This document shows, piece after piece, positions 1-64,000 of a stretch of 64,000 nucleotides of DNA; position 1 is the first letter of the stretch, and each line of letters starts with the position of its first letter. Both the position numbers and the translations under genes were made by a program. A model generated the notes under the pieces. The model saw only the letters and a list, made by a program, of their open reading frames with translations, was not told the DNA's origin and did not search any database. Source of the DNA: Nocardioides sp. Arc9.136 (GTDB lineage Bacteria > Actinomycetota > Actinomycetes > Propionibacteriales > Nocardioidaceae); NCBI RefSeq assembly GCF_030506255.1, contig NZ_CP113431.1:310001-374000 (forward strand), given 5' to 3'.

Positions 1-1228
1 GCGCGGGGATGGCCAGCAGGATCGAGACCAGGCCGATGCCGGCGGCCGCGAAGCGGGTCACCTTGATCTCCTGGTCCTCGGTCGCGGTGCCCTTCTTGAT
101 CACGGAGTTGTAGATGTCGTGGGCCACCGACGCCGACGAGGTCAGGGTCAGGCCGGCGACCACCGCGAGGATCGTCGCGAACGCCACGGCCGCGATCAGT
201 GCCAGCAGGATGGCGCCTCCGGTCGACCCGGCCCCGCCACCGACGGACTCGGCCAGCAAGGGGGCGGCCAGGTTGCCGGACGCGTCGAGCTCACCGGACT
301 CCCGCAGGCCCGGGATGTCGAGGAGCGCGGCAGCGCCGAAGCCGAGCACCAGCGTGAAGAGGTAGAAGACGCCGATCAGCCCGATCGCCCACAGGACCGA
401 CTTCCGGGCGTCCCGGGAGGTCGGGACGGTGTAGAAGCGGATGAGGATGTGCGGCAGGCCGGCGGTGCCGAGCACCAGCGCGATGCCGAGGCTGATGAAG
501 TCGATCTTGCTGGTCGCGGTGGCGCCGTACTTCAGGCCCGGCTCGAGGAACGCCGAGCCCTGCCCGGAGTTGCTGGCCGCCGCGCCGAGCAGCTCGGAGA
601 GGTTGAAGTCGAACTTCGCGAGCACCAGCACGACGATCAGCGCGGAGCCGGTCATCAGCAGGACGGCCTTGACGATCTGCACCCAGGTGGTGCCCTTCAT
701 GCCGCCGACGGTGACGTAGAAGATCATCAGCGCGCCGACGCCGAAGATGACGATGTTCTTGACCGCCTGGTCGTCGACGCCGAGCAGCAGCGCGACGAGC
801 GCGCCGGCGCCGACCATCTGCGCGAGCAGGTAGAAGATCGACACCACGACCGTCGAGGTCGCCGCGGCCATCCGCACCGGGCGCTGCTTCATGCGGAACG
901 CCAGCTGGTCGGCCATCGTGTAGCGACCGGAGTTGCGCAGCATCTCGGCCACGAGCAGCAGCGCGACCAGCCAGGCCACGAGGAAGCCGATCGAGTAGAG
1001 GAACCCGTCGTAGCCCGACAGCGCGATCGCGCCCGAGATGCCGAGGAACGACGCCGCCGACATGTAGTCGCCGCCGATCGCGAGCCCGTTCTGCACCGGC
1101 GAGAACGACCGGCCGCCGGCGTAGAAGTCGGCCGTCCCGGACGTCTGCCGGCTGGCCCAGAAGGTGATGCCGACCGTCAGCGCGACGACGGCGAGGAACA
1201 GGATCGTGGTGAGCACCTGGTCGTCCAT
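1..1228 (-). CDS. actP: Cation/acetate symporter ActP-like (SSS family), C-terminus beyond window
   Basis: Sodium:solute symporter family protein that would import acetate or a similar short monocarboxylate with a cation across the cytoplasmic membrane. The visible 409 codons start with a hydrophobic helix, then the family's N-terminal signature (GGRSFSPVQNGLAIGGDYMS) and many membrane helices, including the GGMKGTTWVQ and GLPHILIRFYTVP segments typical of ActP. Family members are about 540 residues, so the last quarter is missing at the left edge. The ATG overlaps the stop of the DUF485 gene by 1 nt in a TGATG-like junction (start 1228), the usual DUF485-ActP pairing. The substrate is inferred from the family; pyruvate or propionate are possible. 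Confidence 0.9.
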   Translation of the reverse strand, partial: MDDQVLTTILFLAVVALTVGITFWASRQTSGTADFYAGGRSFSPVQNGLAIGGDYMSAASFLGISGAIALSGYDGFLYSIGFLVAWLVALLLVAEMLRNSGRYTMADQLAFRMKQRPVRMAAATSTVVVSIFYLLAQMVGAGALVALLLGVDDQAVKNIVIFGVGALMIFYVTVGGMKGTTWVQIVKAVLLMTGSALIVVLVLAKFDFNLSELLGAAASNSGQGSAFLEPGLKYGATATSKIDFISLGIALVLGTAGLPHILIRFYTVPTSRDARKSVLWAIGLIGVFYLFTLVLGFGAAALLDIPGLRESGELDASGNLAAPLLAESVGGGAGSTGGAILLALIAAVAFATILAVVAGLTLTSSASVAHDIYNSVIKKGTATEDQEIKVTRFAAAGIGLVSILLAIPA

Positions 1229-1617
1229 CAGTGGGCCCCTCCCTCGTGGTGGCGGCGCGGGGAGTGGGCGCCGCGCTCGGCGACGTACTGCTCGTCGAGC
1301 TGGCGGGCCAGCGGGTCGAGCTTGCTCTCGGAGTAGCGGGCGTAGAGGAACGCCAGGCCGAACGTCGTCACGAACTGCAGCAGGCCGAAGACCAGCGCGA
1401 CGTTGATGTTGCCGACGACCTTGGTGTCCATGAAGCCACCGGCGTAGTTCGACATCAGGATGTAGAGCAGGTACCAGGCCAGGAACGCGGCCGTGGCGGG
1501 CAGGACGAAGCCCCGGTAGCGCTTGCGCAGCTCGTGGAACTCCGGTGCGGCGGAGAGCTGGTCGTAGACCGGGTCGTGCCGGCCCGCCTGCTCCGGCACC
1601 TCGGGCGGTGTGGTCAC
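1228..1617 (-). CDS. DUF485 membrane protein, ActP partner
   Basis: Small inner-membrane protein of 129 residues, the size and layout of DUF485 proteins (two membrane helices at about residues 40-60 and 75-95) that are nearly always encoded directly upstream of ActP symporters. The GTG at 1617 was chosen because a GAGAGGGG ribosome site lies about 8 nt upstream and because it gives the normal family length; the open frame itself continues much further upstream without conserved sequence. It ends on the first base of the actP start, implying translational coupling. Its molecular role is not established; assembly or regulation of the symporter is the usual guess. Confidence 0.85.
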   Translation of the reverse strand: MTTPPEVPEQAGRHDPVYDQLSAAPEFHELRKRYRGFVLPATAAFLAWYLLYILMSNYAGGFMDTKVVGNINVALVFGLLQFVTTFGLAFLYARYSESKLDPLARQLDEQYVAERGAHSPRRHHEGGAH

Positions 1618-1897
1618 CGAATGGCCCCTCTCGTGGACAGGTGTGATCGGCGTCACCGTAGGAGCGGGCGCGCGGGCGACGGCAGGCCTCCGCGCGGGTA
1701 CGTCGCCCAGCGGCGAGCGCTCGTCGGTGAGCGGTCGGTCGCGCGCGACGAACGGTCGCCGGGTCGGGGCCGGGATCACGGGTGGCTCGCGGCCGGGCTC
1801 GTGAGGCGGTGAGGTCCGTGAGGCCGTGAGGACAAGTTGACGTCGGCGAACCAGCGGGCGGCGCCGGAGGTCATCTCCGGCGCCGAGGTTGGGAGCC
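1618..1897. other. Divergent intergenic region DUF485/narK
   Basis: About 280 bp with no convincing gene, between the divergent DUF485-actP and nitrate operons, so it must hold both promoters. A run of four near-identical GTGAGG units lies at about 1800-1831, just before a TTGACG hexamer (1839-1844). The GTGAGG array could be a regulator binding site, but no matching -10 box is obvious. Confidence 0.4.
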
Positions 1898-3448
1898 ATG
1901 ACGACGACCGCACCCGCGACCGAGGTCGCTGCCGCCGCGACGCCGGCCGCCGCGCCGCCCGCCCCTCCCGCACCGTCCGCGCCGTCCGCACCCGCGCGCC
2001 GTACCGGCCGGTGGATCGAGGACTGGCGGCCCGAGGACGCGACGTTCTGGGAGCAGACCGGTCGCGCGGTGGCCCGCCGCAACCTGGCCTGGTCGATCTT
2101 CGCCGAGCACCTGGGCTTCTCGGTGTGGCTGATCTGGAGCGTCAGCTCGGCGTTCCTGGTCTCGGCCGGCTTCGACTTCACCGCCCAGCAGCTCTTCCTG
2201 CTGGTGGCGCTGCCGAACCTGGTCGGCTCGCTGCTGCGGCTGCCCTACACCTTCGCGGTGCCGCGGTTCGGCGGGCGGAACTGGACGATGGTGAGCGCGG
2301 CGATGCTGCTGGTGCCGACGCTGCTGTTCACCTACGCCGTGCAGGAGCCGACCACGCCGTTCTGGGCCTTCTGCCTGATCGCCGCGACGGCCGGCTTCGG
2401 CGGCGGCAACTTCGCCTCCTCGATGGCCAACATCAACTTCTTCTACCCCGCCGCCCAGAAGGGCGCCGCGCTCGGCCTGAACGCGGCCGGCGGCAACCTC
2501 GGTGTCTCGCTGGTCCAGCTCCTCCTGCCCGTCCTCGTCGGCGGCGCGGGGATCTTCGGGCTGGTGCAGGCCTCCGACGGCGGCGTCCACCTGGAGCGGG
2601 CCGCCTGGGTCTACGCCGGGCTGGCGGTGGTGGCGACGTTCGCGGCGTGGCGCTGGATGGACAACCTCGGGACCGCGGTCTCCCGGCCGCGCGAGCAGCT
2701 GCGCGTCGTGCGGCACCGCCACACCTGGGTGATGGCGTTCCTCTACATCGGCACGTTCGGCTCGTTCATCGGCTACTCGGCGGCGATGCCGCTCCTGATC
2801 AAGCTCAACTTCTGGGTCCCCGGGCCCGGCGCCCTCGGCACCGGCGTCTACTTCGCCTACTACGCCTTCCTCGGCGCCCTGGTCGGCTCCGCGACCCGGC
2901 CGCTGGGCGGCTGGCTGGCCGACCGGGTCGGCGGTGCGAAGGTCACCCTCGGCGCCTTCGCCGCGATGATCGTGGGCACGCTGGCGGTGCTGTGGACGCT
3001 GACCCAGCTCACGCCGAACCCGACGCAGGACCCGGCGATCGCGACCGACAACCGCTCCTGGTTCCCGTGGTTCCTCGCCTTCTTCCTCTGCGTCTTCGCC
3101 GCGACCGGCATCGGCAACGGCTCGACGTACAAGATGATCCCGGCGATCTGGCGCACCGAGGCCGAGCGCGCGACGACGGCGGGCACGCCCGAGCGGACCG
3201 CTGCGGTCGACGCCGCGACGAAGCAGGCCTCCGCGGCGATCGGCGTCATCGGGGCCGTCGGCGCGGTCGGCGGCTTCCTGGTCCCGCTGGCGTTCAGCTC
3301 GCCGTGGGTCGAGGACCCGATGTCGGCGACCAAGGGTGCGTTCGTCGTCTTCACGGCGTTCTACGTCGTCTGTGCCGCCGTCGTGCACGTCGTCTTCTGC
3401 GCCGTCGCGCGGGGGAGGCCGGCGCGGTCCGGACGGCGATCTGAGTGA
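1898..3448 (+). CDS. narK: Nitrate/nitrite transporter NarK (MFS)
   Basis: Major facilitator that brings nitrate in (and may exchange nitrite) as the first step of the assimilation operon. The 516-residue protein has a 60-residue Ala/Pro-rich cytoplasmic N-terminus and then about 12 membrane helices; the glycine-rich nitrate-signature segments are visible (GFGGGNFASSMANINFFYP near residue 170 and the later GIGNGSTYKMIP near 410, both typical of NarK/NasA transporters). The ATG at 1898 has GGGAG 6 nt upstream; an in-frame TTG at 1889 is less likely. Its stop overlaps the GTG of the reductase gene by 4 bp (GTGA), so it is the first gene of a translationally coupled operon. Confidence 0.93.
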   Translation: MTTTAPATEVAAAATPAAAPPAPPAPSAPSAPARRTGRWIEDWRPEDATFWEQTGRAVARRNLAWSIFAEHLGFSVWLIWSVSSAFLVSAGFDFTAQQLFLLVALPNLVGSLLRLPYTFAVPRFGGRNWTMVSAAMLLVPTLLFTYAVQEPTTPFWAFCLIAATAGFGGGNFASSMANINFFYPAAQKGAALGLNAAGGNLGVSLVQLLLPVLVGGAGIFGLVQASDGGVHLERAAWVYAGLAVVATFAAWRWMDNLGTAVSRPREQLRVVRHRHTWVMAFLYIGTFGSFIGYSAAMPLLIKLNFWVPGPGALGTGVYFAYYAFLGALVGSATRPLGGWLADRVGGAKVTLGAFAAMIVGTLAVLWTLTQLTPNPTQDPAIATDNRSWFPWFLAFFLCVFAATGIGNGSTYKMIPAIWRTEAERATTAGTPERTAAVDAATKQASAAIGVIGAVGAVGGFLVPLAFSSPWVEDPMSATKGAFVVFTAFYVVCAAVVHVVFCAVARGRPARSGRRSE

Positions 3449-5502
3449 CCACGGGCTCGACGCGGACCCACTGCCCCTACTGCAGCCTGCAGTGCGGCAT
3501 GACCCTCGAACGGGTCGGCCGCACGCTGGAGGTGCGGCCCTGGCCGGAGTTCCCCGTCAACGAGGGCGCGCTGTGCCGGAAGGGCTGGACCGCGACCGGG
3601 CTGCGCGGGCACCGGGAGCGGCTGACCACGCCGCTGGTGCGCGACGCCGCGACCGGTGAGCTGCGGGCGGCCGGCTGGGACGAGGCGCTCGACCTCGTCG
3701 CCGAGCGGCTCCGGGCGGTGCAGTCCGCGCACGGCCGCGACGCCGTGGCGGTCTTCGGCGGCGGCGGGCTGACCAACGAGAAGGCCTACCAGCTCGGCAA
3801 GCTGGCGCGCGTCGCGCTCGGCACCAGCCAGGTCGACTACAACGGCCGCTGGTGCATGAGCTCGGCCGCCTCCGCGGGCAACCAGGCCCTCGGGATCGAC
3901 CGGGGGCTGCCGTTCCCGCTGGCCGACGTGGAGCGGGCCGACGTCGTCGTGCTGGTCGGCTCGAACCTCGCCGAGACGATGCCCCCGGCGGCGCGGCACC
4001 TCGACCGGCTCCGCGAGCGGGGCGGGCGCGTCGTGGTGGTCGACCCGCGACGCACGCCGACCGCCGAGCGGGCCGACCTCGTCCTCCAGCCGGTGCCGGG
4101 CACGGACCTGCCGCTGGCCCTCGGCGTGCTGCACCTGCTCGACGCGGCCGGCGCCGTCGACGAGGAGTACGTCGCCACGCGGACGACCGGGTTCGACGCG
4201 GTCCGCAGGTCGGTCGTCGGCTGGTGGCCCGAGCGGGTCGAGCGGGTCACCGGCGTGCCCGCCGCGGAGCTGCGCGCGCTGGCCGACCTGCTGGCCGGCT
4301 CCCCGCGCGTGGTGGTGCTGACCGCCCGCGGGGCAGAGCAGCACAGCCAGGGCACCGCCACGGTGCTCGCCTGGCTCAACGTGGCGCTCGCCCTCGGGAT
4401 GCCGGGAAAGGTCGGCGCCGGCTACGGCTGCCTCACCGGCCAGGGCAACGGCCAGGGCGGTCGCGAGCACGGCCAGAAGGCCGACCAGCTCCCGGGCTAC
4501 CGGATGATCGACGACCCCGCCGCCCGGGCCCACGTCGCCGGGGTGTGGGGCGTCGACCCGGACTCGCTGCCGGGCCCCGGCCGGTCGGCGTACGAGCTGC
4601 TGGACTCCCTCGGCACCGACGAGGGCGCCCGGGCGCTGCTGGTGCTGGGCAGCAACATCGTGGTCTCCGCGCCCCACGCCACCCACGTCACCGAGCGGCT
4701 CGCCGCCCTCGACCTGCTCGTCGTCGCCGACATCGTTCTTTCCGAGACCGCGTCGCTGGCAGACGTCGTGCTGCCCGTGACCCAGTGGGCCGAGGAGACC
4801 GGCACCATGACGAACCTCGAGGGCCGGGTGGTGCTGCGCGAGCGCGCGGTCTCGCCGCCCGCGGGCGTGCGCACCGACCTCGAGCTGATGGCCGACCTGG
4901 CCGGGCGGCTCGGGTCGCCGGTGCCGTTCTCCGCCGACCCGGCCGAGGTGTTCGCCGAGCTCGGCCGGGCCTCGGCCGGCGGTCGCGCGGACTACGCCGG
5001 CATCACCCACGAGCGGATCCGGGCCGAGCACGGGGTGTTCTGGCCCTGCCCGGACGCCGACCACCCCGGGACCCCGCGGCTGTTCGCGGACCGCTTCGCC
5101 ACGCCCGACGGTCGGGCGCGGTTCGTGGTGGTCGACCACGCCGGCGCCGCGGAGCAGCCGGACGCGGCGTACCCCCTCCACCTGACGACGGGGCGGGTCC
5201 TCGCGCAGTACCAGTCCGGCGCGCAGACCCGCCGCGTCCGCGACCTGCCCGACGACGGGCCCTTCGTGGAGCTGCACCCGATGCTGGCCGACCGGATCGG
5301 CGCGCGCGACGGCGAGCCGGTCGTCGTGACCACCCGGCGCGGGGAGCTCACGGCGCCGGCGCGGGTGGTCGCCACGATCCGCGCCGACACGGTGTTCGTG
5401 CCGTTCCACTGGGTCGGGGCGAACCGGCTCACCAACGACGCGCTCGACCCCTCCTCGCGGATGCCGGAGTTCAAGGCCTGTGCGGCGGCGGTGCGCGCAT
5501 GA
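3445..5502 (+). CDS. nasA: Assimilatory nitrate reductase catalytic subunit (Mo-bisMGD, [4Fe-4S])
   Basis: Cytoplasmic molybdopterin oxidoreductase reducing nitrate to nitrite. The 685 residues begin with the four-cysteine [4Fe-4S] site (C10, C13, C17, C44 in CPYCSLQCG and LCRKGW), followed by the bis-MGD oxidoreductase domain (about 60-480) and a C-terminal molydopterin dinucleotide-binding barrel (about 560-680). There is no twin-arginine signal, which fits a cytoplasmic NasA/NarB-type enzyme rather than periplasmic Nap. Unlike Klebsiella NasA it lacks a C-terminal [2Fe-2S] domain; the next gene carries one instead. The GTG start overlaps narK and the stop overlaps the next ATG, both by 4 bp. 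Confidence 0.93.
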   Translation: MTTGSTRTHCPYCSLQCGMTLERVGRTLEVRPWPEFPVNEGALCRKGWTATGLRGHRERLTTPLVRDAATGELRAAGWDEALDLVAERLRAVQSAHGRDAVAVFGGGGLTNEKAYQLGKLARVALGTSQVDYNGRWCMSSAASAGNQALGIDRGLPFPLADVERADVVVLVGSNLAETMPPAARHLDRLRERGGRVVVVDPRRTPTAERADLVLQPVPGTDLPLALGVLHLLDAAGAVDEEYVATRTTGFDAVRRSVVGWWPERVERVTGVPAAELRALADLLAGSPRVVVLTARGAEQHSQGTATVLAWLNVALALGMPGKVGAGYGCLTGQGNGQGGREHGQKADQLPGYRMIDDPAARAHVAGVWGVDPDSLPGPGRSAYELLDSLGTDEGARALLVLGSNIVVSAPHATHVTERLAALDLLVVADIVLSETASLADVVLPVTQWAEETGTMTNLEGRVVLRERAVSPPAGVRTDLELMADLAGRLGSPVPFSADPAEVFAELGRASAGGRADYAGITHERIRAEHGVFWPCPDADHPGTPRLFADRFATPDGRARFVVVDHAGAAEQPDAAYPLHLTTGRVLAQYQSGAQTRRVRDLPDDGPFVELHPMLADRIGARDGEPVVVTTRRGELTAPARVVATIRADTVFVPFHWVGANRLTNDALDPSSRMPEFKACAAAVRA

Positions 5503-6926
5503 GCCGCGGGCGGACCCTCGAGCGGGTGGTCGTCGTCGGCGCCGGGATGGCGGCGGTCCGGCTGGCCGGCGACCTCGCGGGCGGCGGCGCCCACGACGTG
5601 GTGCTGCTCGGCGACGAGCCGCACGCGCCGTACAACCGGATCCTGCTCTCGGCCGTGCTGGAGGGCACCCACGACCCGGCGTCGCTCGCGCTGCCGCTGC
5701 CCGACGAGGTGGACCTGCGCACGGGCACCCGGGTCGTCGAGGTGCACCGGGCCGAGCGCGAGGTGGAGCTGGCCGACCGGACCCGGGTGGGCTACGACCG
5801 GCTCGTGCTCGCCACCGGCAGCGTGCCGACGCTGCCGCCGATCCGCGGCCTGGTCCGGGTCGACGGTCGCCTCGACGACCGGGTGCACGCCTTCCGGAGC
5901 CTCGAGGACTGCCGCCGGCTCGACGCGGCCGTCCCGGCGGCGCGCCGCGCCGTCGTCGTCGGTGGCGGCCTGCTCGGCCTGCAGGTGGCTCGAGCCCTGA
6001 GCGTCCGCGGGCTGGTCACCGAGGTGGTCGAGGGCGGCGAGCACCTGCTGCGCAGCCAGGTCGGCCCGGCCGCCGGGTCCGTGCTGGCCCGCGGGCTGCG
6101 CCGCCTCGGCACCACCGTCTGCACCGGTGCGCGCGCGGTCCGGCTGACCCCCACGGGCGACACGTGCCGGCTGAGCCTGGACAACGGCTACGCGCTGGAG
6201 GACCTCGACCTGGTCGTGCTCACCGCCGGCGGCCGGCCGAGCACCGCGCTCGCCCGCCGGGCCGGCCTCGCCGTACGTCGCGGGGTGGTCGTGGACGACC
6301 GCCTGTGCACCAGCGACGAGCAGGTCCACGCGATCGGCGACTGCGCCCAGCGCGGCGACCGCACGACGGGGTTCGTCGCTCCCGCCTGGGAGCAGGCCGA
6401 GGTGCTGGCCCGGCACCTGCGCGGCGAGGACCGGTCCTACGAGGGGTCGCGGGTCGTCGCCCGGCTGCGCGCCACCGACCTCGACGTCGCCGTGCTGGGC
6501 GAGCCGGAGCGGGCCGAGGGCGAGGTGGTCGAGGTGACCAACCCCGTCGTCGGCTCCCACCGCAAGCTGGTCGTGCGCGACGGGCGGATCGTGGCCGCGA
6601 CCCTCGTCGGCGACCTCTCCCGCGTCGGCCTGGTCACCCAGCACTTCGACCGCGGCACCGTCCTCGGCCCCACCGAGCCGGCCGACCTGCTCCTGCCCGA
6701 GCGGCCCGCGGCCGGCGCGCCGAGCGCCGCCGCGGCCCTGCCCGACGACGCCGAGGTCTGCGCGTGCGCCGGCGTCACCGCCGGGCGCGTCCGCGCCTGC
6801 TCCTCGCTGGCCGACGTCACCGCCACCACCCGCGCCACCACCGGTTGCGGCGGCTGCGCCGCCAGCGTCCGCGACCTGCTCGCAGCACGACCGTCCCTCA
6901 GCAGCATGGAAGGAACCCCCCGATGA
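5499..6926 (+). CDS. FAD-dependent oxidoreductase with BFD-like [2Fe-2S] domain, nitrate reductase electron donor
   Basis: A 475-residue flavoprotein resembling the N-terminal half of NirB. It has an FAD-binding GAGMAA motif near residue 13, a second NAD(P)-binding fold with GGGLLG near residue 155, and a C-terminal BFD-like [2Fe-2S] site with the cysteines CAC...CGGC (about residues 424-455). It lacks the sirohaem domain, so it cannot reduce nitrite itself. Its place between the nitrate reductase (which has no [2Fe-2S] tail) and nirB makes it the likely NAD(P)H-to-NasA electron-transfer subunit, the NasB/NasC role; that is inference. ATGA overlaps occur at both ends. Confidence 0.85.
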   Translation: MSRGRTLERVVVVGAGMAAVRLAGDLAGGGAHDVVLLGDEPHAPYNRILLSAVLEGTHDPASLALPLPDEVDLRTGTRVVEVHRAEREVELADRTRVGYDRLVLATGSVPTLPPIRGLVRVDGRLDDRVHAFRSLEDCRRLDAAVPAARRAVVVGGGLLGLQVARALSVRGLVTEVVEGGEHLLRSQVGPAAGSVLARGLRRLGTTVCTGARAVRLTPTGDTCRLSLDNGYALEDLDLVVLTAGGRPSTALARRAGLAVRRGVVVDDRLCTSDEQVHAIGDCAQRGDRTTGFVAPAWEQAEVLARHLRGEDRSYEGSRVVARLRATDLDVAVLGEPERAEGEVVEVTNPVVGSHRKLVVRDGRIVAATLVGDLSRVGLVTQHFDRGTVLGPTEPADLLLPERPAAGAPSAAAALPDDAEVCACAGVTAGRVRACSSLADVTATTRATTGCGGCAASVRDLLAARPSLSSMEGTPR

Positions 6927-9445
6927 GCCCCCACCTCCGCAAGACCCTCGTGGTCGTCGGCCACGGCATGGTCGGCCACCGCTTCGTGCAGGCGGCGATC
7001 GAGCGCGGCCTCACCGAGACCCACGACGTCGTGGTGGTCGGCGAGGAGCCGCGCCCCGCGTACGACCGCGTCGCGCTCACCTCGTTCTTCGAGGTCGGCG
7101 CCGACGCACTGTCGTTCCTGCCGGCCGGGGAGTACGACGACCCGCGGGTGCGGCTGCTGCTCGGCACGTCGGTCGTGGAGGTCGACCCGGCCGGGCGGAC
7201 CGTGCGCCTCTCCGACGGCACCGCCGTCGCCTACGACGAGCTCGTGCTCGCGACCGGCGCCGCGCCGTTCGTGCCGCCGGTGCCCGGCCACGACCTGCCC
7301 GGCTGCTTCGTCTACCGCACGATCGAGGACCTCGAGGCGATCCGCGACGCGGCCGCCGGTGCGCGGACGGGTGCCGTCGTCGGGGGTGGCCTGCTCGGGC
7401 TGGAGGCCGCCAACGCGCTGCACGGCCTCGGCCTGGAGACCCACGTGGTCGAGATGGCGCCCCGGCTGATGCCGGTCCAGGTCGACGACGCCGGCGGCGC
7501 GACGCTGGCCCGCCACGTCGAGGGGCTGGGGCTGCGGCTGCACACCGGGGTCGCGACGAAGGCGGTCCTCGAGCGCGACGGCCGTGCCGCGGGGCTCGAC
7601 CTCGGCGAGGCCGGCGGCCGCGTGGAGGCCGACGTCGTGGTGTTCTCCGCGGGCATCCGCCCGCGGGACGCCCTGGCCCGGGCCGCCGGGCTGGACCTGG
7701 CCGAGCGCGGGGGCGTGCTGGTCGACGAGCGGTGCCGCACCTCCGACCCGCACGTGTGGGCGGTCGGGGAGTGCGCGGCGCCGGCGGGACGGATGTACGG
7801 CCTGGTCGCGCCGGGCTACGCGATGGCCGAGGTCGTCGTCGACGCGCTGCTCGGCGGGCCGGGGGAGTTCACCGGTGCCGACATGTCCACCAAGCTCAAG
7901 CTGATGGGCGTGGACGTGGCGTCTTTCGGCGACGCGTTCGCGACCACCGCCGGTGCGCTGGAGCTGGTCCTGGCCGACGCCGTGGCCGGGGTCTACAAGA
8001 AGCTGGTCGTCTCCGAGGACGGTCGCCGGCTCCTCGGCGGGATCCTGGTCGGTGACGCGTCGGCGTACGGCGTGCTCCGCCCGATGGTCAGCTCCGGCAT
8101 CGAGCTGCCCGAGAACCCCGAGGAGCTGATCCTCCCGGCCTCCCGGGGCGGCGCCGAGGTGAGCCTGCCCGACGACGCGCAGGTCTGCTCCTGCAACGAC
8201 GTGAGCAAGGCCGACATCGTCGCGGCCGCCGCCTGCGAGGGCACGACGCGCGCCGGCGCCACCTGCGGCTCGTGCAAGCCGCTGGTCAAGAAGGTGATCG
8301 AGGAGTACTACGCCGCGCAGGGCCGCACGGTCGACCGCAGCCTGTGCGAGCACTTCGCGATGACCCGCCAGGAGCTCTTCGACGTGGTCGCCGTCCACGG
8401 GTACACCGGCTTCGACCAGGTCGTCGCCGGCCACGGCACCGGCCGCGGCTGCGACGTCTGCAAGCCCACCGTCGCCTCGATCCTCGCCTCCCAGCTCGGC
8501 CACCACGTGCTCGACGAGGGGAGCGCGGCGCTGCAGGACACCAACGACGCCTACCTGGCCAACATCCAGCGCAACGGCACCTACTCGGTCGTCCCGCGGA
8601 TCCCCGGCGGCGAGATCACCCCCGAGGGGCTGATCGTGATCGGCGAGGTCGCCCGGGACTTCGGGCTCTACACCAAGATCACCGGCGGCCAGCGCATCGA
8701 CCTGTTCGGCGCGCGGATGGAGGAGCTGCCGGCGATCTGGTCGCGGCTGGTCGACGCCGGCTTCGAGTCCGGCCACGCCTACGGCAAGTCGCTGCGCACG
8801 GTGAAGTCGTGCGTCGGCTCGACCTGGTGCCGGTACGGCGTGCAGGACTCGGTCCGGATGGCGATCGACCTGGAGCTGCGCTACCGCGGGCTGCGCTCGC
8901 CGCACAAGCTCAAGGGCGGCGTCAGCGGCTGCGCCCGCGAGTGCGCGGAGGCGCGCGCGAAGGACTTCGGGATCATCGCCACCGAGAAGGGCTGGAACCT
9001 CTACGTCGGCGGGAACGGCGGCGCCACCCCCGCCCACGCCCGGCTGCTGGCCGGGGACCTCGACGACGGGACGCTCGTGCGCTACCTCGACCGGTTCCTC
9101 ATGTACTACGTCCGGACCGCCGACCGGCTGCAGCGCACCGCCCCGTGGATCGACTCCCTCGACGGCGGGCTCGAGCGGGTCCGCGAGGTCGTGGTCGACG
9201 ACGCGCTCGGGCTCGGCTCGGAGCTCGAGGCGGCGATGGCCCGGCACGTCGACGGCTACCAGGACGAGTGGCGGGGCACCCTGGAGGACCCCGACAAGCT
9301 CGCGCGCTTCGTGTCCTTCGTCAACGCCCCGGACGTGCCCGACCCGCACATCGCGTTCCGCGCCGAGCGCGACCAGGAGGTCCCGGCGGAGCCGACCGGC
9401 CCGGTCACCCTCGGCGCGACGATCCCGGTCGGGGCGCCGCGGTGA
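6923..9445 (+). CDS. nirB: Assimilatory nitrite reductase large subunit NirB
   Basis: NAD(P)H-dependent sirohaem enzyme making ammonium from nitrite in the cytoplasm. The 840 residues show an FAD site (GHGMVG near residue 14), an NAD(P) site (GGGLLG near 154), a BFD-like [2Fe-2S] domain (CSCND...CGSC, about 422-455), a second partial BFD-like motif (GCDVCKP near 512), a ferredoxin-like half domain, and the sirohaem/[4Fe-4S] cysteines in CVGSTWC (about 630-636) and GCARECAEA (about 670-674). This is the full family length and order. It is coupled by 4-bp overlaps to the flavoprotein gene upstream and nirD downstream. Confidence 0.96.
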   Translation: MSPHLRKTLVVVGHGMVGHRFVQAAIERGLTETHDVVVVGEEPRPAYDRVALTSFFEVGADALSFLPAGEYDDPRVRLLLGTSVVEVDPAGRTVRLSDGTAVAYDELVLATGAAPFVPPVPGHDLPGCFVYRTIEDLEAIRDAAAGARTGAVVGGGLLGLEAANALHGLGLETHVVEMAPRLMPVQVDDAGGATLARHVEGLGLRLHTGVATKAVLERDGRAAGLDLGEAGGRVEADVVVFSAGIRPRDALARAAGLDLAERGGVLVDERCRTSDPHVWAVGECAAPAGRMYGLVAPGYAMAEVVVDALLGGPGEFTGADMSTKLKLMGVDVASFGDAFATTAGALELVLADAVAGVYKKLVVSEDGRRLLGGILVGDASAYGVLRPMVSSGIELPENPEELILPASRGGAEVSLPDDAQVCSCNDVSKADIVAAAACEGTTRAGATCGSCKPLVKKVIEEYYAAQGRTVDRSLCEHFAMTRQELFDVVAVHGYTGFDQVVAGHGTGRGCDVCKPTVASILASQLGHHVLDEGSAALQDTNDAYLANIQRNGTYSVVPRIPGGEITPEGLIVIGEVARDFGLYTKITGGQRIDLFGARMEELPAIWSRLVDAGFESGHAYGKSLRTVKSCVGSTWCRYGVQDSVRMAIDLELRYRGLRSPHKLKGGVSGCARECAEARAKDFGIIATEKGWNLYVGGNGGATPAHARLLAGDLDDGTLVRYLDRFLMYYVRTADRLQRTAPWIDSLDGGLERVREVVVDDALGLGSELEAAMARHVDGYQDEWRGTLEDPDKLARFVSFVNAPDVPDPHIAFRAERDQEVPAEPTGPVTLGATIPVGAPR

Positions 9446-9792
9446 GCGCGGGCGTCCCCACCACGGCGTACACGGTGGTGTGCGGGCTCGACCGGGTCCC
9501 GCGGGAGGGCGGGGTCTGCGCCCTGGTCGAGGGGCGGGCGGTGGCGGTCTTCCGGACCTGGGACGACGAGGTGTTCGCCCTGGACAACTACGATCCCTTC
9601 TCGCGGGCCTCGGTGCTGGCCCGTGGCATCGTCGGCACGCGCGGGGAGGTCCCGTTCGTCGCCTCGCCGATGCACAAGCAGGCCTTCGACCTGCGCACCG
9701 GGCAGTGCCTCGACGACGCGGCGGTCCGGGTACCGACGTACGACGTCGCCGTCCGCGACGGGACGGTCCTGGTGGGTCCGGCCCGCCGGTGA
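9442..9792 (+). CDS. nirD: Nitrite reductase small subunit NirD
   Basis: A 116-residue Rieske-fold protein that partners NirB. As usual for NirD it lacks the Cys/His ligands of a true Rieske cluster (the loops read YDPFS and SPMHKQAFDL), so it does not bind [2Fe-2S] itself. The GTG start overlaps the nirB stop in GTGA. The stop overlaps a possible GTG of the next frame, although a later start with a better ribosome site is preferred there. Confidence 0.93.
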   Translation: MSAGVPTTAYTVVCGLDRVPREGGVCALVEGRAVAVFRTWDDEVFALDNYDPFSRASVLARGIVGTRGEVPFVASPMHKQAFDLRTGQCLDDAAVRVPTYDVAVRDGTVLVGPARR

Positions 9793-9827
9793 ACGGACCG
9801 GACGGGGCCGAGGAGGAGGGAGGGACC

Positions 9828-10943
9828 GTGGGCGAACCGCTCCCGCTGGCCGGCTACCGCATCGGCGTCACCGCCGCCCGCAAGGTCGAGGACCAGATCG
9901 GCCTGCTCGAACGGCGCGGGGCCGAGGTGGTGTGGGCGCCCGCGCTGTCGCTGGAGCCCAACCAGGTCGACGACGCCTCGCTGCGCGCGGCGACCGAGGA
10001 GGTCCTGGCGCGGCCGGTGGACATGTTCCTGGCGACCACCGGCATCGGGATGCGGACGTGGTTCGAGGCCGCGGACTCCTGGGGGCTCGGCGACGCGCTG
10101 GTCGCCGCCATCGGCCGCGCCGAGATCCTGGCGCGGGGGCCGAAGTCGGTTGGCGCGCTGCGCCGGCGCGGGCTGCGCGAGCTGTGGGCGCCGGCCTCGG
10201 AGTGCTTCGAGGACGTGCTCGAGCACCTGCGGGGCCGCTCGCTGGAGGGGCTGCGGATCGTCGTGCAGGAGCACGGCCAGTCGCTCTCCATGGTGGCCCA
10301 CGCGCTGCGCCGGCAGGGCGCGGACGTCACCGTCGTCACCGTCTACCGCGTCGAGTCCGCCGAGGACCTCGAGCCGCTGTTCGGCATGATCGACCTGGTC
10401 GCCGACCGGGCGCTCCACGCGGTCACCTTCACCTCCGCGCCCGCCGTCGCCGCCCTGATGGAGGCGGCCGGCCCGACCGGTCGCCGCGACGACGTCGTCG
10501 CGGCCTTCCAGGCCGACGTGGTCGCCTCCTGCGTCGGACCGGTCACCGCCGCGGCCTTCGAGCTGTGGGGCGTCCCCACCATCCACCCCGAGCGGAACCG
10601 GCTGGCCGCGATGGTCAAGCAGCTCGAGACCGAGCTGCCCTCGCGCAGCGCCGGGGTCAGCATCGAGGTCGCCGGCCACACCCTGCTCCTGCACGGCGAC
10701 GAGGTGCTGCTCGACGGCGCCGAGGTCCGGCTCTCCCCGGCGCCCTTCGCGCTGCTCCAGGCGCTCCTGGTCAACCCCGGCCACGTGGTCTCGCGGCGCG
10801 AGCTGCTCGCCGCGCTGCCCTCGGGCACCGCCGGCTCCGAGCACGCCGTCGAGATGGCGGTCGCCCGGCTGCGGGCCGCGCTGGGCACCCGGATCGTGCA
10901 GACGGTGGTCAAGCGCGGCTACCGGCTGGCGGTCACGCCGTGA
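9828..10943 (+). CDS. Uroporphyrinogen-III synthase-like protein fused to an OmpR-type winged helix
   Basis: A 371-residue two-domain protein: residues about 8-265 have the HemD fold (N-terminal LAGYRIGVTAARK, then the interdomain sugar-binding-like pattern), and about 275-368 form an OmpR/PhoB winged helix (LSPAPFALLQALL, then AVEMAVARLRAALG and VVKRGYRLAV). Such HemD/response-regulator hybrids are known next to nirBD in actinobacteria. It may make the sirohaem precursor, or may act as a regulator sensing a tetrapyrrole; the sequence does not decide. I prefer the GTG at 9828 because GGAGGGAGGG lies just upstream; a GTG at 9789 would overlap nirD. It overlaps the chelatase gene by 4 bp. Confidence 0.85.
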   Translation: MGEPLPLAGYRIGVTAARKVEDQIGLLERRGAEVVWAPALSLEPNQVDDASLRAATEEVLARPVDMFLATTGIGMRTWFEAADSWGLGDALVAAIGRAEILARGPKSVGALRRRGLRELWAPASECFEDVLEHLRGRSLEGLRIVVQEHGQSLSMVAHALRRQGADVTVVTVYRVESAEDLEPLFGMIDLVADRALHAVTFTSAPAVAALMEAAGPTGRRDDVVAAFQADVVASCVGPVTAAAFELWGVPTIHPERNRLAAMVKQLETELPSRSAGVSIEVAGHTLLLHGDEVLLDGAEVRLSPAPFALLQALLVNPGHVVSRRELLAALPSGTAGSEHAVEMAVARLRAALGTRIVQTVVKRGYRLAVTP

Positions 10944-11629
10944 CCCTCCTGGTCACGGTCGCCCACGGCACGCGCACGGCCGCCGGGAACGAGGTCGCCC
11001 GGGCGCTGACCACGGCGGCGGCCGAGCGGCTCGGCCTGCCCGGCGTGGCGGCGTACGTCGAGCTGGCGGAGCCGCTCCTCGCCGACGTCGCGGCCGACGC
11101 CGGCCGGCGAGGGGAGCCGGGCGTGGTCGTGCCGCTGCTGCTCTCGACCGGGATGCACGTGCGCTCCGACCTGCCCGCGATGGTGCGCGGCTCCGCGCTC
11201 CGGCTCGGCCGCCAGCTCGGCCCGCACCCGCTGCTGGCCTCCGCCATGGTCTCCCGGCTCGTCTCCGCCGGGGCCGCCCCGGGCTCCCCGGTGGTGATGG
11301 TGGCGGCCGGCTCGACCGACCCGCTCGCCGTCCGCGACCTCGACCGGTCCGCCGACCTCCTCGGCCGGGCCTGGGGCGCACCGGTCCGCTGGGCCACCCT
11401 CAGCGGCCTCGGCCCCCGCCCGGCCGACGTGGTGCGGCCGGGGGACGCGGTGGCGCCGTACCTGCTCGCGACCGGCTACTTCGACCGCCGCCTGCGGGAC
11501 GACTGCCTCGCCGCCGGAGCCGCCGTCGTCGCCGACGTCGTCGGCCCGCACCCGCTCGTCGTGGACCTCGTCGTCGCCCGCGCCCGCGCCCTCGTCGCCG
11601 CCCGGCACTGGGAGCGACGCGCGGCCTGA
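10940..11629 (+). CDS. Sirohydrochlorin chelatase, CbiX/SirB family
   Basis: A 229-residue CbiX-type chelatase with two similar halves: the first carries the catalytic AHGTR motif (H9) and the metal-side LLLSTGMHVRSDLP loop, the second the degenerate VMVAAGSTD and LLATGYFDRRL repeats. It would insert iron (sirohaem) or cobalt into sirohydrochlorin. As the last gene of the nitrate operon, iron insertion to supply NirB with sirohaem is the natural reading. The methyltransferase that makes sirohydrochlorin is not in this window. GTG start overlapping the previous stop. Confidence 0.87.
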   Translation: MTLLVTVAHGTRTAAGNEVARALTTAAAERLGLPGVAAYVELAEPLLADVAADAGRRGEPGVVVPLLLSTGMHVRSDLPAMVRGSALRLGRQLGPHPLLASAMVSRLVSAGAAPGSPVVMVAAGSTDPLAVRDLDRSADLLGRAWGAPVRWATLSGLGPRPADVVRPGDAVAPYLLATGYFDRRLRDDCLAAGAAVVADVVGPHPLVVDLVVARARALVAARHWERRAA

Positions 11630-11802
11630 GCGGTGAGCGCCTCGCCTTGCAGGAGTCACCGGTTCACCGGGGACTCCCGCACCACTCCGCGGCCTTCTCT
11701 GACGCTCCGCGGGTGTTGCGATGGCAGGGAGGCTTCAACATCCCAAGTTCACTTGGGATGTTGAAGCTTCCCTGCCTTTCCCACCACCAAGCCGCCGCAC
11801 CA
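11630..11802. terminator. Convergent intergenic region with two hairpins
   Basis: The gap between the convergent nitrate operon and the SSS symporter operon. One hairpin at 11651-11678 pairs GGAGTC with GACTCC around an inner ACCGG/CCGG stem. The second, 11723-11776, is a 54-bp near-perfect palindrome with 26-nt arms, one mismatch and a 2-nt loop, centred on CCCAAGTTCACTTGGG. Either could stop transcription from both sides. No gene is seen here. Confidence 0.6.
11723..11776. repeat. 54-bp intergenic palindrome, copy 1 of a repeat family
   Basis: Both 26-nt arms read outward as GGCAGGGA, GCTTCAACATCCCAAGT, with a single A/G mismatch. The core CCCAAGTTCACTTGGG and the outer TTCCCTGC arms recur at 59417-59504, also in a convergent gap. 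It has no transposase or target duplication next to it. Confidence 0.75.
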
Positions 11803-13329
11803 CTACCCGCGGTCCAGGTCGAGCGCCTCGGGGGTGTGCAGCCGCACCATGAACCGGCCCGTGTGGGCGGGCACGCGGGAGCGGGTGGCCAGCGAGACGC
11901 CGACCATCGTGGCGACGGCGAGCGGCACCGACCAGGCGGCGGGCTGCTCGAGGAGCACCGACGGCCAGCCGGCGGGGGCGGCCGTGGTCAGGGTCAGCAG
12001 CACGGCCGCGCCGGAGCCGAGCCCGCCCACGGCCAGGCCCGCGACGGCGCCGGCGTCGGTGAGCCGGCGCCACCAGATGCCGAGCAGCAGCAACGGGCAG
12101 AACGTTGAGGCGGCGACCGCGAACGCCAGCCCCACGGCCCGGGCCACGCCGACGTGCGGGGCGGCGAGCGCCATCAGCATCGGGACGACGACCGCCAGGA
12201 CCGCGCCGAGGCGGAACGCCGTCACGCCGGCAAGCCGCCGGCCGCGGAACGGCCGGCCCGTGACGTCCTGCGAGAGCACGCCGGCGACCGCGATCGAGAG
12301 CCCCGAGGACGTCGAGAGGAACGCCGCGAACGCGCCGGCCGTCACCAGGCCGGTCAGCACCTCCCCGAGCAGCCCCGGGACCATCAGCCGCGGCAGCTCC
12401 AGCACCAGCACGTCGGAGCGGCCGGAGGCGGCCAGCTCCGCGGCGTAGGCCCGCCCGAGCGCGCCGTACACCGGCGGGAGGAGGTAGAAGACGCCGAGCA
12501 GGGCCAGCACGACGAGCGTCGTGCGGCGGGCGGCGCGGCCGTCGGGGTTGGTGTAGAAGCGGACGACCACGTGCGGCAGGCCCATGGTGCCGAGGAACGT
12601 CGCGAGGATGAGGGAGTACGTCACGTAGAGCCCCTGGCCGCCCCCGGAGGCCAGCGGGGAGGACCAGTCGCCCACCGCCGAGGACCCCGTCAGCGCGGGC
12701 GAGGCGCCGGGCCGCCCGTCGGAGAGCCAGACGACGGCGAGGACGGCGGCGGGCAGCAGGAGCGCCCAGAGCTTCAGCCAGTACTGGAAGGCCTGCACGA
12801 AGGTGATGCTGCGCATCCCGCCGGAGGTGACGTTGGCCAGCACGACGGCGCCGACGATGACCGGCCCGACCCACGTCGGCGCGCCCACCGCCGAGCGCAG
12901 GGTCAGGCCCGCCCCCTGGAACTGCGGGTAGAGGTAGAGCAGCCCGATCGCCACCACCAGCACCGAGCACACCGAGCGCACACCGGTCGACCCGAACCGC
13001 GCCTCGGCGAAGTCCGGCAGCGTGTAGGCCCCCGAGCGGCGGAGCGGGGCGGCCACCAGGACGAGCAGGACGAGGTACCCGGCGGTCCACCCGATCGGGT
13101 ACCACAGCATGTCCGCGCCGAAGGTCAGCACGAGACCGGCGACGCCGAGGAAGGACGCGGCCGAGAGGTACTCCCCGCCGATCGCGCTGGCGTTGAGCCG
13201 CGGACCGACCGAGCGGGAGGCGACGAGGAAGTCGCTGGTGGTGCGCGAGAAGCGCAGGCCCCACGTCCCGATCGCGAGGGTGGCGACGGCGACCAGGGCG
13301 ATCGCGACGACGCCCGGGACGCTGGTCAC
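11803..13329 (-). CDS. Sodium:solute symporter family transporter
   Basis: A 508-residue SSS-family permease with about 13 membrane helices. Family motifs are visible: FLVASRSVGPRLNASAIGGEY near residue 35, then LSAASFLGVAG, the GGMRSITFVQAFQYWLK segment and GTMGLPHVVVRFYTNPDG. The last matches the acetate/monocarboxylate branch. The GTG at 13329 gives a normal N-terminus and overlaps the stop of the small membrane protein by 4 bp; the open frame extends upstream only as a shadow. It is the last gene of an operon beginning with a LytS-type kinase, so expression is probably induced by a substrate sensed by that kinase. Confidence 0.9.
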   Translation of the reverse strand: MTSVPGVVAIALVAVATLAIGTWGLRFSRTTSDFLVASRSVGPRLNASAIGGEYLSAASFLGVAGLVLTFGADMLWYPIGWTAGYLVLLVLVAAPLRRSGAYTLPDFAEARFGSTGVRSVCSVLVVAIGLLYLYPQFQGAGLTLRSAVGAPTWVGPVIVGAVVLANVTSGGMRSITFVQAFQYWLKLWALLLPAAVLAVVWLSDGRPGASPALTGSSAVGDWSSPLASGGGQGLYVTYSLILATFLGTMGLPHVVVRFYTNPDGRAARRTTLVVLALLGVFYLLPPVYGALGRAYAAELAASGRSDVLVLELPRLMVPGLLGEVLTGLVTAGAFAAFLSTSSGLSIAVAGVLSQDVTGRPFRGRRLAGVTAFRLGAVLAVVVPMLMALAAPHVGVARAVGLAFAVAASTFCPLLLLGIWWRRLTDAGAVAGLAVGGLGSGAAVLLTLTTAAPAGWPSVLLEQPAAWSVPLAVATMVGVSLATRSRVPAHTGRFMVRLHTPEALDLDRG

Positions 13330-13760
13330 CCCTCGACCTCGCTCATCAGGTCCAGGAAGTCCTGCTCGTTGCGCTCCGCGCGACGCACGTAGCGCCAGCC
13401 CAGCACCACCAGGAGCGGGTACGCCGCCACGCCGAGCAGCAGCCACGGCAGCGGCGCCCCGAGCAGGTGGACGCCGGTCAGCCCCGGCCAGAGGTGGAAG
13501 GCCAGCGGCAGCGACCCGAGCGTCACCGCGAGCACCGCCAGCACCCGCACCGCCAACCACAGCTGCTCGCGCAGCAACGAGCCCATGTAGACCTCGCCCA
13601 GCCGGGTCTCGGCGTCGATGTCGCGCGTCCGCGCGGCAGGGGTGCGCCGGCGGGGCGGGCCGGTCACGCGCACCCGCTCGACCCGGACCCGCTCGGGCCG
13701 CACCCGCTCGACCCGCACCCGCTCCGGCCGGGCCGGGCGCTCGGGCGGGTGGCCGCTCAT
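13326..13760 (-). CDS. Two-helix membrane protein with Arg-rich repeat N-terminus
   Basis: A 144-residue protein: a basic cytoplasmic N-terminus of about 60 residues built on repeats of ERVRVERVRP, then two membrane helices (about 75-97 and 103-125) and an acidic C-terminal tail. Size, topology and position next to an SSS permease resemble DUF485/DUF4212 partner subunits, although I cannot assign it to either. The repeat is also a DNA repeat of a CCGCACCCGCTCGACC-like unit (about 13665-13735). The ATG overlaps the response-regulator stop and its stop overlaps the permease start. Confidence 0.75.
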   Translation of the reverse strand: MSGHPPERPARPERVRVERVRPERVRVERVRVTGPPRRRTPAARTRDIDAETRLGEVYMGSLLREQLWLAVRVLAVLAVTLGSLPLAFHLWPGLTGVHLLGAPLPWLLLGVAAYPLLVVLGWRYVRRAERNEQDFLDLMSEVEG

Positions 13761-14515
13761 GCCCCCGACCGGCGCAGCAGCAGGTCGCGCAGCTGGCGGG
13801 TGTGCCGCCGGCTGACGCCGAGCTCGGTGCCGCCGGTGACCACGACCGAGCAGCGGCCGGCCTCCATCCGCAGCTCGGCCACGTGCGCGAGGGAGACGAG
13901 CAGCGAGCGGTGGATGCGCACGAACCCCGCCGCCGCCCACTCCTCCTCGAGCTGGGAGAGCGGGGTGCGCACGAGGTAGGAGCCGCCCGACGCCCCCTCG
14001 GCGCCGTCGGCCACGTGCAGCCGCGCGTAGTCGCCCTGCGCCTCGACGTGGCTGATCGCGACCCGGTCGACGAAGCGGGTGACCCCGCCCCGCTCGACCG
14101 CCACCTGCACGTCGTCGCGCGCCGGCGCCTGCTCCGGGACCGCCTGGCGCCCGCCGGCCGTCGCCTCGACCACGCGGCGTACCGCCTCCGCGAGCCGGTC
14201 CGCCCGCACCGGCTTGAGGACGTAGTCGACCGCCCGGACGTCGAAGGCCTCGACCGCGTGCTCCTCGTGGGCGGTGACGAAGACGATCGCCGGCGGCGTC
14301 CGGAACCGGCTGAGCACCTGGGCCAGCTCCAGCCCGGTCAGCCCCGGCATCTGCACGTCGAGGAAGACGACGTCGACGTCGACCTCCTGCAGCATCCGCA
14401 GGCCCTCCGTCGCCGAGTCGCTGGTCAGCACCTCGCGGACCCGGTCGTCCCGGGCCAGGAGCCAGGAGAGCTCGTCGAGCGCCGGCCGCTCGTCGTCGAC
14501 GACCAGGGCCCTCAC
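13757..14515 (-). CDS. LytTR-family response regulator
   Basis: A 252-residue regulator with a receiver domain (acidic pair D7/D8, phosphoacceptor D53 in VVFLDVQMPG, T81-like VFVTAHEEHA, K in DYVLKPV) and a C-terminal LytTR DNA-binding domain (about 145-245, with FVRIHRSLLVSLAHV). It is encoded just after its cognate kinase, 10 nt away, with GAGGGG upstream of the GTG. It should bind direct repeats upstream of the target promoter, probably that of its own transporter operon. Confidence 0.92.
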   Translation of the reverse strand: MRALVVDDERPALDELSWLLARDDRVREVLTSDSATEGLRMLQEVDVDVVFLDVQMPGLTGLELAQVLSRFRTPPAIVFVTAHEEHAVEAFDVRAVDYVLKPVRADRLAEAVRRVVEATAGGRQAVPEQAPARDDVQVAVERGGVTRFVDRVAISHVEAQGDYARLHVADGAEGASGGSYLVRTPLSQLEEEWAAAGFVRIHRSLLVSLAHVAELRMEAGRCSVVVTGGTELGVSRRHTRQLRDLLLRRSGA

Positions 14516-14525
14516 GGCCGGCCCC

Positions 14526-15641
14526 TCACGGGTGCACCCCGGGTGCGAACTTCGGCACCCGCACGACCACGCGGGTGCCGGCACCGGGCGCGGTCTCGAC
14601 GACCAGCCCGTAGTCGTCGCCGAACGCGTTGCGCAGCCGCGCGTCGACGTTCCCCAGCCCGACGGAGTCCAGCGCCGCGTCACCGGCCAGCGCGCGCCGT
14701 ACTCGCTCCGGGTCCTCGCCCACGCCGTCGTCCTCCACCTCGATGACGCACGCCTGCCCACGGTCGTGCGCGGTGATCCGGATGTGCCCGACGCCCTCGG
14801 CCGACTCCAGGCCGTGCCGCACGGCGTTCTCGACGAGCGGCTGGACGCAGAGGAAGGGTACGGCGACCGGCAGCACCTCGGGGGCGATCCCGAGGGTCAC
14901 CTGGAGCCGGTCGCCGAACCGGGCCTGCTCGAGCAGGAGGTACCGCTCGACCGACCGCAGCTCCTCGGCCAGGGTCGTGAACTCCCCGTGCCGGCGGAAG
15001 GAGTAGCGGGTGAAGTCGGCGAACTCCAGCAGCAGCTCGCGCGCCCGGTCGGGGTCGGTGCGCACGAAGCTCGCGATGGCCCCGAGGGAGTTGTAGATGA
15101 AGTGCGGGCTGATCTGGGCGCGCAGCGCCCGCACCTCCGCCTCGACCAGCCGGGTCCGCGACGCGTCGAGCTCGGCGAGCTCGAGCTGGCCGGAGACCCA
15201 CTGCGCGACCTCGTCGGTGGCGCGGGCCAGGCCGGCGGTGGGGTACGGCGCGAACGCCTGCAGCGTGCCGACGACGCGCTCCTCGACCACCAGCGTGGAG
15301 ACCACCGCCGTCCGCACCGGGCAGCCCTGCTCCCGGCAGGCGAGGTCGGTGCGGTCGAAGCCGCGGGTGCCGCCGCGCTCGAGCGTGGCGGCGACCAGCG
15401 CGGGCACCTGCGGGCCGTGGTGCTGGCCGGTGCCGTCCCAGGCGAGCAGGCCGGCGGTGTCGGTGATCGCCAGCGCGGGGGTGCCCAGCAGGGCGCGCAG
15501 GTGCCGGATGCTCCGCTCGGCCGAGTCCGCGGTCAGGCCCTCGCGCAGCGCCGGGCTGGCCAGCGAGGCCGAGTGCAGGGCGCGGAACGTCGCCCGGTCG
15601 GTCTCGCTGCCGAGGTGGGTGCGGCGCCAGGCACGGACCAC
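14526..15641 (-). CDS. LytS-type sensor histidine kinase with GAF domain
   Basis: A 371-residue kinase without membrane helices: a GAF-like sensor region (about 40-150), a His_kinase box with the phosphorylated histidine in QISPHFIYN (about residue 188), and an HATPase domain with LVENAVRHGLE, the DDGVG G-box and GVGLGNVDARL. A Cys pair (ACREQGC) in the GAF domain could bind a metal or sense redox state. A GTG start is used. It heads the operon with the LytTR regulator, the small membrane protein and the SSS permease, the layout of carbon-source-sensing systems such as BtsSR/YpdAB and their transporters. Confidence 0.9.
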   Translation of the reverse strand: MVRAWRRTHLGSETDRATFRALHSASLASPALREGLTADSAERSIRHLRALLGTPALAITDTAGLLAWDGTGQHHGPQVPALVAATLERGGTRGFDRTDLACREQGCPVRTAVVSTLVVEERVVGTLQAFAPYPTAGLARATDEVAQWVSGQLELAELDASRTRLVEAEVRALRAQISPHFIYNSLGAIASFVRTDPDRARELLLEFADFTRYSFRRHGEFTTLAEELRSVERYLLLEQARFGDRLQVTLGIAPEVLPVAVPFLCVQPLVENAVRHGLESAEGVGHIRITAHDRGQACVIEVEDDGVGEDPERVRRALAGDAALDSVGLGNVDARLRNAFGDDYGLVVETAPGAGTRVVVRVPKFAPGVHP

Positions 15642-15654
15642 GGTGTCGCCCCGC

Positions 15655-16503
15655 TCAGCGGAAGTCGATGAGCAGCATGTCGGTGTCGGTGCCGTCCGAG
15701 ATGGTGTCGGTCATCGGGTCGCGCTCGCCCTCCGGCTCCTCCTCCGCGGCACCGGCGGTCTCCTCGCGGACGACGGTCGCGCGGAAGCAGCGGGCCAGGT
15801 ACGGCAGCTGCATGCCGTCCATGCCGCGCCCGAAGTCGTCGTAGAACGCCACCACCTCGGCGAGCCTGGCCTCGCGCTCGGCCTCCGGGAGGGTCGCGAC
15901 GTTCGACCGGGACAGCGCGAGGTCGCGGATCGAGTGCCGGTCGACGACCTGCCAGTGCTTGAACGTCGCCTCGTCGACGAACCCGAAGAGCGGCGAGGTC
16001 ACCACGGCGCCGGCCGGGTCCTCCTGCTGCTCCTGGGTGCCGAGCAGCTCCCCGAGCCGCCGCACCCAGGGGATCCGCGTGTCGGGGACGTTCCACACCA
16101 GCGCGAGCCGGCCGCCGGGGCGCAGCACGCGCGCGATCTCCGGCAGCGCCCGCTCGTGGTCGAACCAGTGGAACGCCTGGGCGCAGACCACCACGTCGAT
16201 CGAGGCGTCCGGCAGCGGCAGGTCCTCGGCGGGCGCACCGGTGACCGGCACGTCGGGCAGGTCGCGCTTGAGCAGCTCGAGCAGGGCCGGGTCGGGCTCG
16301 GTGGCGTGCACGTCGTGGCCGAGGTCGGCCAGGACCTTGGTCAGCTTGCCGGTGCCGGCGCCGACCTCCAGCACGGTGCACCCGTCGGTGCCGGCAAGCC
16401 ACGCGGCGGCCTCGCGCGGGTACGACGGCCGGCCGCGGTCGTAGGCGTCCGCGACGCCGCCGAAGGAGCGCCCGGGACCGTTCGCGGGGGACTGGTCTGC
16501 CAT
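15655..16503 (-). CDS. Class I SAM-dependent methyltransferase
   Basis: A 282-residue Methyltransf_11-type protein with the SAM-binding motif LEVGAGTGKLT (about residues 44-54), the acidic ATEPD end of strand 2, a CAQAFHWFD motif near 107 and LRPGGRLALVWN. The substrate is unknown. The C-terminal 35 residues are acidic and atypical. A -10-like TAGCCT (16511-16516, minus strand) lies 7 nt before the ATG, so the transcript is probably leaderless. The kinase gene downstream starts 13 nt after it and may be cotranscribed. Confidence 0.85.
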   Translation of the reverse strand: MADQSPANGPGRSFGGVADAYDRGRPSYPREAAAWLAGTDGCTVLEVGAGTGKLTKVLADLGHDVHATEPDPALLELLKRDLPDVPVTGAPAEDLPLPDASIDVVVCAQAFHWFDHERALPEIARVLRPGGRLALVWNVPDTRIPWVRRLGELLGTQEQQEDPAGAVVTSPLFGFVDEATFKHWQVVDRHSIRDLALSRSNVATLPEAEREARLAEVVAFYDDFGRGMDGMQLPYLARCFRATVVREETAGAAEEEPEGERDPMTDTISDGTDTDMLLIDFR

Positions 16504-16510
16504 CGGGCCG

Positions 16511-16538
16511 AGGCTACCGGCTGCGTACCCTTCTCGCC
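16511..16538. promoter_or_regulatory. Back-to-back leaderless promoters
   Basis: Minus-strand TAGCCT (16511-16516) lies 7 nt before the methyltransferase ATG at 16503, and plus-strand TACCCT (16526-16531) lies 7 nt before the Fic-like GTG at 16539. Both fit actinobacterial leaderless promoters. Confidence 0.5.
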
Positions 16539-17270
16539 GTGACCGCCGATCCCCTCGCCTGGCTGGTGTCCCTCGAGGGCGTGCCCTCCGCGTACGCCGC
16601 CGTCCGCGACGGCATCGACGTCATGCTCCGCGACCGCGGGCTGCGCAAGACCTCGCCGGAGACGACCGCCGAGTCGCTCCTGCGCGGGGCGCACGCGAGC
16701 GCCGTTCTCGAGGGGTCGGCCTCGACCATCGAGGAGGTCCGCGCGGGCGACGCCGACCCGATCGCGCAGGACGCGGTGCGCGTCTCCACCGAGCTCCTCG
16801 GCCTCACCCCGCTGCTCTCCCGCGCCCCGCTGCAGGCCTTCGCCCGCCTGCACGCGCTGGCCGCCCGCGGCACGCTCGCCGACGACGAGCTCGGCCGCCC
16901 GCGCGACGCCGAGTCGGCCGCGCGCCTGCGCGACATCGCCTCGCTGCTGACCAGCACCACCTCGGCCCCGGCCCTCCTGGTCGCCGCGGTCGTGCACGCC
17001 GACCTGGTCTCCACCTCGCCGTTCCCCTCGCACAACGGCATCGTGGCCCGGGCCGTCGAGCGCCTCGTGCTGGTCGCCCGCGGGGTCGACGAGAAGTCGC
17101 TCGTCGTCCCGGAGGCCGGGCACCTCGCCAACCGCGCGGCATACGAGTCGAACCTGCGCGGGTACGCCGGCGGCACCCGCAACGGCGTGCACTCCTGGCT
17201 GCTCTACGCGCCGGAGGCGTACGCCGCGGGCGCCGACGCCAGCCCCCTGCGCGACGGCACGTCCGGCTGA
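16539..17270 (+). CDS. Fic-like protein with degenerate motif
   Basis: A 243-residue all-helical protein, often annotated 'oxidoreductase' in actinobacteria. It resembles the Fic/DOC fold: a possible inhibitory-helix-like SAVLEGSAS segment near residue 50 and, at about 160-172, SPFPSHNGIVARA in the place of the catalytic HxFx(D/E)GNGRxxR. The first His is replaced by Ser/Pro context and the nucleotide-binding Gly-Asn-Gly-Arg is only partly kept, so AMP transfer looks doubtful. It sits beside the HAD phosphatase and Ssd genes, the order also seen in mycobacteria. Leaderless GTG start. Confidence 0.7.
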   Translation: MTADPLAWLVSLEGVPSAYAAVRDGIDVMLRDRGLRKTSPETTAESLLRGAHASAVLEGSASTIEEVRAGDADPIAQDAVRVSTELLGLTPLLSRAPLQAFARLHALAARGTLADDELGRPRDAESAARLRDIASLLTSTTSAPALLVAAVVHADLVSTSPFPSHNGIVARAVERLVLVARGVDEKSLVVPEAGHLANRAAYESNLRGYAGGTRNGVHSWLLYAPEAYAAGADASPLRDGTSG

Positions 17271-17532
17271 GGACCCCGGACATGCAGGTGGCACCCGGGC
17301 CCTGACTTCGACTCGAGTGCCACCGCTGACACGTTGACCATGGCTACCAGGCGTGCATCTCTACTGCTGCCGCGGAAGTCTTCCGAGTGCCAGCGCCCTG
17401 AAAAAGGGTGGATCGCCGCGTGGGTACCTCGGTCCCCGTGTACGTCTGTGGAGTTCTGCTCTCCGTTGTACGCCGGTCCGCGAGGACGATCAACCCTTGA
17501 CTTCCGGGGCCCGGAGTGGGTGAGCAGGCCGC
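17271..17532. other. Intergenic region of lower GC
   Basis: About 260 bp between convergent genes. GGTGGCAC (17287-17294) pairs with GTGCCACC (17315-17322) as a possible terminator loop. The remainder is visibly less GC-rich than its neighbours and holds no convincing reading frame; it may be a decayed insertion. Confidence 0.4.
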
Positions 17533-18330
17533 TCAGGCGCCTTCGCGTCGTCGGCGGGCGCTGGCCCACAGGACGCCGCCGACGGCGGCGATCCCACCGA
17601 CGGCGAGCGCGGCGATGGTGGGGCCGGCCGGGGGCAGCGGCACCCGGCTGCGCAGCGCGACCGGCTTGACGAAGACCAGCACCGGCCAGCCGTTCGTCGT
17701 CGCCACCTTGCGCAGGTCACGGTCGGGGTTGACCGCGTAGGGGTGCCCGACCGCCTCGAGCATCGGGACGTCGGTGATCGAGTCGCTGTAGGCGAAGCAC
17801 TCGTCGAGGTCGTAGCCGCGCTCCTCGGCGAGCTGGCGGACCGCGTTCGCCTTCTCCTCGGCGTAGGCGTAGTACTCGATCTCGCCGGTGTAGCGGCCCT
17901 CGACGATCTCCAGGCGCGTGGCGACGACGTGGTCCGCGCCGAGCATCTCGCCGATCGGCTCGACGACCTCGCTGCCGGAGGTCGACACGATGACGACGTC
18001 GCGCCCGGCGAGACGGTGCTCCTCGATGAGCGAGACGGCCTCGTCGTAGACCAGCGGGTCGACCACGTGGTGCAGGGTGTCGCCGACGATCTCGCGGACC
18101 GTCGCGACGTCCCAGCCGCCGACGAGCTGGGAGAGGAACAGCCGCAGCTTCTCCATCTGGTCGTGGTCGGCGCCGCCGACGAGGTAGACGAACTGCGCGT
18201 ACGCCGAGCGCAGGACCGCCCGCCGGGAGATCAGGCCGCCCGCCTGGAAGGGCTTGCTGAAGGCCAGCGTGCTCGACTTGGCGATGATGGTCTTGTCGAG
18301 GTCGAAGAAGGCCGCGGTCGGGCGGGACAT
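17533..18330 (-). CDS. HAD-IB family phosphatase with C-terminal membrane helix
   Basis: A 265-residue HAD hydrolase of the SerB-like IB class. The catalytic DLDKT motif is at D10/D12, motif II is IVSTSG near 107, the motif III lysine lies in the EEKANAV region and motif IV is YSDSITDVPML near 172. After the catalytic domain comes a hydrophobic helix (about 232-255) ending in Arg-rich residues, so it should be anchored to the inner face of the membrane. The substrate is unknown. A minus-strand TACGAT (18337-18342) lies 6 nt before the ATG, suggesting leaderless expression. The frame continues upstream without family sequence. Confidence 0.88.
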   Translation of the reverse strand: MSRPTAAFFDLDKTIIAKSSTLAFSKPFQAGGLISRRAVLRSAYAQFVYLVGGADHDQMEKLRLFLSQLVGGWDVATVREIVGDTLHHVVDPLVYDEAVSLIEEHRLAGRDVVIVSTSGSEVVEPIGEMLGADHVVATRLEIVEGRYTGEIEYYAYAEEKANAVRQLAEERGYDLDECFAYSDSITDVPMLEAVGHPYAVNPDRDLRKVATTNGWPVLVFVKPVALRSRVPLPPAGPTIAALAVGGIAAVGGVLWASARRRREGA

Positions 18331-18454
18331 GCCGCCATCGTAGGGCGCGGGGTGCAGCCCGGCAGGCGTCCACAGCAACCCGCGGAGTGGGGTTGTCCAC
18401 AACGCCTCGCCGGCCGAGCCGGGGGCGTCGGCGCCCCCGGGAACGGTTCCGGAC

Positions 18455-19528
18455 ATGCCTGCACCCCAGACCCCCGCCCCGCTGCTGGTCACCAGCGACC
18501 CCGCCCTGCTCGACGACCTGCGTCGCCTCGCCGCCGCGGCCGGCATCGAGGCCGAGGTCGCGCCCGACGCGGTCGCCGCGCTGCGCCGCTGGACCGCCCC
18601 ACCGCTGGTGCTGGTCGGCGCCGACGTCGCCGGCGACCTCGCCCACCTCGGACCGGCGCGCCGCCCCGGCGTCCACCTGGTCACCTGGGGCCCGCCGGGC
18701 GAGGACGTCTACCGCGACGCGGTCGCGCTGGGCGTCGAGTCGGTGCTCGGCCTGCCCGGGGCGGAGGCCCGGCTCACCGAGGCGCTGACCGACCTCGGGG
18801 AGGGCGGACCCGCGCCGGGTCTCGTGCTCGGGACGGTCGGCGGGTCCGGGGGCGCCGGCGCCACGACGTTCGCCTGCGCCCTCGGGCAGGTGGCGGCGAG
18901 GACGGGCCGGGCCGTGGTCGTCGACGCCGACCCGCTGGGGCCGGGGGTCGACCGGGTGCTCGGGCTGGAGGGGTGCGAGGGCTTCCGCTGGGACGCCCTG
19001 TGCCGCACGAGCGGCCGGCTCGGCGGGCGTGCGCTGCGCGAGGCGCTGCCCCGGCGGGGCGGGCTGGGGGCGCTCGGCTGGTACGCCGGCTCGACCGACC
19101 CGCTGCAGCCCGGCGCCCTCCGCGAGGTCCTCTCCGCGGCCCGGCGGGGCCACGACACCGTCGTCGTCGACCTGCCGCGCTCGGTCGACGCCATGACGGG
19201 GTCGGCTGGTGACGAGGTGCTCGCGCGCTGCGACCAGGTGCTCCTCGTGGTCCGCCCCACCGTGGCCGGGGTGTCCTCGGCGGCGCGGCTGTGCGCCCGG
19301 CTGCCCGACCGGGACCGGGTGCGGCTGGTCGTCCGCGGCCGGGGCCTCGAGCCGGGCGAGGTCGCGCGCGTCTGCGGAGCCCCCGTCGTGGCCGCGATGG
19401 CCGACCAGCGCGGCCTCGCGGAGTCGATCGACCTCGGCCTGGGACCGGTGCGCTCACCGCGCTGCCACCTCGGCCGTGCCGCCGAGGCGGTCCTCGCCCG
19501 GCTGGCCGTCCTCGGGGTGGCGGCGTGA
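18455..19528 (+). CDS. ssd: Ssd/CpaE-like septum-site/secretion ATPase (helicase/secretion neighbourhood)
   Basis: A 357-residue CpaE/MinD-like protein of the actinobacterial 'helicase/secretion neighbourhood' (Mycobacterium Ssd family). An N-terminal receiver-like domain (1-120) is followed by a ParA/MinD domain with a deviant Walker A (GGSGGAGATTF, about 130-140), VVDADPLGPGVD and VVVDLPRS. The P-loop has Ala-Thr-Thr where MinD has Lys-Thr-Thr, so ATP hydrolysis may be altered. In caulobacters CpaE localises the Tad machine. A GGAACGGTTCC palindrome lies just before the ATG. Its stop overlaps the CpaF start by 4 bp. Confidence 0.88.
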   Translation: MPAPQTPAPLLVTSDPALLDDLRRLAAAAGIEAEVAPDAVAALRRWTAPPLVLVGADVAGDLAHLGPARRPGVHLVTWGPPGEDVYRDAVALGVESVLGLPGAEARLTEALTDLGEGGPAPGLVLGTVGGSGGAGATTFACALGQVAARTGRAVVVDADPLGPGVDRVLGLEGCEGFRWDALCRTSGRLGGRALREALPRRGGLGALGWYAGSTDPLQPGALREVLSAARRGHDTVVVDLPRSVDAMTGSAGDEVLARCDQVLLVVRPTVAGVSSAARLCARLPDRDRVRLVVRGRGLEPGEVARVCGAPVVAAMADQRGLAESIDLGLGPVRSPRCHLGRAAEAVLARLAVLGVAA

Positions 19529-20685
19529 GCCGGGCGGTCCTGCCCGGGGACGCTGTCCGTCCCGCGGCGGAGGGGGTGGGAGCGGACGTCGTCGACGCGG
19601 TGCGCGAGCGGCTCGCCCGGACGCCCGGCGACCTCACTCCGCACCGGGTGGCCGAGGCCCTCCGGGCCGCCGGTCGGCCCGTCGGCGACGCGACGGTGCT
19701 GGCGGTCCACGACGCGCTGCGCCGCGACGTCCTGGGCGCCGGACCGCTCGAGCCGCTGCTGCGCCTGCCCGGCGTGACCGACGTCCTCGTCAACGGCCCC
19801 GACGCGGTGTACGTCGACCGCGGCGACGGCCTGGAGCGGACCGACGTGCGCTTCCCCGACGACGCGGCGGTGCGGCGGCTGGCGCAGCGCCTGGCCGGCC
19901 TCGGCGGACGGCGCCTGGACGACGCCGTGCCCCACGTCGACCTGCGGCTGGGCGACGGCACGCGCCTGCACGCCGTGCTGGCCCCGGTGGCCCGGCCGGG
20001 CACCACCGTCTCGCTGCGCGTGCCGCACGCGCGCACCTTCACCCTCGACGAGCTCGTCGCCGCCGGGACGCTCACCAGCGAGTCGGCCCGGCTGGTGCGG
20101 GCCGTCGTCGACGCCCGGCTCGCCTTCCTGGTCACCGGCGGCACCGGGACCGGCAAGACCACCCTGCTCGCGGCGCTCCTCGCCCTGGTCGACCCCACCG
20201 AGCGCCTGGTGGTCGTCGAGGACTCCTCCGAGCTGCGACCCGACCACCCCCACGTCGTCGGGCTCGAGGCACGGCCGGCCAACCTCGAGGGGGCCGGTGA
20301 GGTCGCCCTCCGCACCCTGGTGCGCCAGGCGCTGCGGATGCGCCCGGACCGGATCGTGGTCGGCGAGGTGCGCGGGGGCGAGGTCGTCGGTTGGAGGGGT
20401 AACCACCGGGTTCGACCTGGGCTTCCGTCTGGAGGTCGCGGCGTGACGCTGTGCGACGGGATGGTCCGCCGGAGACGTGGGAGGGGCCATCGGAGGACCT
20501 GGCGGCAGGCGGGCGGGCCCGAGCCCCGGGCCGGTCCCGCGAGCGTTCGGAAGTCAGCAAAGACGGCCACTACAGCGAGCAACGGAGACAGAGATGAAGA
20601 AAGCGAAGACGAAGGATCGGTTCAGTTCTTTCGACGGCCAGGACGTCCACCACATCGGACTGGATGGAGAGGCGGGTTCGGTTAA
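19525..20685 (+). pseudogene. cpaF: Tad/CpaF secretion ATPase, 5' part, interrupted by integrative element
   Basis: TadA/CpaF-type traffic ATPase of the Tad system. The host-encoded part (19525-20389, 288 codons) has the N-terminal domain, LLRLPGVTDVLVNGP, the Walker A GGTGTGKTT near residue 208, the Asp box VVVEDSSELR and the Walker B-like PDRIVVGEVRG. The next expected element, the His box GCGTLHANS, is missing: at 20389 the sequence enters the integrated element and the frame runs on for 99 unrelated codons to 20685. The missing 3' part lies at 29902-30255. Without the His box the fragment should be inactive. Joining at the 11-bp repeat gives an intact 402-residue protein. Confidence 0.93.
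20379..20409. other. attL: attL of the integrative element
   Basis: The core CGAGGTCGTCG (20379-20389) is repeated exactly at 29901-29911. On the element side lies GGTTGGAGGGGTAACC (20389-20404), which is an imperfect inverted copy of 29879-29894; the inner 13-mer GGGTAACCACCGG (20397-20409) is perfectly inverted at 29874-29886. This is the paired half-site layout of a large serine integrase attP split between the two ends. Confidence 0.82.
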
Positions 20686-21058
20686 CGACGTGTGGTTCGA
20701 GCAGGAACTACGCGACTGGGAGCACCAGGGAGTCGACGCACGAGTCGTCTACCTGGCGCGACCGCTGTTGGAAGGCAACACGGCTCAGCAGCGGGAGGCG
20801 CACCAACTGTTAGGTCGCATCCGTGACAACTGGATGCGGCCGGGAGAGGCCATGAGCGAGGTGGCTGGCTTGCTGGGCCGCCAAGGGCTCCCGCTCGGGT
20901 CGATGCCAAAGGCGACCGACGAAGAACTGAACGAGGCCTGGGACGGGATGTCCGGCTCCGCTGGCTCCCGCCCGACTGGCGATGTCTCCTTCGGCAAGAG
21001 CGAGAAGTCGGAGCGCGACGCGCAGACAGGTGGGTGGGTCGCCTCACCGCGCGACTGA
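20594..21058 (+). CDS. Hypothetical element protein
   Basis: A 154-residue hydrophilic protein that I do not recognise. It begins with a Lys-rich stretch and has a helical middle (about 35-100, with Gln/Arg-rich helices) and a Ser/Gly-rich tail. The ATG at 20594 follows a GGAGACAGAG site. It is the first gene inside the left end, followed by its own terminator at 21068-21102, so it is a separate transcription unit from the next three genes. Base composition is moderately lower in GC than the host. Confidence 0.6.
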   Translation: MKKAKTKDRFSSFDGQDVHHIGLDGEAGSVNDVWFEQELRDWEHQGVDARVVYLARPLLEGNTAQQREAHQLLGRIRDNWMRPGEAMSEVAGLLGRQGLPLGSMPKATDEELNEAWDGMSGSAGSRPTGDVSFGKSEKSERDAQTGGWVASPRD

Positions 21059-21067
21059 GGTAGACGG

Positions 21068-21102
21068 CACACCGAGGGCCCTGGTTCAGGACCCTCGGTG
21101 TG
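21068..21102 (+). terminator. Rho-independent-like terminator
   Basis: CACACCGAGGG pairs with CCCTCGGTGTG (11 bp) around a 13-nt loop, 10 nt after the stop of the 154-residue gene. Confidence 0.75.
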
Positions 21103-21218
21103 TCCCTTCGCGACGCGCCGTAATGTCGGCGCGTCGTCCTACTCTGGATCGTCCAACGAGGCACGGTGTCAACGCAGGTGAATCCGAGAGACCGTGTCGA
21201 ACTCGCGAAGCGGGTGGC

Positions 21219-21707
21219 ATGATGACTGGAATGGCGGCCAAGCAACTCGTTGTTCAGGCCCACGGCCTGAGTGGCGACTCGCTCGATGCCGTCGACCGTC
21301 GCGCTCACACACGACCTTGGGACTACGCCGACCCGAGCATTGGTAGAAAGCCAGCCGTCCTTGGCACCGCGGGCCTGCTCAGGCTCGCAGCCGCGCTGGT
21401 ATCAACCGGCTACCGGATCGCCGAGGTCGACATCCGGGACTCCGAATTCAGCGAGTTGAGCGAAGATATCGACCAGGAGTTTTCCTCGCTCCTTCGTCGG
21501 CTCCTCAATGAGAGAGATGACCGGGCGAGCCAGCGCTTGCTGCTCGATCACGAGTTGGTACTGGTCGGAGTGACCGTCCGAATGCCGAAATCGAAAAAAG
21601 AGTTCAGTGTCAATCGCGATGGCGAACTCCGTGTCCTGCGGGAGGGAACTCTCCCTGAGGTAGTGGGGGATCTCGGGCTTGCTTTCGGCTTCCGCCGCGA
21701 GGGCTGA
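21219..21707 (+). CDS. Unknown protein, first gene of three-gene cassette
   Basis: A 162-residue soluble protein without a recognised domain. It has a mixed alpha/beta look, with an acidic helical stretch (about 65-105, rich in Glu/Asp/Ser) and a C-terminal part with Lys-rich SKKEF. Three in-frame ATGs (21219, 21222, 21231) compete; none has a strong ribosome site, so the start is uncertain. The next gene begins 2 nt after its stop. The codon use is far less GC3-biased than the host, pointing to recent transfer. Function unknown; see the cassette finding. Confidence 0.6.
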   Translation: MMTGMAAKQLVVQAHGLSGDSLDAVDRRAHTRPWDYADPSIGRKPAVLGTAGLLRLAAALVSTGYRIAEVDIRDSEFSELSEDIDQEFSSLLRRLLNERDDRASQRLLLDHELVLVGVTVRMPKSKKEFSVNRDGELRVLREGTLPEVVGDLGLAFGFRREG

Positions 21708-21709
21708 GG

Positions 21710-22357
21710 ATGCCGACTTGGTTCGGCCCCGTCGACGCTCTCCTCCGCACGGCCGCTGCGCTAGCGGCCTACTTCTCAGTCCGCTGGCTAAAGGGTGAAG
21801 TCGGATTCGACCCTCCTTTCCTGGTCGGCGAAGGAATAACCGTCCTTGCGGCCTTGCTGGTATCTGGACTAGCAAGTCAAAAGTTGTGGCGATGGCCCCG
21901 GCTCACCCTCGTGTGGGCGGTCGGAGACAAGGTAGTCGACCAGCCCACATTCGAAATCCGGGCTGGAGACGAGCGTCGGCGCCGGGTGGTCAGCCACCAA
22001 GTGTGCGCCTCCGAGCCCTCGATCTTCTCTTGGCTGGTCCTTCGTAGGTTGTCGAGGGATCACACCTATCTGGCTCTCAGGGTGGTTCCGGAGGGGGCGT
22101 TCTACCTCACCGAAGATCTCTCGTTGGAAACGGTCCAGTTCATCCCTGAGGCGTACGGCTTCAAGCACACCCTGCCGGATCTAGGTGAGTCGGGCCTGAT
22201 AGCTCTGACTCGCGTTGAGTGGGAGCCGGCTCGTCCCGGGCTTCCCGTCCGTTGCTCGGTGCGGTGGCGTCTGGAAGTTGTTGGGAAGCAAGGACGGCTG
22301 GCGCGCCGCCTGGTACACCTAGACGCCTGCGTAAAGAACGTCGAACTCGGCGACTAG
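21710..22357 (+). CDS. Unknown membrane-anchored protein, second gene of cassette
   Basis: A 215-residue protein with two hydrophobic segments near the N-terminus (about 8-25 and 42-60) and a cytosolic domain of about 150 residues rich in beta-type segments. That topology, a hairpin anchor plus a soluble domain, is common in membrane effectors of defence systems, but no family signature is visible. It starts 2 nt after the previous stop and is followed 13 nt later by the third gene, so the three form one operon. Low GC3 compared with the host. Confidence 0.6.
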   Translation: MPTWFGPVDALLRTAAALAAYFSVRWLKGEVGFDPPFLVGEGITVLAALLVSGLASQKLWRWPRLTLVWAVGDKVVDQPTFEIRAGDERRRRVVSHQVCASEPSIFSWLVLRRLSRDHTYLALRVVPEGAFYLTEDLSLETVQFIPEAYGFKHTLPDLGESGLIALTRVEWEPARPGLPVRCSVRWRLEVVGKQGRLARRLVHLDACVKNVELGD

Positions 22358-22370
22358 ATATCGGAGCGTC

Positions 22371-23363
22371 ATGGCCACCACAACGTCGGGCCAGATCTCG
22401 GTCACGCCCGTCCGCATCCACACGACTGCAACGCTAGAGGCGTTGCAGGATGCCATCGGGAAAGATCTGTATCGCGGCAAACCTGGTAGCCGCGGCTGGG
22501 GGTCGGTGAAGGACGGGACTGACCCTCTTATCGGGCGGGTCACGAGAGAGCGTCCCAGTGGCGGACGGCCAGAACCTGTCTTCGACCCCGATCCGTACCC
22601 GAAGCAGTTGCGCGCGCGCCTCTACTGGGACGAGCGGGACAAGAGGCTTGAGCAAGTCATCGGCATGCAAGGAGACTCGACGGCTGTCAGCCTGCTCCGT
22701 GCGGCGGACGTGACGTTCGCGCCGAGCAGCCAGGACGGCGAGCTCGTCGGCCTCCTCGGTGAACGGAACGACGGCCGGCTGAGGGCGCAGGTACTTCCGG
22801 CCGTGGAGGATCTAGTCCGGTCAGTCGACAAGTCCGCCACGCTCCAGCGCGACGACAACGATCTGTCATTCGGTGATGACGACTTCTTCCGCTGGGTCCT
22901 GTACCGGGCGACGCATGACCCCGAGTTGAACGATGATCTCGAAATCCTATGGGTTCGTTCGATGGCGAACCAGGACGTCTCGTTCCGGGCGACTAGCATG
23001 ACCCGCGGCGTCGAACTTGATCGTCCGGAATTGCTCGCACTCCTCGCTGGTGCGCTCAACAAGTTCGGACCAGCAAAGATCATCGTTTCCTCCGAGTCGC
23101 TGTCGCTGCGGGTGTCGCTTGAAGTTACCTCATCGGGTGCTTTCTCGATCTACCGCGGTGACACTGAGTACGATTACGACTTGAATGACGAGCCGTTGTC
23201 GGACGACGAGGAAGGATTGAAGTTGCTTCAGGATGTCGCATTCGAAATACTTCCTGAGTTGAAGCGTCTGCACAATGCTGACAGTGATTGGCGAGACACC
23301 AATCGTGATGCTTTCCGTCAGGAGGCTCGACACTTACTCCAGGGCGTACTGGACGCTTTGTAG
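22371..23363 (+). CDS. Unknown protein, third gene of cassette
   Basis: A 330-residue soluble protein with no recognised motif. The C-terminal third is strongly acidic (YDYDLNDEPLSDDEEG near residue 265-280) and ends in a helix. The middle has a long helical region (about 95-200). A strong terminator (23431-23468) follows 68 nt after the stop, closing the operon. It has no Walker, HNH, PLD or nuclease signature that I can see, so I cannot assign a function. Composition matches the two preceding genes. Confidence 0.62.
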   Translation: MATTTSGQISVTPVRIHTTATLEALQDAIGKDLYRGKPGSRGWGSVKDGTDPLIGRVTRERPSGGRPEPVFDPDPYPKQLRARLYWDERDKRLEQVIGMQGDSTAVSLLRAADVTFAPSSQDGELVGLLGERNDGRLRAQVLPAVEDLVRSVDKSATLQRDDNDLSFGDDDFFRWVLYRATHDPELNDDLEILWVRSMANQDVSFRATSMTRGVELDRPELLALLAGALNKFGPAKIIVSSESLSLRVSLEVTSSGAFSIYRGDTEYDYDLNDEPLSDDEEGLKLLQDVAFEILPELKRLHNADSDWRDTNRDAFRQEARHLLQGVLDAL

Positions 23364-23430
23364 GGGATTGCGCATCCGGCGAGGTGCGTGGTCTCCTAGT
23401 GTGGCGATTCCTGGCAGAGTCGACACTTCA

Positions 23431-23468
23431 CAAGACCCCCGACCTGGTGGCTCCGGTCGGGGGTCTTG
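23431..23468. terminator. Strong hairpin terminator
   Basis: CAAGACCCCCGACC pairs perfectly with GGTCGGGGGTCTTG (14 bp) across a 10-nt loop. It ends the three-gene cassette. Confidence 0.85.
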
Positions 23469-23737
23469 CAGCGTCCCGGGGGGCGGGGACACCACCCTCC
23501 AGTCCCAAAGTGCGGCACTTGCACGGCTGAATCCTGCCGTGCTTGACTGGGCGCAGCGGCCGCACCTAGACCGGTCGCGAAGTCAGACGGCGGATAAATG
23601 GGCAGTGCGATGCAACCGCTTCTGGACGGAGCCTGAAGACATTCAAGGCTGATTCCAGACCGCCAATTAGTCTGACCCGGACCATCCGATGACCCCGGTC
23701 GGGTGAGCGAAGGGTCAATCTCATTCGAGGTTGACCC
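23469..23737. promoter_or_regulatory. Non-coding stretch with hairpin and inverted-repeat operator
   Basis: No convincing gene. It contains a small hairpin GCACGG...CCGTGC (about 23520-23543). Just before the next start codon, AAGGGTCAA (23710-23718) and TTGACCCTT (23731-23739) form an inverted repeat with 9-bp perfect arms and a 12-bp spacer. This looks like an operator for a dimeric repressor controlling the replication genes. Confidence 0.5.
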
Positions 23738-23965
23738 TTGCACTCTGCCATCCCGGAACTCCGCGTCCACCTGATCCCGAGCGAACTCTCTCGCTCGGAC
23801 CACCAGCGCCTACTGCGCCTTCTCTTCGACTTCCCAGAGCCAGGCATGCCGACTGGCGGGGAGGCGGGTGCTCACGATGTCGCCCGCGATGCAAGCCGAG
23901 ATCACGGCGAGGGGTTCCCTTCCTTGTCTCCTCGCCGTGGTCTGGTGAACCGGAGTGCACGATGA
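23738..23965 (+). CDS. Small hypothetical protein upstream of replication genes
   Basis: A possible 75-residue protein with a TTG start directly on the right arm of the operator. The first 35 residues look like real protein with a helix (SRSDHQRLLRLLFDF), the rest is Ser/Gly/Arg-rich. Support for its being real is that its TGA overlaps the next ATG in ATGA, as for coupled genes. Against it, a hairpin CACGGCGAGG...CCTCGCCGTG (about 23901-23940) lies in its 3' end and no ribosome site is evident. Confidence 0.4.
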   Translation: MHSAIPELRVHLIPSELSRSDHQRLLRLLFDFPEPGMPTGGEAGAHDVARDASRDHGEGFPSLSPRRGLVNRSAR

Positions 23966-24267
23966 GCGACTTCGACCCCTACGACTTCGCCGAGGACGAC
24001 CCGTTCGCCGACGCGATCAGGGAGCGCACCTACACCGAGGTCCGTGACGTCGTTGGCGGTCTCGACGCAGAGTGGTTCCGCCAGCACCCGCGCTTCACCA
24101 AGCGCATCCGCAAGTACGTCCCGGGCGAGTTCGACAATGAGACCGGTGGCGTATGCGGCGACCCTGGTGACTCCGTCGTCGTCCTCGTTCGACGGGACGG
24201 CATCAAGGTGTTGTTCCTAGTCGGGACCTTCGACGGCCGCGAGACTGAGGCCGGTGGTCTCCCGTGA
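23962..24267 (+). CDS. Hypothetical acidic protein in replication operon
   Basis: A 101-residue protein: acidic N-terminus (Asp-rich, DPYDFAEDDPFAD), a helical middle with WFRQHPRFTKRIRKYVPGEF, and a beta-rich end. I do not recognise a family. It overlaps the prim-pol gene by 4 bp (GTGA), which implies coupled translation and a role linked to replication, for example as a small regulator of the primase/helicase. Confidence 0.65.
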   Translation: MSDFDPYDFAEDDPFADAIRERTYTEVRDVVGGLDAEWFRQHPRFTKRIRKYVPGEFDNETGGVCGDPGDSVVVLVRRDGIKVLFLVGTFDGRETEAGGLP

Positions 24268-26273
24268 CGGAGCCACTCACCTTCGAGTTGTCAGATGATC
24301 GCCCGACAACCCTCAACACACCTTCGCGGGGCAAGCCCGCGTCGGGAACCGGCGGGCCATCCACCGGGGCCCAACCCCGACGCGGTGCCGCGAAGGTCAG
24401 GAGTGGCCCGTCCCGCGGTCCCGGGACGGTGCAGGAGTGGGGAGAGTGGCTCGCCGGACGGGGCTGCCACGTCTTCCCGCTCACGCCAGGAGGTAAGACG
24501 CCCGCGATCAGCGCCTCCTGGACCAACGCAGCGAGCCGCGACTCGGCCAAGATCACGAAGTGGTTCGCCGCCAGCGACCGCAACATCGGCGTTCACTGCG
24601 GACGCTCTGGGCTGCTCGTGGTCGACGAGGACGAACCCGGGGCGTTCGAGCGCTTCGCGACGCAGGCCGGACACGAGGTGCCAAAGACGCTCGTCGTCCG
24701 AACCGGCAAAGGCAAGCACTTCTACTTCCGCGTGCCGGACGGCCTGCAGTTCGGCAACGGTCGGGGCCCGCTGTCGGGATGTGACGTCCGTGCAGGCAAC
24801 GGCTACGTCGTCGGCCCCGGGTCGGTCCACGAGTCCGGAGCGAAGTACGAGCCGGACGACCTCGATGCGCCCGTCGCCCCGATGCCTGATTGGCTCGTTG
24901 ACGCGCTGACCCCCGAACCAGCTCGCGTAGCCGAGCGGGTCGCAGCGCCTGCCGCCCCCGGCTACGCGGAGGTTGCTCTCCGTGATGAGGTGCGGTCGGT
25001 GCGGAATGCGCGAGAGGGCACACGCAACGAGACGTTGAACGGGGCGGCGTTCAACCTTGGGCAGTTGGCCGCCGGAGGCGCCCTGCACCCGGACGAGGTC
25101 CAGACGGCTCTGCTCGACGCGGCGCTTACGGCTGGCCTGGACGAGGCATCGTCGCGCAAGACCATCAAGTCCGGCTTCGATGCGGGTGCGGCGAGCCCCC
25201 GCTCTGGTCCCGCTGCAACACCGGTAGACGCGGGGGCGTGGGAACCGCTCGACCTCGCGCAGTGGTTCCGGTCGCCTCCCCCTCCAGCGCAGCGCTTCGG
25301 ATCTGGGCAGATGTTGTATCGCGGTGCGCTGCACTGGCTCGCGGGAGAGCCCGAGAGCGGCAAGTCGATCCTGATGCTCCAGTGGGCTCTGGAGGAGATG
25401 CGGCTTGGCAACAACGTGGTCCTGCTGGACGAGGAGGCCGGACCGCGCGACGTGTTTGCGAAGTTGCAGGCGCTTGGCGCATCGCCAGACCTGCTGGCGA
25501 GCCACCTCACCTACCTGCCCCCGGCGGGCCGGAACCTGCTCCGAGAGGCAGAGACGCTGCGGGATGTAGTTGGCGACCGGCGAGCCACCTTCGTGGGGGT
25601 CGACGGTGCGGCAGCGCACCTGGCGATCGCGGACCTAAACGAAGACTCCGCAACCGACGTAACGAAGTTCGTCGTCAGGGGCCTGTTGCCACTGGCGCAC
25701 TCCGTGAACGCGTCGGTGGTGGTGCTCGATCACATGACCAAGAGCGTCAGCAACACCCGCTACGCCCGAGGTTCTGGCGCCAAGCTGGCTAAGGCCGACG
25801 CTGCCTACTACGTCGAGGCGGTCCAGCCGTTCTCGAAGGTGAGCAGCGGCCGAGTGCGGATTACCTCCACCAAGGACCGGCTGGGGGAGTTCGGGCGCAA
25901 CGCGGTGTGGGACGTCAACGTCGACACCTCCGACAGCCGCATCCGGCTCGGGTTCTCCCACCTGACAACGGAGGAGGCGGCTTCGATCAGTGCCAGGGCA
26001 AGCCGGGGGCCGAACCCCGGCAAGGACGCCGGGATTCGGACCGATGTCGTCTCGTTCCTGCGCGCCAACCCCGGGGCATCCACGCGTGCCCTGCGGGAAG
26101 CCAAGATCGCGGGGAAGGACGCTCTGGAGCGGGTCTTGAACGAGATGAGAGAAGCAGGCGAGATCCGGGTCGACAGCGCTGGCCACGGCGGCGCACCGCG
26201 CAAGCACTTCCTGAACGAGCCGGCCATTCCGGGCATGACGCTCGACGGATCTGAAAAGGGGGTGCAGCAATGA
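24264..26273 (+). CDS. Prim-pol/AAA ATPase helicase replication protein
   Basis: A 669-residue replication initiator-type protein. After a disordered Pro/Gly-rich leader (1-55), residues about 57-215 form a bifunctional DNA primase/polymerase (PrimPol) domain with GCHVFPLTPGGKTP, IGVHCGRSGLLVVDEDE (catalytic acidic pair) and VVRTGKGKHFYF. Residues about 345-570 form a RepA/RecA-like ATPase with Walker A GEPESGKS near 361 and Walker B-like FVGVDGAAAH. A winged-helix-like segment follows (about 600-650). Such proteins replicate satellites and small integrative elements. GTG start overlapping the previous gene; the stop overlaps a downstream ATG. Confidence 0.9.
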   Translation: MTEPLTFELSDDRPTTLNTPSRGKPASGTGGPSTGAQPRRGAAKVRSGPSRGPGTVQEWGEWLAGRGCHVFPLTPGGKTPAISASWTNAASRDSAKITKWFAASDRNIGVHCGRSGLLVVDEDEPGAFERFATQAGHEVPKTLVVRTGKGKHFYFRVPDGLQFGNGRGPLSGCDVRAGNGYVVGPGSVHESGAKYEPDDLDAPVAPMPDWLVDALTPEPARVAERVAAPAAPGYAEVALRDEVRSVRNAREGTRNETLNGAAFNLGQLAAGGALHPDEVQTALLDAALTAGLDEASSRKTIKSGFDAGAASPRSGPAATPVDAGAWEPLDLAQWFRSPPPPAQRFGSGQMLYRGALHWLAGEPESGKSILMLQWALEEMRLGNNVVLLDEEAGPRDVFAKLQALGASPDLLASHLTYLPPAGRNLLREAETLRDVVGDRRATFVGVDGAAAHLAIADLNEDSATDVTKFVVRGLLPLAHSVNASVVVLDHMTKSVSNTRYARGSGAKLAKADAAYYVEAVQPFSKVSSGRVRITSTKDRLGEFGRNAVWDVNVDTSDSRIRLGFSHLTTEEAASISARASRGPNPGKDAGIRTDVVSFLRANPGASTRALREAKIAGKDALERVLNEMREAGEIRVDSAGHGGAPRKHFLNEPAIPGMTLDGSEKGVQQ

Positions 26274-26536
26274 TCACCACCATCACACGTGGCGGATGTG
26301 GCCGCCACGTGGCCGCCACATGCGCCACATACGTGGCGGGTGTGGCGGCGGCCCCGGAGGGCCGCCACGCCGCCACGTATGGCGTGTGCCCCACGCCCCA
26401 CCACGGGCGTCGCGCAACGGGGCGGGCGGGTGCAGGGGCGCACCCGGGAAAGAGCGCGCCCGCCCGCAGGGGCGCGGAGAACAAGCGCGTCACACGAAAC
26501 GCGCACGCGAGGGAGGCACTCGATGTCGTGGCTTGA
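26270..26536 (+). CDS. Doubtful small frame across the GTGGC/GCCAC repeats
   Basis: An 88-codon frame whose ATG overlaps the prim-pol stop (ATGA) and has an AGGGGG-like site. Its composition follows the dense DNA repeats beneath it (Ala/Gly/His/Arg-rich), and it overlaps the well-supported zinc-finger gene by 14 nt. It may be only a by-product of an origin-like repeat region. Confidence 0.25.
   Translation: MITTITRGGCGRHVAATCATYVAGVAAAPEGRHAATYGVCPTPHHGRRATGRAGAGAHPGKSAPARRGAENKRVTRNAHAREALDVVA
26285..26400. repeat. Cluster of GTGGC/GCCAC repeats, candidate origin or protein-binding array
   Basis: About 90 bp holds five GTGGC and five GCCAC pentamers, often as ACGTGGCGG or CCGCCACGT, with near-palindromic pairs such as GTGGCCGCCAC and GCCACATACGTGGC. 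The array begins just after the replication protein gene, the usual position for iterons or an origin in small replicons. A regulatory role in the downstream genes is an alternative. Confidence 0.5.
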
Positions 26537-26791
26537 GGAACACTGGGACGAGATCGTGGCGCTGCCGCCGGTCCGGACGCCGGTCCGAGTCTGCGCCGTG
26601 GAGGCGTGCGCCAGGCCGAAGCAGGCGCTGGGTCTGTGCACTCCGCACTACACGGCGGCGCGGCAGTTGTTCGATCCCGGCTACCGGGCGCGGTATCTGG
26701 AACAGAAGCGGCGGTCGCGTCGAGCGGCAGAGACCCGGCAGTCGGGTGGGCCGTCGAGAGGCGGTCAGTCGACCCCGACCCCGACCCTGGG

Positions 26792-26801
<10 letters not shown>
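26523..26801 (+). CDS. Small zinc-finger protein
   Basis: A 92-residue basic protein with one visible zinc-binding pattern, CAVEAC then GLCTPHY (Cys-x4-Cys ... Cys-x2-His, residues about 26-45). This is a short finger common in actinophage and mobile-element proteins. A Lys/Arg-rich helix follows (RYLEQKRRSRRAAETR) and then a disordered tail. The ATG at 26523 has GGGAGG 7 nt upstream. It probably binds nucleic acid; its exact role is unknown. Confidence 0.7.
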
Positions 26802-27424
<623 letters not shown>

Positions 27425-27622
27425 CCGCGCATCATGCCGCACGGGTCGTCGGAAAACGGCGTTTCTGCATTTCTGCGGCGGTCCGAATATCGGGTCACCC
27501 GGGGCACCCAGGCGCCCCGGACGGGTAACCAAAAAGGGGCGTCCAAAGGATAAGACGAATAATTGTGAAATGGCGATTTTGGATGATTTGATTGAGTTTT
27601 TTTCTTCCGAAGGAGCCACGTC
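27425..27622. promoter_or_regulatory. AT-rich divergent promoter region
   Basis: The most AT-rich stretch of the window (about 27545-27605, with AATAATTGTGAAATGG and GAGTTTTTTTCTTCC) lies between the divergent membrane-protein gene and the 77-residue gene. It should hold the promoter for the 27623-29929 transcription unit that includes the integrase. No single -10/-35 pair stands out. Confidence 0.45.
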
Positions 27623-27856
27623 ATGGACGCCAAGCAGATCGCTTTCAACGCCGCCTTCGACGGCCTGATCGACGCCGAGACGCAGGACGATGCGGCCGCC
27701 GCGCTCGCAGCGCTCCGCGACGCCACGGACGGCGCGGACGGCCTGCGTTTGGCGCTCTACGACGCATTCGGCGACGAGGACCACGCGTTCCTCGACGGCG
27801 TGGCCGCGGCGGCCGTCGACAGCCCCGCCACCGCCGCTGGCCTGCTTCTTTCCTGA
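27623..27856 (+). CDS. Small acidic Ala-rich protein
   Basis: A 77-residue, strongly acidic helical protein (many Ala/Asp) with an AAGGAGCCAC ribosome site upstream of ATG 27623. No family recognised; small acidic proteins next to element integrases are sometimes DNA mimics or anti-repressors, but nothing here proves that. A perfect palindrome follows 7 nt after the stop, and the same AAGGAGCCAC ribosome sequence recurs before the next gene. Confidence 0.6.
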   Translation: MDAKQIAFNAAFDGLIDAETQDDAAAALAALRDATDGADGLRLALYDAFGDEDHAFLDGVAAAAVDSPATAAGLLLS

Positions 27857-27863
27857 CAACCAC

Positions 27864-27887
27864 GGCCGGGCCCCATGGGGCCCGGCC
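27864..27887. terminator. Perfect 24-bp palindrome
   Basis: GGCCGGGCCC is followed by CATG and GGGCCCGGCC, a perfect self-complementary 24-mer between the 77-residue gene and the 137-residue gene. It would act as a terminator or attenuator. Confidence 0.65.
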
Positions 27888-27902
27888 AGCAAGGAGCCAC
27901 CC

Positions 27903-28316
27903 ATGACACCCCCCAGTTCCGACGCTTCTGAGCGCTCGCCGCGCCGGGAATGGCCCGCGAACGGCGTTCCGGACCGGGACCCTTATTGGCTTGACAGCGA
28001 GTCAAGAACAACGGTCGACTTGCGTCCCGGCAATTGCACATGTGGTTGCGGGAAGAAAGTTCCTGGCCATTTCGCACAGGGTCACAACCAGCGCCTCCGA
28101 GGACAACTGGCGCGGGCGAATATCAGGGGCCAACGTGTAGAGGTATTGCAGCCAGTCACAGGCGCAATTCTCATGGCCGCCCCGGAAGCGGCGAAGTTGC
28201 TCGGCGAGAAGTGGCTGGAATGGGTCGCCCCCGAGGTGCTGCTGGTCGAGCGCTCGGACGACTGGGCGGCGCATGTCGCCAACCTCGCCGCAGACATGTT
28301 CGAGCGTGGCGAGTGA
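27903..28316 (+). CDS. Zinc-motif protein upstream of integrase
   Basis: A 137-residue protein with a compact Cys/His cluster, CTCGCGKKVPGHFAQGH (residues about 45-61), that looks like a treble-clef zinc knuckle often seen in actinophage proteins. A helical C-terminal domain follows (about 85-137). It has an AAGGAGCCAC ribosome site. The stop TGA shares one base with the integrase ATG (TGATG), so the two are coupled; a role as recombination directionality factor is possible but untested. Confidence 0.7.
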   Translation: MTPPSSDASERSPRREWPANGVPDRDPYWLDSESRTTVDLRPGNCTCGCGKKVPGHFAQGHNQRLRGQLARANIRGQRVEVLQPVTGAILMAAPEAAKLLGEKWLEWVAPEVLLVERSDDWAAHVANLAADMFERGE

Positions 28317-29929
28317 TGCGCGCAGCGATCTACTGCCGGGTCTCGACCGCGGACCAGGTCGACGGCACCAGCCTGGGGGAGCAGGAGCGGCGCTGCAAGC
28401 GGTACGTCGAGTTGAAGGACTGGACGCTCGCGGCGGCCCCGTTCGTGGACCAGGGCATCAGCGGGACCAAGGCAGACCGCCCCGCGTGGCGAGCCATGCT
28501 GCGGGCCGCCGAAGCGGGCGAGATCGACGTGGTCGTGGTGACGAAACTCGACCGGTTCTCCCGTTCGGCGAGCCACGCGCTCACCGAGATCGACGCGCTG
28601 ACGTCATTGGGCGTGCAGTTCGTTTCCCTGAGTGAGTCCATCGACCTCACCAACCCGGCGGGCAAGTTGCAACTGACGGTGCTGGCGGGGGTGGCGGAAT
28701 TCGAGCGAGCCACCATCGCGCAACGCGGCGTCGACGGGCAGCGGGCAAAGGCAGCGGCTGGTCGGTGGCCGGGTGGCGAAGCCCCCTACGGCTACCAGCG
28801 TGAGGGCCGGGGGCGCGATGTTCGGATCGTCCCGAACCCGAACGAGCGCGAGGTGGTCAGGGTCGCCACTGAGGCCATCCTCGATAACGGCAGGACGACC
28901 GGTGACGCAGCGGCGCTGCTCAACAGCCTGGGCTTCCGGGGTCGCCGAGGCTCCGCGTGGAGTCACCAGATGGTCCACCGGATGTTGGAGAGCGAGGCGC
29001 TGGTTGGCGTCGTCTACTGGGGCAAGGCCAACCGTCGCTACGGGCACAACACGAAGTTGGGGGCGGACGGCAAACCCAAGTACGGCGAACCGATCCGCAT
29101 CGACCTTGAGGATCCGCCGATGGATCGCGAGAGGTGGCTCGCCTTGCAGCGCGTCCTCAAGGGTCGGGGGTATGGCGTGAAGGCTGACGCCAAGCCGTAC
29201 CCGAACTCCGGTTCAGTGACTGACTGCGGCGGACGCCTCGGCGGTGTCTGGCGGCGCGACCGCGACCTTCGGCAGTACCGGTGCAACCGCAGCAAGTGGA
29301 TCGCCGGAAACCCGCCGCTGTGCGATTGCGCTCGGATCAATGCCGACTGGCTGGACGGCCGGGTGTGGCAGGCAGTCACCGAAGTCCTGTCTGACCCGGA
29401 CCGTCTGCTGACGCTGGCCGCTGACTACATCGGCTTGCGCCGAGAGGCGGAGAGGCCGGAAGCCGACACGATCACTCAAGTGCAGCACCGCATCGACAAG
29501 TTGGAGCGCTCCCGGGTTGAGAAGGTTGCGGAGTACCTCCGGGCGGGAGTTGCTGCGGATGTGGTCGCTGAGGCGGCTTTGCGAATCGACGGAGAGATTG
29601 CGGCGGCTCGTGCCTACCTGGCTCAACTGGAGGCGTACAGGGCTGACGCACAGGCGGAGCAGAGCCGAGCATCTGCACTCGCTGAGTTGGCTCGACGAGC
29701 GGCTGAGCGGCTCCCGCTGATGGATCTTCACGAGCAGGGCGAGGTGCTGAGCCTGCTGCGCATCAATGTCGCTGTCCTCGACGGGAATTCCAACCCGTCG
29801 TTACGAATCGAGGGTGTGGTGCCGGGCGGCGGCGGGCTGTTCGCCTCGCCCGGCGTTGGCGGACCGACCGGGACCGGTGGTTACCCAGTTGACCAGGGGC
29901 CGAGGTCGTCGAGCTCCTGGCGGCGATGA
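28316..29929 (+). CDS. int: Large serine recombinase (integrase), 3' end crosses attR
   Basis: A 537-residue large serine integrase. The resolvase-type catalytic domain (about 1-150) has the nucleophile S10 in YCRVSTADQ and the arginine-rich KLDRFSRS motif. A Recombinase domain (about 165-275) follows, then a zinc-ribbon region with VTDCGG...YRCNRS...LCDC (about 300-345) and a coiled coil (about 375-455). It integrates and, with a directionality factor, excises the element. The stop lies beyond the attR core, so the final five residues (SSWRR) are encoded by host cpaF DNA. In the circular element the same frame would instead end in VGGVTTGFDLGFRLEVAA, read from 20390-20443. Confidence 0.95.
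29874..29911. other. attR: attR of the integrative element
   Basis: Core CGAGGTCGTCG at 29901-29911, identical to attL. The element-side arm GGTTACCCAGTTGACC (29879-29894) is an imperfect inverted partner of the attL arm. The site lies inside the integrase coding sequence. The base just before the core differs (GGC codon on the left, GCC on the right), as expected when attB and attP match only over the crossover region. Confidence 0.82.
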
Positions 29930-30255
29930 ACACCGGTCACGACGGCGGCTGCGGCACGCTGCACGCCAACTCCGCCGTCGACGTCGCCGCGCGGGTCGAG
30001 GCGCTCGCGCTCGCCGGCGGGCTCGACCGGGCCGCCGCGCACAGCCAGCTGGCCTCCGCCCTCGACGTGGTGCTGCACCTGGTCCGGCCGAGGGACGGCC
30101 GGCGCCGGCTGGCCCAGGTCGCGGTCACGCGGCGGCTGGCCGACGGCACGGTCGACCTGGTGCCGGCGGTCGAGGTCACCTCCGAGGGAGCGGTGCGGGC
30201 GGGTCCCGGCGCCGACCGGCTCGAGGACCTGCTCGACCGCCGGAGCGGGTCGTGA
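29902..30255 (+). pseudogene. cpaF: CpaF secretion ATPase, 3' part displaced by element
   Basis: Continuation of the CpaF frame: GAG-GTC-GTC from the core runs into [21 protein letters not shown], the missing His-box region, then the C-terminal helices that end at 30255. Codon phase matches the 5' part exactly when the 11-bp repeats are superimposed. An internal ATG at 29926 could start a 109-residue fragment, but there is no ribosome site. The stop overlaps the TadB start by 4 bp, so translational coupling of the downstream genes depends on this fragment being read. Confidence 0.93.
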
Positions 30256-31088
30256 CCGGTGCCGCCGTCGGGCTCGACGGCGCGGTGGTCGCCGCGGTCG
30301 CGGCTCTCGCCGCCGGGTCGGCGGTCCTCCTCCTCGTGCCGCCCGTGCCCCGGCTCGACCCCGCCGCCACCAGTGCCGCCACCGGTGCCGGCACCGCGGC
30401 CCACCGGGCCCTGCCGCTCGGCCTGACCGCGCCGCTCGCGGCGGGGCTGCTGCTCCTGGGCGCCGGGCCGGCGACCACCGCGCTGGCCGTGGTCGCCGTC
30501 CTCGCCGTCCTGGCCGGGCGCTCGCTGCTGACCGCGCGACGCCGGCGGCGGGAGGTGCTCGCGACGGGCGAGCACGTGTTGGAGACCTGTGAGCAGCTGG
30601 CCTCGGAGCTGGCGGCCGGGCAGCCCCCGGGCGCGGCCCTCGACCGGGCGGCGGTCACCTGGCCTCCGCTGGGCCCGGTCGCCTCGGCGTTCCGGATGGG
30701 CGCCGACGTGCCGTCGGCGCTGCGGGCCGCCGGGGACCGGCCGGGCGCGGCCGACCTCCGGCTCGTCGCCGCCGCCTGGCAGGTGGCCTCGCGGACCGGG
30801 CAGGGGCTCGCCGACGCGGTCGACCGGGTCGCCGCCGACCTGCGGGCCGCGCAGTCCACCCGGCGGATCGTCCGCGGCGAGCTGGCCTCGGCCCGGGCCA
30901 CCGCGCGGCTCGTCGGCTGCCTGCCGGTGCTCGCGCTGCTGATGGGCTCGGGCGCCGGGGGAGACCCGTGGGGCTTCCTCCTCGGGCACCCCGTCGGCCT
31001 GGCCTGCCTCGCCGCCGGGCTCGCGCTGGGCTGGGCGGGCCTGGCCTGGATCGAGGCCATCGCGCGTGACGTGGATGCCTCGACATGA
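30252..31088 (+). CDS. tadB: TadB-like type II/IV secretion inner-membrane protein
   Basis: A 278-residue T2SSF-domain protein, the membrane platform of the Tad apparatus. Two N-terminal helices (about 12-30, 58-85) precede the cytosolic domain with [20 protein letters not shown] and [26 protein letters not shown], followed by two C-terminal helices. The GTG start overlaps the cpaF 3' end (GTGA) and the stop overlaps the tadC ATG. Confidence 0.87.
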
Positions 31089-31807
31089 CGCCCACGGTCG
31101 CGCTCGCCGTGCTGGCCGCCGCCCTCGCCGCGGCGGTGCTGCTGCCCGGACGCGAACGGCTCCCCGCCGCTGCCGAGGTCCCCTCCGCGCCGGTCGCCGA
31201 CGTCGGCTGGATGCGGCGCCGGCGGCTGCCCCTCGCGGTGCTCGCCGGCGTGGGCGCCCACCTCTTCCTCGGCGGGCCGGCCGGGCCCCTGGCCGGCCTG
31301 GTGGTCGCGGTCGTGGCGTGGGGGGTGCTCGGCCGGTCCGAGCCGCCGGAGGTTCGCCGCCGCCGGGCCGCCGTCCGCAGGGACCTGCCCCACGTGGTGA
31401 CGCTCCTCGGGGCAGCGGTGCGGGCCGGGGCGGCGCCGGCCGAGGCGGTCGAGCTCGTGTGCCGAGCCCTGCCCGGACCCGCCGCCGACCGGCTCGCCCC
31501 GGCGGTCAGCCGGCTCGCGCTCGGCGTCGACCCCGGCACGGTCTGGGCCGGGCTCGGCGGCGACCCCGAGCTGGCGCCCCTCGGACGGGCGCTGGCCCGC
31601 GCCCACACCACGGGCGCCCCGGTCGTGGCGACCGTCGAGCGGCTCGCCGACGAGCTGGCGGCCCGCGCCCGGGCGCAGGTCGAGGACCGGGCACGCACGG
31701 TGGGGGTGCGGGCGGCCGTGCCGCTCGGCATCTGCCTGCTCCCGGCGTTCCTGCTCGTCGGGATCGTCCCGCTCGTCGCCGGCCTGCTCACCGAGCTCAC
31801 CCGGTGA
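31085..31807 (+). CDS. tadC: TadC-like secretion inner-membrane protein
   Basis: A 240-residue T2SSF-type protein with N-terminal helices (about 3-20, 45-85), a cytosolic domain ([28 protein letters not shown], then [26 protein letters not shown]) and a C-terminal pair of hydrophobic segments. It is shorter than proteobacterial TadC, as is usual in this actinobacterial locus. ATG overlaps the tadB stop. Confidence 0.87.
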
Positions 31808-31946
31808 GCAGCCGGTTGCTCTCCACAGCGGCGGCCCCGGCCGGCCGCTCCACACCCGCCGCCCGGCGGGCCGCGCACCGACCGTCCCGACGACCAGGCT
31901 CGTCCGCACCCGGCCACGACCGTGGCCCGTTCCCGAGGAGCAACCC

Positions 31947-32189
31947 GTGACCCGCACGACCACGACCCGCAGGACCCGCACGACCACCACGCCCGCCACG
32001 CCCCGCACCCGTCCCGCCCGGTCCCGGCGGCGGCGGGAGGACGGCATCACGACCGCGGAGTACGCCGTCGGCACCGCGGCCGGCGCCGGCCTGGCGGGCC
32101 TGCTCTACAAGATGCTCAGCGGTGGCTTCGGCAACCAGCTGCTGACCACCCTGTTCGACCACGTGCTCGGCCTGCTCGGCATCGGCTGA
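31947..32189 (+). CDS. DUF4244 Flp-pilin-like protein
   Basis: An 80-residue protein: Thr/Arg-rich leader, then the prepilin-like junction DG/ITTAEYA with the conserved Glu at +5, a single hydrophobic helix (about 45-65) and a short C-terminus. This is the DUF4244 family, the major pilin-like subunit of the actinobacterial Tad locus. GAGGAG lies 8 nt upstream of the GTG. Its stop shares one base with the next ATG. Confidence 0.87.
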   Translation: MTRTTTTRRTRTTTTPATPRTRPARSRRRREDGITTAEYAVGTAAGAGLAGLLYKMLSGGFGNQLLTTLFDHVLGLLGIG

Positions 32190-32593
32190 TGCGCCGCACC
32201 GACCGCGAGGGACGCGAGGGACGTAGGGGACGCGGGCGACGGGGTGAGCGCGGCATGGCCACCGCCGAGCTCGCGATGGTGCTGCCGCTCCTCGTCGCGG
32301 TGACCGCCGGCCTGGTCTGGCTGCTCGCGGTCGGTGCGGCCCAGGTCCGCGTCGTCGACGCGGCCCGTGAGACGGCCCGCGCCGCGGCGCGCGGTGACGA
32401 CGACGCGAGCGCGGTCGCCCGCGGGCAGCGGGTCGCGCCGCCCGGCAGCAGCGTCACTCTCGGCCGGTCCGGGGGCGAGGTCGTGGCCGAGGCGTCCGGC
32501 CGCGTCCGGGGCCCGGGCGGGCTCTTCGACTTCCTGCCCGCCGTCCAGGTCAGCGCGACGGCCCACGCCCTCGACGAGGCGGCCGGCCCGTGA
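32189..32593 (+). CDS. tadE: TadE-like pseudopilin
   Basis: A 134-residue protein with a basic N-terminus, then RGMATAELAMVLPLLVAVTAG, the TadE prepilin-like motif (Glu at the +5 position) and hydrophobic helix, followed by a small extracytoplasmic domain (residues 50-134). It is probably processed by a prepilin peptidase encoded elsewhere. Coupled to the genes on both sides. Confidence 0.85.
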   Translation: MRRTDREGREGRRGRGRRGERGMATAELAMVLPLLVAVTAGLVWLLAVGAAQVRVVDAARETARAAARGDDDASAVARGQRVAPPGSSVTLGRSGGEVVAEASGRVRGPGGLFDFLPAVQVSATAHALDEAAGP

Positions 32594-32934
32594 CGCGCGG
32601 ACCGGGGGAGCGCGGCTCGGCCACGCTCTTCGCCGTGGGCTGCCTCGCGCTGCTGCTCCTCCTCGGCTCGGCCCTCGGCGTCGTCGCCGCGATGGTCCGC
32701 GCCCACCGGACGGCCCAGGCCGCGGCCGACCTCGCCGCCCTGGCCGGCGCGACCACCGTCGGGGACGGCGACCCGTGCGCGGCGGCCGCGGGGATCGCGG
32801 AGCGCAACGGGGCGAGGATCCTGGACTGCGCGGTCCGGGGCCGGGAGGTCCGCGTGGTCTCCGAGGCTCCCGGGCCGCGCTGGCTGGGACAGGTGGCCGA
32901 CCTCAGCGCGGAGGCCCGCGCCGGCCCCGGCTGA
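32590..32934 (+). CDS. TadE-like protein of the helicase/secretion neighbourhood
   Basis: A 114-residue protein matching the actinobacterial 'helicase/secretion neighbourhood TadE-like' type: [11 protein letters not shown] at the N-terminus, one hydrophobic helix, and [16 protein letters not shown], the segment shared with TadG-like proteins. It has two cysteines in the extracytoplasmic part (DPCAAAAG and ILDCAV) that may form a disulphide. GTG start overlapping tadE by 4 bp; the last gene of the Tad operon. Confidence 0.83.
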
Positions 32935-32950
32935 GCGCGCGGTCCGCGGG

Positions 32951-35278
32951 TCAGTGCCCGCCGAGGAGCACGTCGAGGAGCGCCGCGGCGCCGAGCTTGT
33001 CGAGGGGGTTGTTCTGGTTGCCGCACTTCGGCGACTGGATGCAGGAGGGGCAGCCCACGTCGCAGGCGCAGGAGCGGATGGCGTCGCGGGTGGCGGTCAG
33101 CCACTCCCGGGCTGCACCGAAGCCGCGCTCGGCGAACCCCGCGCCGCCGGGGTGCCCGTCGTACACGAACACGGTGAGCATGCCGGTGTCGGCGTGCAGC
33201 GCGGTCGAGACGCCGCCGATGTCCCAGCGGTCGCAGGTCGCGAACAGCGGCAGCAGGCCGATCGAGCAGTGCTCGGCCGCGTGGGCGGCCCCGGGCAGGT
33301 CCTGCCGGGTGAGGCCGGCCTCCTCGAGGGCGTGGTCCGGGACGGTCCACCAGACGGCGGCCGTGCGCAGGGAGCGGACCGGCAGGTCGAGCGGCTCCTC
33401 GCTCATGACCTCCCCGCTCGGCTGGCGCCGCTTGAGGAACGACACGACCTGGTGGGAGACGTCGACCTCGCCGAACGAGAGCCGGCAGTCGCCCCAGGTG
33501 CGGGACTCGCGCTCCCCGACGACGGTGATCTCGGTGACCTCCCGGGCGGTGGTGGAGTACGGCACCTCCGTCCGGTCGACGACGGCCACGTGCTCCTCGA
33601 GGTCGAGGTCCGCGACGAGGTAGGTCTCGCCGCGGTGGACGTAGACGGCGCCCGCGTGGGCCGTGCCGTGGGCGCTCGAGGCGTCGACGGTGCCGACCAC
33701 GCGGCCGGTGCCGCCCTCCACCAGCTGCACCGGCCGACCGCCGGCGGAGCGGATGTCGGCGAGGTCGGCCGCGCGCCGCCGGTCGGTCCAGAACCATCCG
33801 CGCGGGCGCCTGCGCAGCAGCCCCGCGGCGGTGAGCTGGTCGACCACGGCCGGTGCGGTCGGGCCGAAGTGCTCCAGCTCCTCGGCCGTCAGCGGGATCT
33901 CCTGCGCGGCGGCGCACAGGTGGGGGCCGAGCACGTAGGGGTTGCCCGGGTCGAACACGGTGGCCTCCACCGGCCGACCGAGCAGCGCCTCGGGGTGGTG
34001 GACGAGGTAGGTGTCCAGCGGGTCGTCACGGGCGACGAGCACGCCGAGCGCGTCCTGCGCCCCGCGGCCGGCCCGGCCGACCTGCTGCCACAGCGCCGCC
34101 CGCGTCCCGGGGAAGCCGGCCATGAGGACCGCGTCCAGACCGCTCACGTCGATGCCGAGCTCGAGGGCGTTGGTGGCCGCCATCCCGGTGATGTCGCCGC
34201 GCCGCAGCGACTCCTCGAGGGCGCGGCGCTCCTCGGGCAGGTAGCCGCCGCGGTACGACGCGACGCGGCCCGGCAGCGAGGGGTCCACGTCGGCCAGGAG
34301 GTCGGCCGCGGTCATCGCCACCTGCTCGGCCCCCCGCCGGGACCGGACGAAGGCCAGGGTCCGGACGTCCTCGACGACCAGGTCGGCGAGCAGGTCCGCG
34401 GTCTCCGAGGAGGCCGCGCGGCGGACCGGGGCGCCGTTCTCCCCGGTGTAGGAGGTGAAGGGCGGCTCCCACAGCGCCAGGGACAGCCGGCCCCGTGGCG
34501 AGGCGTCGCCGGTCACGGCCAGCACGTCGAGGCCGGTGAGCCGGCCGGCGGCGACCTCCGGGTCGGCGACGGTGGCCGAGGCCAGCACGAACGTCGGCGT
34601 CGCGCCGTACGACGCACAGATCCGCCGCAGCCGGCGCAGCACGTGGGAGACGTGCGCCCCGAAGACCCCGCGGTAGTGGTGGCACTCGTCGACGACGACG
34701 TACTGCAGGGAGCCGAGGAACTGCGCCCACCGCTGGTGCCCGGGCAGCAGCGAGCGGTGCAGCATGTCGGGGTTGGTCAGGACGTACTCGGCGTGGTCGC
34801 GCGCCCAGTCGCGCTGGTCGCGGCCGCTGTCGCCGTCGTGGGTGGTCACCCGGACGTCGAGCCCGAGCCCCGAGATCCCGGCGAGCTGGTCCTGGGCGAG
34901 GGCCTTGGTCGGGGCGAGGTAGAGCACCGTCGCCCCCCGCTGGCCACGGCGACCCCGGCCGGACAGCACCGCGGAGAGCGCCGGCAGCTGGTAGGCCAGC
35001 GACTTGCCGGAGGCGGTGCTGGTGGCCAGCACGACGTGCTGCCCGGCGTGTGCGGCGTCCGCCGCGACGGCCTGGTGCTGCCAGGGCAGGTCGACGCCGC
35101 AGGCGCGGAAGGCGTCGACGACGGCCGGCTCGGCCCACTCCGGCCACTCGGCGGTCACGGCCGGTCGCGACGGGAGGGTCTCGAGGTGGGTCAGCCGGCC
35201 CTCGCGGCCGGGCACGGAGGAGAGTCGCGCGACCAGGTCGGCCACGGCGGGCCGGTGCTGCTGGGCGGTCGACGTCAC
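32951..35278 (-). CDS. DECH-box helicase with DUF1998 (helicase/secretion neighbourhood)
   Basis: A 775-residue superfamily 2 helicase related to MrfA/Hrq1. Walker A is [14 protein letters not shown] (about residue 85), the DECH box is [10 protein letters not shown] (about 190), followed by motif III-like LASATV, motif [11 protein letters not shown] (about 405) and the C-terminal DUF1998 four-cysteine zinc site [10 protein letters not shown]...KCG (about 740-760). MrfA-type enzymes act in repair of mitomycin-type lesions. The Tad neighbourhood is conserved in actinobacteria but a functional link is unproven. The GTG at 35278 has no clear ribosome site; it converges on the Tad operon. Confidence 0.92.
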
Positions 35279-35467
35279 TGGTCCAGTGTCCCAGGGACCG
35301 GGGACAGTGCCGACGAGGCAGCACCCCGGGCGGCACCCCACAGCCTTCTTTACTGTCTTTGTGCACCGTGCGGGTCGGCGTGGTTTCATAGTGCAGGCCG
35401 AGTGTCGGGACCGCATGCCCACCCCGTACTCTCGGCACCGACCGGACAGTGCCTCCAGGGAGAACAC
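35279..35467. promoter_or_regulatory. Divergent promoter region helicase/STAS gene
   Basis: About 190 bp. A TACTCT -10-like box at 35427-35432 lies 36 nt before the STAS GTG. A GGTTTC hexamer (about 35383-35388) could belong to a sigma-B-type promoter, but its -10 partner is not clear. Confidence 0.35.
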
Positions 35468-35806
35468 GTGGACCTGACTCTTGCGACGCGCGACGTCGAT
35501 GGGACGACCATCGTTGCCGTCGGTGGCGAGATCGACGTGTACACGGCACCCAAGCTGCGCGACAAGATCACCGAGCTGGTCGCGGCCGGCGTGTACGACC
35601 TGGTCATCGACATGGAGGCCGTCGAGTTCCTCGACTCCACCGGTCTCGGCGTGCTGGTCGGCGGCCTGAAGAAGGTCCGCGCCCACGAGGGCTCGCTGCA
35701 GCTGGTGTGCACCCAGGACCGCCTGCTCAAGATCTTCCGGATCACCGGCCTGGCGAAGGTCTTCGTCATCCACGACTCCGCGGACGCCGCCCTCGCCGGC
35801 AGCTGA
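35468..35806 (+). CDS. bldG: STAS anti-anti-sigma factor (BldG/RsbV-like)
   Basis: A 112-residue STAS protein that would bind an anti-sigma kinase and release a stress or developmental sigma factor. The phosphorylatable serine is S57 in [14 protein letters not shown], with GEIDVYTAP at the N-terminus, closely resembling Streptomyces BldG. GGGAGAA lies before the GTG. The kinase (RsbW-type) gene expected beside BldG is not in the window; in Streptomyces it follows directly. Confidence 0.88.
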
Positions 35807-35849
35807 TCCCGCCGGCCGCGGCGTTCCACGCCGCGCACCGCTGGCCCTC

Positions 35850-35879
35850 ACGACCGTGTCCCGCTCGGGGCACGGTCGT
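35850..35879 (+). terminator. Terminator after STAS gene
   Basis: ACGACCGTG pairs with CACGGTCGT, extended by CCC/GGG, with a short loop, 44 nt after the stop. Confidence 0.75.
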
Positions 35880-35913
35880 CGTGCGTCCGGACCCGAGGTC
35901 GTGACGACGCGCC

Positions 35914-35929
35914 TGTGACCCAGGTCACG
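35914..35929. promoter_or_regulatory. CRP-like palindrome 1 upstream of hppA
   Basis: GTGACCCAGGTCAC (35915-35928) is perfectly symmetrical apart from its centre and matches the TGTGA-N6-TCACA layout. It lies upstream of a TAGACT -10-like box (35960-35965), the position of an activator site. Confidence 0.55.
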
Positions 35930-35975
35930 TTGTGCTGCATGCCGGCAGCACGCCGTGCGTAGACTCCGGCTCGAT

Positions 35976-35991
35976 CGTGACCTGGATCACG
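35976..35991. promoter_or_regulatory. CRP-like palindrome 2 upstream of hppA
   Basis: CGTGACCTGGATCACG keeps the GTGA-N6-TCAC half-sites. It lies just downstream of the -10-like box and about 50 nt before the hppA ATG, the position of a repressor site or of activation from a different start point. Confidence 0.55.
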
Positions 35992-36040
35992 TCGACGTCG
36001 CTGCCGGCGCGATCGCACCCCTCACCTCAGGAGGTAGCGC

Positions 36041-38500
36041 ATGACCGGGATCCATCCCGCCGTCGCCGTGGAAGGAGGGAACCTCGTCCTCGTCATCGTC
36101 GTGGCGCTGATCGCGCTCGGCGCCATCGCGATGGCCGTGATGTTCCGTCAGGAGGTCCTCGCCGCCCCCGAGGGCTCGCCGAAGATGAAGGAGATCGCCA
36201 CCGCGGTCCAGGAGGGGGCCAACGCCTACCTCCAGCGGCAGTTCCGCACGCTGGCCGTCTTCGCGGTCGTGGCCTTCTTCCTGCTGCTCGTGCTCCCCGC
36301 CGACGACACGGTCGTGCGGGTCTTCCGGTCGGTCTTCTTCCTGCTCGGCGCGGGCTTCTCCGCGGCGATCGGCTACCTGGGCATGTCGCTCGCGGTGCGG
36401 GCCAACCTCCGGGTGGCGGCCGCGGCGGAGACCACCGGGCGCGAGCCGGCGATGAACATCGGCTTCCGCACCGGCGCCGTGGTCGGCATGGCCACGGTCG
36501 GGCTCGGGCTGCTCGGCGCGAGCCTGGTGGTGATGATCTTCCAGGACGACGCGCCCGACGTGCTCGAGGGCTTCGGGTTCGGCGCGGCCCTGCTGGCGAT
36601 GTTCATGCGGGTCGGCGGCGGCATCTTCACCAAGGCCGCCGACGTCGGCGCGGACCTCGTCGGCAAGGTCGAGAACAACATCCCCGAGGACGACCCGCGC
36701 AACGCCGCCACCATCGCCGACAACGTCGGTGACAACGTCGGCGACTGCGCGGGCATGGCCGCGGACCTGTTCGAGTCCTACGCGGTCACGCTCGTGGCCG
36801 CGCTGATCCTCGGCTCCCAGGCGTTCGGCGACAAGGGCCTGGTCTACCCGCTGCTCATCCCCGCCATCGGCGCGCTGACGGCGGTGGCCGGTGTCTACCT
36901 GTGCAAGCCGCGGGTGGGCGAGAACGGCCTGACCACCATCAACCGGGCGTTCTACCTCTCCGCCGGCATCGCCGCACTGGCCTGCATCGCGCTGTCCTTC
37001 CTCTACCTGCCCACCGACTTCGCGGACCTCGAGAACGCCGGCGACAGCTCGCTGGACCTCCTGCTGGGCAACGCCGCGGACGGCAACCCCGCGCTGATCG
37101 GTGCGGTCGCCGTGACGATCGGCATCGTGCTGGCCGCGGTGATCCTGGCGCTGACCGGCTACTTCACCGGCACCGACTTCAAGCCGGTCAAGGACGTCGG
37201 CCGCACCTCGCTCACCGGTCCCGCGACGGTCATCCTGTCCGGCCTGTCGGTCGGGTTCGAGTCGGCGGTCTACACGACGCTGGTCATCGGGGCCGCCGTC
37301 TTCGGGGCGTTCCTGCTCGGCGGCGGCTCGCTGTCCATCGCGCTGTTCGCGGTCGCGCTGGCCGGCTGCGGCCTGCTCACGACCGTGGGCGTCATCGTCG
37401 CGATGGACACCTTCGGACCGGTCTCGGACAACGCCCAGGGCATCGCGGAGATGTCGGGCGACGTCAGCCCGGCCGGCGCGCAGATCCTCACCGAGCTCGA
37501 CGCGGTCGGCAACACGACCAAGGCCATCACCAAGGGCATCGCGATCGCGACCGCCGTCCTCGCCGCGAGCGCGCTGTTCGGCTCCTACATCGGCTCGGCG
37601 ATCGACTCCGCCCGCGACGCGGACCTCGACCAGGAGGGGACCGCGGACCTGATCCTCGGCTTCTTCGTCTTCAGCCCCGACGTCCTGGTCGGGCTGCTCA
37701 TCGGTGTGGCGGTGGTCTTCCTCTTCTCCGGCCTGGCGATCAACGCGGTCGGCCGTGCGGCCGGTGCGGTGGTCTACGAGGTGCGCCGCCAGTTCCGGGA
37801 GATCCCCGGGATCATGGAGGGCACCGGCCGGCCGGAGTACGGCAAGGTCGTCGACATCGTCACCCGCGACTCGCTGCGGGAGCTCGCGACCCCCGGCATC
37901 CTGGCGATCCTCGCGCCGATCGCGGTCGGCTTCGGCCTCGGCGTCGGGCCGCTGGCGGGCTTCCTCGCCGGCGCGATCGGTGCCGGCACCCTGATGGCGG
38001 TGTTCCTCGCGAACGCCGGTGGCGCCTGGGACAACGCCAAGAAGCTCGTCGAGGACGGGCACCACGGTGGCAAGGGGTCGCCGGCCCACGAGGCGACGAT
38101 CATCGGCGACACGGTCGGCGACCCGTTCAAGGACACCGCCGGTCCGGCGATCAACCCACTCATCAAGGTGATGAACCTGGTCTCGCTGCTCATCGTGGGC
38201 GCGGTCGTCTCGCTGACCATGGGCGAGGACGCCAACCGGCCGCTGTCGGTGGTGATCGCGCTGGTCGCCGCCGCCGGCATCCTGGTCGCGGTGGTCATCT
38301 CCAAGCGCCGGTCGGTGGTCATCGGCGACGACGACGGCAACCCCACCCCGCCGGCGCCCCCGCCGCTGCCCCCGGCCGGAGCGGTCGACCCGGCCACCGG
38401 TCACCCGGTCACCGCCCCGGGCCACCCCGTCGGCCGACCTCCCGGTGAGCCCGTGGCCGACCCGGCGCCGACGCAGCCCTACCAGTCGCCGACGCCGTAG
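36041..38500 (+). CDS. hppA: Membrane-bound proton-pumping pyrophosphatase
   Basis: An 819-residue membrane PPase with about 16 helices that couples pyrophosphate hydrolysis to proton export. The substrate loop is FTKAADVGADLVGKVE (about residue 200), with NVGDNVGD (about 230) and late DTVGDPFKDTAGPAINPL motifs. The GNTTKAITKG segment has Lys at the position that marks potassium-independent enzymes, so it should be the K+-independent H+ type. An extra Pro-rich tail of about 50 residues follows the last helix. AGGAGG precedes the ATG. Two CRP-like palindromes upstream suggest carbon or energy control. Confidence 0.95.
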   Translation: MTGIHPAVAVEGGNLVLVIVVALIALGAIAMAVMFRQEVLAAPEGSPKMKEIATAVQEGANAYLQRQFRTLAVFAVVAFFLLLVLPADDTVVRVFRSVFFLLGAGFSAAIGYLGMSLAVRANLRVAAAAETTGREPAMNIGFRTGAVVGMATVGLGLLGASLVVMIFQDDAPDVLEGFGFGAALLAMFMRVGGGIFTKAADVGADLVGKVENNIPEDDPRNAATIADNVGDNVGDCAGMAADLFESYAVTLVAALILGSQAFGDKGLVYPLLIPAIGALTAVAGVYLCKPRVGENGLTTINRAFYLSAGIAALACIALSFLYLPTDFADLENAGDSSLDLLLGNAADGNPALIGAVAVTIGIVLAAVILALTGYFTGTDFKPVKDVGRTSLTGPATVILSGLSVGFESAVYTTLVIGAAVFGAFLLGGGSLSIALFAVALAGCGLLTTVGVIVAMDTFGPVSDNAQGIAEMSGDVSPAGAQILTELDAVGNTTKAITKGIAIATAVLAASALFGSYIGSAIDSARDADLDQEGTADLILGFFVFSPDVLVGLLIGVAVVFLFSGLAINAVGRAAGAVVYEVRRQFREIPGIMEGTGRPEYGKVVDIVTRDSLRELATPGILAILAPIAVGFGLGVGPLAGFLAGAIGAGTLMAVFLANAGGAWDNAKKLVEDGHHGGKGSPAHEATIIGDTVGDPFKDTAGPAINPLIKVMNLVSLLIVGAVVSLTMGEDANRPLSVVIALVAAAGILVAVVISKRRSVVIGDDDGNPTPPAPPPLPPAGAVDPATGHPVTAPGHPVGRPPGEPVADPAPTQPYQSPTP

Positions 38501-38524
38501 TCCCGGAGCGGCACCAGCAGCACG

Positions 38525-38558
38525 AGAGCCCCCCGGCGCCGAGGCGCCGGGGGGCTCT
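38525..38558. terminator. Strong bidirectional terminator
   Basis: AGAGCCCCCCGGCGCC pairs perfectly with GGCGCCGGGGGGCTCT (16 bp) around a 2-nt loop, between the convergent hppA and Ig-like protein genes. Confidence 0.88.
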
Positions 38559-38575
38559 GCACGTGGAGCGGGCTG

Positions 38576-39940
38576 CTACTTCAGCACGGTCAGCGTGACC
38601 ACCTTGGACGTGGCGCCCTTGGTCGAGCCGTTGCCGGCGTACACGGCGCGCAGCTTGTGCTTGCCGGGGGCGAGCTTGGGCAGCTTGACCAGCTTGCTGC
38701 CGTTGTCCGCGGCGCGCACGACGTACTTCTTCACCCTCGTGCGGCCGTCGAGCACCGTGACGGTGCCTGCGGGCGAGGCGCCGGCGGCCCTCAGGGTGAT
38801 CCGCAGGACGCTCTTGGTGCCCTTCGCGACCTTCTTCTTCGCCAGGCCGAGCTTCACCGTGCTGGCGGCCTTGGCGACCGTGACGGGGTCGGTGCTGGCG
38901 CGGCCGGGCTGGTAGCCGGTCCGGCTGGCGGCCACGACGGCCCAGACCTGCTTGCCGGCGTCGGCGGCGCCGGCGATGTACGTCGAGCCGGTCTGGCCGG
39001 CGATCGGCTGGTTCCCCCGCATCCACTGGTAGGCGAACTGCGTGGTGCCGGTGCCGCTCCACGTGCCCGGGTTGATCGAGAGGCGGCCACCGACCTTCGG
39101 CTGGCCCGTGACGGCCGGGGCGCTGACCGCGGTCGGGGCAGCCCCGAGCGAGGGGGTGACCGCGGCGCTGGTGGAGGTGCCGGACTGGTCGCCCTTGGTG
39201 CCCGTGGCGCGGACCGTGAGCGCCTTGAGGGCGTCCTCCGGGGCGACGGTGTAGGTCTGCTTGGTGGCGCCCGGGATGGCGACGCCGCTGCGCAGCCACT
39301 GGTACGTCGTGGTGGCGTCGGCGACGTCCCAGGCGGGTGCGACCGCCTCGAGCGTGGACCCGACCTGCGCGGCGCTCGACCGGATGGAGACCGGCGTGGT
39401 CGCCTTCGGGGCCGTGGCGCTGGCGCCCGGGAGCTGGAGCGCGGAGGTGATGGTGTCCAGCGGCAGGAAGCCGAGGAGCGTGGTGGTCACCTTGGCCGCG
39501 ACCTGGCAGCCGGCCTGGGCCTCGGTCGGGACGAACTGCCAGGGGTCGGCCTGCGCGGGCAGCTCGATCAGGGAGCCGTCGCAGAGCCAGGAGACGTCGA
39601 AGGACAGCAGCTTCTGCAGGTCGAGCGGCAGGGCCTCGAACAGCGGCTTGGTGAGCGTGAGCACCTGGCCCACGCCCGGGATGGTGTCGAGCGACAGCGA
39701 CGGCGGCGCGCTCGGCAGCGGCAGGCCCTCGAGGCCCGGCAGGGGCAGCCCGGGCAGCGGCAGGCCCGGCAGGCCCGGCAGTCCGGGCAGCCCAGGCAGG
39801 CCCGGGACCTCGGCCGACGCCGGGCGGGCCGGCTGGGCCGGTGCCGCCTCGGCGGGCGTGAGTGCTGCTCCCGCGACCAGGCCGGTGCTGATCAGGGACG
39901 TGGTGGCGACGGCGCCCAGGGCGCGCTTCAAGGAATGCAT
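38576..39940 (-). CDS. Secreted Ig-like repeat protein with Gly-Leu-Pro repeats
   Basis: A 454-residue exported protein. A Sec signal peptide (1-33, ending AEA) is followed by a collagen-like PGLPGL repeat run (about 45-75) and then an N-terminal domain with two cysteines (WLCDG and AGCQVA). Two Ig-like repeats of the TYQWLRSGVAIPGATKQTYTV type come next (about 190-360), and last a C-terminal beta domain with GTVTVLDGRTRVKKY and KHKLRAVYAGN. There is no LPxTG or membrane tail, so it is probably free or wall-associated. GGGAGGG precedes the ATG. It is paralogous to the next gene. Confidence 0.82.
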   Translation of the reverse strand: MHSLKRALGAVATTSLISTGLVAGAALTPAEAAPAQPARPASAEVPGLPGLPGLPGLPGLPLPGLPLPGLEGLPLPSAPPSLSLDTIPGVGQVLTLTKPLFEALPLDLQKLLSFDVSWLCDGSLIELPAQADPWQFVPTEAQAGCQVAAKVTTTLLGFLPLDTITSALQLPGASATAPKATTPVSIRSSAAQVGSTLEAVAPAWDVADATTTYQWLRSGVAIPGATKQTYTVAPEDALKALTVRATGTKGDQSGTSTSAAVTPSLGAAPTAVSAPAVTGQPKVGGRLSINPGTWSGTGTTQFAYQWMRGNQPIAGQTGSTYIAGAADAGKQVWAVVAASRTGYQPGRASTDPVTVAKAASTVKLGLAKKKVAKGTKSVLRITLRAAGASPAGTVTVLDGRTRVKKYVVRAADNGSKLVKLPKLAPGKHKLRAVYAGNGSTKGATSKVVTLTVLK

Positions 39941-40074
39941 GTTTCCCTCCCATGACGGCGCCCGGGACGGGGCGCCGGAACTGCTCTCTCCGCTCGCGAC
40001 GGTACGGCGGAGCGTGACGTGGGACACACGGATCGGCCGCGCGCCCCTGCTGGTCTGGACCGGTCCGGAGGTGG

Positions 40075-41667
40075 TCACGCCCGCTTCCGGACCGTGAGCA
40101 CGACGACCTTCGAGGTCGACGGTGCCGTGGTGGTCGAGCCGACGTACTGGACCCGGATGCGGTGCCTGCCGACGGCCAGCCCCCGCAGCTTGACCGTGCG
40201 GGTGCCACGCACGACGACCTTGGTCAGCACCCGCGTGCCGTCGAGGACGCGCACGGTGCCGGTCGGGGCGCCGGCGGCCGAGCGGACGGCGACCCGGAGC
40301 GTGACCTTCGCGCCCTTGCGGACCTCCGTGCGGCTGAGTCGCGCGACGGTGGTGGAGGACGACCGGGCGACCGTGACGGTGGGCGAGCTGGACGTGCCCT
40401 CCGCGAAGCCGGTCGCCCTCGCCGTGACGGCGACCGAGAGCGCGCGTCCGACGTCGGCGGGCCGGACGACGTACGTCGGGCCGGTGGCGCCGGGGATCGT
40501 GCTCCCGTCGCGCCGCCACGTGTAGGCGACCGCGGTGGCCGGGGCGCTCCAGGTGCCGGGGGTGGCGGTGAGCGTCCGCCCGACCGTGACGCCGCCCGCG
40601 GGCCGCGTGATCGAGGGCGGGACCGTCGCGGTCAGCGGCTCGGCGGCGCCGACGGTGACGGCCTGGGACGTCGCGGTGCCGGGGGCGTGGCCGGCCCGCG
40701 TGCCGGTGGCCCGCGCGGCGAGGCTGTGGCCGGCGTCGGCCTCGGTGACGGCGTACGACGCGGTCGTCGCGCCGGTGACCGGCTGGCCGTCGCGGAGCCA
40801 CTGGTAGGTCGTGACGACCGGCCCGGTGCCCGACCAGGCGGGCGCCGCGACGGTGAGCGTGCTGCCGGGCCTGGGGTCGCCCGAGACGGCCGGTGCAGCC
40901 GCGGTCGGGGCGTCGCCGAGGAGGACCGTGACGGCGGAGCTGGTCGAGGTGGCGGGCTCGGGGGCACCGTCCCGGGTGCCGGTCGCGCGGACGGTGACCG
41001 CCTTGCCGAGGTCCTCGGCGGTCGGGGTGTACGACGCGGCCGTGGCGCCCGTGATCGCCGTGCCGCCGCGCAGCCACTGGTAGGTGGTGGCGACGTCGGT
41101 GGCGTCGGTGTCCCAGGCCGGTGCGGTCGCGGTGAGCGGTGCGCCGACCTTCGGGGTGCCGGCGACGGCGACCGGCTTGGTGGCGACCGGCGTCTGCGGC
41201 GCCACGCCCAGCGGCACCAGCACGGAGGCGGTGACGGCTTCGACCGGCAGGATGCCCAGGACCCGTCCGACGAACTTCGCGGCGACCTGGCAGCCGGCCT
41301 GGGCCTGGGTCGGCACGAAGGTGAGCTGTCCCTGCGTCCCCGGGATCGGGACGCCGTCGCACAGCCACTCGACGTCGGTGGCGACGAGGCTGTTCAGAAT
41401 GTTCCAGACTGGCGCGGTGGCGGTCAGCAGCTGGCCCACGCCGGGCGCGCCGCCGAGGGTCGACAGCAGCGGCTGGGTGACGACGGAGAGGCCGCCCAGG
41501 ATCGGGTCGAGGATCGGGTCCAGGATGCCGTCGCCGGTCTGCGGCCGGGAGACCGGCGCCGGCTGCGCCGGCGCCGCCGCGGCCGAGCCGGCGGTGCCGA
41601 GCGCGAGGCCCGAGGACAGCAGGGCGGTGGTGGCGAGCGCGCTCAGGGCGCGGTGGTGCGTGGGCAT
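40075..41667 (-). CDS. Secreted Ig-like repeat protein, paralogue
   Basis: A 530-residue exported protein with a signal peptide (1-32), the same two-cysteine N-terminal domain (EWLCDG, AGCQVAAKFVG), three Ig-like repeats (each with TYQWLRxG or YTWRRDG and a YxVTxxDxG pair), and the C-terminal GTVRVLDGTRVLTKV/RHRIRVQYVGST beta domain. It lacks the Gly-Leu-Pro run of its neighbour. GGGAGGG precedes the ATG. The 134-bp gap to the paralogue has no terminator, so the two may be one transcript that arose by tandem duplication. Confidence 0.82.
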   Translation of the reverse strand: MPTHHRALSALATTALLSSGLALGTAGSAAAAPAQPAPVSRPQTGDGILDPILDPILGGLSVVTQPLLSTLGGAPGVGQLLTATAPVWNILNSLVATDVEWLCDGVPIPGTQGQLTFVPTQAQAGCQVAAKFVGRVLGILPVEAVTASVLVPLGVAPQTPVATKPVAVAGTPKVGAPLTATAPAWDTDATDVATTYQWLRGGTAITGATAASYTPTAEDLGKAVTVRATGTRDGAPEPATSTSSAVTVLLGDAPTAAAPAVSGDPRPGSTLTVAAPAWSGTGPVVTTYQWLRDGQPVTGATTASYAVTEADAGHSLAARATGTRAGHAPGTATSQAVTVGAAEPLTATVPPSITRPAGGVTVGRTLTATPGTWSAPATAVAYTWRRDGSTIPGATGPTYVVRPADVGRALSVAVTARATGFAEGTSSSPTVTVARSSSTTVARLSRTEVRKGAKVTLRVAVRSAAGAPTGTVRVLDGTRVLTKVVVRGTRTVKLRGLAVGRHRIRVQYVGSTTTAPSTSKVVVLTVRKRA

Positions 41668-41901
41668 GCAGGTCCCTCCCCATCGGACGCCCGGGCTCCC
41701 GGCCGGACGCACAGCTGTGTCGCGACGTGTCACGCACGTCACGTTCTTCCCCTGGACGGAACCTAGGGCCAAGGACGGGTCTTAAGACAGGTCTTTGCCT
41801 CGGGATGGCCCGAACGGACTAGTCCATCCGGGCCATGCGGCAGGTGCTCGGTAGTCATCCGGACGAGCCATGTGGGAGGTCCGCCCGGACGTGGATGGCC
41901 C
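41668..41901. promoter_or_regulatory. Divergent intergenic region
   Basis: About 230 bp between the Ig-like operon and the methyltransferase. It includes GTCTTAAGAC, a 10-bp palindrome at about 41777-41786 within GGGTCTTAAGACAGGTCTT, possibly an operator, and the GTCACG/CGTGAC-like pair near 41725-41745. No gene is seen. Confidence 0.4.
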
Positions 41902-41914
41902 TAGAGTCGAGCCG

Positions 41915-43387
41915 GTGAGCACCTCTGCCTCCGACCTCCCGGCCCGCCTGCGCGCGGCGCTGACCGTGGCCGGCTTCACCTACGACGCCGTCGCCGAGCT
42001 GCTCGGTCCCAGCGCCCACGACGCCCTGGCCCGCAACGAGACGACCCCGGGGCTGCGGCGCACCCAGGGCGGCTCGCCGCTGGAGACGCTCGTCCGCCTC
42101 TTCCTGCTCCAGACGCCGGTCGGCCTCGCGGAGGCCCAGCGCGCGCTCCCGGACCTGGTGGACCGGATGGCCGCCGAGGGCCTGCTCGAGCAGACCGTCG
42201 GCGAGGTCGCCGCGCGCCTCGACGTGCGGCCGTACGCCGCCGACGGCCGCGACCTGTGGGTCGTCAGCGACCTGACCCCCGGCCTCGACGGCGGGCCGCA
42301 GGTGGTCGGCACCGACCACGTGCTCGGGATCAGCCCGGCCTCGACCTCGCTGGCCCAGCTGACGATCCGCGAGCCGTTCGGCCGGGCGCTCGACCTCGGC
42401 ACCGGGTGCGGCGTGCAGGCGCTGCACCTCGCCACCCACGTGGGCCAGGTCGTCGCCACCGACGTCAACCGGCGTGCGCTGTGGGTGACCCGCTTCAACG
42501 CCGCGCTCAACGAGGTCGCCGGCAGCATCGACGTGCGCGAGGGGTCCTTCTTCGAGCCGGTCGCGGACGAGCGCTTCGACCTGATCGCCACCAACCCGCC
42601 GTTCGTCATCTCGCCGGCGACGGGCGAGCGCCTGGTCTACCGCGACTCCGGGCTGCCGGGGGACCGCGTCGTGGAGGACATCGTCCGTGCGGCGCCCTCG
42701 CACCTCGCCGACGGCGGCTGGTGCCAGGTCCTGGCCAACTGGGCCGTGCTCGACGGCCGCCCCTGGGACGAGCGGCTGGCACCGTGGATCGCCGACGACT
42801 GCGACGCGCTCGTCGTGCAGCGCGAGCTGCTCGACCCCTCGGCGTACGTCGAGCTGTGGCTCAAGGACGCCGGGCAGCACGGCGCGCCGGACTACCTGGT
42901 CCGCTACGACACCTGGCTCTCGTGGTTCGAGGAGCAGGGCGTGGAGGCGATCGGGTTCGGGTGGATCAACCTGCACCGGACCGGGCCGGGCGCGAGCCGG
43001 CGCACCTTCCTTGACTGGCCCTACGACGTCGAGCAGCCGATCGGCCCCGCGATCCGCGCCTGGGGCGACGCGGGCTCGGTGGAGGTCGGCGCGGACGTGC
43101 GGCTCGTGGTCCGCGAGGACGTGCGCCAGGAGACCGTCGGCCCGGTGGGCGCCGAGGACCCGGAGACGATCGTGCTGCGCCAGCAGCGCGGCCTGCGGCG
43201 GGCCCGGCAGGCCGACACCGTCGAGGCGGCGCTGGTCGGTGCCTGCGACGGTGAGCTGAGCGTCGGCCAGATCCTCGACGCCGTCGCCCAGCTCACCGAC
43301 CGCGACGCCGAGCAGACCCGGGCGACCTACCTGCCCGTCGTGGCCGAGCTGGTCGAGGAGGGCTTCCTCACCGCAGCTCGCCCGTGA
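41915..43387 (+). CDS. Class I methyltransferase with NPPF motif (RlmG/PrmC-like)
   Basis: A 490-residue protein: an N-terminal helical domain (1-125), a Rossmann methyltransferase domain with LDLGTGCGVQALHLA (about 160-172) and the catalytic TNPPF motif (about 228), and a C-terminal domain of about 150 residues ending in a winged-helix-like segment. NPPF/NPPY enzymes methylate N6 of adenine, N2 of guanine or Gln amides; the substrate here is unknown. The GTG at 41915 is chosen because TAGAGT (41902-41907) lies 7 nt upstream, fitting a leaderless start; an ATG at 41870 would precede this promoter. Its 3' end overlaps the convergent gene by 20 bp. Confidence 0.85.
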   Translation: MSTSASDLPARLRAALTVAGFTYDAVAELLGPSAHDALARNETTPGLRRTQGGSPLETLVRLFLLQTPVGLAEAQRALPDLVDRMAAEGLLEQTVGEVAARLDVRPYAADGRDLWVVSDLTPGLDGGPQVVGTDHVLGISPASTSLAQLTIREPFGRALDLGTGCGVQALHLATHVGQVVATDVNRRALWVTRFNAALNEVAGSIDVREGSFFEPVADERFDLIATNPPFVISPATGERLVYRDSGLPGDRVVEDIVRAAPSHLADGGWCQVLANWAVLDGRPWDERLAPWIADDCDALVVQRELLDPSAYVELWLKDAGQHGAPDYLVRYDTWLSWFEEQGVEAIGFGWINLHRTGPGASRRTFLDWPYDVEQPIGPAIRAWGDAGSVEVGADVRLVVREDVRQETVGPVGAEDPETIVLRQQRGLRRARQADTVEAALVGACDGELSVGQILDAVAQLTDRDAEQTRATYLPVVAELVEEGFLTAARP

Positions 43388-44048
43388 GCGGCATCGCCTC
43401 CTGCTCGACCTCGCTGCCGAGGACGGCGTCGGCGCGGAGCTCGAGGTGCGGCTCGGGCGAGCACGTCGCCTCCATCACCTCGACGGTGCCGGAGGCGCCG
43501 CCCACGGCGCTGGACAGCTCGTTGGCCTCGCGGTCCCCGGCGAGGGCGAAGAAGAGGACGACCGGGTAGGTGTCCGAGCCACCCGGCCCGTCGACCGGCA
43601 GGTGCAGGACCCGGCCCGCGGGCAGCTTGTCGACCTCGCCCTCGATGAAGAGGTACGGCTCTGACAGGCCGCCGTCCGCGGTCTCGCCGATGGTGCGGAA
43701 GGGCGACTGTGCGGTGATGGTGCCGCCCTCGCAGGTCACCTCGACCTCGTCGAAGGTGTGCGTCGTCCCGTCCGGCATCGTGGTGCTCAGCGTGCTCACC
43801 GGTCCGGGCTCGCGCTCCGTGGCCGGGTCGACCGCCCGGTCCGGCTCGCCGCCGGTGCTGACCGCGGCGGTGCCGACGACGGCCGCCACGGCGAGGGCGG
43901 CGACGCCCCCGGCGGCGCGGCGCCGGCGGCGGCGTACGGCGATCCGGCGGGCGACCCGCTGCGGGGCGTCGCCCGGCGGGTGCACCGCGGCGCCCAGCCG
44001 GTCGTAGGCGGCGGCGATCGTGCGGTCGTGCCCGGTGTCGTCGTTCAT
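43368..44048 (-). CDS. Single-helix membrane protein, putative anti-sigma factor
   Basis: A 226-residue protein with a cytoplasmic N-terminus (1-45), a run of Arg, one membrane helix (about 48-66) and an external domain rich in beta strands with two cysteines. Its ATG overlaps the stop of the ECF sigma gene by 4 bp, which is the usual place and topology of a membrane anti-sigma factor, but no zinc anti-sigma motif is present. That role is inferred from position only. It overlaps the convergent methyltransferase gene by 20 bp. Confidence 0.75.
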   Translation of the reverse strand: MNDDTGHDRTIAAAYDRLGAAVHPPGDAPQRVARRIAVRRRRRRAAGGVAALAVAAVVGTAAVSTGGEPDRAVDPATEREPGPVSTLSTTMPDGTTHTFDEVEVTCEGGTITAQSPFRTIGETADGGLSEPYLFIEGEVDKLPAGRVLHLPVDGPGGSDTYPVVLFFALAGDREANELSSAVGGASGTVEVMEATCSPEPHLELRADAVLGSEVEQEAMPLTGELR

Positions 44049-44608
44049 CGGTTCGCTTCCTCTCGTCGGGCCGGACCCGGGACGGCCGGGAGGTGGCCTG
44101 CGTGGTGGTCCGCGTGGTAGCGGGCGTGCTCGCGCAGGCGCTGGGTGCCGCGGGAGAGCTGGCTCTTCACGGTCCCCTCCGAGCAGCCCATCCGCTCCGC
44201 GATGCCACGGACGTCGAGGTCCTCGACGTACCGCAGCGCGAGGGCGGTGCGCTGCCGCGGGGTGAGCGTGGCGAGCGCCTCGACCAGCCACACGTCGACC
44301 GCGCCGACCTGCTGCACCGGCTGGCCGCGGTCGGCCCCGCCGAGCAGCGGCAGCTCGCGCCTCAGCCGGCGCACCCGATCGATGTTGAGGCGCACCATGA
44401 CCGTCCGCACCCACGCCTCGGGCACGTCCGGCCGGCGGCCGTCCCACCGCTCGCCGAGGCGCGCGAAGGTCTCCTGGGTCAGGTCCCAGGCGTCGTGCGG
44501 GTCGCCGGTGAGCGCGTGCGCCAGCCGCAGGAGCGCGGCCTGGTGCACGGCCATGAAGTCGGCGAACCCGCCGAGGCCGGGTTCGGTCCCCGGTCCGCCT
44601 CCAGCCAT
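44045..44608 (-). CDS. ECF RNA polymerase sigma factor, SigE family
   Basis: A 187-residue ECF sigma factor. Region 2 (about 12-75) carries FADFMAVHQAALLRLAHALTGD and DLTQETFARL, and region 4 (about 115-165) carries LTPRQRTALALRYVEDLDVRGIAERMGCSEGTVKSQLSRG. It resembles the actinobacterial 'SigE family' class. The frame runs further upstream but GGGAGAGG before the ATG at 44608 sets the start. Coupled to the membrane protein gene downstream. Confidence 0.9.
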   Translation of the reverse strand: MAGGGPGTEPGLGGFADFMAVHQAALLRLAHALTGDPHDAWDLTQETFARLGERWDGRRPDVPEAWVRTVMVRLNIDRVRRLRRELPLLGGADRGQPVQQVGAVDVWLVEALATLTPRQRTALALRYVEDLDVRGIAERMGCSEGTVKSQLSRGTQRLREHARYHADHHAGHLPAVPGPARREEANR

Positions 44609-44810
44609 GTGCCCTCTCCCGTCCGTCCGGTGTCCACTGTCCCCCTTCTGACGGTGACCGGGCCCGGAACGTTGAGGGAGAGATCGGTCTCGGGGCGCTG
44701 GTCCCCGGCCCCCGTCGGGGCGGCCGGGTCGACAGCACGCGCTACCGTGAGCGGCCGTGAGCCCCGGTGATCGTGGCTCCGTCCCAGGCAACGTGAGGAA
44801 TGACAGGTCC
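44609..44810. promoter_or_regulatory. Divergent region sigma factor/topA
   Basis: Carries both promoters. TACCGT at 44743-44748 lies 8 nt before an in-frame GTG at 44757 and may define a leaderless topA transcript with 18 extra N-terminal residues. Confidence 0.4.
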
Positions 44811-47552
<2,742 letters not shown>

Positions 47553-47564
47553 CCGGCGCCGCTC

Positions 47565-48545
47565 TCAGGAGTCCCGGACCGCCCGCCCGTGCGGGCGGCC
47601 GGGGTCGTCGTACGCCGGCTCCGGCTCGCCGGCGCGGTAGGCCTCCAGCTGCGCGCACACGGCCGTGCCGTAGAACAGCCCGGTCGCGCTCAGCCAGGAC
47701 CACAGCAGCAGGGCCATGATCCCCGCCAGCGGCCCGTAGGTGTCGCCGAAGGACCCGCTGAGCCGCACGTACGCCGCCAGGCCGGCCGCCGCGAGCAGGC
47801 TGACCGCCACCGCGGTGGCCGAGCCGAGCGCGAGCCACGACAGCGCCGGCTGGCGTCTCCGCGGGGCGTGGTCGAGCAGCACCGCGATCGTCACGACGAG
47901 CAGCAGCAGGCCCAGGGGCCAGCGGGCGACGTCCCAGGCCCGGTCGGTGCAGGCGGACCAGCCGTAGACCTCGACCATCGCGTCCCCGAACGCCCCGCCC
48001 GCGACGAGCAGCAGGAACCCGAGCCCCACCGGCACCGCCAGCAGCGCGGTCAGCACCGCCGCGCGGCCGTACTTGTGCAGGGCGGGCCGGTCGCGGCGGA
48101 TGCCGTAGATCCGGTTCGTCCCGCGCTCGACCTGGCCCATGGCGGTCGTCATCGACACCAGCGACAGCACCAGGCCCAGGACGAGCGCGACCTCGCCGGC
48201 GTCCTCGCTGCTGTCGCCGCCGGCGACCGCCCCGGCGAGCGCGTCGCCACCGCCCTGCCCGGGCGAGACCTGCTGGACGGTCAGCGCGACGACCTCGGCC
48301 AGCCGCTGCTGGTCGAGGTCGGCGGTCAGCCCGGTGAGCGCCAGCAGGAACGGCACGACCGCGAGGCAGGCCTGCAGGGCGAGCGCGCGGCTGTTGGTGA
48401 ACCCGTCGCCGTACCGGAACCGCACGAAGGAGTCGACCGCCACCCGCCGCAGCCCGTGGTGGCGGGCGAGGTGCCAGGCGTCCTCGGCGTCGAGCTCGTC
48501 GCCGTCCATCTCCGTGGTGACCGGGACGGTGCGCGCGGTGGTCAT
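47565..48545 (-). CDS. YihY/BrkB family membrane protein
   Basis: A 326-residue membrane protein with about six helices and the family signature (NSRALALQACLAVVPFLLALTG near residue 60 and SFGDTYGPLAGIMALLLWSWLS near 270). Once called RNase BN or serum-resistance protein, its function is unknown; transport is suspected. It converges on topA with a 12-nt gap. Confidence 0.88.
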   Translation of the reverse strand: MTTARTVPVTTEMDGDELDAEDAWHLARHHGLRRVAVDSFVRFRYGDGFTNSRALALQACLAVVPFLLALTGLTADLDQQRLAEVVALTVQQVSPGQGGGDALAGAVAGGDSSEDAGEVALVLGLVLSLVSMTTAMGQVERGTNRIYGIRRDRPALHKYGRAAVLTALLAVPVGLGFLLLVAGGAFGDAMVEVYGWSACTDRAWDVARWPLGLLLLVVTIAVLLDHAPRRRQPALSWLALGSATAVAVSLLAAAGLAAYVRLSGSFGDTYGPLAGIMALLLWSWLSATGLFYGTAVCAQLEAYRAGEPEPAYDDPGRPHGRAVRDS

Positions 48546-48603
48546 GGCGCGGGAGTCTGGCAGCCGCGGTCCGCGGCGCGCGCGGCGGCCGACGTCGCCC
48601 GGG

Positions 48604-48683
48604 TGCTCCTCAGGGGAAACCGGCACTCCTCAGGGGAAGCTTCCGCCGAGGAGTGCCGGAATCCCCGGGGCCCCGGGGATTCC
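48604..48683. repeat. Composite palindromic and direct repeats upstream of tmk
   Basis: Two direct copies of CTCCTCAGGGGAA (48606-48618, 48626-48638; period 20), a hairpin CCGGCACTCCTC/GAGGAGTGCCGG (48620-48659) and a near-perfect palindrome (48658-48683, arms GGAATCCCCGGGG/CCCCGGGGATTCC overlapping at the centre). It lies between divergent genes and upstream of the tmk promoter, so it may be regulatory or a relic of a repeat element. Confidence 0.6.
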
Positions 48684-48694
48684 TGCACGCCGCG

Positions 48695-48724
48695 TTGGCC
48701 GGTGTCGGTCGTCCCACGTAGGTT
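48695..48724 (+). promoter_or_regulatory. tmk leaderless promoter
   Basis: TTGGCC (48695-48700), 18 nt, TAGGTT (48719-48724), then 7 nt to the GTG start. Confidence 0.55.
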
Positions 48725-48731
48725 CGGGGCC

Positions 48732-49364
48732 GTGCACCCACCCACCGGCGTCCTCGTCTGCTTCGAGGGTGGCGAGGGGTCGGGCAAGTCCACCCAGTCC
48801 CGGCGGCTTCGCGAGTGGCTGGAGGCCGAGGGGTACGCCGTCGTGCTGACCTTCGAGCCCGGCGACACCGAGGTCGGCAAGGTCCTGCGCCGGCTGGTCC
48901 TCGACCCGACGACCGGCGACCTCGACCCGCACACCGAGGCGCTGCTGTACGCCGCCGACCGCGCCGAGCACGTCGCGCGCCTCGTCCGGCCCGCCCTCGA
49001 GCGCGGGGAGGTCGTGGTGATGGACCGGTACGTCGACTCCTCGCTGGCCTACCAGGGCGCCGGGCGCGACCTCGACCTCGCCATGGTGGAGCGGATCTCG
49101 CGCTGGGCGACCGACGACCTGCGACCCCACCTGACCGTGGTGCTCGACCTGGAGCCCGAGCAGGGCCTGGGCCGGTTCGCCGAGCGGGACAAGATCGAGG
49201 GGGAGGGGCTGGAGTTCCACCGCCGGGTCCGCGAGGCGTTCCTGCGGATGGCCGCGGCCGACCCCGAGCACTACCTCGTGCTCGACGCCCGCGCTCCCGT
49301 CGACGAGGTCGCCGCCGCGGTGCGCGCCCGCGTCGAGCCGCTGCTCGGGCAGGCCGCACGATGA
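48732..49364 (+). CDS. tmk: Thymidylate kinase
   Basis: A 210-residue dTMP kinase making dTDP. The P-loop is FEGGEGSGKST (about 11-21), the DR(Y/F) motif is VVMDRYVDSSLAYQG (about 95), and the LID region is RFAERDKIEGEGLEFH, with arginine in the P-loop-side position absent, as in Gram-positive-type enzymes. GTG start from a leaderless promoter. It overlaps holB by 4 bp, a conserved tmk-holB pair. Confidence 0.95.
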   Translation: MHPPTGVLVCFEGGEGSGKSTQSRRLREWLEAEGYAVVLTFEPGDTEVGKVLRRLVLDPTTGDLDPHTEALLYAADRAEHVARLVRPALERGEVVVMDRYVDSSLAYQGAGRDLDLAMVERISRWATDDLRPHLTVVLDLEPEQGLGRFAERDKIEGEGLEFHRRVREAFLRMAAADPEHYLVLDARAPVDEVAAAVRARVEPLLGQAAR

Positions 49365-50509
49365 CGGTCTGGGACTCCCTGGTCGGGCAGGCCCGGCCGG
49401 TCGAGGCACTCGCCGCCGCCGCCCGCGGACAGGGGATGAGCCACGCCTGGCTGTTCACCGGACCCCCGGGCTCGGGCCGCTCCAACGCCGCCATCGCCTT
49501 CGCCGCCGCCCTGCAGTGCGAGGACGCCGGCTGCGGCACCTGCCACTCGTGCCGCACGGTGCTCGCCGGCTCCCACGCCGACGTCGCGGTCGCGCGGACC
49601 GAGTCGGTGCAGTTCGTCGTCAAGGAGGCCCGGGAGCTGGTGCGCCGCTCGGCGCTCAGCCCGGTCGGCGGCCGCTGGCAGATCATCGTGGTCGAGGACG
49701 CCGACCGGTTCAACGAGCACTCCGGCAACGCCATGCTCAAGGCGATCGAGGAGCCGAACGCGCGGACCGTGTGGCTGCTCTGCGCACCGACCGTCGAGGA
49801 CGTGCTGCCGACGATCCGCTCGCGGTGCCGCCTGGTCACCCTGGCCACGCCGGCCACCGCCGACGTCGCGGCGTTCCTCGCCCGCACCGACGCGGTCGAT
49901 CCCGCGCTCGCGTCGTACGCCGCCCGCGCCAGCCAGGGACACATCGGGCGCGCCCGCGCGCTGGTGCGCGACGAGGGCGCCCGGCAGCGCCGCAACGAGG
50001 TCGTCGGCATCCCCGCCTCGGTCACCGACCTCGGCAGGTGCATGCGGGCGGCGGCCCGGCTCGCCGAGGTCGCCAAGGAGGAGGCGGAGGCCATCACCTC
50101 CGAGCGGGAGGCGCGGGAGAAGGCCGAGCTCGACCAGGCCTTCGGCTACGAGGACCGCGGTCGACGCCCGCGCGAGTACGCCGCGGCGGCCAAGGCGCTG
50201 CAGGAGGACCAGAAGCGGCGCGCCAAGCGGCGCGTCCTCGACGTGGTCGACCGCGCGCTGATGGACCTGGTGTCGGTCTACCGCGACGCGATCGCGATCC
50301 AGACCGGCGCGCCCGGCGAGCTGGTCAACGCCGAGATCCGGGCCGACCTCGACGTCGTCGTCCGGACCTCGACACCGGAGCTGAACCTGCGCCGGATCGG
50401 GTGGATCTTCGAGGCACGCGAGCAGATGCTGGAGTTCAACGTCCCGGTCGCCCTCGCCCTGGAGTCGATGATGGTCGCGCTGCGCGTGCCGAGCCGAGGA
50501 GCCGCCTGA
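49361..50509 (+). CDS. holB: DNA polymerase III delta' subunit
   Basis: A 382-residue clamp-loader subunit. It has a modified Walker A (GPPGSGRS, with Arg in place of Lys, about 34-41), a four-cysteine zinc module (CEDAGCGTCHSC, about 51-62), and the SRC motif in IRSRCRLV (about 150). An actinobacterial insertion rich in Glu/Lys helices follows (about 230-300). The altered P-loop agrees with delta' not hydrolysing ATP. ATG overlaps tmk; the stop shares one base with the next ATG. Confidence 0.93.
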   Translation: MTVWDSLVGQARPVEALAAAARGQGMSHAWLFTGPPGSGRSNAAIAFAAALQCEDAGCGTCHSCRTVLAGSHADVAVARTESVQFVVKEARELVRRSALSPVGGRWQIIVVEDADRFNEHSGNAMLKAIEEPNARTVWLLCAPTVEDVLPTIRSRCRLVTLATPATADVAAFLARTDAVDPALASYAARASQGHIGRARALVRDEGARQRRNEVVGIPASVTDLGRCMRAAARLAEVAKEEAEAITSEREAREKAELDQAFGYEDRGRRPREYAAAAKALQEDQKRRAKRRVLDVVDRALMDLVSVYRDAIAIQTGAPGELVNAEIRADLDVVVRTSTPELNLRRIGWIFEAREQMLEFNVPVALALESMMVALRVPSRGAA

Positions 50510-52083
50510 TGAGCACGAGGACCGTCCGGATCGTCGTGCTGGTGCTGGTCGCGGCGCTCGTCCTCAGCGGCGTCGGGCTCGCCGTCGCCGGGCTCACCGG
50601 CGGTGACGGCTCGGGGTCCTCCTCGGGCGGTGCGGGCCGGTCCGTGCCCGCACCGACCACCACCCCCGCGCCCGGTGCGCAGGACCCGCCCCGGCCGGCC
50701 CTGCGGAAGTACTACGAGCAGGAGATCGCCTGGGCGGCCTGCGGGGACAACGAGTGCGCCCGGCTGACGGTGCCGCTGGACTACGCCGAGCCGGCGGGCG
50801 AGACGATTCAGATCGCGGTGCTGAGGGTGCCGGCCGGCGACCCGGACCGGCGGATCGGCTCGCTGGTGGTCAACCCCGGCGGGCCCGGCGCGCCCGGCAC
50901 GACGTACGCCGCGCAGGCCGGCCTCGCCTTCCGCGAGCCGCTGCGCGAGCGCTACGACGTCGTCGGCTTCGACCCGCGTGGCACCGGCTTCTCGACCGCC
51001 GTCGACTGCGTCTCCGACGAGCAGCTCGACGTATTCCTCGCCGCCGACCCCGCCCCGGACGACCGCGAGGAGGCCGACGCCCTCGAGCAGGCGCAGCGCG
51101 CCTTCAACGCCGGCTGCGCCGCGGAGTCCGGAGCCCTCGCCGACCACGTCACCACCGTCGAGGCGGCCCAGGACATGGACGTCCTGCGCTCCGCGCTGGG
51201 GGAGTCGACGCTGACCTACCTCGGCGCGTCGTACGGCACGAAGCTCGGCGCGACCTACGCCGAGCTCCACCCCGACCGCGTCGGCCGGTTCGTGCTCGAC
51301 GGGGCGGTGGACCCCACGCTCACCGCGCGCGAGCAGACCCTTGGCCAGGCGCGCGGCTTCGAGACGGCGATCCGCGCCTACGCCGAGGACTGCGTCGACA
51401 GCGGTGACTGCCCGCTCGGCGACTCCGTCGAGGCCGGCCTCCAGCGGCTGACCGACTTCATCGACGAGGTCGACGCCGAGCCGCTGCCCACCGGCGGCGA
51501 GCGCGAGCTGGCCGTCGGCAACGCGATCACGGGGATCATCGCGCCGCTCTACAACCGCGACTACTGGTTCCTGCTCACCCGAGCGCTGACCGCGGCGTTC
51601 GAGGGCGACGGGTCGCAGCTCATGCAGCTCTCGGACCTCTACTCCTCGCGCGGACCGGAGGGCTACCAGGACAACAGCTCCGAGGCGATCCTCGCGATCA
51701 ACTGCCTCGACGACCCGTCGGCGGTCGACCCCGACGACATCCCCGGGCAGGTGGCGGCGTTCGAGGAGGCCTCGCCGACCTTCGGCGAGGTCTTCGCGTG
51801 GGGGCAGGCCGGCTGCCTCGGGGTGCGGGCGGAGGCCACCGTGGAGACGCCGGAGATCGACGCCGCCGGGGCGCCGCCGATCCTGGTGATCGGCACGACG
51901 CGCGACCCGGCGACGCCGTACGCCTGGGCGGAGGCGCTGGCCGGCGAGCTGGAGTCCGGTGTGCTGATCACCCGCGTCGGCGACGGGCACACCGGCTACA
52001 ACGTCGGCAACGCGTGCGTCGACGAGGCGGTCGAGGACTACCTCGTCGACGGGACAGTCCCCGAGGACGGGCTGCGCTGCTGA
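50509..52083 (+). CDS. Secreted alpha/beta hydrolase, tripeptidyl aminopeptidase-like
   Basis: A 524-residue exported alpha/beta hydrolase. An N-terminal hydrophobic signal or anchor (10-30) is followed by a Ser/Gly/Pro linker, then a catalytic domain with an oxyanion NPGGPGAPG loop, the nucleophile elbow GASYGTK (about 239), a TRDPATP acid (about 462) and GDGHTGY (His about 488). The TAP-like C-terminal domain is present. Probably an exopeptidase that cuts tripeptides or short peptides outside the membrane. Coupled to holB. Confidence 0.87.
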   Translation: MSTRTVRIVVLVLVAALVLSGVGLAVAGLTGGDGSGSSSGGAGRSVPAPTTTPAPGAQDPPRPALRKYYEQEIAWAACGDNECARLTVPLDYAEPAGETIQIAVLRVPAGDPDRRIGSLVVNPGGPGAPGTTYAAQAGLAFREPLRERYDVVGFDPRGTGFSTAVDCVSDEQLDVFLAADPAPDDREEADALEQAQRAFNAGCAAESGALADHVTTVEAAQDMDVLRSALGESTLTYLGASYGTKLGATYAELHPDRVGRFVLDGAVDPTLTAREQTLGQARGFETAIRAYAEDCVDSGDCPLGDSVEAGLQRLTDFIDEVDAEPLPTGGERELAVGNAITGIIAPLYNRDYWFLLTRALTAAFEGDGSQLMQLSDLYSSRGPEGYQDNSSEAILAINCLDDPSAVDPDDIPGQVAAFEEASPTFGEVFAWGQAGCLGVRAEATVETPEIDAAGAPPILVIGTTRDPATPYAWAEALAGELESGVLITRVGDGHTGYNVGNACVDEAVEDYLVDGTVPEDGLRC

Positions 52084-52092
52084 CCGGTCGGG

Positions 52093-53043
52093 TCAGCTGA
52101 TCAGCTCGTCGATCCGGGCGTAGGCGTCCGAGCTGCCGGCCACGACCCGGCTGGAGCGGCCGTCGACCGAGACCGGCACGTCGCCGACGACCGTCACGCG
52201 CCGTACCTCGCGGCGGTGGTTGTCGAAGTCGGCCACGGCGTAGTGCTGGGTCGCCCGGTTGTCCCACATCGCGACGTCGCCCTCCTGCCACTGCCAGCGG
52301 ACGGTGTTCTCCAGCCGGGTCACCCGGTCCTGGAGGAGCTTGAACAGCGCGCTGGACTCGGCGGTGTTCAGCCCCACGAAGCGCTTGACGAAGTGCCCCA
52401 GGACGAGCGAGCGCTCGCCGGTCTCGGGGTGCACGCGCACCACCGGGTGCTCGGTCTCGTAGTACGTCGCCCGGAACTGGCCGCGGTCGAGCGCGTCGCG
52501 GTCGGGGGAGTCGCCCTCGGGGTCCTCGGAGGTGGCGACGTAGTCGTACTCGTTGGTGTGCACCGCCCAGAGCCCGTCCACCAGGGCCCGCAGCGGCGGG
52601 GTGAGGGCGTCGTACGCCGCGACGGTGTTGGCCCAGACGGTGTTGCCGCCGTACGGCGGGATGGTGACGCCGCGCAGCACGCTGATCGCCGGGACACGGT
52701 CGACGAAGGTGACGTCGGTGTGCCAGCTGTTGGCCGCCATCCCCTTGGTCGCGTTGAGGCTGAGGACGTGCGCGCTGCCGGTGTTGACGGTCGGGTGGGC
52801 CGTGGTGAGCGTGCCCAGCTGCTCGGCGAAGGCCAGCTGCCCGGCGTCGTCGAGGTGGTCCTGGCCGCGGAAGAAGACCACCTTGTGGGCGAGCAGCGCG
52901 GCGCGGATGGTGGCGACGGCCTCGGGGTCGAGGTCCGCGCCGAGGCGGACCCCCTCGATCACGGCGCCGATGCGGCCACCGACCTTGCGGACGGTGGGGA
53001 GGTCGGACGTGGCGCGGGTGGGGCGGTCCAGGGTGCTGGTCAT
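52093..53043 (-). CDS. TauD/TfdA-family Fe(II)/2-oxoglutarate dioxygenase
   Basis: A 316-residue non-haem iron dioxygenase. The iron ligands are H108-x-D110 in WHTDVTF and a distal His in [10 protein letters not shown] (about 270); the 2-oxoglutarate-binding Arg follows in HRREVRRV. It is similar to alkyl-sulfatase and taurine dioxygenases, so it should release sulfite or sulfate from organosulfur compounds; the exact substrate is not visible. AGGAGGA precedes the ATG. It lies 61 nt downstream of a LysR gene on the same strand, likely its regulator. Confidence 0.9.
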
Positions 53044-53104
53044 GCTTCCTCCTGCTAAGTCGAGTGAGTAACTAGACAATAACAGGGTCGCAGCCTTCGG
53101 GCGA

Positions 53105-54031
53105 TCACCTCGGGTGGATGGGGTCGGCGATCGCCTGGATGCGGCGCGTGGCCAGCTCGATCATCAGCCGGGCGGCGGGGGAGAGGGTGGCGTCGGAGCG
53201 GTGGACGATCGCGAGGATGTCGTGCTGGCGGGGGCGCAGCGGGGCCCAGCCGGCGCGGGGTGCGAGGCGCGGGAGCAGCTCGTCGACGACGCCGCGCGGG
53301 ACGACGCTGTCGGCCAGCCCCAGGCCGACCAGCTCGACGGCGGTCTCGACGTCCTCGACCTCGATCCGGGTGGTCGGGTTGCGGCCGGTCTCGTGCAGCA
53401 TCTGCCGCAGCACGATCCGCGTGGAGTCGTTCGCCCGCCAGGTCGTCTCGGGAAGCACCAGCGACGCCTGGGAGAGCCGGTGGGCGGTGACCGGCGAGGC
53501 CACCCGCTCGGGGTCGGCGGAGATGTAGACCAGCTCGTCGCGGGCGACCGGCGTGATGGTCATGCCCTCGCTCGAGGCGGCCGCCACGGCGATCATCGCC
53601 GCCTCGAGCCGACCGCGCCGCAGGTCCTCCTGCACGTCGGTCGAGTTCTGGCCGATCAGCTCGACCCGGACGCCGGGGTAGCGCTCGAGCACGTCCGCGA
53701 CGAGCCCGGCGCCGGCGTACAGCCGGGCGGTGCCGAACATGCCGAACCGGATCGTCCCCGTCTCCAGCGAGCGGGCGCCCTGCACCGCCCGCTCGGCCTC
53801 GACGATCGAGGCCAGCACCCGCTCGGCGTACGGCCGGAGCGTGTCGGCCACGGTGGTCGGGACGACGCCGCGCCCGACCCGGCGGAACAGCTGCACGTCG
53901 AGGGACTTCTCCAGCGCCCGGATCTGCTCGGACACCGACGGCTGGGCGTACCCGAGCTCCTCCGCGGCACGAGTGAGCGAGCCCTGCTCGTACGTCGCGA
54001 GGAAGCATGTGAGCTGGTGCACAGAAAGCAT
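53105..54031 (-). CDS. LysR-type transcriptional regulator
   Basis: A 308-residue LysR protein with an N-terminal helix-turn-helix ([27 protein letters not shown], about 18-44) and a substrate-binding domain. It probably controls itself and the dioxygenase, resembling CysB/Cbl-type sulfur control in role, which is inferred. The inverted repeat CATAGG-N5-CCTATG (54029-54045) overlaps its own start codon and may be its operator. Confidence 0.9.
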
Positions 54032-54045
54032 AGGTCCAGCCTATG
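54029..54045. promoter_or_regulatory. Inverted repeat over the LysR start
   Basis: CATAGG TCCAG CCTATG, 6-bp perfect arms. The position fits autorepression. A further CCTATG half-site follows about 25 bp away, at about 54071. Confidence 0.45.
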
Positions 54046-54136
54046 TCAACCGCAGGAAAGTCAGGCTACCCCTATGGCTGGACTTGCTCCAGAATGGACT
54101 CAGCACCACTCCACCCGAGTCGAGAAAGGATCCGCC

Positions 54137-54319
54137 GTGTTCACCCACGTCTGCACCGCCTGCGCCAAGCGCCAGCTCATCTTCCCCTCCCAGGTCACGG
54201 CGGTCGCCGACAGCGAGCGCGGCCCGGTGGCGACCTTCACCTGCTGGTGCGGCGCCGAGCAGTCGGCGCTCTACGGCCTCGCCCCGGCCAAGGGCTCGAC
54301 GGTCGTCCTCGCGGCCTGA
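54137..54319 (+). CDS. Small zinc-ribbon-like protein
   Basis: A 60-residue protein with CTACAKRQLIFPSQV and FTCWCGAEQ, a Cys-x2-Cys ... Cys-x-Cys pattern typical of tiny zinc ribbons. Function unknown. AAAGGA lies upstream of the GTG. It sits divergent from the LysR gene and just upstream of tRNA-Thr. Confidence 0.75.
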   Translation: MFTHVCTACAKRQLIFPSQVTAVADSERGPVATFTCWCGAEQSALYGLAPAKGSTVVLAA

Positions 54320-54421
54320 CCCACCGCTCCACCACCGGGCGTGTGCCGGTTTCGCCCCGGCAGGCGGCGTCCGTATACTCTCCCGGGTTGCCCGGCAGGT
54401 CTCGACCGCGCCGGGCAGCGC

Positions 54422-54494
54422 GCCGCCTTAGCTCAGTCGGTAGAGCGTCTCACTCGTAATGAGAAGGTCGTCGGTTCGATTCCGACAGGCGGCT
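54422..54494 (+). tRNA. tRNA-Thr (anticodon CGT)
   Basis: Complete cloverleaf: acceptor GCCGCCT/AGGCGGC, D arm GCTC/GAGC, anticodon stem TCTCA/TGAGA with loop CTCGTAA (anticodon CGT, 54455-54457), T arm GTCGG-TTCGATT-CCGAC, discriminator T; no encoded CCA. Reads ACG threonine codons, one of the common threonine codons in such GC-rich genomes. Confidence 0.97.
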
Positions 54495-54500
54495 CCCCTC

Positions 54501-54536
54501 GACACGGCCCCCACCCCACCGGGTGGGGGCCGTGTC
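54501..54536. terminator. Terminator after tRNA-Thr
   Basis: GACACGGCCCCCACCC pairs perfectly with GGGTGGGGGCCGTGTC (16 bp), loop CACC. It also closes the convergent DeoR gene. Confidence 0.88.
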
Positions 54537-54552
54537 GCGTCCCCGCCGCTGC

Positions 54553-55314
54553 TCAGCCCGCGCCGCCGGCCACCAGCACGTCGACGCCCCGCAGGCGCCA
54601 GGGTTCGAGGTCGCCGACCTCCTCGGTGACCAGCACGTCGATGGCGTCGGTGCCCAGGACGGCGTGCGGGGCGACCGATCCGTGCTTGGTGGCGTCGGCG
54701 AGGACGACGGTGCGGAGAGCAGCTCCTGCCATCGTCTGCTTCATCTCGGCGTCCAGCGGGTCCACCGAGGTGGCTCCCACCCCGGGGTGCAGGGCGCAGG
54801 CGCCCAGGAACGCCCAGTCGGCGCGGTGCGCGGCGAGCGTGGCGACGGCCGTGGGCCCCGCGAAGAAGCGCGAGTGGGGGTCCCACCGGCCGCCCGCCAG
54901 GACGAGCGTGACCTGCTCGTCGGCCTCGAGCAGCGCCGCGACGTCGAGGGAGTTGGTGACCACCTGCAGTGGGCGCACCTCGAGCGCGGCGGCGAGCGCG
55001 AGCACCGACGAGCCGGCGTCGAGGAACAGTGTCTGGCCGGGCTCGACCAGGCGTGCCGCGACGGTCGCGATCGCCGTCTTGGCGGCGCCGGCGACGTCGG
55101 CACGCGTCCGGAAGGGCATCCGGGCCGGGTCCAGGGCTACCGCCCCGCCGTGGGTCTTCTGCAGGTGGCCGGCCTCCGCGAGGGTGCGCAGGTCGCGGCG
55201 GACCGTGTCCTCCGAGACGCCGAGGAGCGCCGACAGGCCGGTCACCTCGACCTTGCCCCGGCGGTGCAGCTCCTGCAGCACGCGCGCCTGTCGTTCGCTC
55301 GCGAAAACCCGCAC
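54553..55314 (-). CDS. DeoR/GlpR-family transcriptional repressor
   Basis: A 253-residue DeoR-type regulator with an N-terminal helix-turn-helix (VEVTGLSALLGVSEDTVRRDLRTLAEAGHL) and a DeoR sensor domain with FLDAGSS and VVLADATKHG. The family senses phosphorylated sugars. It is divergent from an MFS transporter with two operator-like repeats between them, so it probably represses that gene and itself. GTG start. Confidence 0.9.
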   Translation of the reverse strand: MRVFASERQARVLQELHRRGKVEVTGLSALLGVSEDTVRRDLRTLAEAGHLQKTHGGAVALDPARMPFRTRADVAGAAKTAIATVAARLVEPGQTLFLDAGSSVLALAAALEVRPLQVVTNSLDVAALLEADEQVTLVLAGGRWDPHSRFFAGPTAVATLAAHRADWAFLGACALHPGVGATSVDPLDAEMKQTMAGAALRTVVLADATKHGSVAPHAVLGTDAIDVLVTEEVGDLEPWRLRGVDVLVAGGAG

Positions 55315-55327
55315 GTCCGCCGCTCCT

Positions 55328-55360
55328 TGTGCCGAGGTCTACTTGACTGTGCCGAAGTAT
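55328..55360. promoter_or_regulatory. Direct-repeat operator, DeoR/MFS
   Basis: TGTGCCGAGGTCT (55328-55340) and TGTGCCGAAGTAT (55348-55360), 11 of 13 bases alike, spaced exactly 20 bp (two helical turns). This is likely the binding site of the adjacent DeoR protein. Confidence 0.6.
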
Positions 55361-55378
55361 GCAGGATTGACTGCCCGG

Positions 55379-56581
55379 GTGTCACGCGCCCCGCTCGCCC
55401 CCGCCCGCCGTTCCTCGTCGGCTCGTCTCGCGGTCACGGGCCTGGTGGGGTTCGCCGCCCTCGGCATGCTCGCCAGCGTCCTCGGGCCGACACTGCCGCT
55501 GCTGCAGGAGCGTCACCGGCTCGACGCGTTCGGTTCCTCGCTGCTCTTCGCCGCCTACGCCGCGGGCTCCGCGGCCGGTGTGGTGGGCGCCGGCTGGCTG
55601 CGCACCAGGGTCGCGCCGTCGTCGCTGCTGACCGGGGGAGCAGCCCTCCTGGCCCTGGGCTGCCTCGCGCTGCCCGTCGCCCCGACGGGCTCGCTCGCCC
55701 TCGCCGGCGTCCTGGTGGCCGGCATCGGGTTCGGGCTCGTCGACCTCCCGCTCAACACGGTGCTGGCCCGGTCCTTCGGCGAGGGCAGCGGCGCCGTGCT
55801 GATGGCCCTGAGCGCCGCCTTCGGGGTCAGTGCCGTGCTGCTCCCCTTCCTCGTGGGCAGGCGCCCCGACGACCTCCACGCGCCGTACCTGGTCTGCGGC
55901 GCCACGGCGCTGGTCCTGACCGCCCTCACCGCCACGCTCCGCCTCCCGCACCCCGGCGCGACCGGCCCGGCGGGGAGGCGGCACGGCCACCGCGGTGCGG
56001 TGCTCCTGCTCGCCGCGGTGCTGCTCGGGTACGTCGCGGTCGAGAGCGGCGTGGCCGGCTGGGAGACGACCCACCTCCGTGCGACGACCTCCCTGTCGGA
56101 GAGCGGCTCGGCCTCCGCGGTGTCCCTGTTCTGGATCGGGCTCATCCTCGGCCGGCTGGGCGCGGCGCCCGTCCTGCTGCGCCAGCCGCCGGGCCGCCTC
56201 GTCATCACCTGCCTGGTCGCCGGTGCCGCCAGCGCGGCCGCGGCGGCGCACGCGCCGTCCGCGGTCGTCGCCTACGCCGTGACCGGCCTGCTCATCGGAC
56301 CGGTCTTCCCCGCCGTCATCGCGTGGCACGCCTCCCTCGTGCCGGACGGCCGCGGGATCACCGGTGTCTTCGCGGCGGGCTTGGCCGGCCCGCTGGTCGG
56401 TGGTCCCCTCATCGGGCTGGCGGTGGGGGCGACGAGCGAGCACGCGGTCCCCTGGGTGCTCGCGGCGATGGCGCTCGCGGCCGCGGGGGTCGCCGTCGCG
56501 GTCGCCGTCACGGTCGCGGCGCGGGGCGTCGCGCCGAGCACGGCGCGAGCGCGTGCGAGCGGCCACGCGGCAGGTGCGTGA
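55379..56581 (+). CDS. Major facilitator superfamily transporter
   Basis: A 400-residue MFS permease with 12 predicted helices, a sugar/FucP-like arrangement (GVLVAGIGFGLVDLPLNTVLA near 120, GLILGRLG near 255). Substrate unknown; given the DeoR neighbour, a sugar or sugar derivative is likely. A GTG at 55379 is used; the frame continues upstream across the tRNA, which cannot be coding. Confidence 0.85.
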   Translation: MSRAPLAPARRSSSARLAVTGLVGFAALGMLASVLGPTLPLLQERHRLDAFGSSLLFAAYAAGSAAGVVGAGWLRTRVAPSSLLTGGAALLALGCLALPVAPTGSLALAGVLVAGIGFGLVDLPLNTVLARSFGEGSGAVLMALSAAFGVSAVLLPFLVGRRPDDLHAPYLVCGATALVLTALTATLRLPHPGATGPAGRRHGHRGAVLLLAAVLLGYVAVESGVAGWETTHLRATTSLSESGSASAVSLFWIGLILGRLGAAPVLLRQPPGRLVITCLVAGAASAAAAAHAPSAVVAYAVTGLLIGPVFPAVIAWHASLVPDGRGITGVFAAGLAGPLVGGPLIGLAVGATSEHAVPWVLAAMALAAAGVAVAVAVTVAARGVAPSTARARASGHAAGA

Positions 56582-56608
56582 CCGCGGTGGGCACGGCGGT
56601 GCCGGCAC

Positions 56609-56971
56609 GTGCGACGTCCCGGAGCACAGCCGTTCCCCCGACCGGGTCGGGTGCAGCCGCAGCCGGCCTGGACACAGGCGGAGCACGCTCGCCCGACGAG
56701 CCATCCCCCGGGTGCCGCACCCCGCCGGATCAGCACCGAGACCAAGGCGTCGTTCAAGACCACCGAGCTGATCGCCTACGTGGCCGCCGTCGTCGGGGTC
56801 CTCATCGCCTCGGCGGTCGTCGACGCCTCGGACTTCGGCGCCCAGGAGGCGTGGTTCTACGTCACCCTGCTGACCATCGGCTACATGGTCAGCCGCGGGC
56901 TCGCCAAGTCGGGCAGCCGCGACTTCTACGACGACGACCGCGGCCGGACGACGGGCCACGGTCAGCACTGA
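56609..56971 (+). CDS. Two-helix membrane protein
   Basis: A 120-residue protein with a Pro-rich N-terminus, then two hydrophobic helices (about 52-70 and 82-97) and a charged C-terminal tail with SGSRDFYDDDRG. The conserved core starts at about residue 38 (RRISTETKASFKTTELIAY). The N-terminus is uncertain: GTGs at 56609 and 56651 are both possible. Function unknown. Confidence 0.7.
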   Translation: MRRPGAQPFPRPGRVQPQPAWTQAEHARPTSHPPGAAPRRISTETKASFKTTELIAYVAAVVGVLIASAVVDASDFGAQEAWFYVTLLTIGYMVSRGLAKSGSRDFYDDDRGRTTGHGQH

Positions 56972-56989
56972 CCGCGCGCCGTACCGCAG

Positions 56990-57022
56990 GACCGCCCCCG
57001 ACGCGACGCGTCGGGGGCGGTC
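56990..57022 (+). terminator. Terminator hairpin
   Basis: GACCGCCCCCGACG pairs perfectly with CGTCGGGGGCGGTC (14 bp) across a 5-nt loop, after the two-helix protein gene. Confidence 0.82.
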
Positions 57023-57081
57023 TGCGTACCGTGCGAGGCAGGTCCCACCCGGACCAGCCGCTCGCAGCCGTCGGAGGTGCC

Positions 57082-57600
57082 GTGATCGACGACCACCGCT
57101 CCGGCCCGCCGCCGTACGGCCCGGCCTTCGGTGCGCCGGCCGGCGGGCAGGCGGACGACGTCCGGCCCGGCACGACCGAGCGCCGTCGGAGGCGTCGGCG
57201 GGCGGCGGTCGCGGGCGGGGTCGGGGCCGGTGTGGTCGTGCTCGGCCTGGCGGCGGCCGGGTTGCTGGGCGGGTCCGCGTCGTACGACGACGTCGACTGC
57301 GCGGGCCTGCGGGACCAGGCCGTGGCGGCGACGAACGAGCGGCCCGGTGCCCGGCTGCTGCGCGTCGACCGGTTCGAGCTGGCGACCGACCACCGCTCCG
57401 ACTGGGCGGACCAGGACCCCGACGACGACGGGCTGCGCCTGGTGCTGGCGTGCCGCGGGATCGGTCGGTTCCAGGGCGGCGTCGAGCAGGCCGTGGTGGT
57501 CCAGCTCTACGACACGGGCCGCGACGAGGAGCACCTCCGGGTCGTCGCGCAGGGGCGTCCGCGGTTCGACATCGACTCCGAGCTGGGGACGGCCCCGTGA
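57082..57600 (+). CDS. Membrane-anchored hypothetical protein
   Basis: A 172-residue protein: cytoplasmic Pro/Arg-rich N-terminus (1-38), a membrane helix (about 41-62), and an external domain of about 105 residues with two cysteines (VDCAGL and LACRGI) that may form a disulphide. No family recognised. GGAGG precedes the GTG. It overlaps the MTHFR-like gene by 4 bp, but their functions look unrelated. Confidence 0.75.
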   Translation: MIDDHRSGPPPYGPAFGAPAGGQADDVRPGTTERRRRRRRAAVAGGVGAGVVVLGLAAAGLLGGSASYDDVDCAGLRDQAVAATNERPGARLLRVDRFELATDHRSDWADQDPDDDGLRLVLACRGIGRFQGGVEQAVVVQLYDTGRDEEHLRVVAQGRPRFDIDSELGTAP

Positions 57601-58628
57601 CGTCCCCGGTCGAGACCTGCCCGAAGCGGATGCGCTTCGGTCCGTGCGGCGGCGTGCGCGACGACGCGTCCTGCGAGCTCGATGCCCGGCCCTGCCCCTT
57701 CGCCCAGGAGCCGGCGGCGGTGGTGCCGTGGGACGGCGCGCCGGCCCACCCGGCCCACCCGGCTACGCCGGGTGCCGACCGGAGCCGGCTGCTGGCGGCG
57801 GCGCGACGCGGCCCGGTGGTGCTGACCGACCTGACGGTGCCGGCGTACGACCCCGCCGCGGTGTCGCGGATCGCCGGGCTGCTCGCCGGGTCCTGCGACG
57901 GGCTGCTCGTCGGCGAGCACCAGAATCGGCCGGACCTCCCGCCGGTGATGATGGCGGACCTGGTCGCCGGGGCCGGGGGCGCGCCGTGGGTGACGCTCGC
58001 CTGCCGCGACCGCAACCGGGTCGTGCTGGAGCAGGAGCTCACCGGGCTCGCCGTCGCCGGGGTCGACGGCGTCCTCTGCGTCACCGGCGACGTGCGGGCG
58101 CCCGGGATCCGACCGGGGGTGACCCAGGTCTTCGACCTCGACGGCACGCAGCTGGCGGCCCTCGCCCGGGAGGCCGGGCACGCGGTCGCGGTGCCCGAGG
58201 CGCCGTCCGCCGCGCCCCGGCACGTCCGGCCGGGGCGCCTGGTGGAGAAGCAGCGGGCGGGCGCGCACCTGGCCGTGCTGAACCACGTGGCGTCGCCGGC
58301 CGACGTGGGGTCGTTCGTCGGGGCGGCCCGGGGGCTGGGGCTCGCGATCCCCGTGGTCGCCGCGGTCGCCGTCTACACCGACGAGCGGTCGGCGCGCGTG
58401 CTGCAGCGGTTCCCCGGCCTGCACCTCGACGGCACGCAGGTGGAGGCGGTGCTAGGTGCTTCGGACGTGCGGGAGGCGGGTATCGAGGCGGCAGTGCGCG
58501 AGGCGAGGTCGCTGCTCGCGATCGACGGCGTCGTGGGCGTCAACCTGTCCGGTCTCGGCTCGAGCCAGGGCGAGCTGGCCGGCGCCCGGGTGAAGGCCGA
58601 GGTCGGCACACGGATCCGGGAGGCGTGA
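57597..58628 (+). CDS. MTHFR-like protein with N-terminal MTHFR_C cysteine motif
   Basis: A 343-residue protein: residues 1-40 carry the CPKRMRFGPCGGV...CELDARPCPF cysteine cluster of the MTHFR_C domain, usually C-terminal to or partnering methylenetetrahydrofolate reductase, and residues about 55-335 form a TIM-barrel MetF-like domain (LAGSCDGLLVGEHQNRPDL, VLCVTGD, LNHVASPADVGSFV). The order is reversed compared with typical fusions. It probably acts on a tetrahydrofolate one-carbon unit. It shares one base with the following methyltransferase gene (TGATG), so the two likely work together. Confidence 0.8.
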   Translation: MTSPVETCPKRMRFGPCGGVRDDASCELDARPCPFAQEPAAVVPWDGAPAHPAHPATPGADRSRLLAAARRGPVVLTDLTVPAYDPAAVSRIAGLLAGSCDGLLVGEHQNRPDLPPVMMADLVAGAGGAPWVTLACRDRNRVVLEQELTGLAVAGVDGVLCVTGDVRAPGIRPGVTQVFDLDGTQLAALAREAGHAVAVPEAPSAAPRHVRPGRLVEKQRAGAHLAVLNHVASPADVGSFVGAARGLGLAIPVVAAVAVYTDERSARVLQRFPGLHLDGTQVEAVLGASDVREAGIEAAVREARSLLAIDGVVGVNLSGLGSSQGELAGARVKAEVGTRIREA

Positions 58629-59389
58629 TGAGCGAGCAGGACCCCATGGTCGACGAGTTCGACACGGTGGCGGCGTGGACGGTCGCCGCGGTCGAGGAGC
58701 TCGGCGCGGACCACGCCCTCCCGGCCGCGTGCCGGGGCAGCGGCAGCCCCGCCGCGCTCGACTGGCTCGCCGACGCGATCGGGGTGGGTGCCGGCTCGCG
58801 GCTGCTCGACTCCGGCGCGGGGGTCGGCGGCCCGGCGGCGTACGTCGCGCGCGAGCGGGACGCCGTGCCGGTGCTGGCCGAGCCGATGACCGGTGCCTGC
58901 TGGGCGGCCCGGCAGCTCTTCGACGCGCCGGTCGTCGCGGCCGACGGGCTGGCGCTGCCGTTCCCCGACGCGTCGTTCGACTGCGCCTGGTCGCTCGGCG
59001 TGCTGTGCACCGTCGAGGACAAGCCGGCCCACCTCGCCGAGCTGCGGCGGGCCGTCGTGCCCGGGGGCGGCGTGGGGCTGCTGGTCTACATGCGGACCGT
59101 CGACGTCCTGCCGACCCAGCCCGAGGGCAACCACTTCCCCGACCACGACGAGCTGCTCGCCGCGGTCGCCGCCGCCGGCCTCGTGCTCGTCGACGAGGCC
59201 CGGCTCGCCGACCTCCCCGGCGCGCCGGAGGACTGGCAGGCCGCCGCCGACGCCGTCGACGCGACGGTCGAGCGGGCCCACCGCGACGACCCCCGCTGGG
59301 CCCGCGCCCAGGCGCAGCAGGAGGAGATCGCCGACCTGATCGGCCGCGAGCTGGTGGTCGGCGTGCTGGTCGCCTGCCGCGCCGGCTGA
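58628..59389 (+). CDS. SAM-dependent methyltransferase coupled to MTHFR-like gene
   Basis: A 253-residue class I methyltransferase: motif I LLDSGAGVGGPAAY (about 58-70), motif II-like VLAEPMTGAC, then DASFDCAWSLGVLCTV and VPGGGVGLLVYMR. The residue after the second strand is Glu (AEPM), as needed for ribose binding. Substrate unknown. Its one-base overlap with the MTHFR-like gene implies a common pathway, perhaps methyl transfer to or from folate. Confidence 0.8.
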   Translation: MSEQDPMVDEFDTVAAWTVAAVEELGADHALPAACRGSGSPAALDWLADAIGVGAGSRLLDSGAGVGGPAAYVARERDAVPVLAEPMTGACWAARQLFDAPVVAADGLALPFPDASFDCAWSLGVLCTVEDKPAHLAELRRAVVPGGGVGLLVYMRTVDVLPTQPEGNHFPDHDELLAAVAAAGLVLVDEARLADLPGAPEDWQAAADAVDATVERAHRDDPRWARAQAQQEEIADLIGRELVVGVLVACRAG

Positions 59390-59611
59390 GCCGGGAGCCT
59401 CTCGGCGTGCCTTGCGACATCCCAGGTTCACTTGGGATGTTGACGCTTCCCTGCCGTTGCAACAGCAGGGAACCTTCAGAATCCCAAGTTAACTTGAGAT
59501 GTTGCGCGTCACCCCAGCCCCAGCAGTCACACAAGCATCAGGGGCGGGAGACGCGAACGGCGCCCGCCACCGGCGAGGTGGCGGGCGCCGTCGTACGTCG
59601 CGTGGCGGCCG
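59390..59611. repeat. Convergent intergenic region with palindromic repeat, copy 2
   Basis: 59417-59504 holds CATCCCAGGTTCACTTGGGATG, a TTCCCTGC/GCAGGGAA hairpin (59448-59472) and CCCAAGTTAACTTGAG, together an imperfect 88-bp palindrome whose units match 11723-11776. It probably also ends transcription from both sides. The remainder has no gene. Confidence 0.7.
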
Positions 59612-61042
59612 TCAGGCGCCGGCGCCGCGGGAGCGGGTGCGCTCGGCGAGGGCGGCGAGGGCGGCGGGGAAGATGGACGCGGGCGGGGTGACCAGGCCGG
59701 CGCCGACCTGTCCGACGCCGGCGACGCGGCCGGCCATGCCGGTGTTGATCTGCGGCAGGATGCCGGTGCGGCACACGGCGGAGACGTCGATGCCGGTGGC
59801 GGCGCCCGCGAAGTCGAGCACGGGGATCGGCCAGCGGTTGTTCTCGCCGATGGTGATCTCGCGCATCCGGCGGCTGGTGGCCAGCGCGTCGGGGACGGTG
59901 CCGCCGACGAACCGGACGATCGCCGGCGCGGCCGCCATCGCGAAGCCGCCGATGCCGGCGGTCTCGGTGATCGCGGAGTCGCCGATGTCGGGGTTGGCGT
60001 CCTCCGGCCCGTAGTCGCCGAGGAAGAGGCCGTCGGCGAGCTGTGCGGGGCCGGTGAACCACTGGTCGCCGGTGCCGGAGACCTGGATGCCGAAGTCGGT
60101 GCCGTTGCGGGCCATCGCCACGACCATCGTGCTGCCCTCGATGTCGCGGCCGGCGTCGAGCGCGAGCTTGCACGCCGGCATCGCGACGTTGAGGAAGAAG
60201 TGGTCGTTGCCGCCGACGAAGGCCAGCGCCTGGGCGACGTCCTCGGCCGGCCGCGAGGAGCGGACCAGGTGCGGCGCGAGGTCGCGGAGCAGCATCAGGG
60301 TGCCGGCGCGGTTGCGGTTGTGCGCCTCGTCGCCCATCTGCAGCATCTGGCCGAGGATCGCGGTGGCGTCGATCGGGCCGGCCGCCTCGACGGCCTCGGC
60401 GAGCAGCGGGCCCAGCGAGTCGCGCATCCAGCGCAGCCGCTCGAGCACCTCGGCCGAGTAGGCGCCGTACCGCAGCACCTTGCCCAGGCCCTCGTTGAGC
60501 GAGCAGTAGGTGCGCCGGCCGGTGGCCGGGTCCTCGAGGACGAACATCCACATCGACGGGGAGACGACGCCGGCCATCGGGCCCACCGCGCTGCGGTGGT
60601 GGCACGGCTCGAGGGTCACCTCGGTGCCGGACTCGAAGAGCGCGACGGCGTCCTCGGGGTCCTCGACCAGGCCCTCGAACGCGGCCGCGCCCATGAGCGC
60701 GCCGCGCAGCGGCCCGGCGGTGCGGGCCCACTCGATCGGCGGGCCGGCGTGCAGGAACTGGCCCTTCTCCAGGCCGAGGAGCTCCGAGGCCGGGGCGACG
60801 CCGACGAGCATCGCCTGGACGTCGAGCATCCGGGAGACGGCGAGGGCGTTGGCGTCGCGGCGCAGCGGGTCGGCGGCCACGGTGGCGAGGTCGTCGACCG
60901 TGCCCTCCATCGGCGGCTTCCAGTCGACGCGCTCGACCGGTACGGCCTGGGCCTCGACGGCAGCGGCGAACATGTCGGCGCCCACGGCCGCGACGGCGGC
61001 GGGAGCCTGGTTGGGGATGGTGGCGTTCGCGGGCTGGTTCAC
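59612..61042 (-). CDS. allG: DUF1116 protein, oxamate carbamoyltransferase subunit AllG-like
   Basis: A 476-residue YlbE/DUF1116 protein. The family core is visible: WARTAGPLRGALMGAA (about 108), EPCHHRSAVGPMAGVVSPSMWMF (about 145), GGNDHFFLNVAMPACK (about 295) and GTVPDALATSRRMREITIGENNRW. E. coli YlbE acts with FdrA and YlbF as oxamate carbamoyltransferase, which turns oxalurate from allantoin into oxamate and carbamoyl phosphate. GGAGGG lies before the GTG, which overlaps the fdrA stop by 4 bp. The upstream extension of the frame is a shadow. Confidence 0.88.
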   Translation of the reverse strand: MNQPANATIPNQAPAAVAAVGADMFAAAVEAQAVPVERVDWKPPMEGTVDDLATVAADPLRRDANALAVSRMLDVQAMLVGVAPASELLGLEKGQFLHAGPPIEWARTAGPLRGALMGAAAFEGLVEDPEDAVALFESGTEVTLEPCHHRSAVGPMAGVVSPSMWMFVLEDPATGRRTYCSLNEGLGKVLRYGAYSAEVLERLRWMRDSLGPLLAEAVEAAGPIDATAILGQMLQMGDEAHNRNRAGTLMLLRDLAPHLVRSSRPAEDVAQALAFVGGNDHFFLNVAMPACKLALDAGRDIEGSTMVVAMARNGTDFGIQVSGTGDQWFTGPAQLADGLFLGDYGPEDANPDIGDSAITETAGIGGFAMAAAPAIVRFVGGTVPDALATSRRMREITIGENNRWPIPVLDFAGAATGIDVSAVCRTGILPQINTGMAGRVAGVGQVGAGLVTPPASIFPAALAALAERTRSRGAGA

Positions 61043-62511
61043 AGCGTCCCTCCGGAGACGAGAGCAACCGCCCGGCGGGTGGCTGCGGCGTTGGACAGGT
61101 GGACCTCCGCGCCGGCGGCGGCGAGTGCCTCGGCCTGGCGCTCGAGGCCCTGGGGGTCGGCGGACGTGCCGACGCAGGCGACGACCACCGGCACCTCGCG
61201 GACGCCGCGCGCGGCGGCGATGGCGGGGGCCAGGTCGGCGGCGGGGTCGGCCTGGGCGCCGTGGCCGAGGACCACGTCGAGCAGGATCACGGCGGTCTCG
61301 GGGTCCTGGGCGACCTTCGCCAGGTGGTCGAGCCGCAGGGTCGGGTCGATCATCGGGTGCGCGCGGCCGCGGGTGAGCCCGTCGTCGCCGAAGTCGATCA
61401 TCAGGTGACCGTCGGCGGTGAGGTCGGACCCGAGGGCCAGCTCGGGGGAGAGCGGGATGTTGCTGCGGACCGGCCCGAGCGACTGGGCGGCGAGGAGCAT
61501 CGCCTCGTCGCACAGGGTGCCGCCGACGAACAGGCCGCGCAGGGCGGACCCGCCGGTGGCGGTGGCGGGCGTGCCCCAGGTCGGCCACTCGGGGACGGCC
61601 ACGCCGAGGTCGGCGAGCAGGCCCTCGACCTGGGTGGTGATGTCGGGCTGGTCGCCGCCGAGCAGCGCGAACCGGACCGGCGTGCCCAGCCCCGCGGCGT
61701 ACTCCTCCACCGCGGCGGCGACCTCGGGGGCCGGCGGCTTGGAGACGACGATGACCTGCTCGATCGAGGGATCGGCGTCGAGACGGTCGAGCGCGGTCAT
61801 CGTGGAGATGCCGCCGATCGCGGTGGACAGGTCGCGGCCGCCGACGCCGAGCGCGGCGGAGACGCCGACCCCCGCGCGGTCGAGGAGCGCGAGGACCTGC
61901 TGGCAGCCGGTGCCGGAGGCGGCCACGATGCCGACGCGACCGGGCTCGGTGGTGTTGGCGAAGCCGAGGCCGACGCCGCCAACGACGGCCGTGCCGCAGT
62001 CGGGACCCATCACGAGCAGGCCGCGGCTGCGCGCGATCTGCTTCATGGCGAGCTCCTGCTCGACCGGGACGTTGTCGCTGAAGACCATGACGTCGGAGCC
62101 GGCGTCCAGGGCGTCCATCGCCTCGACCAGCGCGGAGGCGCCGGGCACCGAGACCAGCGCGAGGCCGCCGCCGGCGCGGCGCAGCGCCGAGCCGGTGGTG
62201 CGCGGCGCCGCGACGGTGGTGTCGCCCGAGGTCGAGCCCTTCCGGGCGGCGGCCAGCGCGGCGTCGACCGCGGCCAGCGCCGCGGGCAGCGCGGCCTCGT
62301 CGTCGAGCCGGAGCGCGACGACCATGTCGTTAAGGGAGGCCGGCGGGAGCGTGAAGCCCATGCCGGCGAGCACCTCCAGGTTGAGGTCGGTCGCCATCGC
62401 GACCTGGGCCGCGGCGACCCCGGGCGTGGCGGCGACGTCGCGGCTGACCTGCAGCAGGGCCACGCTGTCGGCGTACGCGCCGGGGCGGATCTCGACGTGC
62501 TCGACTGTCAT
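61039..62511 (-). CDS. fdrA: FdrA family protein, oxamate carbamoyltransferase subunit AllF-like
   Basis: A 490-residue FdrA protein, structurally like succinyl-CoA ligase: an N-terminal domain (1-110), a CoA-binding-like domain with VFSDNVPVEQELAMKQ and VMGPDCGTAVVGGVGLGFAN (about 155-185), a GIVAASGTGCQQV region (about 195), and a ligase-type C-terminal half. Partner of the DUF1116 protein in oxalurate breakdown. The ATG at 62511 has GAAGGAA upstream. Middle gene of a three-gene operon, 64 nt after DUF2877. Confidence 0.9.
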   Translation of the reverse strand: MTVEHVEIRPGAYADSVALLQVSRDVAATPGVAAAQVAMATDLNLEVLAGMGFTLPPASLNDMVVALRLDDEAALPAALAAVDAALAAARKGSTSGDTTVAAPRTTGSALRRAGGGLALVSVPGASALVEAMDALDAGSDVMVFSDNVPVEQELAMKQIARSRGLLVMGPDCGTAVVGGVGLGFANTTEPGRVGIVAASGTGCQQVLALLDRAGVGVSAALGVGGRDLSTAIGGISTMTALDRLDADPSIEQVIVVSKPPAPEVAAAVEEYAAGLGTPVRFALLGGDQPDITTQVEGLLADLGVAVPEWPTWGTPATATGGSALRGLFVGGTLCDEAMLLAAQSLGPVRSNIPLSPELALGSDLTADGHLMIDFGDDGLTRGRAHPMIDPTLRLDHLAKVAQDPETAVILLDVVLGHGAQADPAADLAPAIAAARGVREVPVVVACVGTSADPQGLERQAEALAAAGAEVHLSNAAATRRAVALVSGGTL

Positions 62512-62575
62512 CGAGTGGTTCCTTCGGGGTCGGGGACGGGCGGGACGGGAGTGGGGGGCGCAGGGCCGGGGTGGC

Positions 62576-63349
62576 TCAGGTGCCGAGCGCGAGGGTGGCG
62601 CCCAGGAGCATCCCGGCGCCGGAGGTGTGACCGACGGCGGCCAGCCGCGAGGCTGCGGCGGCCACCCCCGACGGGGAGGCCGCGTCGCCGCGGGCGGCGA
62701 GCGCGAGCAGCAGCGCCCGGAACTCCGGGATGCACCCGCCCTCGATCGCGTCGACCAGCAGCGTGGCCGACAGAGCGGTGGTGCGGTGGGCGTGCCGGCG
62801 TACGGCGTCGGCGACCGCGTCGCGGTCGCGCTCCAGGCCGCGTGCGGCCACCAGCCAGCCCGCGACCACGTCGTCCCCGACGGGGGTGAGCCCGTCGCCG
62901 CGACCGAGCAGGTCCAGGACCGCCGCGCCGTCACCGGCGGCGAGCGCGGCCAGCGCCGCGGCGGGCAGCTGGTCGCGAGCGGGCGAGAGGTCGGGGAGGG
63001 TCGCGGCCAGCCGGGCACCGGCGTCGGCCGGCAGGTGGGGCACGTCGCCGGCGACCAGCCGGTCGACCGAGACCGCCAGTCCCGCCACGTGCAGCACGCC
63101 CTCGGCCACCTCGGCGGGGGCGCCCACCTCGACGGCGGGCAGGTGGGTCAGCGCGGTGGCGATGGTGGCCGGGACGTGCACGGCGCCGCGCGCGGCGACG
63201 CCGACGACCCGGTCGCCGAGGAGCACGTAGACCGCCTGCGCCCCGGCGTGCACCACCTGGCCCCGGCCCGGCGAGTCCTGCAGCCGACGCCGCAGCGCGG
63301 CGGTCCCGGCGCCCGCGACGCGGGTGGGGGACGAGGCGGGCAGTGGCAC
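62576..63349 (-). CDS. allH: DUF2877 protein, oxamate carbamoyltransferase subunit AllH-like
   Basis: A 257-residue YlbF/DUF2877 protein with the family core GRGDGLTPVGDDVVAGWL (about 150-167) and later LLVDAIEGGCIPEFRALLLAL. Third component of the FdrA/YlbE/YlbF complex. First gene of the operon. A minus-strand TAGCGT box (63357-63362) lies 7 nt before the GTG, fitting leaderless expression from a promoter back-to-back with that of the PucR gene. Confidence 0.86.
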   Translation of the reverse strand: MPLPASSPTRVAGAGTAALRRRLQDSPGRGQVVHAGAQAVYVLLGDRVVGVAARGAVHVPATIATALTHLPAVEVGAPAEVAEGVLHVAGLAVSVDRLVAGDVPHLPADAGARLAATLPDLSPARDQLPAAALAALAAGDGAAVLDLLGRGDGLTPVGDDVVAGWLVAARGLERDRDAVADAVRRHAHRTTALSATLLVDAIEGGCIPEFRALLLALAARGDAASPSGVAAAASRLAAVGHTSGAGMLLGATLALGT

Positions 63350-63356
63350 CCATCGG

Positions 63357-63378
63357 ACGCTAACGGATCAACTAGGGT
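63357..63378. promoter_or_regulatory. Back-to-back leaderless promoters, allH and pucR
   Basis: Minus-strand TAGCGT (63357-63362) and plus-strand TAGGGT (63373-63378), each 7 nt before a start codon. The PucR protein is likely to bind in or near this 36-bp gap. Confidence 0.5.
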
Positions 63379-63385
63379 GCGCCGA

Positions 63386-64000
63386 ATGGTGAGCATTGCC
63401 AACTCCGGCCCCGAGCCGACGCAAGAGTTGATAACGACGGCGGGCGAGGCTGCGTCCGACGTGCCCGGCGACCTGCCCGGCGACGTGCCCCGCGACGAGC
63501 CCCTCGACGTGGACGACCTGGCCGAGGCGCTGGCCCAGCAGGTGCTCGCCAACGCCGACCTCGGCGCGGTCGTCGACGCCATCCGCGCCGCGCTCCGCGC
63601 GGACGTCGCCGTCACCACGACCGACGGCCGCGAGCGGGTCACCCGGCTCTCGGAGATGACCCAGGCCAGCCTCGTCAAGGGCGACCTCGTCGACCCGACG
63701 GGGCGCCTGCGCGTGGAGCGGATCGGCGCGGAGGATACCGTGCTGCTCGACGGCTCGCGGGTGCACCGGCTCCCCGTGGCGACCCCGTCCCAGCCGCTCG
63801 GCCACCTGGTGGTCGTCGCCGGCCGCGAGCTGGACGACTCCGAGACGGTCGCCCTGCGGCGGGCCGCCACCGCCGTCGCCCTCTCGATCAGCCGGGAGCA
63901 GGCGGTCTCGGCGGTGGAGAACAAGTACCGCGGCGACTTCCTGCGCGACGTGCTGCTCGGCCGGGCGGGCTCGGAGGAGTTCGTCCGCGAGCACGTCGTG
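63386..64000 (+). CDS. PucR/CdaR-family regulator, 3' end beyond window
   Basis: The first 205 codons of a regulator with an N-terminal sensor part (helical DDLAEALAQQVLANADLGAVVDAIRAAL, then a GAF-like region) and the start of the PucR C-terminal part (ENKYRGDFLRDVLLG at about 183-197). The helix-turn-helix domain is outside the window. PucR-type proteins control purine, allantoin and oxalurate use, and this one diverges from the oxamate carbamoyltransferase operon. ATG with TAGGGT 7 nt upstream. Confidence 0.85.
   Translation, partial: MVSIANSGPEPTQELITTAGEAASDVPGDLPGDVPRDEPLDVDDLAEALAQQVLANADLGAVVDAIRAALRADVAVTTTDGRERVTRLSEMTQASLVKGDLVDPTGRLRVERIGAEDTVLLDGSRVHRLPVATPSQPLGHLVVVAGRELDDSETVALRRAATAVALSISREQAVSAVENKYRGDFLRDVLLGRAGSEEFVREHVV

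Follow-up and report, generated by a model that had tools for sequence, protein, structure and literature searches.

The window analysed here, a 64,000-nucleotide stretch of Nocardioides sp. Arc9.136, carries an integrated element of 9522 bp (20390–29911, no strand assigned), which is inserted into the host gene for the Tad pilus ATPase, cpaF/tadA, and bounded by two copies of an 11-bp core, CGAGGTCGTCG. The attL core (20379–20389, plus strand) lies within cpaF; the identical attR core (29901–29911, plus strand) lies within the frame of the element's integrase. The 5' part of cpaF (19525–20389, plus strand) matches positions 2–266 of the 340 in TIGR03819 at 388 bits, and the 3' part, an ORF taken from its first ATG (29926–30255, plus strand), matches positions 274–340 of 340. 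The two flanks are thus consecutive stretches of one model, that of the TadA-family ATPase; cpaF reads across the site, and the empty target is coding. Inside the element, a plus-strand gene at 24264–26273 encodes a Prim-Pol/AAA replication-type protein (Pfam Prim-Pol, 124 bits; AAA_25, 40.5 bits; PHROGs DNA primase families) and is followed by a possible, weakly matched HNH endonuclease (26289–26801, plus strand; PHROGs phrog_5351, E 3e-5). Apart from the Prim-Pol/AAA gene, most genes of the element have no recognisable family, e.g., a 370-aa minus-strand frame (26792–27904) that matches nothing in Pfam or PHROGs and has a run of NG repeats close to its C-terminus. PHROGs revealed no virion gene among the 10 element frames scanned, and PADLOC returned no match for seven element proteins.

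At the right end, a plus-strand gene (28316–29929) encodes a large serine integrase (LSR), 537 aa in its integrated form, as identified from its translation and Pfam matches. A Resolvase domain (PF00239, 141.2 bits) precedes a Recombinase domain (PF07508, 42.9 bits), both above cut-off; a Zn_ribbon_recom match of 23.6 bits falls below its cut-off of 25.3, and Cys304, Cys323 and Cys336 are nearly invariant. Pfam matches are limited to serine-recombinase models, and the protein scores 327 bits against the PHROG 95 integrase family. The gene is present as a single copy in the genome, one 4.41-Mb contig, where the sole further match stands at 27%. Its last five codons (29912–29926) and stop come from the host gene cpaF, in a frame other than that of cpaF itself. 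The integrase stop TGA (29927–29929) overlaps the ATG (29926) of the cpaF 3' fragment in an ATGA, an arrangement that could link transcription of the integrase to the tad genes downstream.

The original end of the integrase gene appears to be stranded at the other end of the element, as 18 codons, VGGVTTGFDLGFRLEVAA, and a stop (20390–20446, plus strand) that fall in frame once the cores are joined and that encode a conserved motif. Joining the cores in silico keeps the frame and yields DQGPRSS-VGGVTTGFDLGFRLEVAA, a protein of 550 aa with its stop at 20444–20446. The initial annotation had placed attP inside the integrase gene and had given 537 residues for the integrated and 550 for the circular form, with the frame kept; the placement and every figure are correct. 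The attP reconstructed from the window sequence has inverted arms, 48 bp from arm to arm: the left arm, GGTTACCC (29879–29886, plus strand), has similar counterparts in three related elements (G506, G257 and G915), and the right arm, GGGTAACC (20397–20404, plus strand), is the left one inverted. The exact crossover dinucleotide of the cpaF elements is GA or GT within GA[AG]GT, with G506, G915 and G458 in disagreement, and the frame is unaffected either way.

The cut follows residue 532 of 550, downstream of the LSR domain matches. Because the Resolvase, Recombinase and zinc-ribbon matches and a modelled coiled-coil all precede it, the short protein made from the integrated gene should, by its sequence, still function as an integrase. 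The structural model of this form is poor (mean pLDDT 63.6, below 50 in the zinc-ribbon stretch 285–348 and in 479–496). The long helix pair, 383–409/414–468, belongs to this low-confidence prediction, as do the strands at 483–487 and 496–500, and beyond residue 500, where pLDDT is 24–28, there is no strand. We read residues 496–500 of the model as the usual last strand of an LSR.

Close relatives of the window integrase are rare. At E <= 1e-35, the class yielded matches in 13 of 393 genomes (several of them LSRs outside the window integrase subfamily), the order in 2 of 391 and the genus in 4 of 215, each figure counting the genome of the window itself. At the same threshold, 4 of 35 genomes in the G506 family and 1 of 5 in the G257 family match, their centre genomes included; stricter profile searches gave matches in 11/249, 1/5, 2/296 and 1/1 genomes. 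In a family sample, 94 of 197 genomes hold some match at E 0.001, none of them close except the window's own. A peptide-pattern search for close relatives confirmed none of 14 candidates in genome contigs and none of four in viral contigs. The matches listed from phage and plasmid collections are distant LSRs only, all below 60% identity and none covering 80% of the query in one place, and two wider viral scans, judged on the best 80 of 535 and the best 80 of 145 confirmed loci, gave identities of 24–46% (best segment), with no subfamily member noticed.

The subfamily as studied has nine members, in which identity to the window integrase is 57% for G821, 51% for G780, 44% for G257, 42% for G506 (Parafrankia sp. 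EUN1f), 39% for G915 (a contig of Actinophytocola xinjiangensis), 37% for G207, 35% for G289 and 34% for G894; to these were added two near copies of G506, G520 (Frankia sp. EI5c) and G458 (Parafrankia colletiae). In a midpoint-rooted tree, the seven tail-bearing integrases, G207 and G289 form one nine-row group with support of 94/94 against a star threshold of 95; the tail-bearing rows do not make up a clean clade, the label taking three changes with G207 and G289 counted as tailless. For G207, no attL turned up in the 19.9 kb searched to the end of the contig, and on the G289 contig there was no cpaF match and no att site was identified. Counts out of seven below therefore refer to the window element and six relatives (34–57% identical), with G207 and G289 dropped beforehand and the near copies G458 and G520 left out.

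Elements of the subfamily with a located site all lie in Tad pilus genes except one degraded copy, L212 (8600–13760) of Parafrankia colletiae, a 5-kb remnant whose integrase frame is broken and whose site has no match to cpaF. Five of the seven elements are inserted in cpaF, with the integrase sense to the gene in the window, G506 and G915 and antisense in G257 and G894. The other two, G780 and G821, lie antisense in a gene that adjoins an apparently intact cpaF paralogue and that we call T2SSF/tadB-like, its 5' part having a weak T2SSF match (E 5e-4, below cut-off). This choice of target, a T2SSF (tadB-like) gene beside an apparently intact cpaF paralogue, is that of two relatives in the window's genus (L208/L209 and L215/L216). 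The cpaF codons hit are the same (GE[VT]RG.E) for related integrases at L205, L210/L200, L217 and L199/L238, some inserted in one orientation and some in the other; the target is thus usable either way round.

The frame is kept on joining in all seven elements for which both ends were found. The restored circular-form tails are 17–22 aa long and end in F[RHA][LVI][EL]...Ala in seven of seven: VGGVTTGFDLGFRLEVAA in the window, APGRTPFDLRFRVETAA in G780, TAVCAPADLRFRIEVAA in G821, YPDGGVTSPIPFRVELPA in G506, GATSDGSPTVPNVPFRLLTVA in G915, ISGVTTVLALPFAIEARGRA in G257 and QIHAQRSTGVSAFPFHVERVVA in G894; the lengths of the relatives' joined integrases rest on assumed start codons. A ninth tail, KYPDGGVTSPIPFRVELPA, is carried by the attL of G458, whose integrase frame is broken. 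In the seven measured elements, the stranded tail codons lie ~7.5–22 kb from the integrase.

In Frankia sp. EI5c, the junction that was joined in silico for the other elements is found in a natural sequence. On contig NZ_LRTK01000093.1, the G520 integrase is contiguous with the tail YPDGGVTSPIPFRVELPA and its stop, which are followed by ~160 bp resembling the left-end DNA of the G506 element, while an intact cpaF is located on another contig. The junction contig is 3.5 kb long, has seven N, begins inside the integrase gene and, past the ~160-bp stretch, has no match to the G506 element. The junction matches that expected of a circular (attP) form and looks like an unintegrated copy; if so, circles do arise, not necessarily through the element's own enzyme. 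Beside the junction, at L214 (819–3551), lies a repeat-rich ORF of more than 900 aa that is unmatched in the G506 element and could be cargo or an assembly join. An AlphaFold model of the natural-junction piece, built from a 5-row alignment with two X residues in the protein, places a final strand at IPFRVEL (pLDDT of the block 51–55) after a stretch, 202–233, below 50, and gives only a hint that the tail forms a strand; a fold search with this model returned coiled-coil matches, phiC31 integrase among them, and was uninformative on the tail.

Conservation of the tail was assessed with stop-anchored and gapped tests, a motif-anchored permutation test having been set aside as biased. When the last eight residues are aligned from the stop, the mean BLOSUM62 score per pair and column is 0.98. 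Shuffled tails give -0.85, with 0 of 20,000 scoring as high; reading the tails in the other two frames gives 0.23 and -0.08, and the eight residues immediately before the join give -0.17. In a gapped leave-one-out comparison, each of the seven tails is closer to the other six than is any control, a stop-ended 12-mer from its own element: none of 219 controls in the window, 477 in G780, 342 in G821, 382 in G506, 210 in G257, 234 in G894 and 78 in G915, the last drawn from ~2 kb of its 22-kb element, reaches the tail score. The nearest approach is in G506, where one chance 12-mer scores 22.2 to the tail's 22.5. An ungapped version singles out the tail in five of the seven elements only, with 29 of 229 controls as good as the tail in G257 and 70 of 254 in G894. 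The gapped tests, together with the seven-of-seven count, the window's element included, indicate that the in-frame arrangement is more than chance.

The pattern of change points the same way. The FRxE part of the tail lies past the attP arms, beyond the 24-bp half-site. G780 and G821, which have a different target gene and different attP DNA, nevertheless keep DLRFR[IV]E[VT]AA. Over the 18 tail codons, G506 and G520 differ, as counted by eye, by two synonymous and no nonsynonymous changes. Between the third codon upstream of the F and the stop, differences at codon positions 1, 2 and 3 number 2, 0 and 5 between G821 and the window, 2, 1 and 5 between G821 and G780, and 3, 1 and 3 between the window and G780. 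A motif that extends beyond the attP arms, persists across a change of target and varies synonymously argues that the circular-form tail is conserved as protein in the tail-bearing members of the subfamily, and hence that the difference between the long and short forms is probably of consequence.

The tails acquired upon integration are of another kind. They are host-derived, 4 to 35 aa long, and vary with target and orientation: SSWRR in the window, and elsewhere SSIS, GLRSPQRPQHRS, RPPAPRPPPAGRAASAAPA and others. Only G780 and G821, which share a target gene, also share such a tail, a 35-residue host stretch in G780 that is near-identical in G821. By these sequences, the host-encoded tails are not conserved. 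The initial annotation had described integration as swapping one C-terminus for another and had proposed a comparison of both tails among homologues, with conservation of neither as the outcome that would count against it. That outcome did not occur, since the circular tail is conserved and integration does replace it; the idea of two functional tails finds no support, and integration is better described as removing a conserved tail than as exchanging two functional ones.

These observations suggest a mechanism in which one LSR has two genetic forms, the tail being a regulatory strand of the circular state that favours the integrative synapse and is removed on integration, a reading to which we give close to an even chance. 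In the circle, the integrase frame would run through attP into a short tail with the strand-like motif F[RHA][LVI][EL]...A. Recombination between attP and a target in the Tad locus would place the crossover ~20 codons before the end of the integrase gene and sever it, leaving the tail codons stranded at attL and the integrase ending in a few arbitrary host-encoded residues; excision would rebuild the long gene. The tail would pack on the zinc-ribbon/coiled-coil end and promote the integrative synapse; integration would thereby remove the integration-promoting form, and the short form, with all ordinary LSR domains kept, would excise together with a directionality factor. The two forms, the in-frame joining in seven of seven elements, the single natural attP junction, the protein-level conservation of the tail, the lack of conservation among host tails and the LSR domains upstream of the cut are read from the sequences; we infer the production of both forms, an effect of the tail on activity, and the direction of that effect.

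Work on other LSRs bears on the proposed role of the tail in both directions. Directionality is set at the zinc-ribbon/coiled-coil end, where the recombination directionality factor (RDF) of phiC31 binds, within the C-terminal 200 aa of the integrase, according to one account (PMC5814800), and in LI integrase the extreme C-terminus is described as lying near the coiled-coil (PMC5737554). The same source reports that the 21 residues past the last structural strand of phiC31 integrase are non-essential (PMC5737554), which weakens the case for a regulatory tail. More tentatively, the subfamily may have a built-in sensor of state, encoded in the DNA: a conserved C-terminal strand would be deleted by the reaction that the enzyme carries out and restored when that reaction is reversed. 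The protein made would then always indicate whether the element is integrated or excised, and would set direction together with the RDF or take over part of the RDF's job.

The best rival, in our judgement unlikely, takes the tail to be an ssrA-like C-terminal degradation tag, which would make the integrase produced from the circle short-lived and the integrated form stable. It owes this rank to the integration-dependent immunity of mycobacteriophages, which handles its repressor in this way, attP lying in the repressor coding sequence and a C-terminal piece, often Ala-ended, being removed on integration (PMC9262239, PMC9934374, PMC8092301), and to the fact that the tails, too, end in Ala: this is so in seven of seven, compared with 20 of 167 stop triplets (12%) in the window element and 133 of 1293 (10%) in the whole window on both strands. 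Two terminal Ala are, however, present in only three of the seven (E[VT]AA), the others ending in LPA, TVA, GRA and VVA; the best-conserved part, F-x-hydrophobic-E, begins 7–9 residues from the end and would be needless for a simple tag; and the integrated form of G257 by chance ends in PAVAA, taken from host DNA. The two systems share the loss of a C-terminal piece on integration and the resulting state-dependent protein forms; they differ in that a tyrosine integrase there cuts a repressor gene, whereas here a serine integrase cuts its own gene, with attP in int, and the tail of the window type bears a further conserved motif.

Alternatively, the tail could be needed for full activity, so that integration cripples the enzyme in a one-way ratchet and escape requires full-length integrase from another copy. 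The loss of a conserved tail upon integration in all seven elements would fit, and there is a precedent in the suicidal integrases of archaeal SSV-type viruses, in which attP lies in the integrase gene, integration splits the gene and excision restores it (PMC8371274). Like these, the present elements have attP in their own integrase gene, which is cut by integration and mended by excision. The archaeal enzymes, however, are tyrosine recombinases that are left in two inactive parts, the catalytic domain being separated from the rest, whereas here only ~20 codons are lost and the catalytic and DNA-binding domains stay together; no domain match, from Resolvase through Recombinase to zinc ribbon, is parted from the others or from the modelled coiled-coil. 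The unintegrated-looking G520 copy also implies that circles arise, by whichever enzyme, and a ratchet is improbable.

It is less probable still that attP came by chance to lie at the int 3' end and that the tail is conserved merely as attP DNA or by chance, for although the GVT seen in the window, G257 and G506 tails, three of seven, is the attP DNA arm GGGTNACC translated in frame and a second LSR group (L246–L255) likewise runs into its target, FRxE lies outside the half-site and is kept in G780 and G821 with unrelated attP DNA, and the frame, synonymous-change and control tests all favour protein.

The second group, distant from the window integrase and found in the G915 family, has integrases that end in VR[TA]MT..V and continue into host-dependent tails, e.g., ELTGFEPVTP or GRPGLEPGTYGL. 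A predicted tRNA or tmRNA gene overlaps the end of the integrase at five of the ten loci (L246, L249, L251, L253 and L254), so that here, too, the target seems to rewrite the C-terminus, and tRNA and tmRNA genes seem to be the targets. An attL, sought within ~18 kb upstream in seven of the ten, was not found; the search left out two loci whose integrase end was missed by the pattern and one whose contig was too short.

Compared with the LSRs of phiC31, Bxb1, A118/LI and SPbeta, the window integrase has the same domain order, profile matches to solved LSRs (among them entries for Bxb1 and SPbeta) and an arm-symmetric attP of ~50 bp. It differs in an extra C-terminal extension past the presumed usual last strand, with attP embedded in the linker of this extension. 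The closest parallel in the position of attP is the Myxococcus phage Mx8, where attP is within int and integration makes a gene with a different 3' end, whose product is described as altered in specificity, not inactivated (PMC6070905); in the seven reconstructed elements, too, attP lies in the int coding sequence and integration creates a recombinant 3' end. Mx8, however, is a phage with a tyrosine-type Int (Pfam Phage_int_M 27.7 bits, cut-off 27; Phage_integrase 16.9 bits, below cut-off), whereas the window integrase is of the serine type and belongs to a small element without a virion gene in 10 frames, its tail is conserved across at least seven elements, and the targets are protein genes. 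The Islander work notes that the integrases of Mx8 and SSV extend across attP (PMC4383910), and a review of the archaeal systems presents self-disrupting recombinases as exclusive to archaea (PMC8371274). In the open literature searched, no serine integrase with such a self-altering arrangement was found.

One practical consequence is that a pipeline working from integrated copies would take the integrase ORF in a truncated form and clone it with a host-derived tail. What makes a serine integrase integrate rather than excise is central to both phage biology and genome-engineering tools; the usual explanation invokes the RDF and the coiled-coil. In the present case, matched long and short versions of one enzyme, set apart only by a small conserved tail, appear to occur naturally, and with them the role of the extreme C-terminus is directly testable. 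The arrangement would extend the self-alteration of integrases, known among the tyrosine enzymes of Mx8 and archaeal viruses, to the serine integrases.
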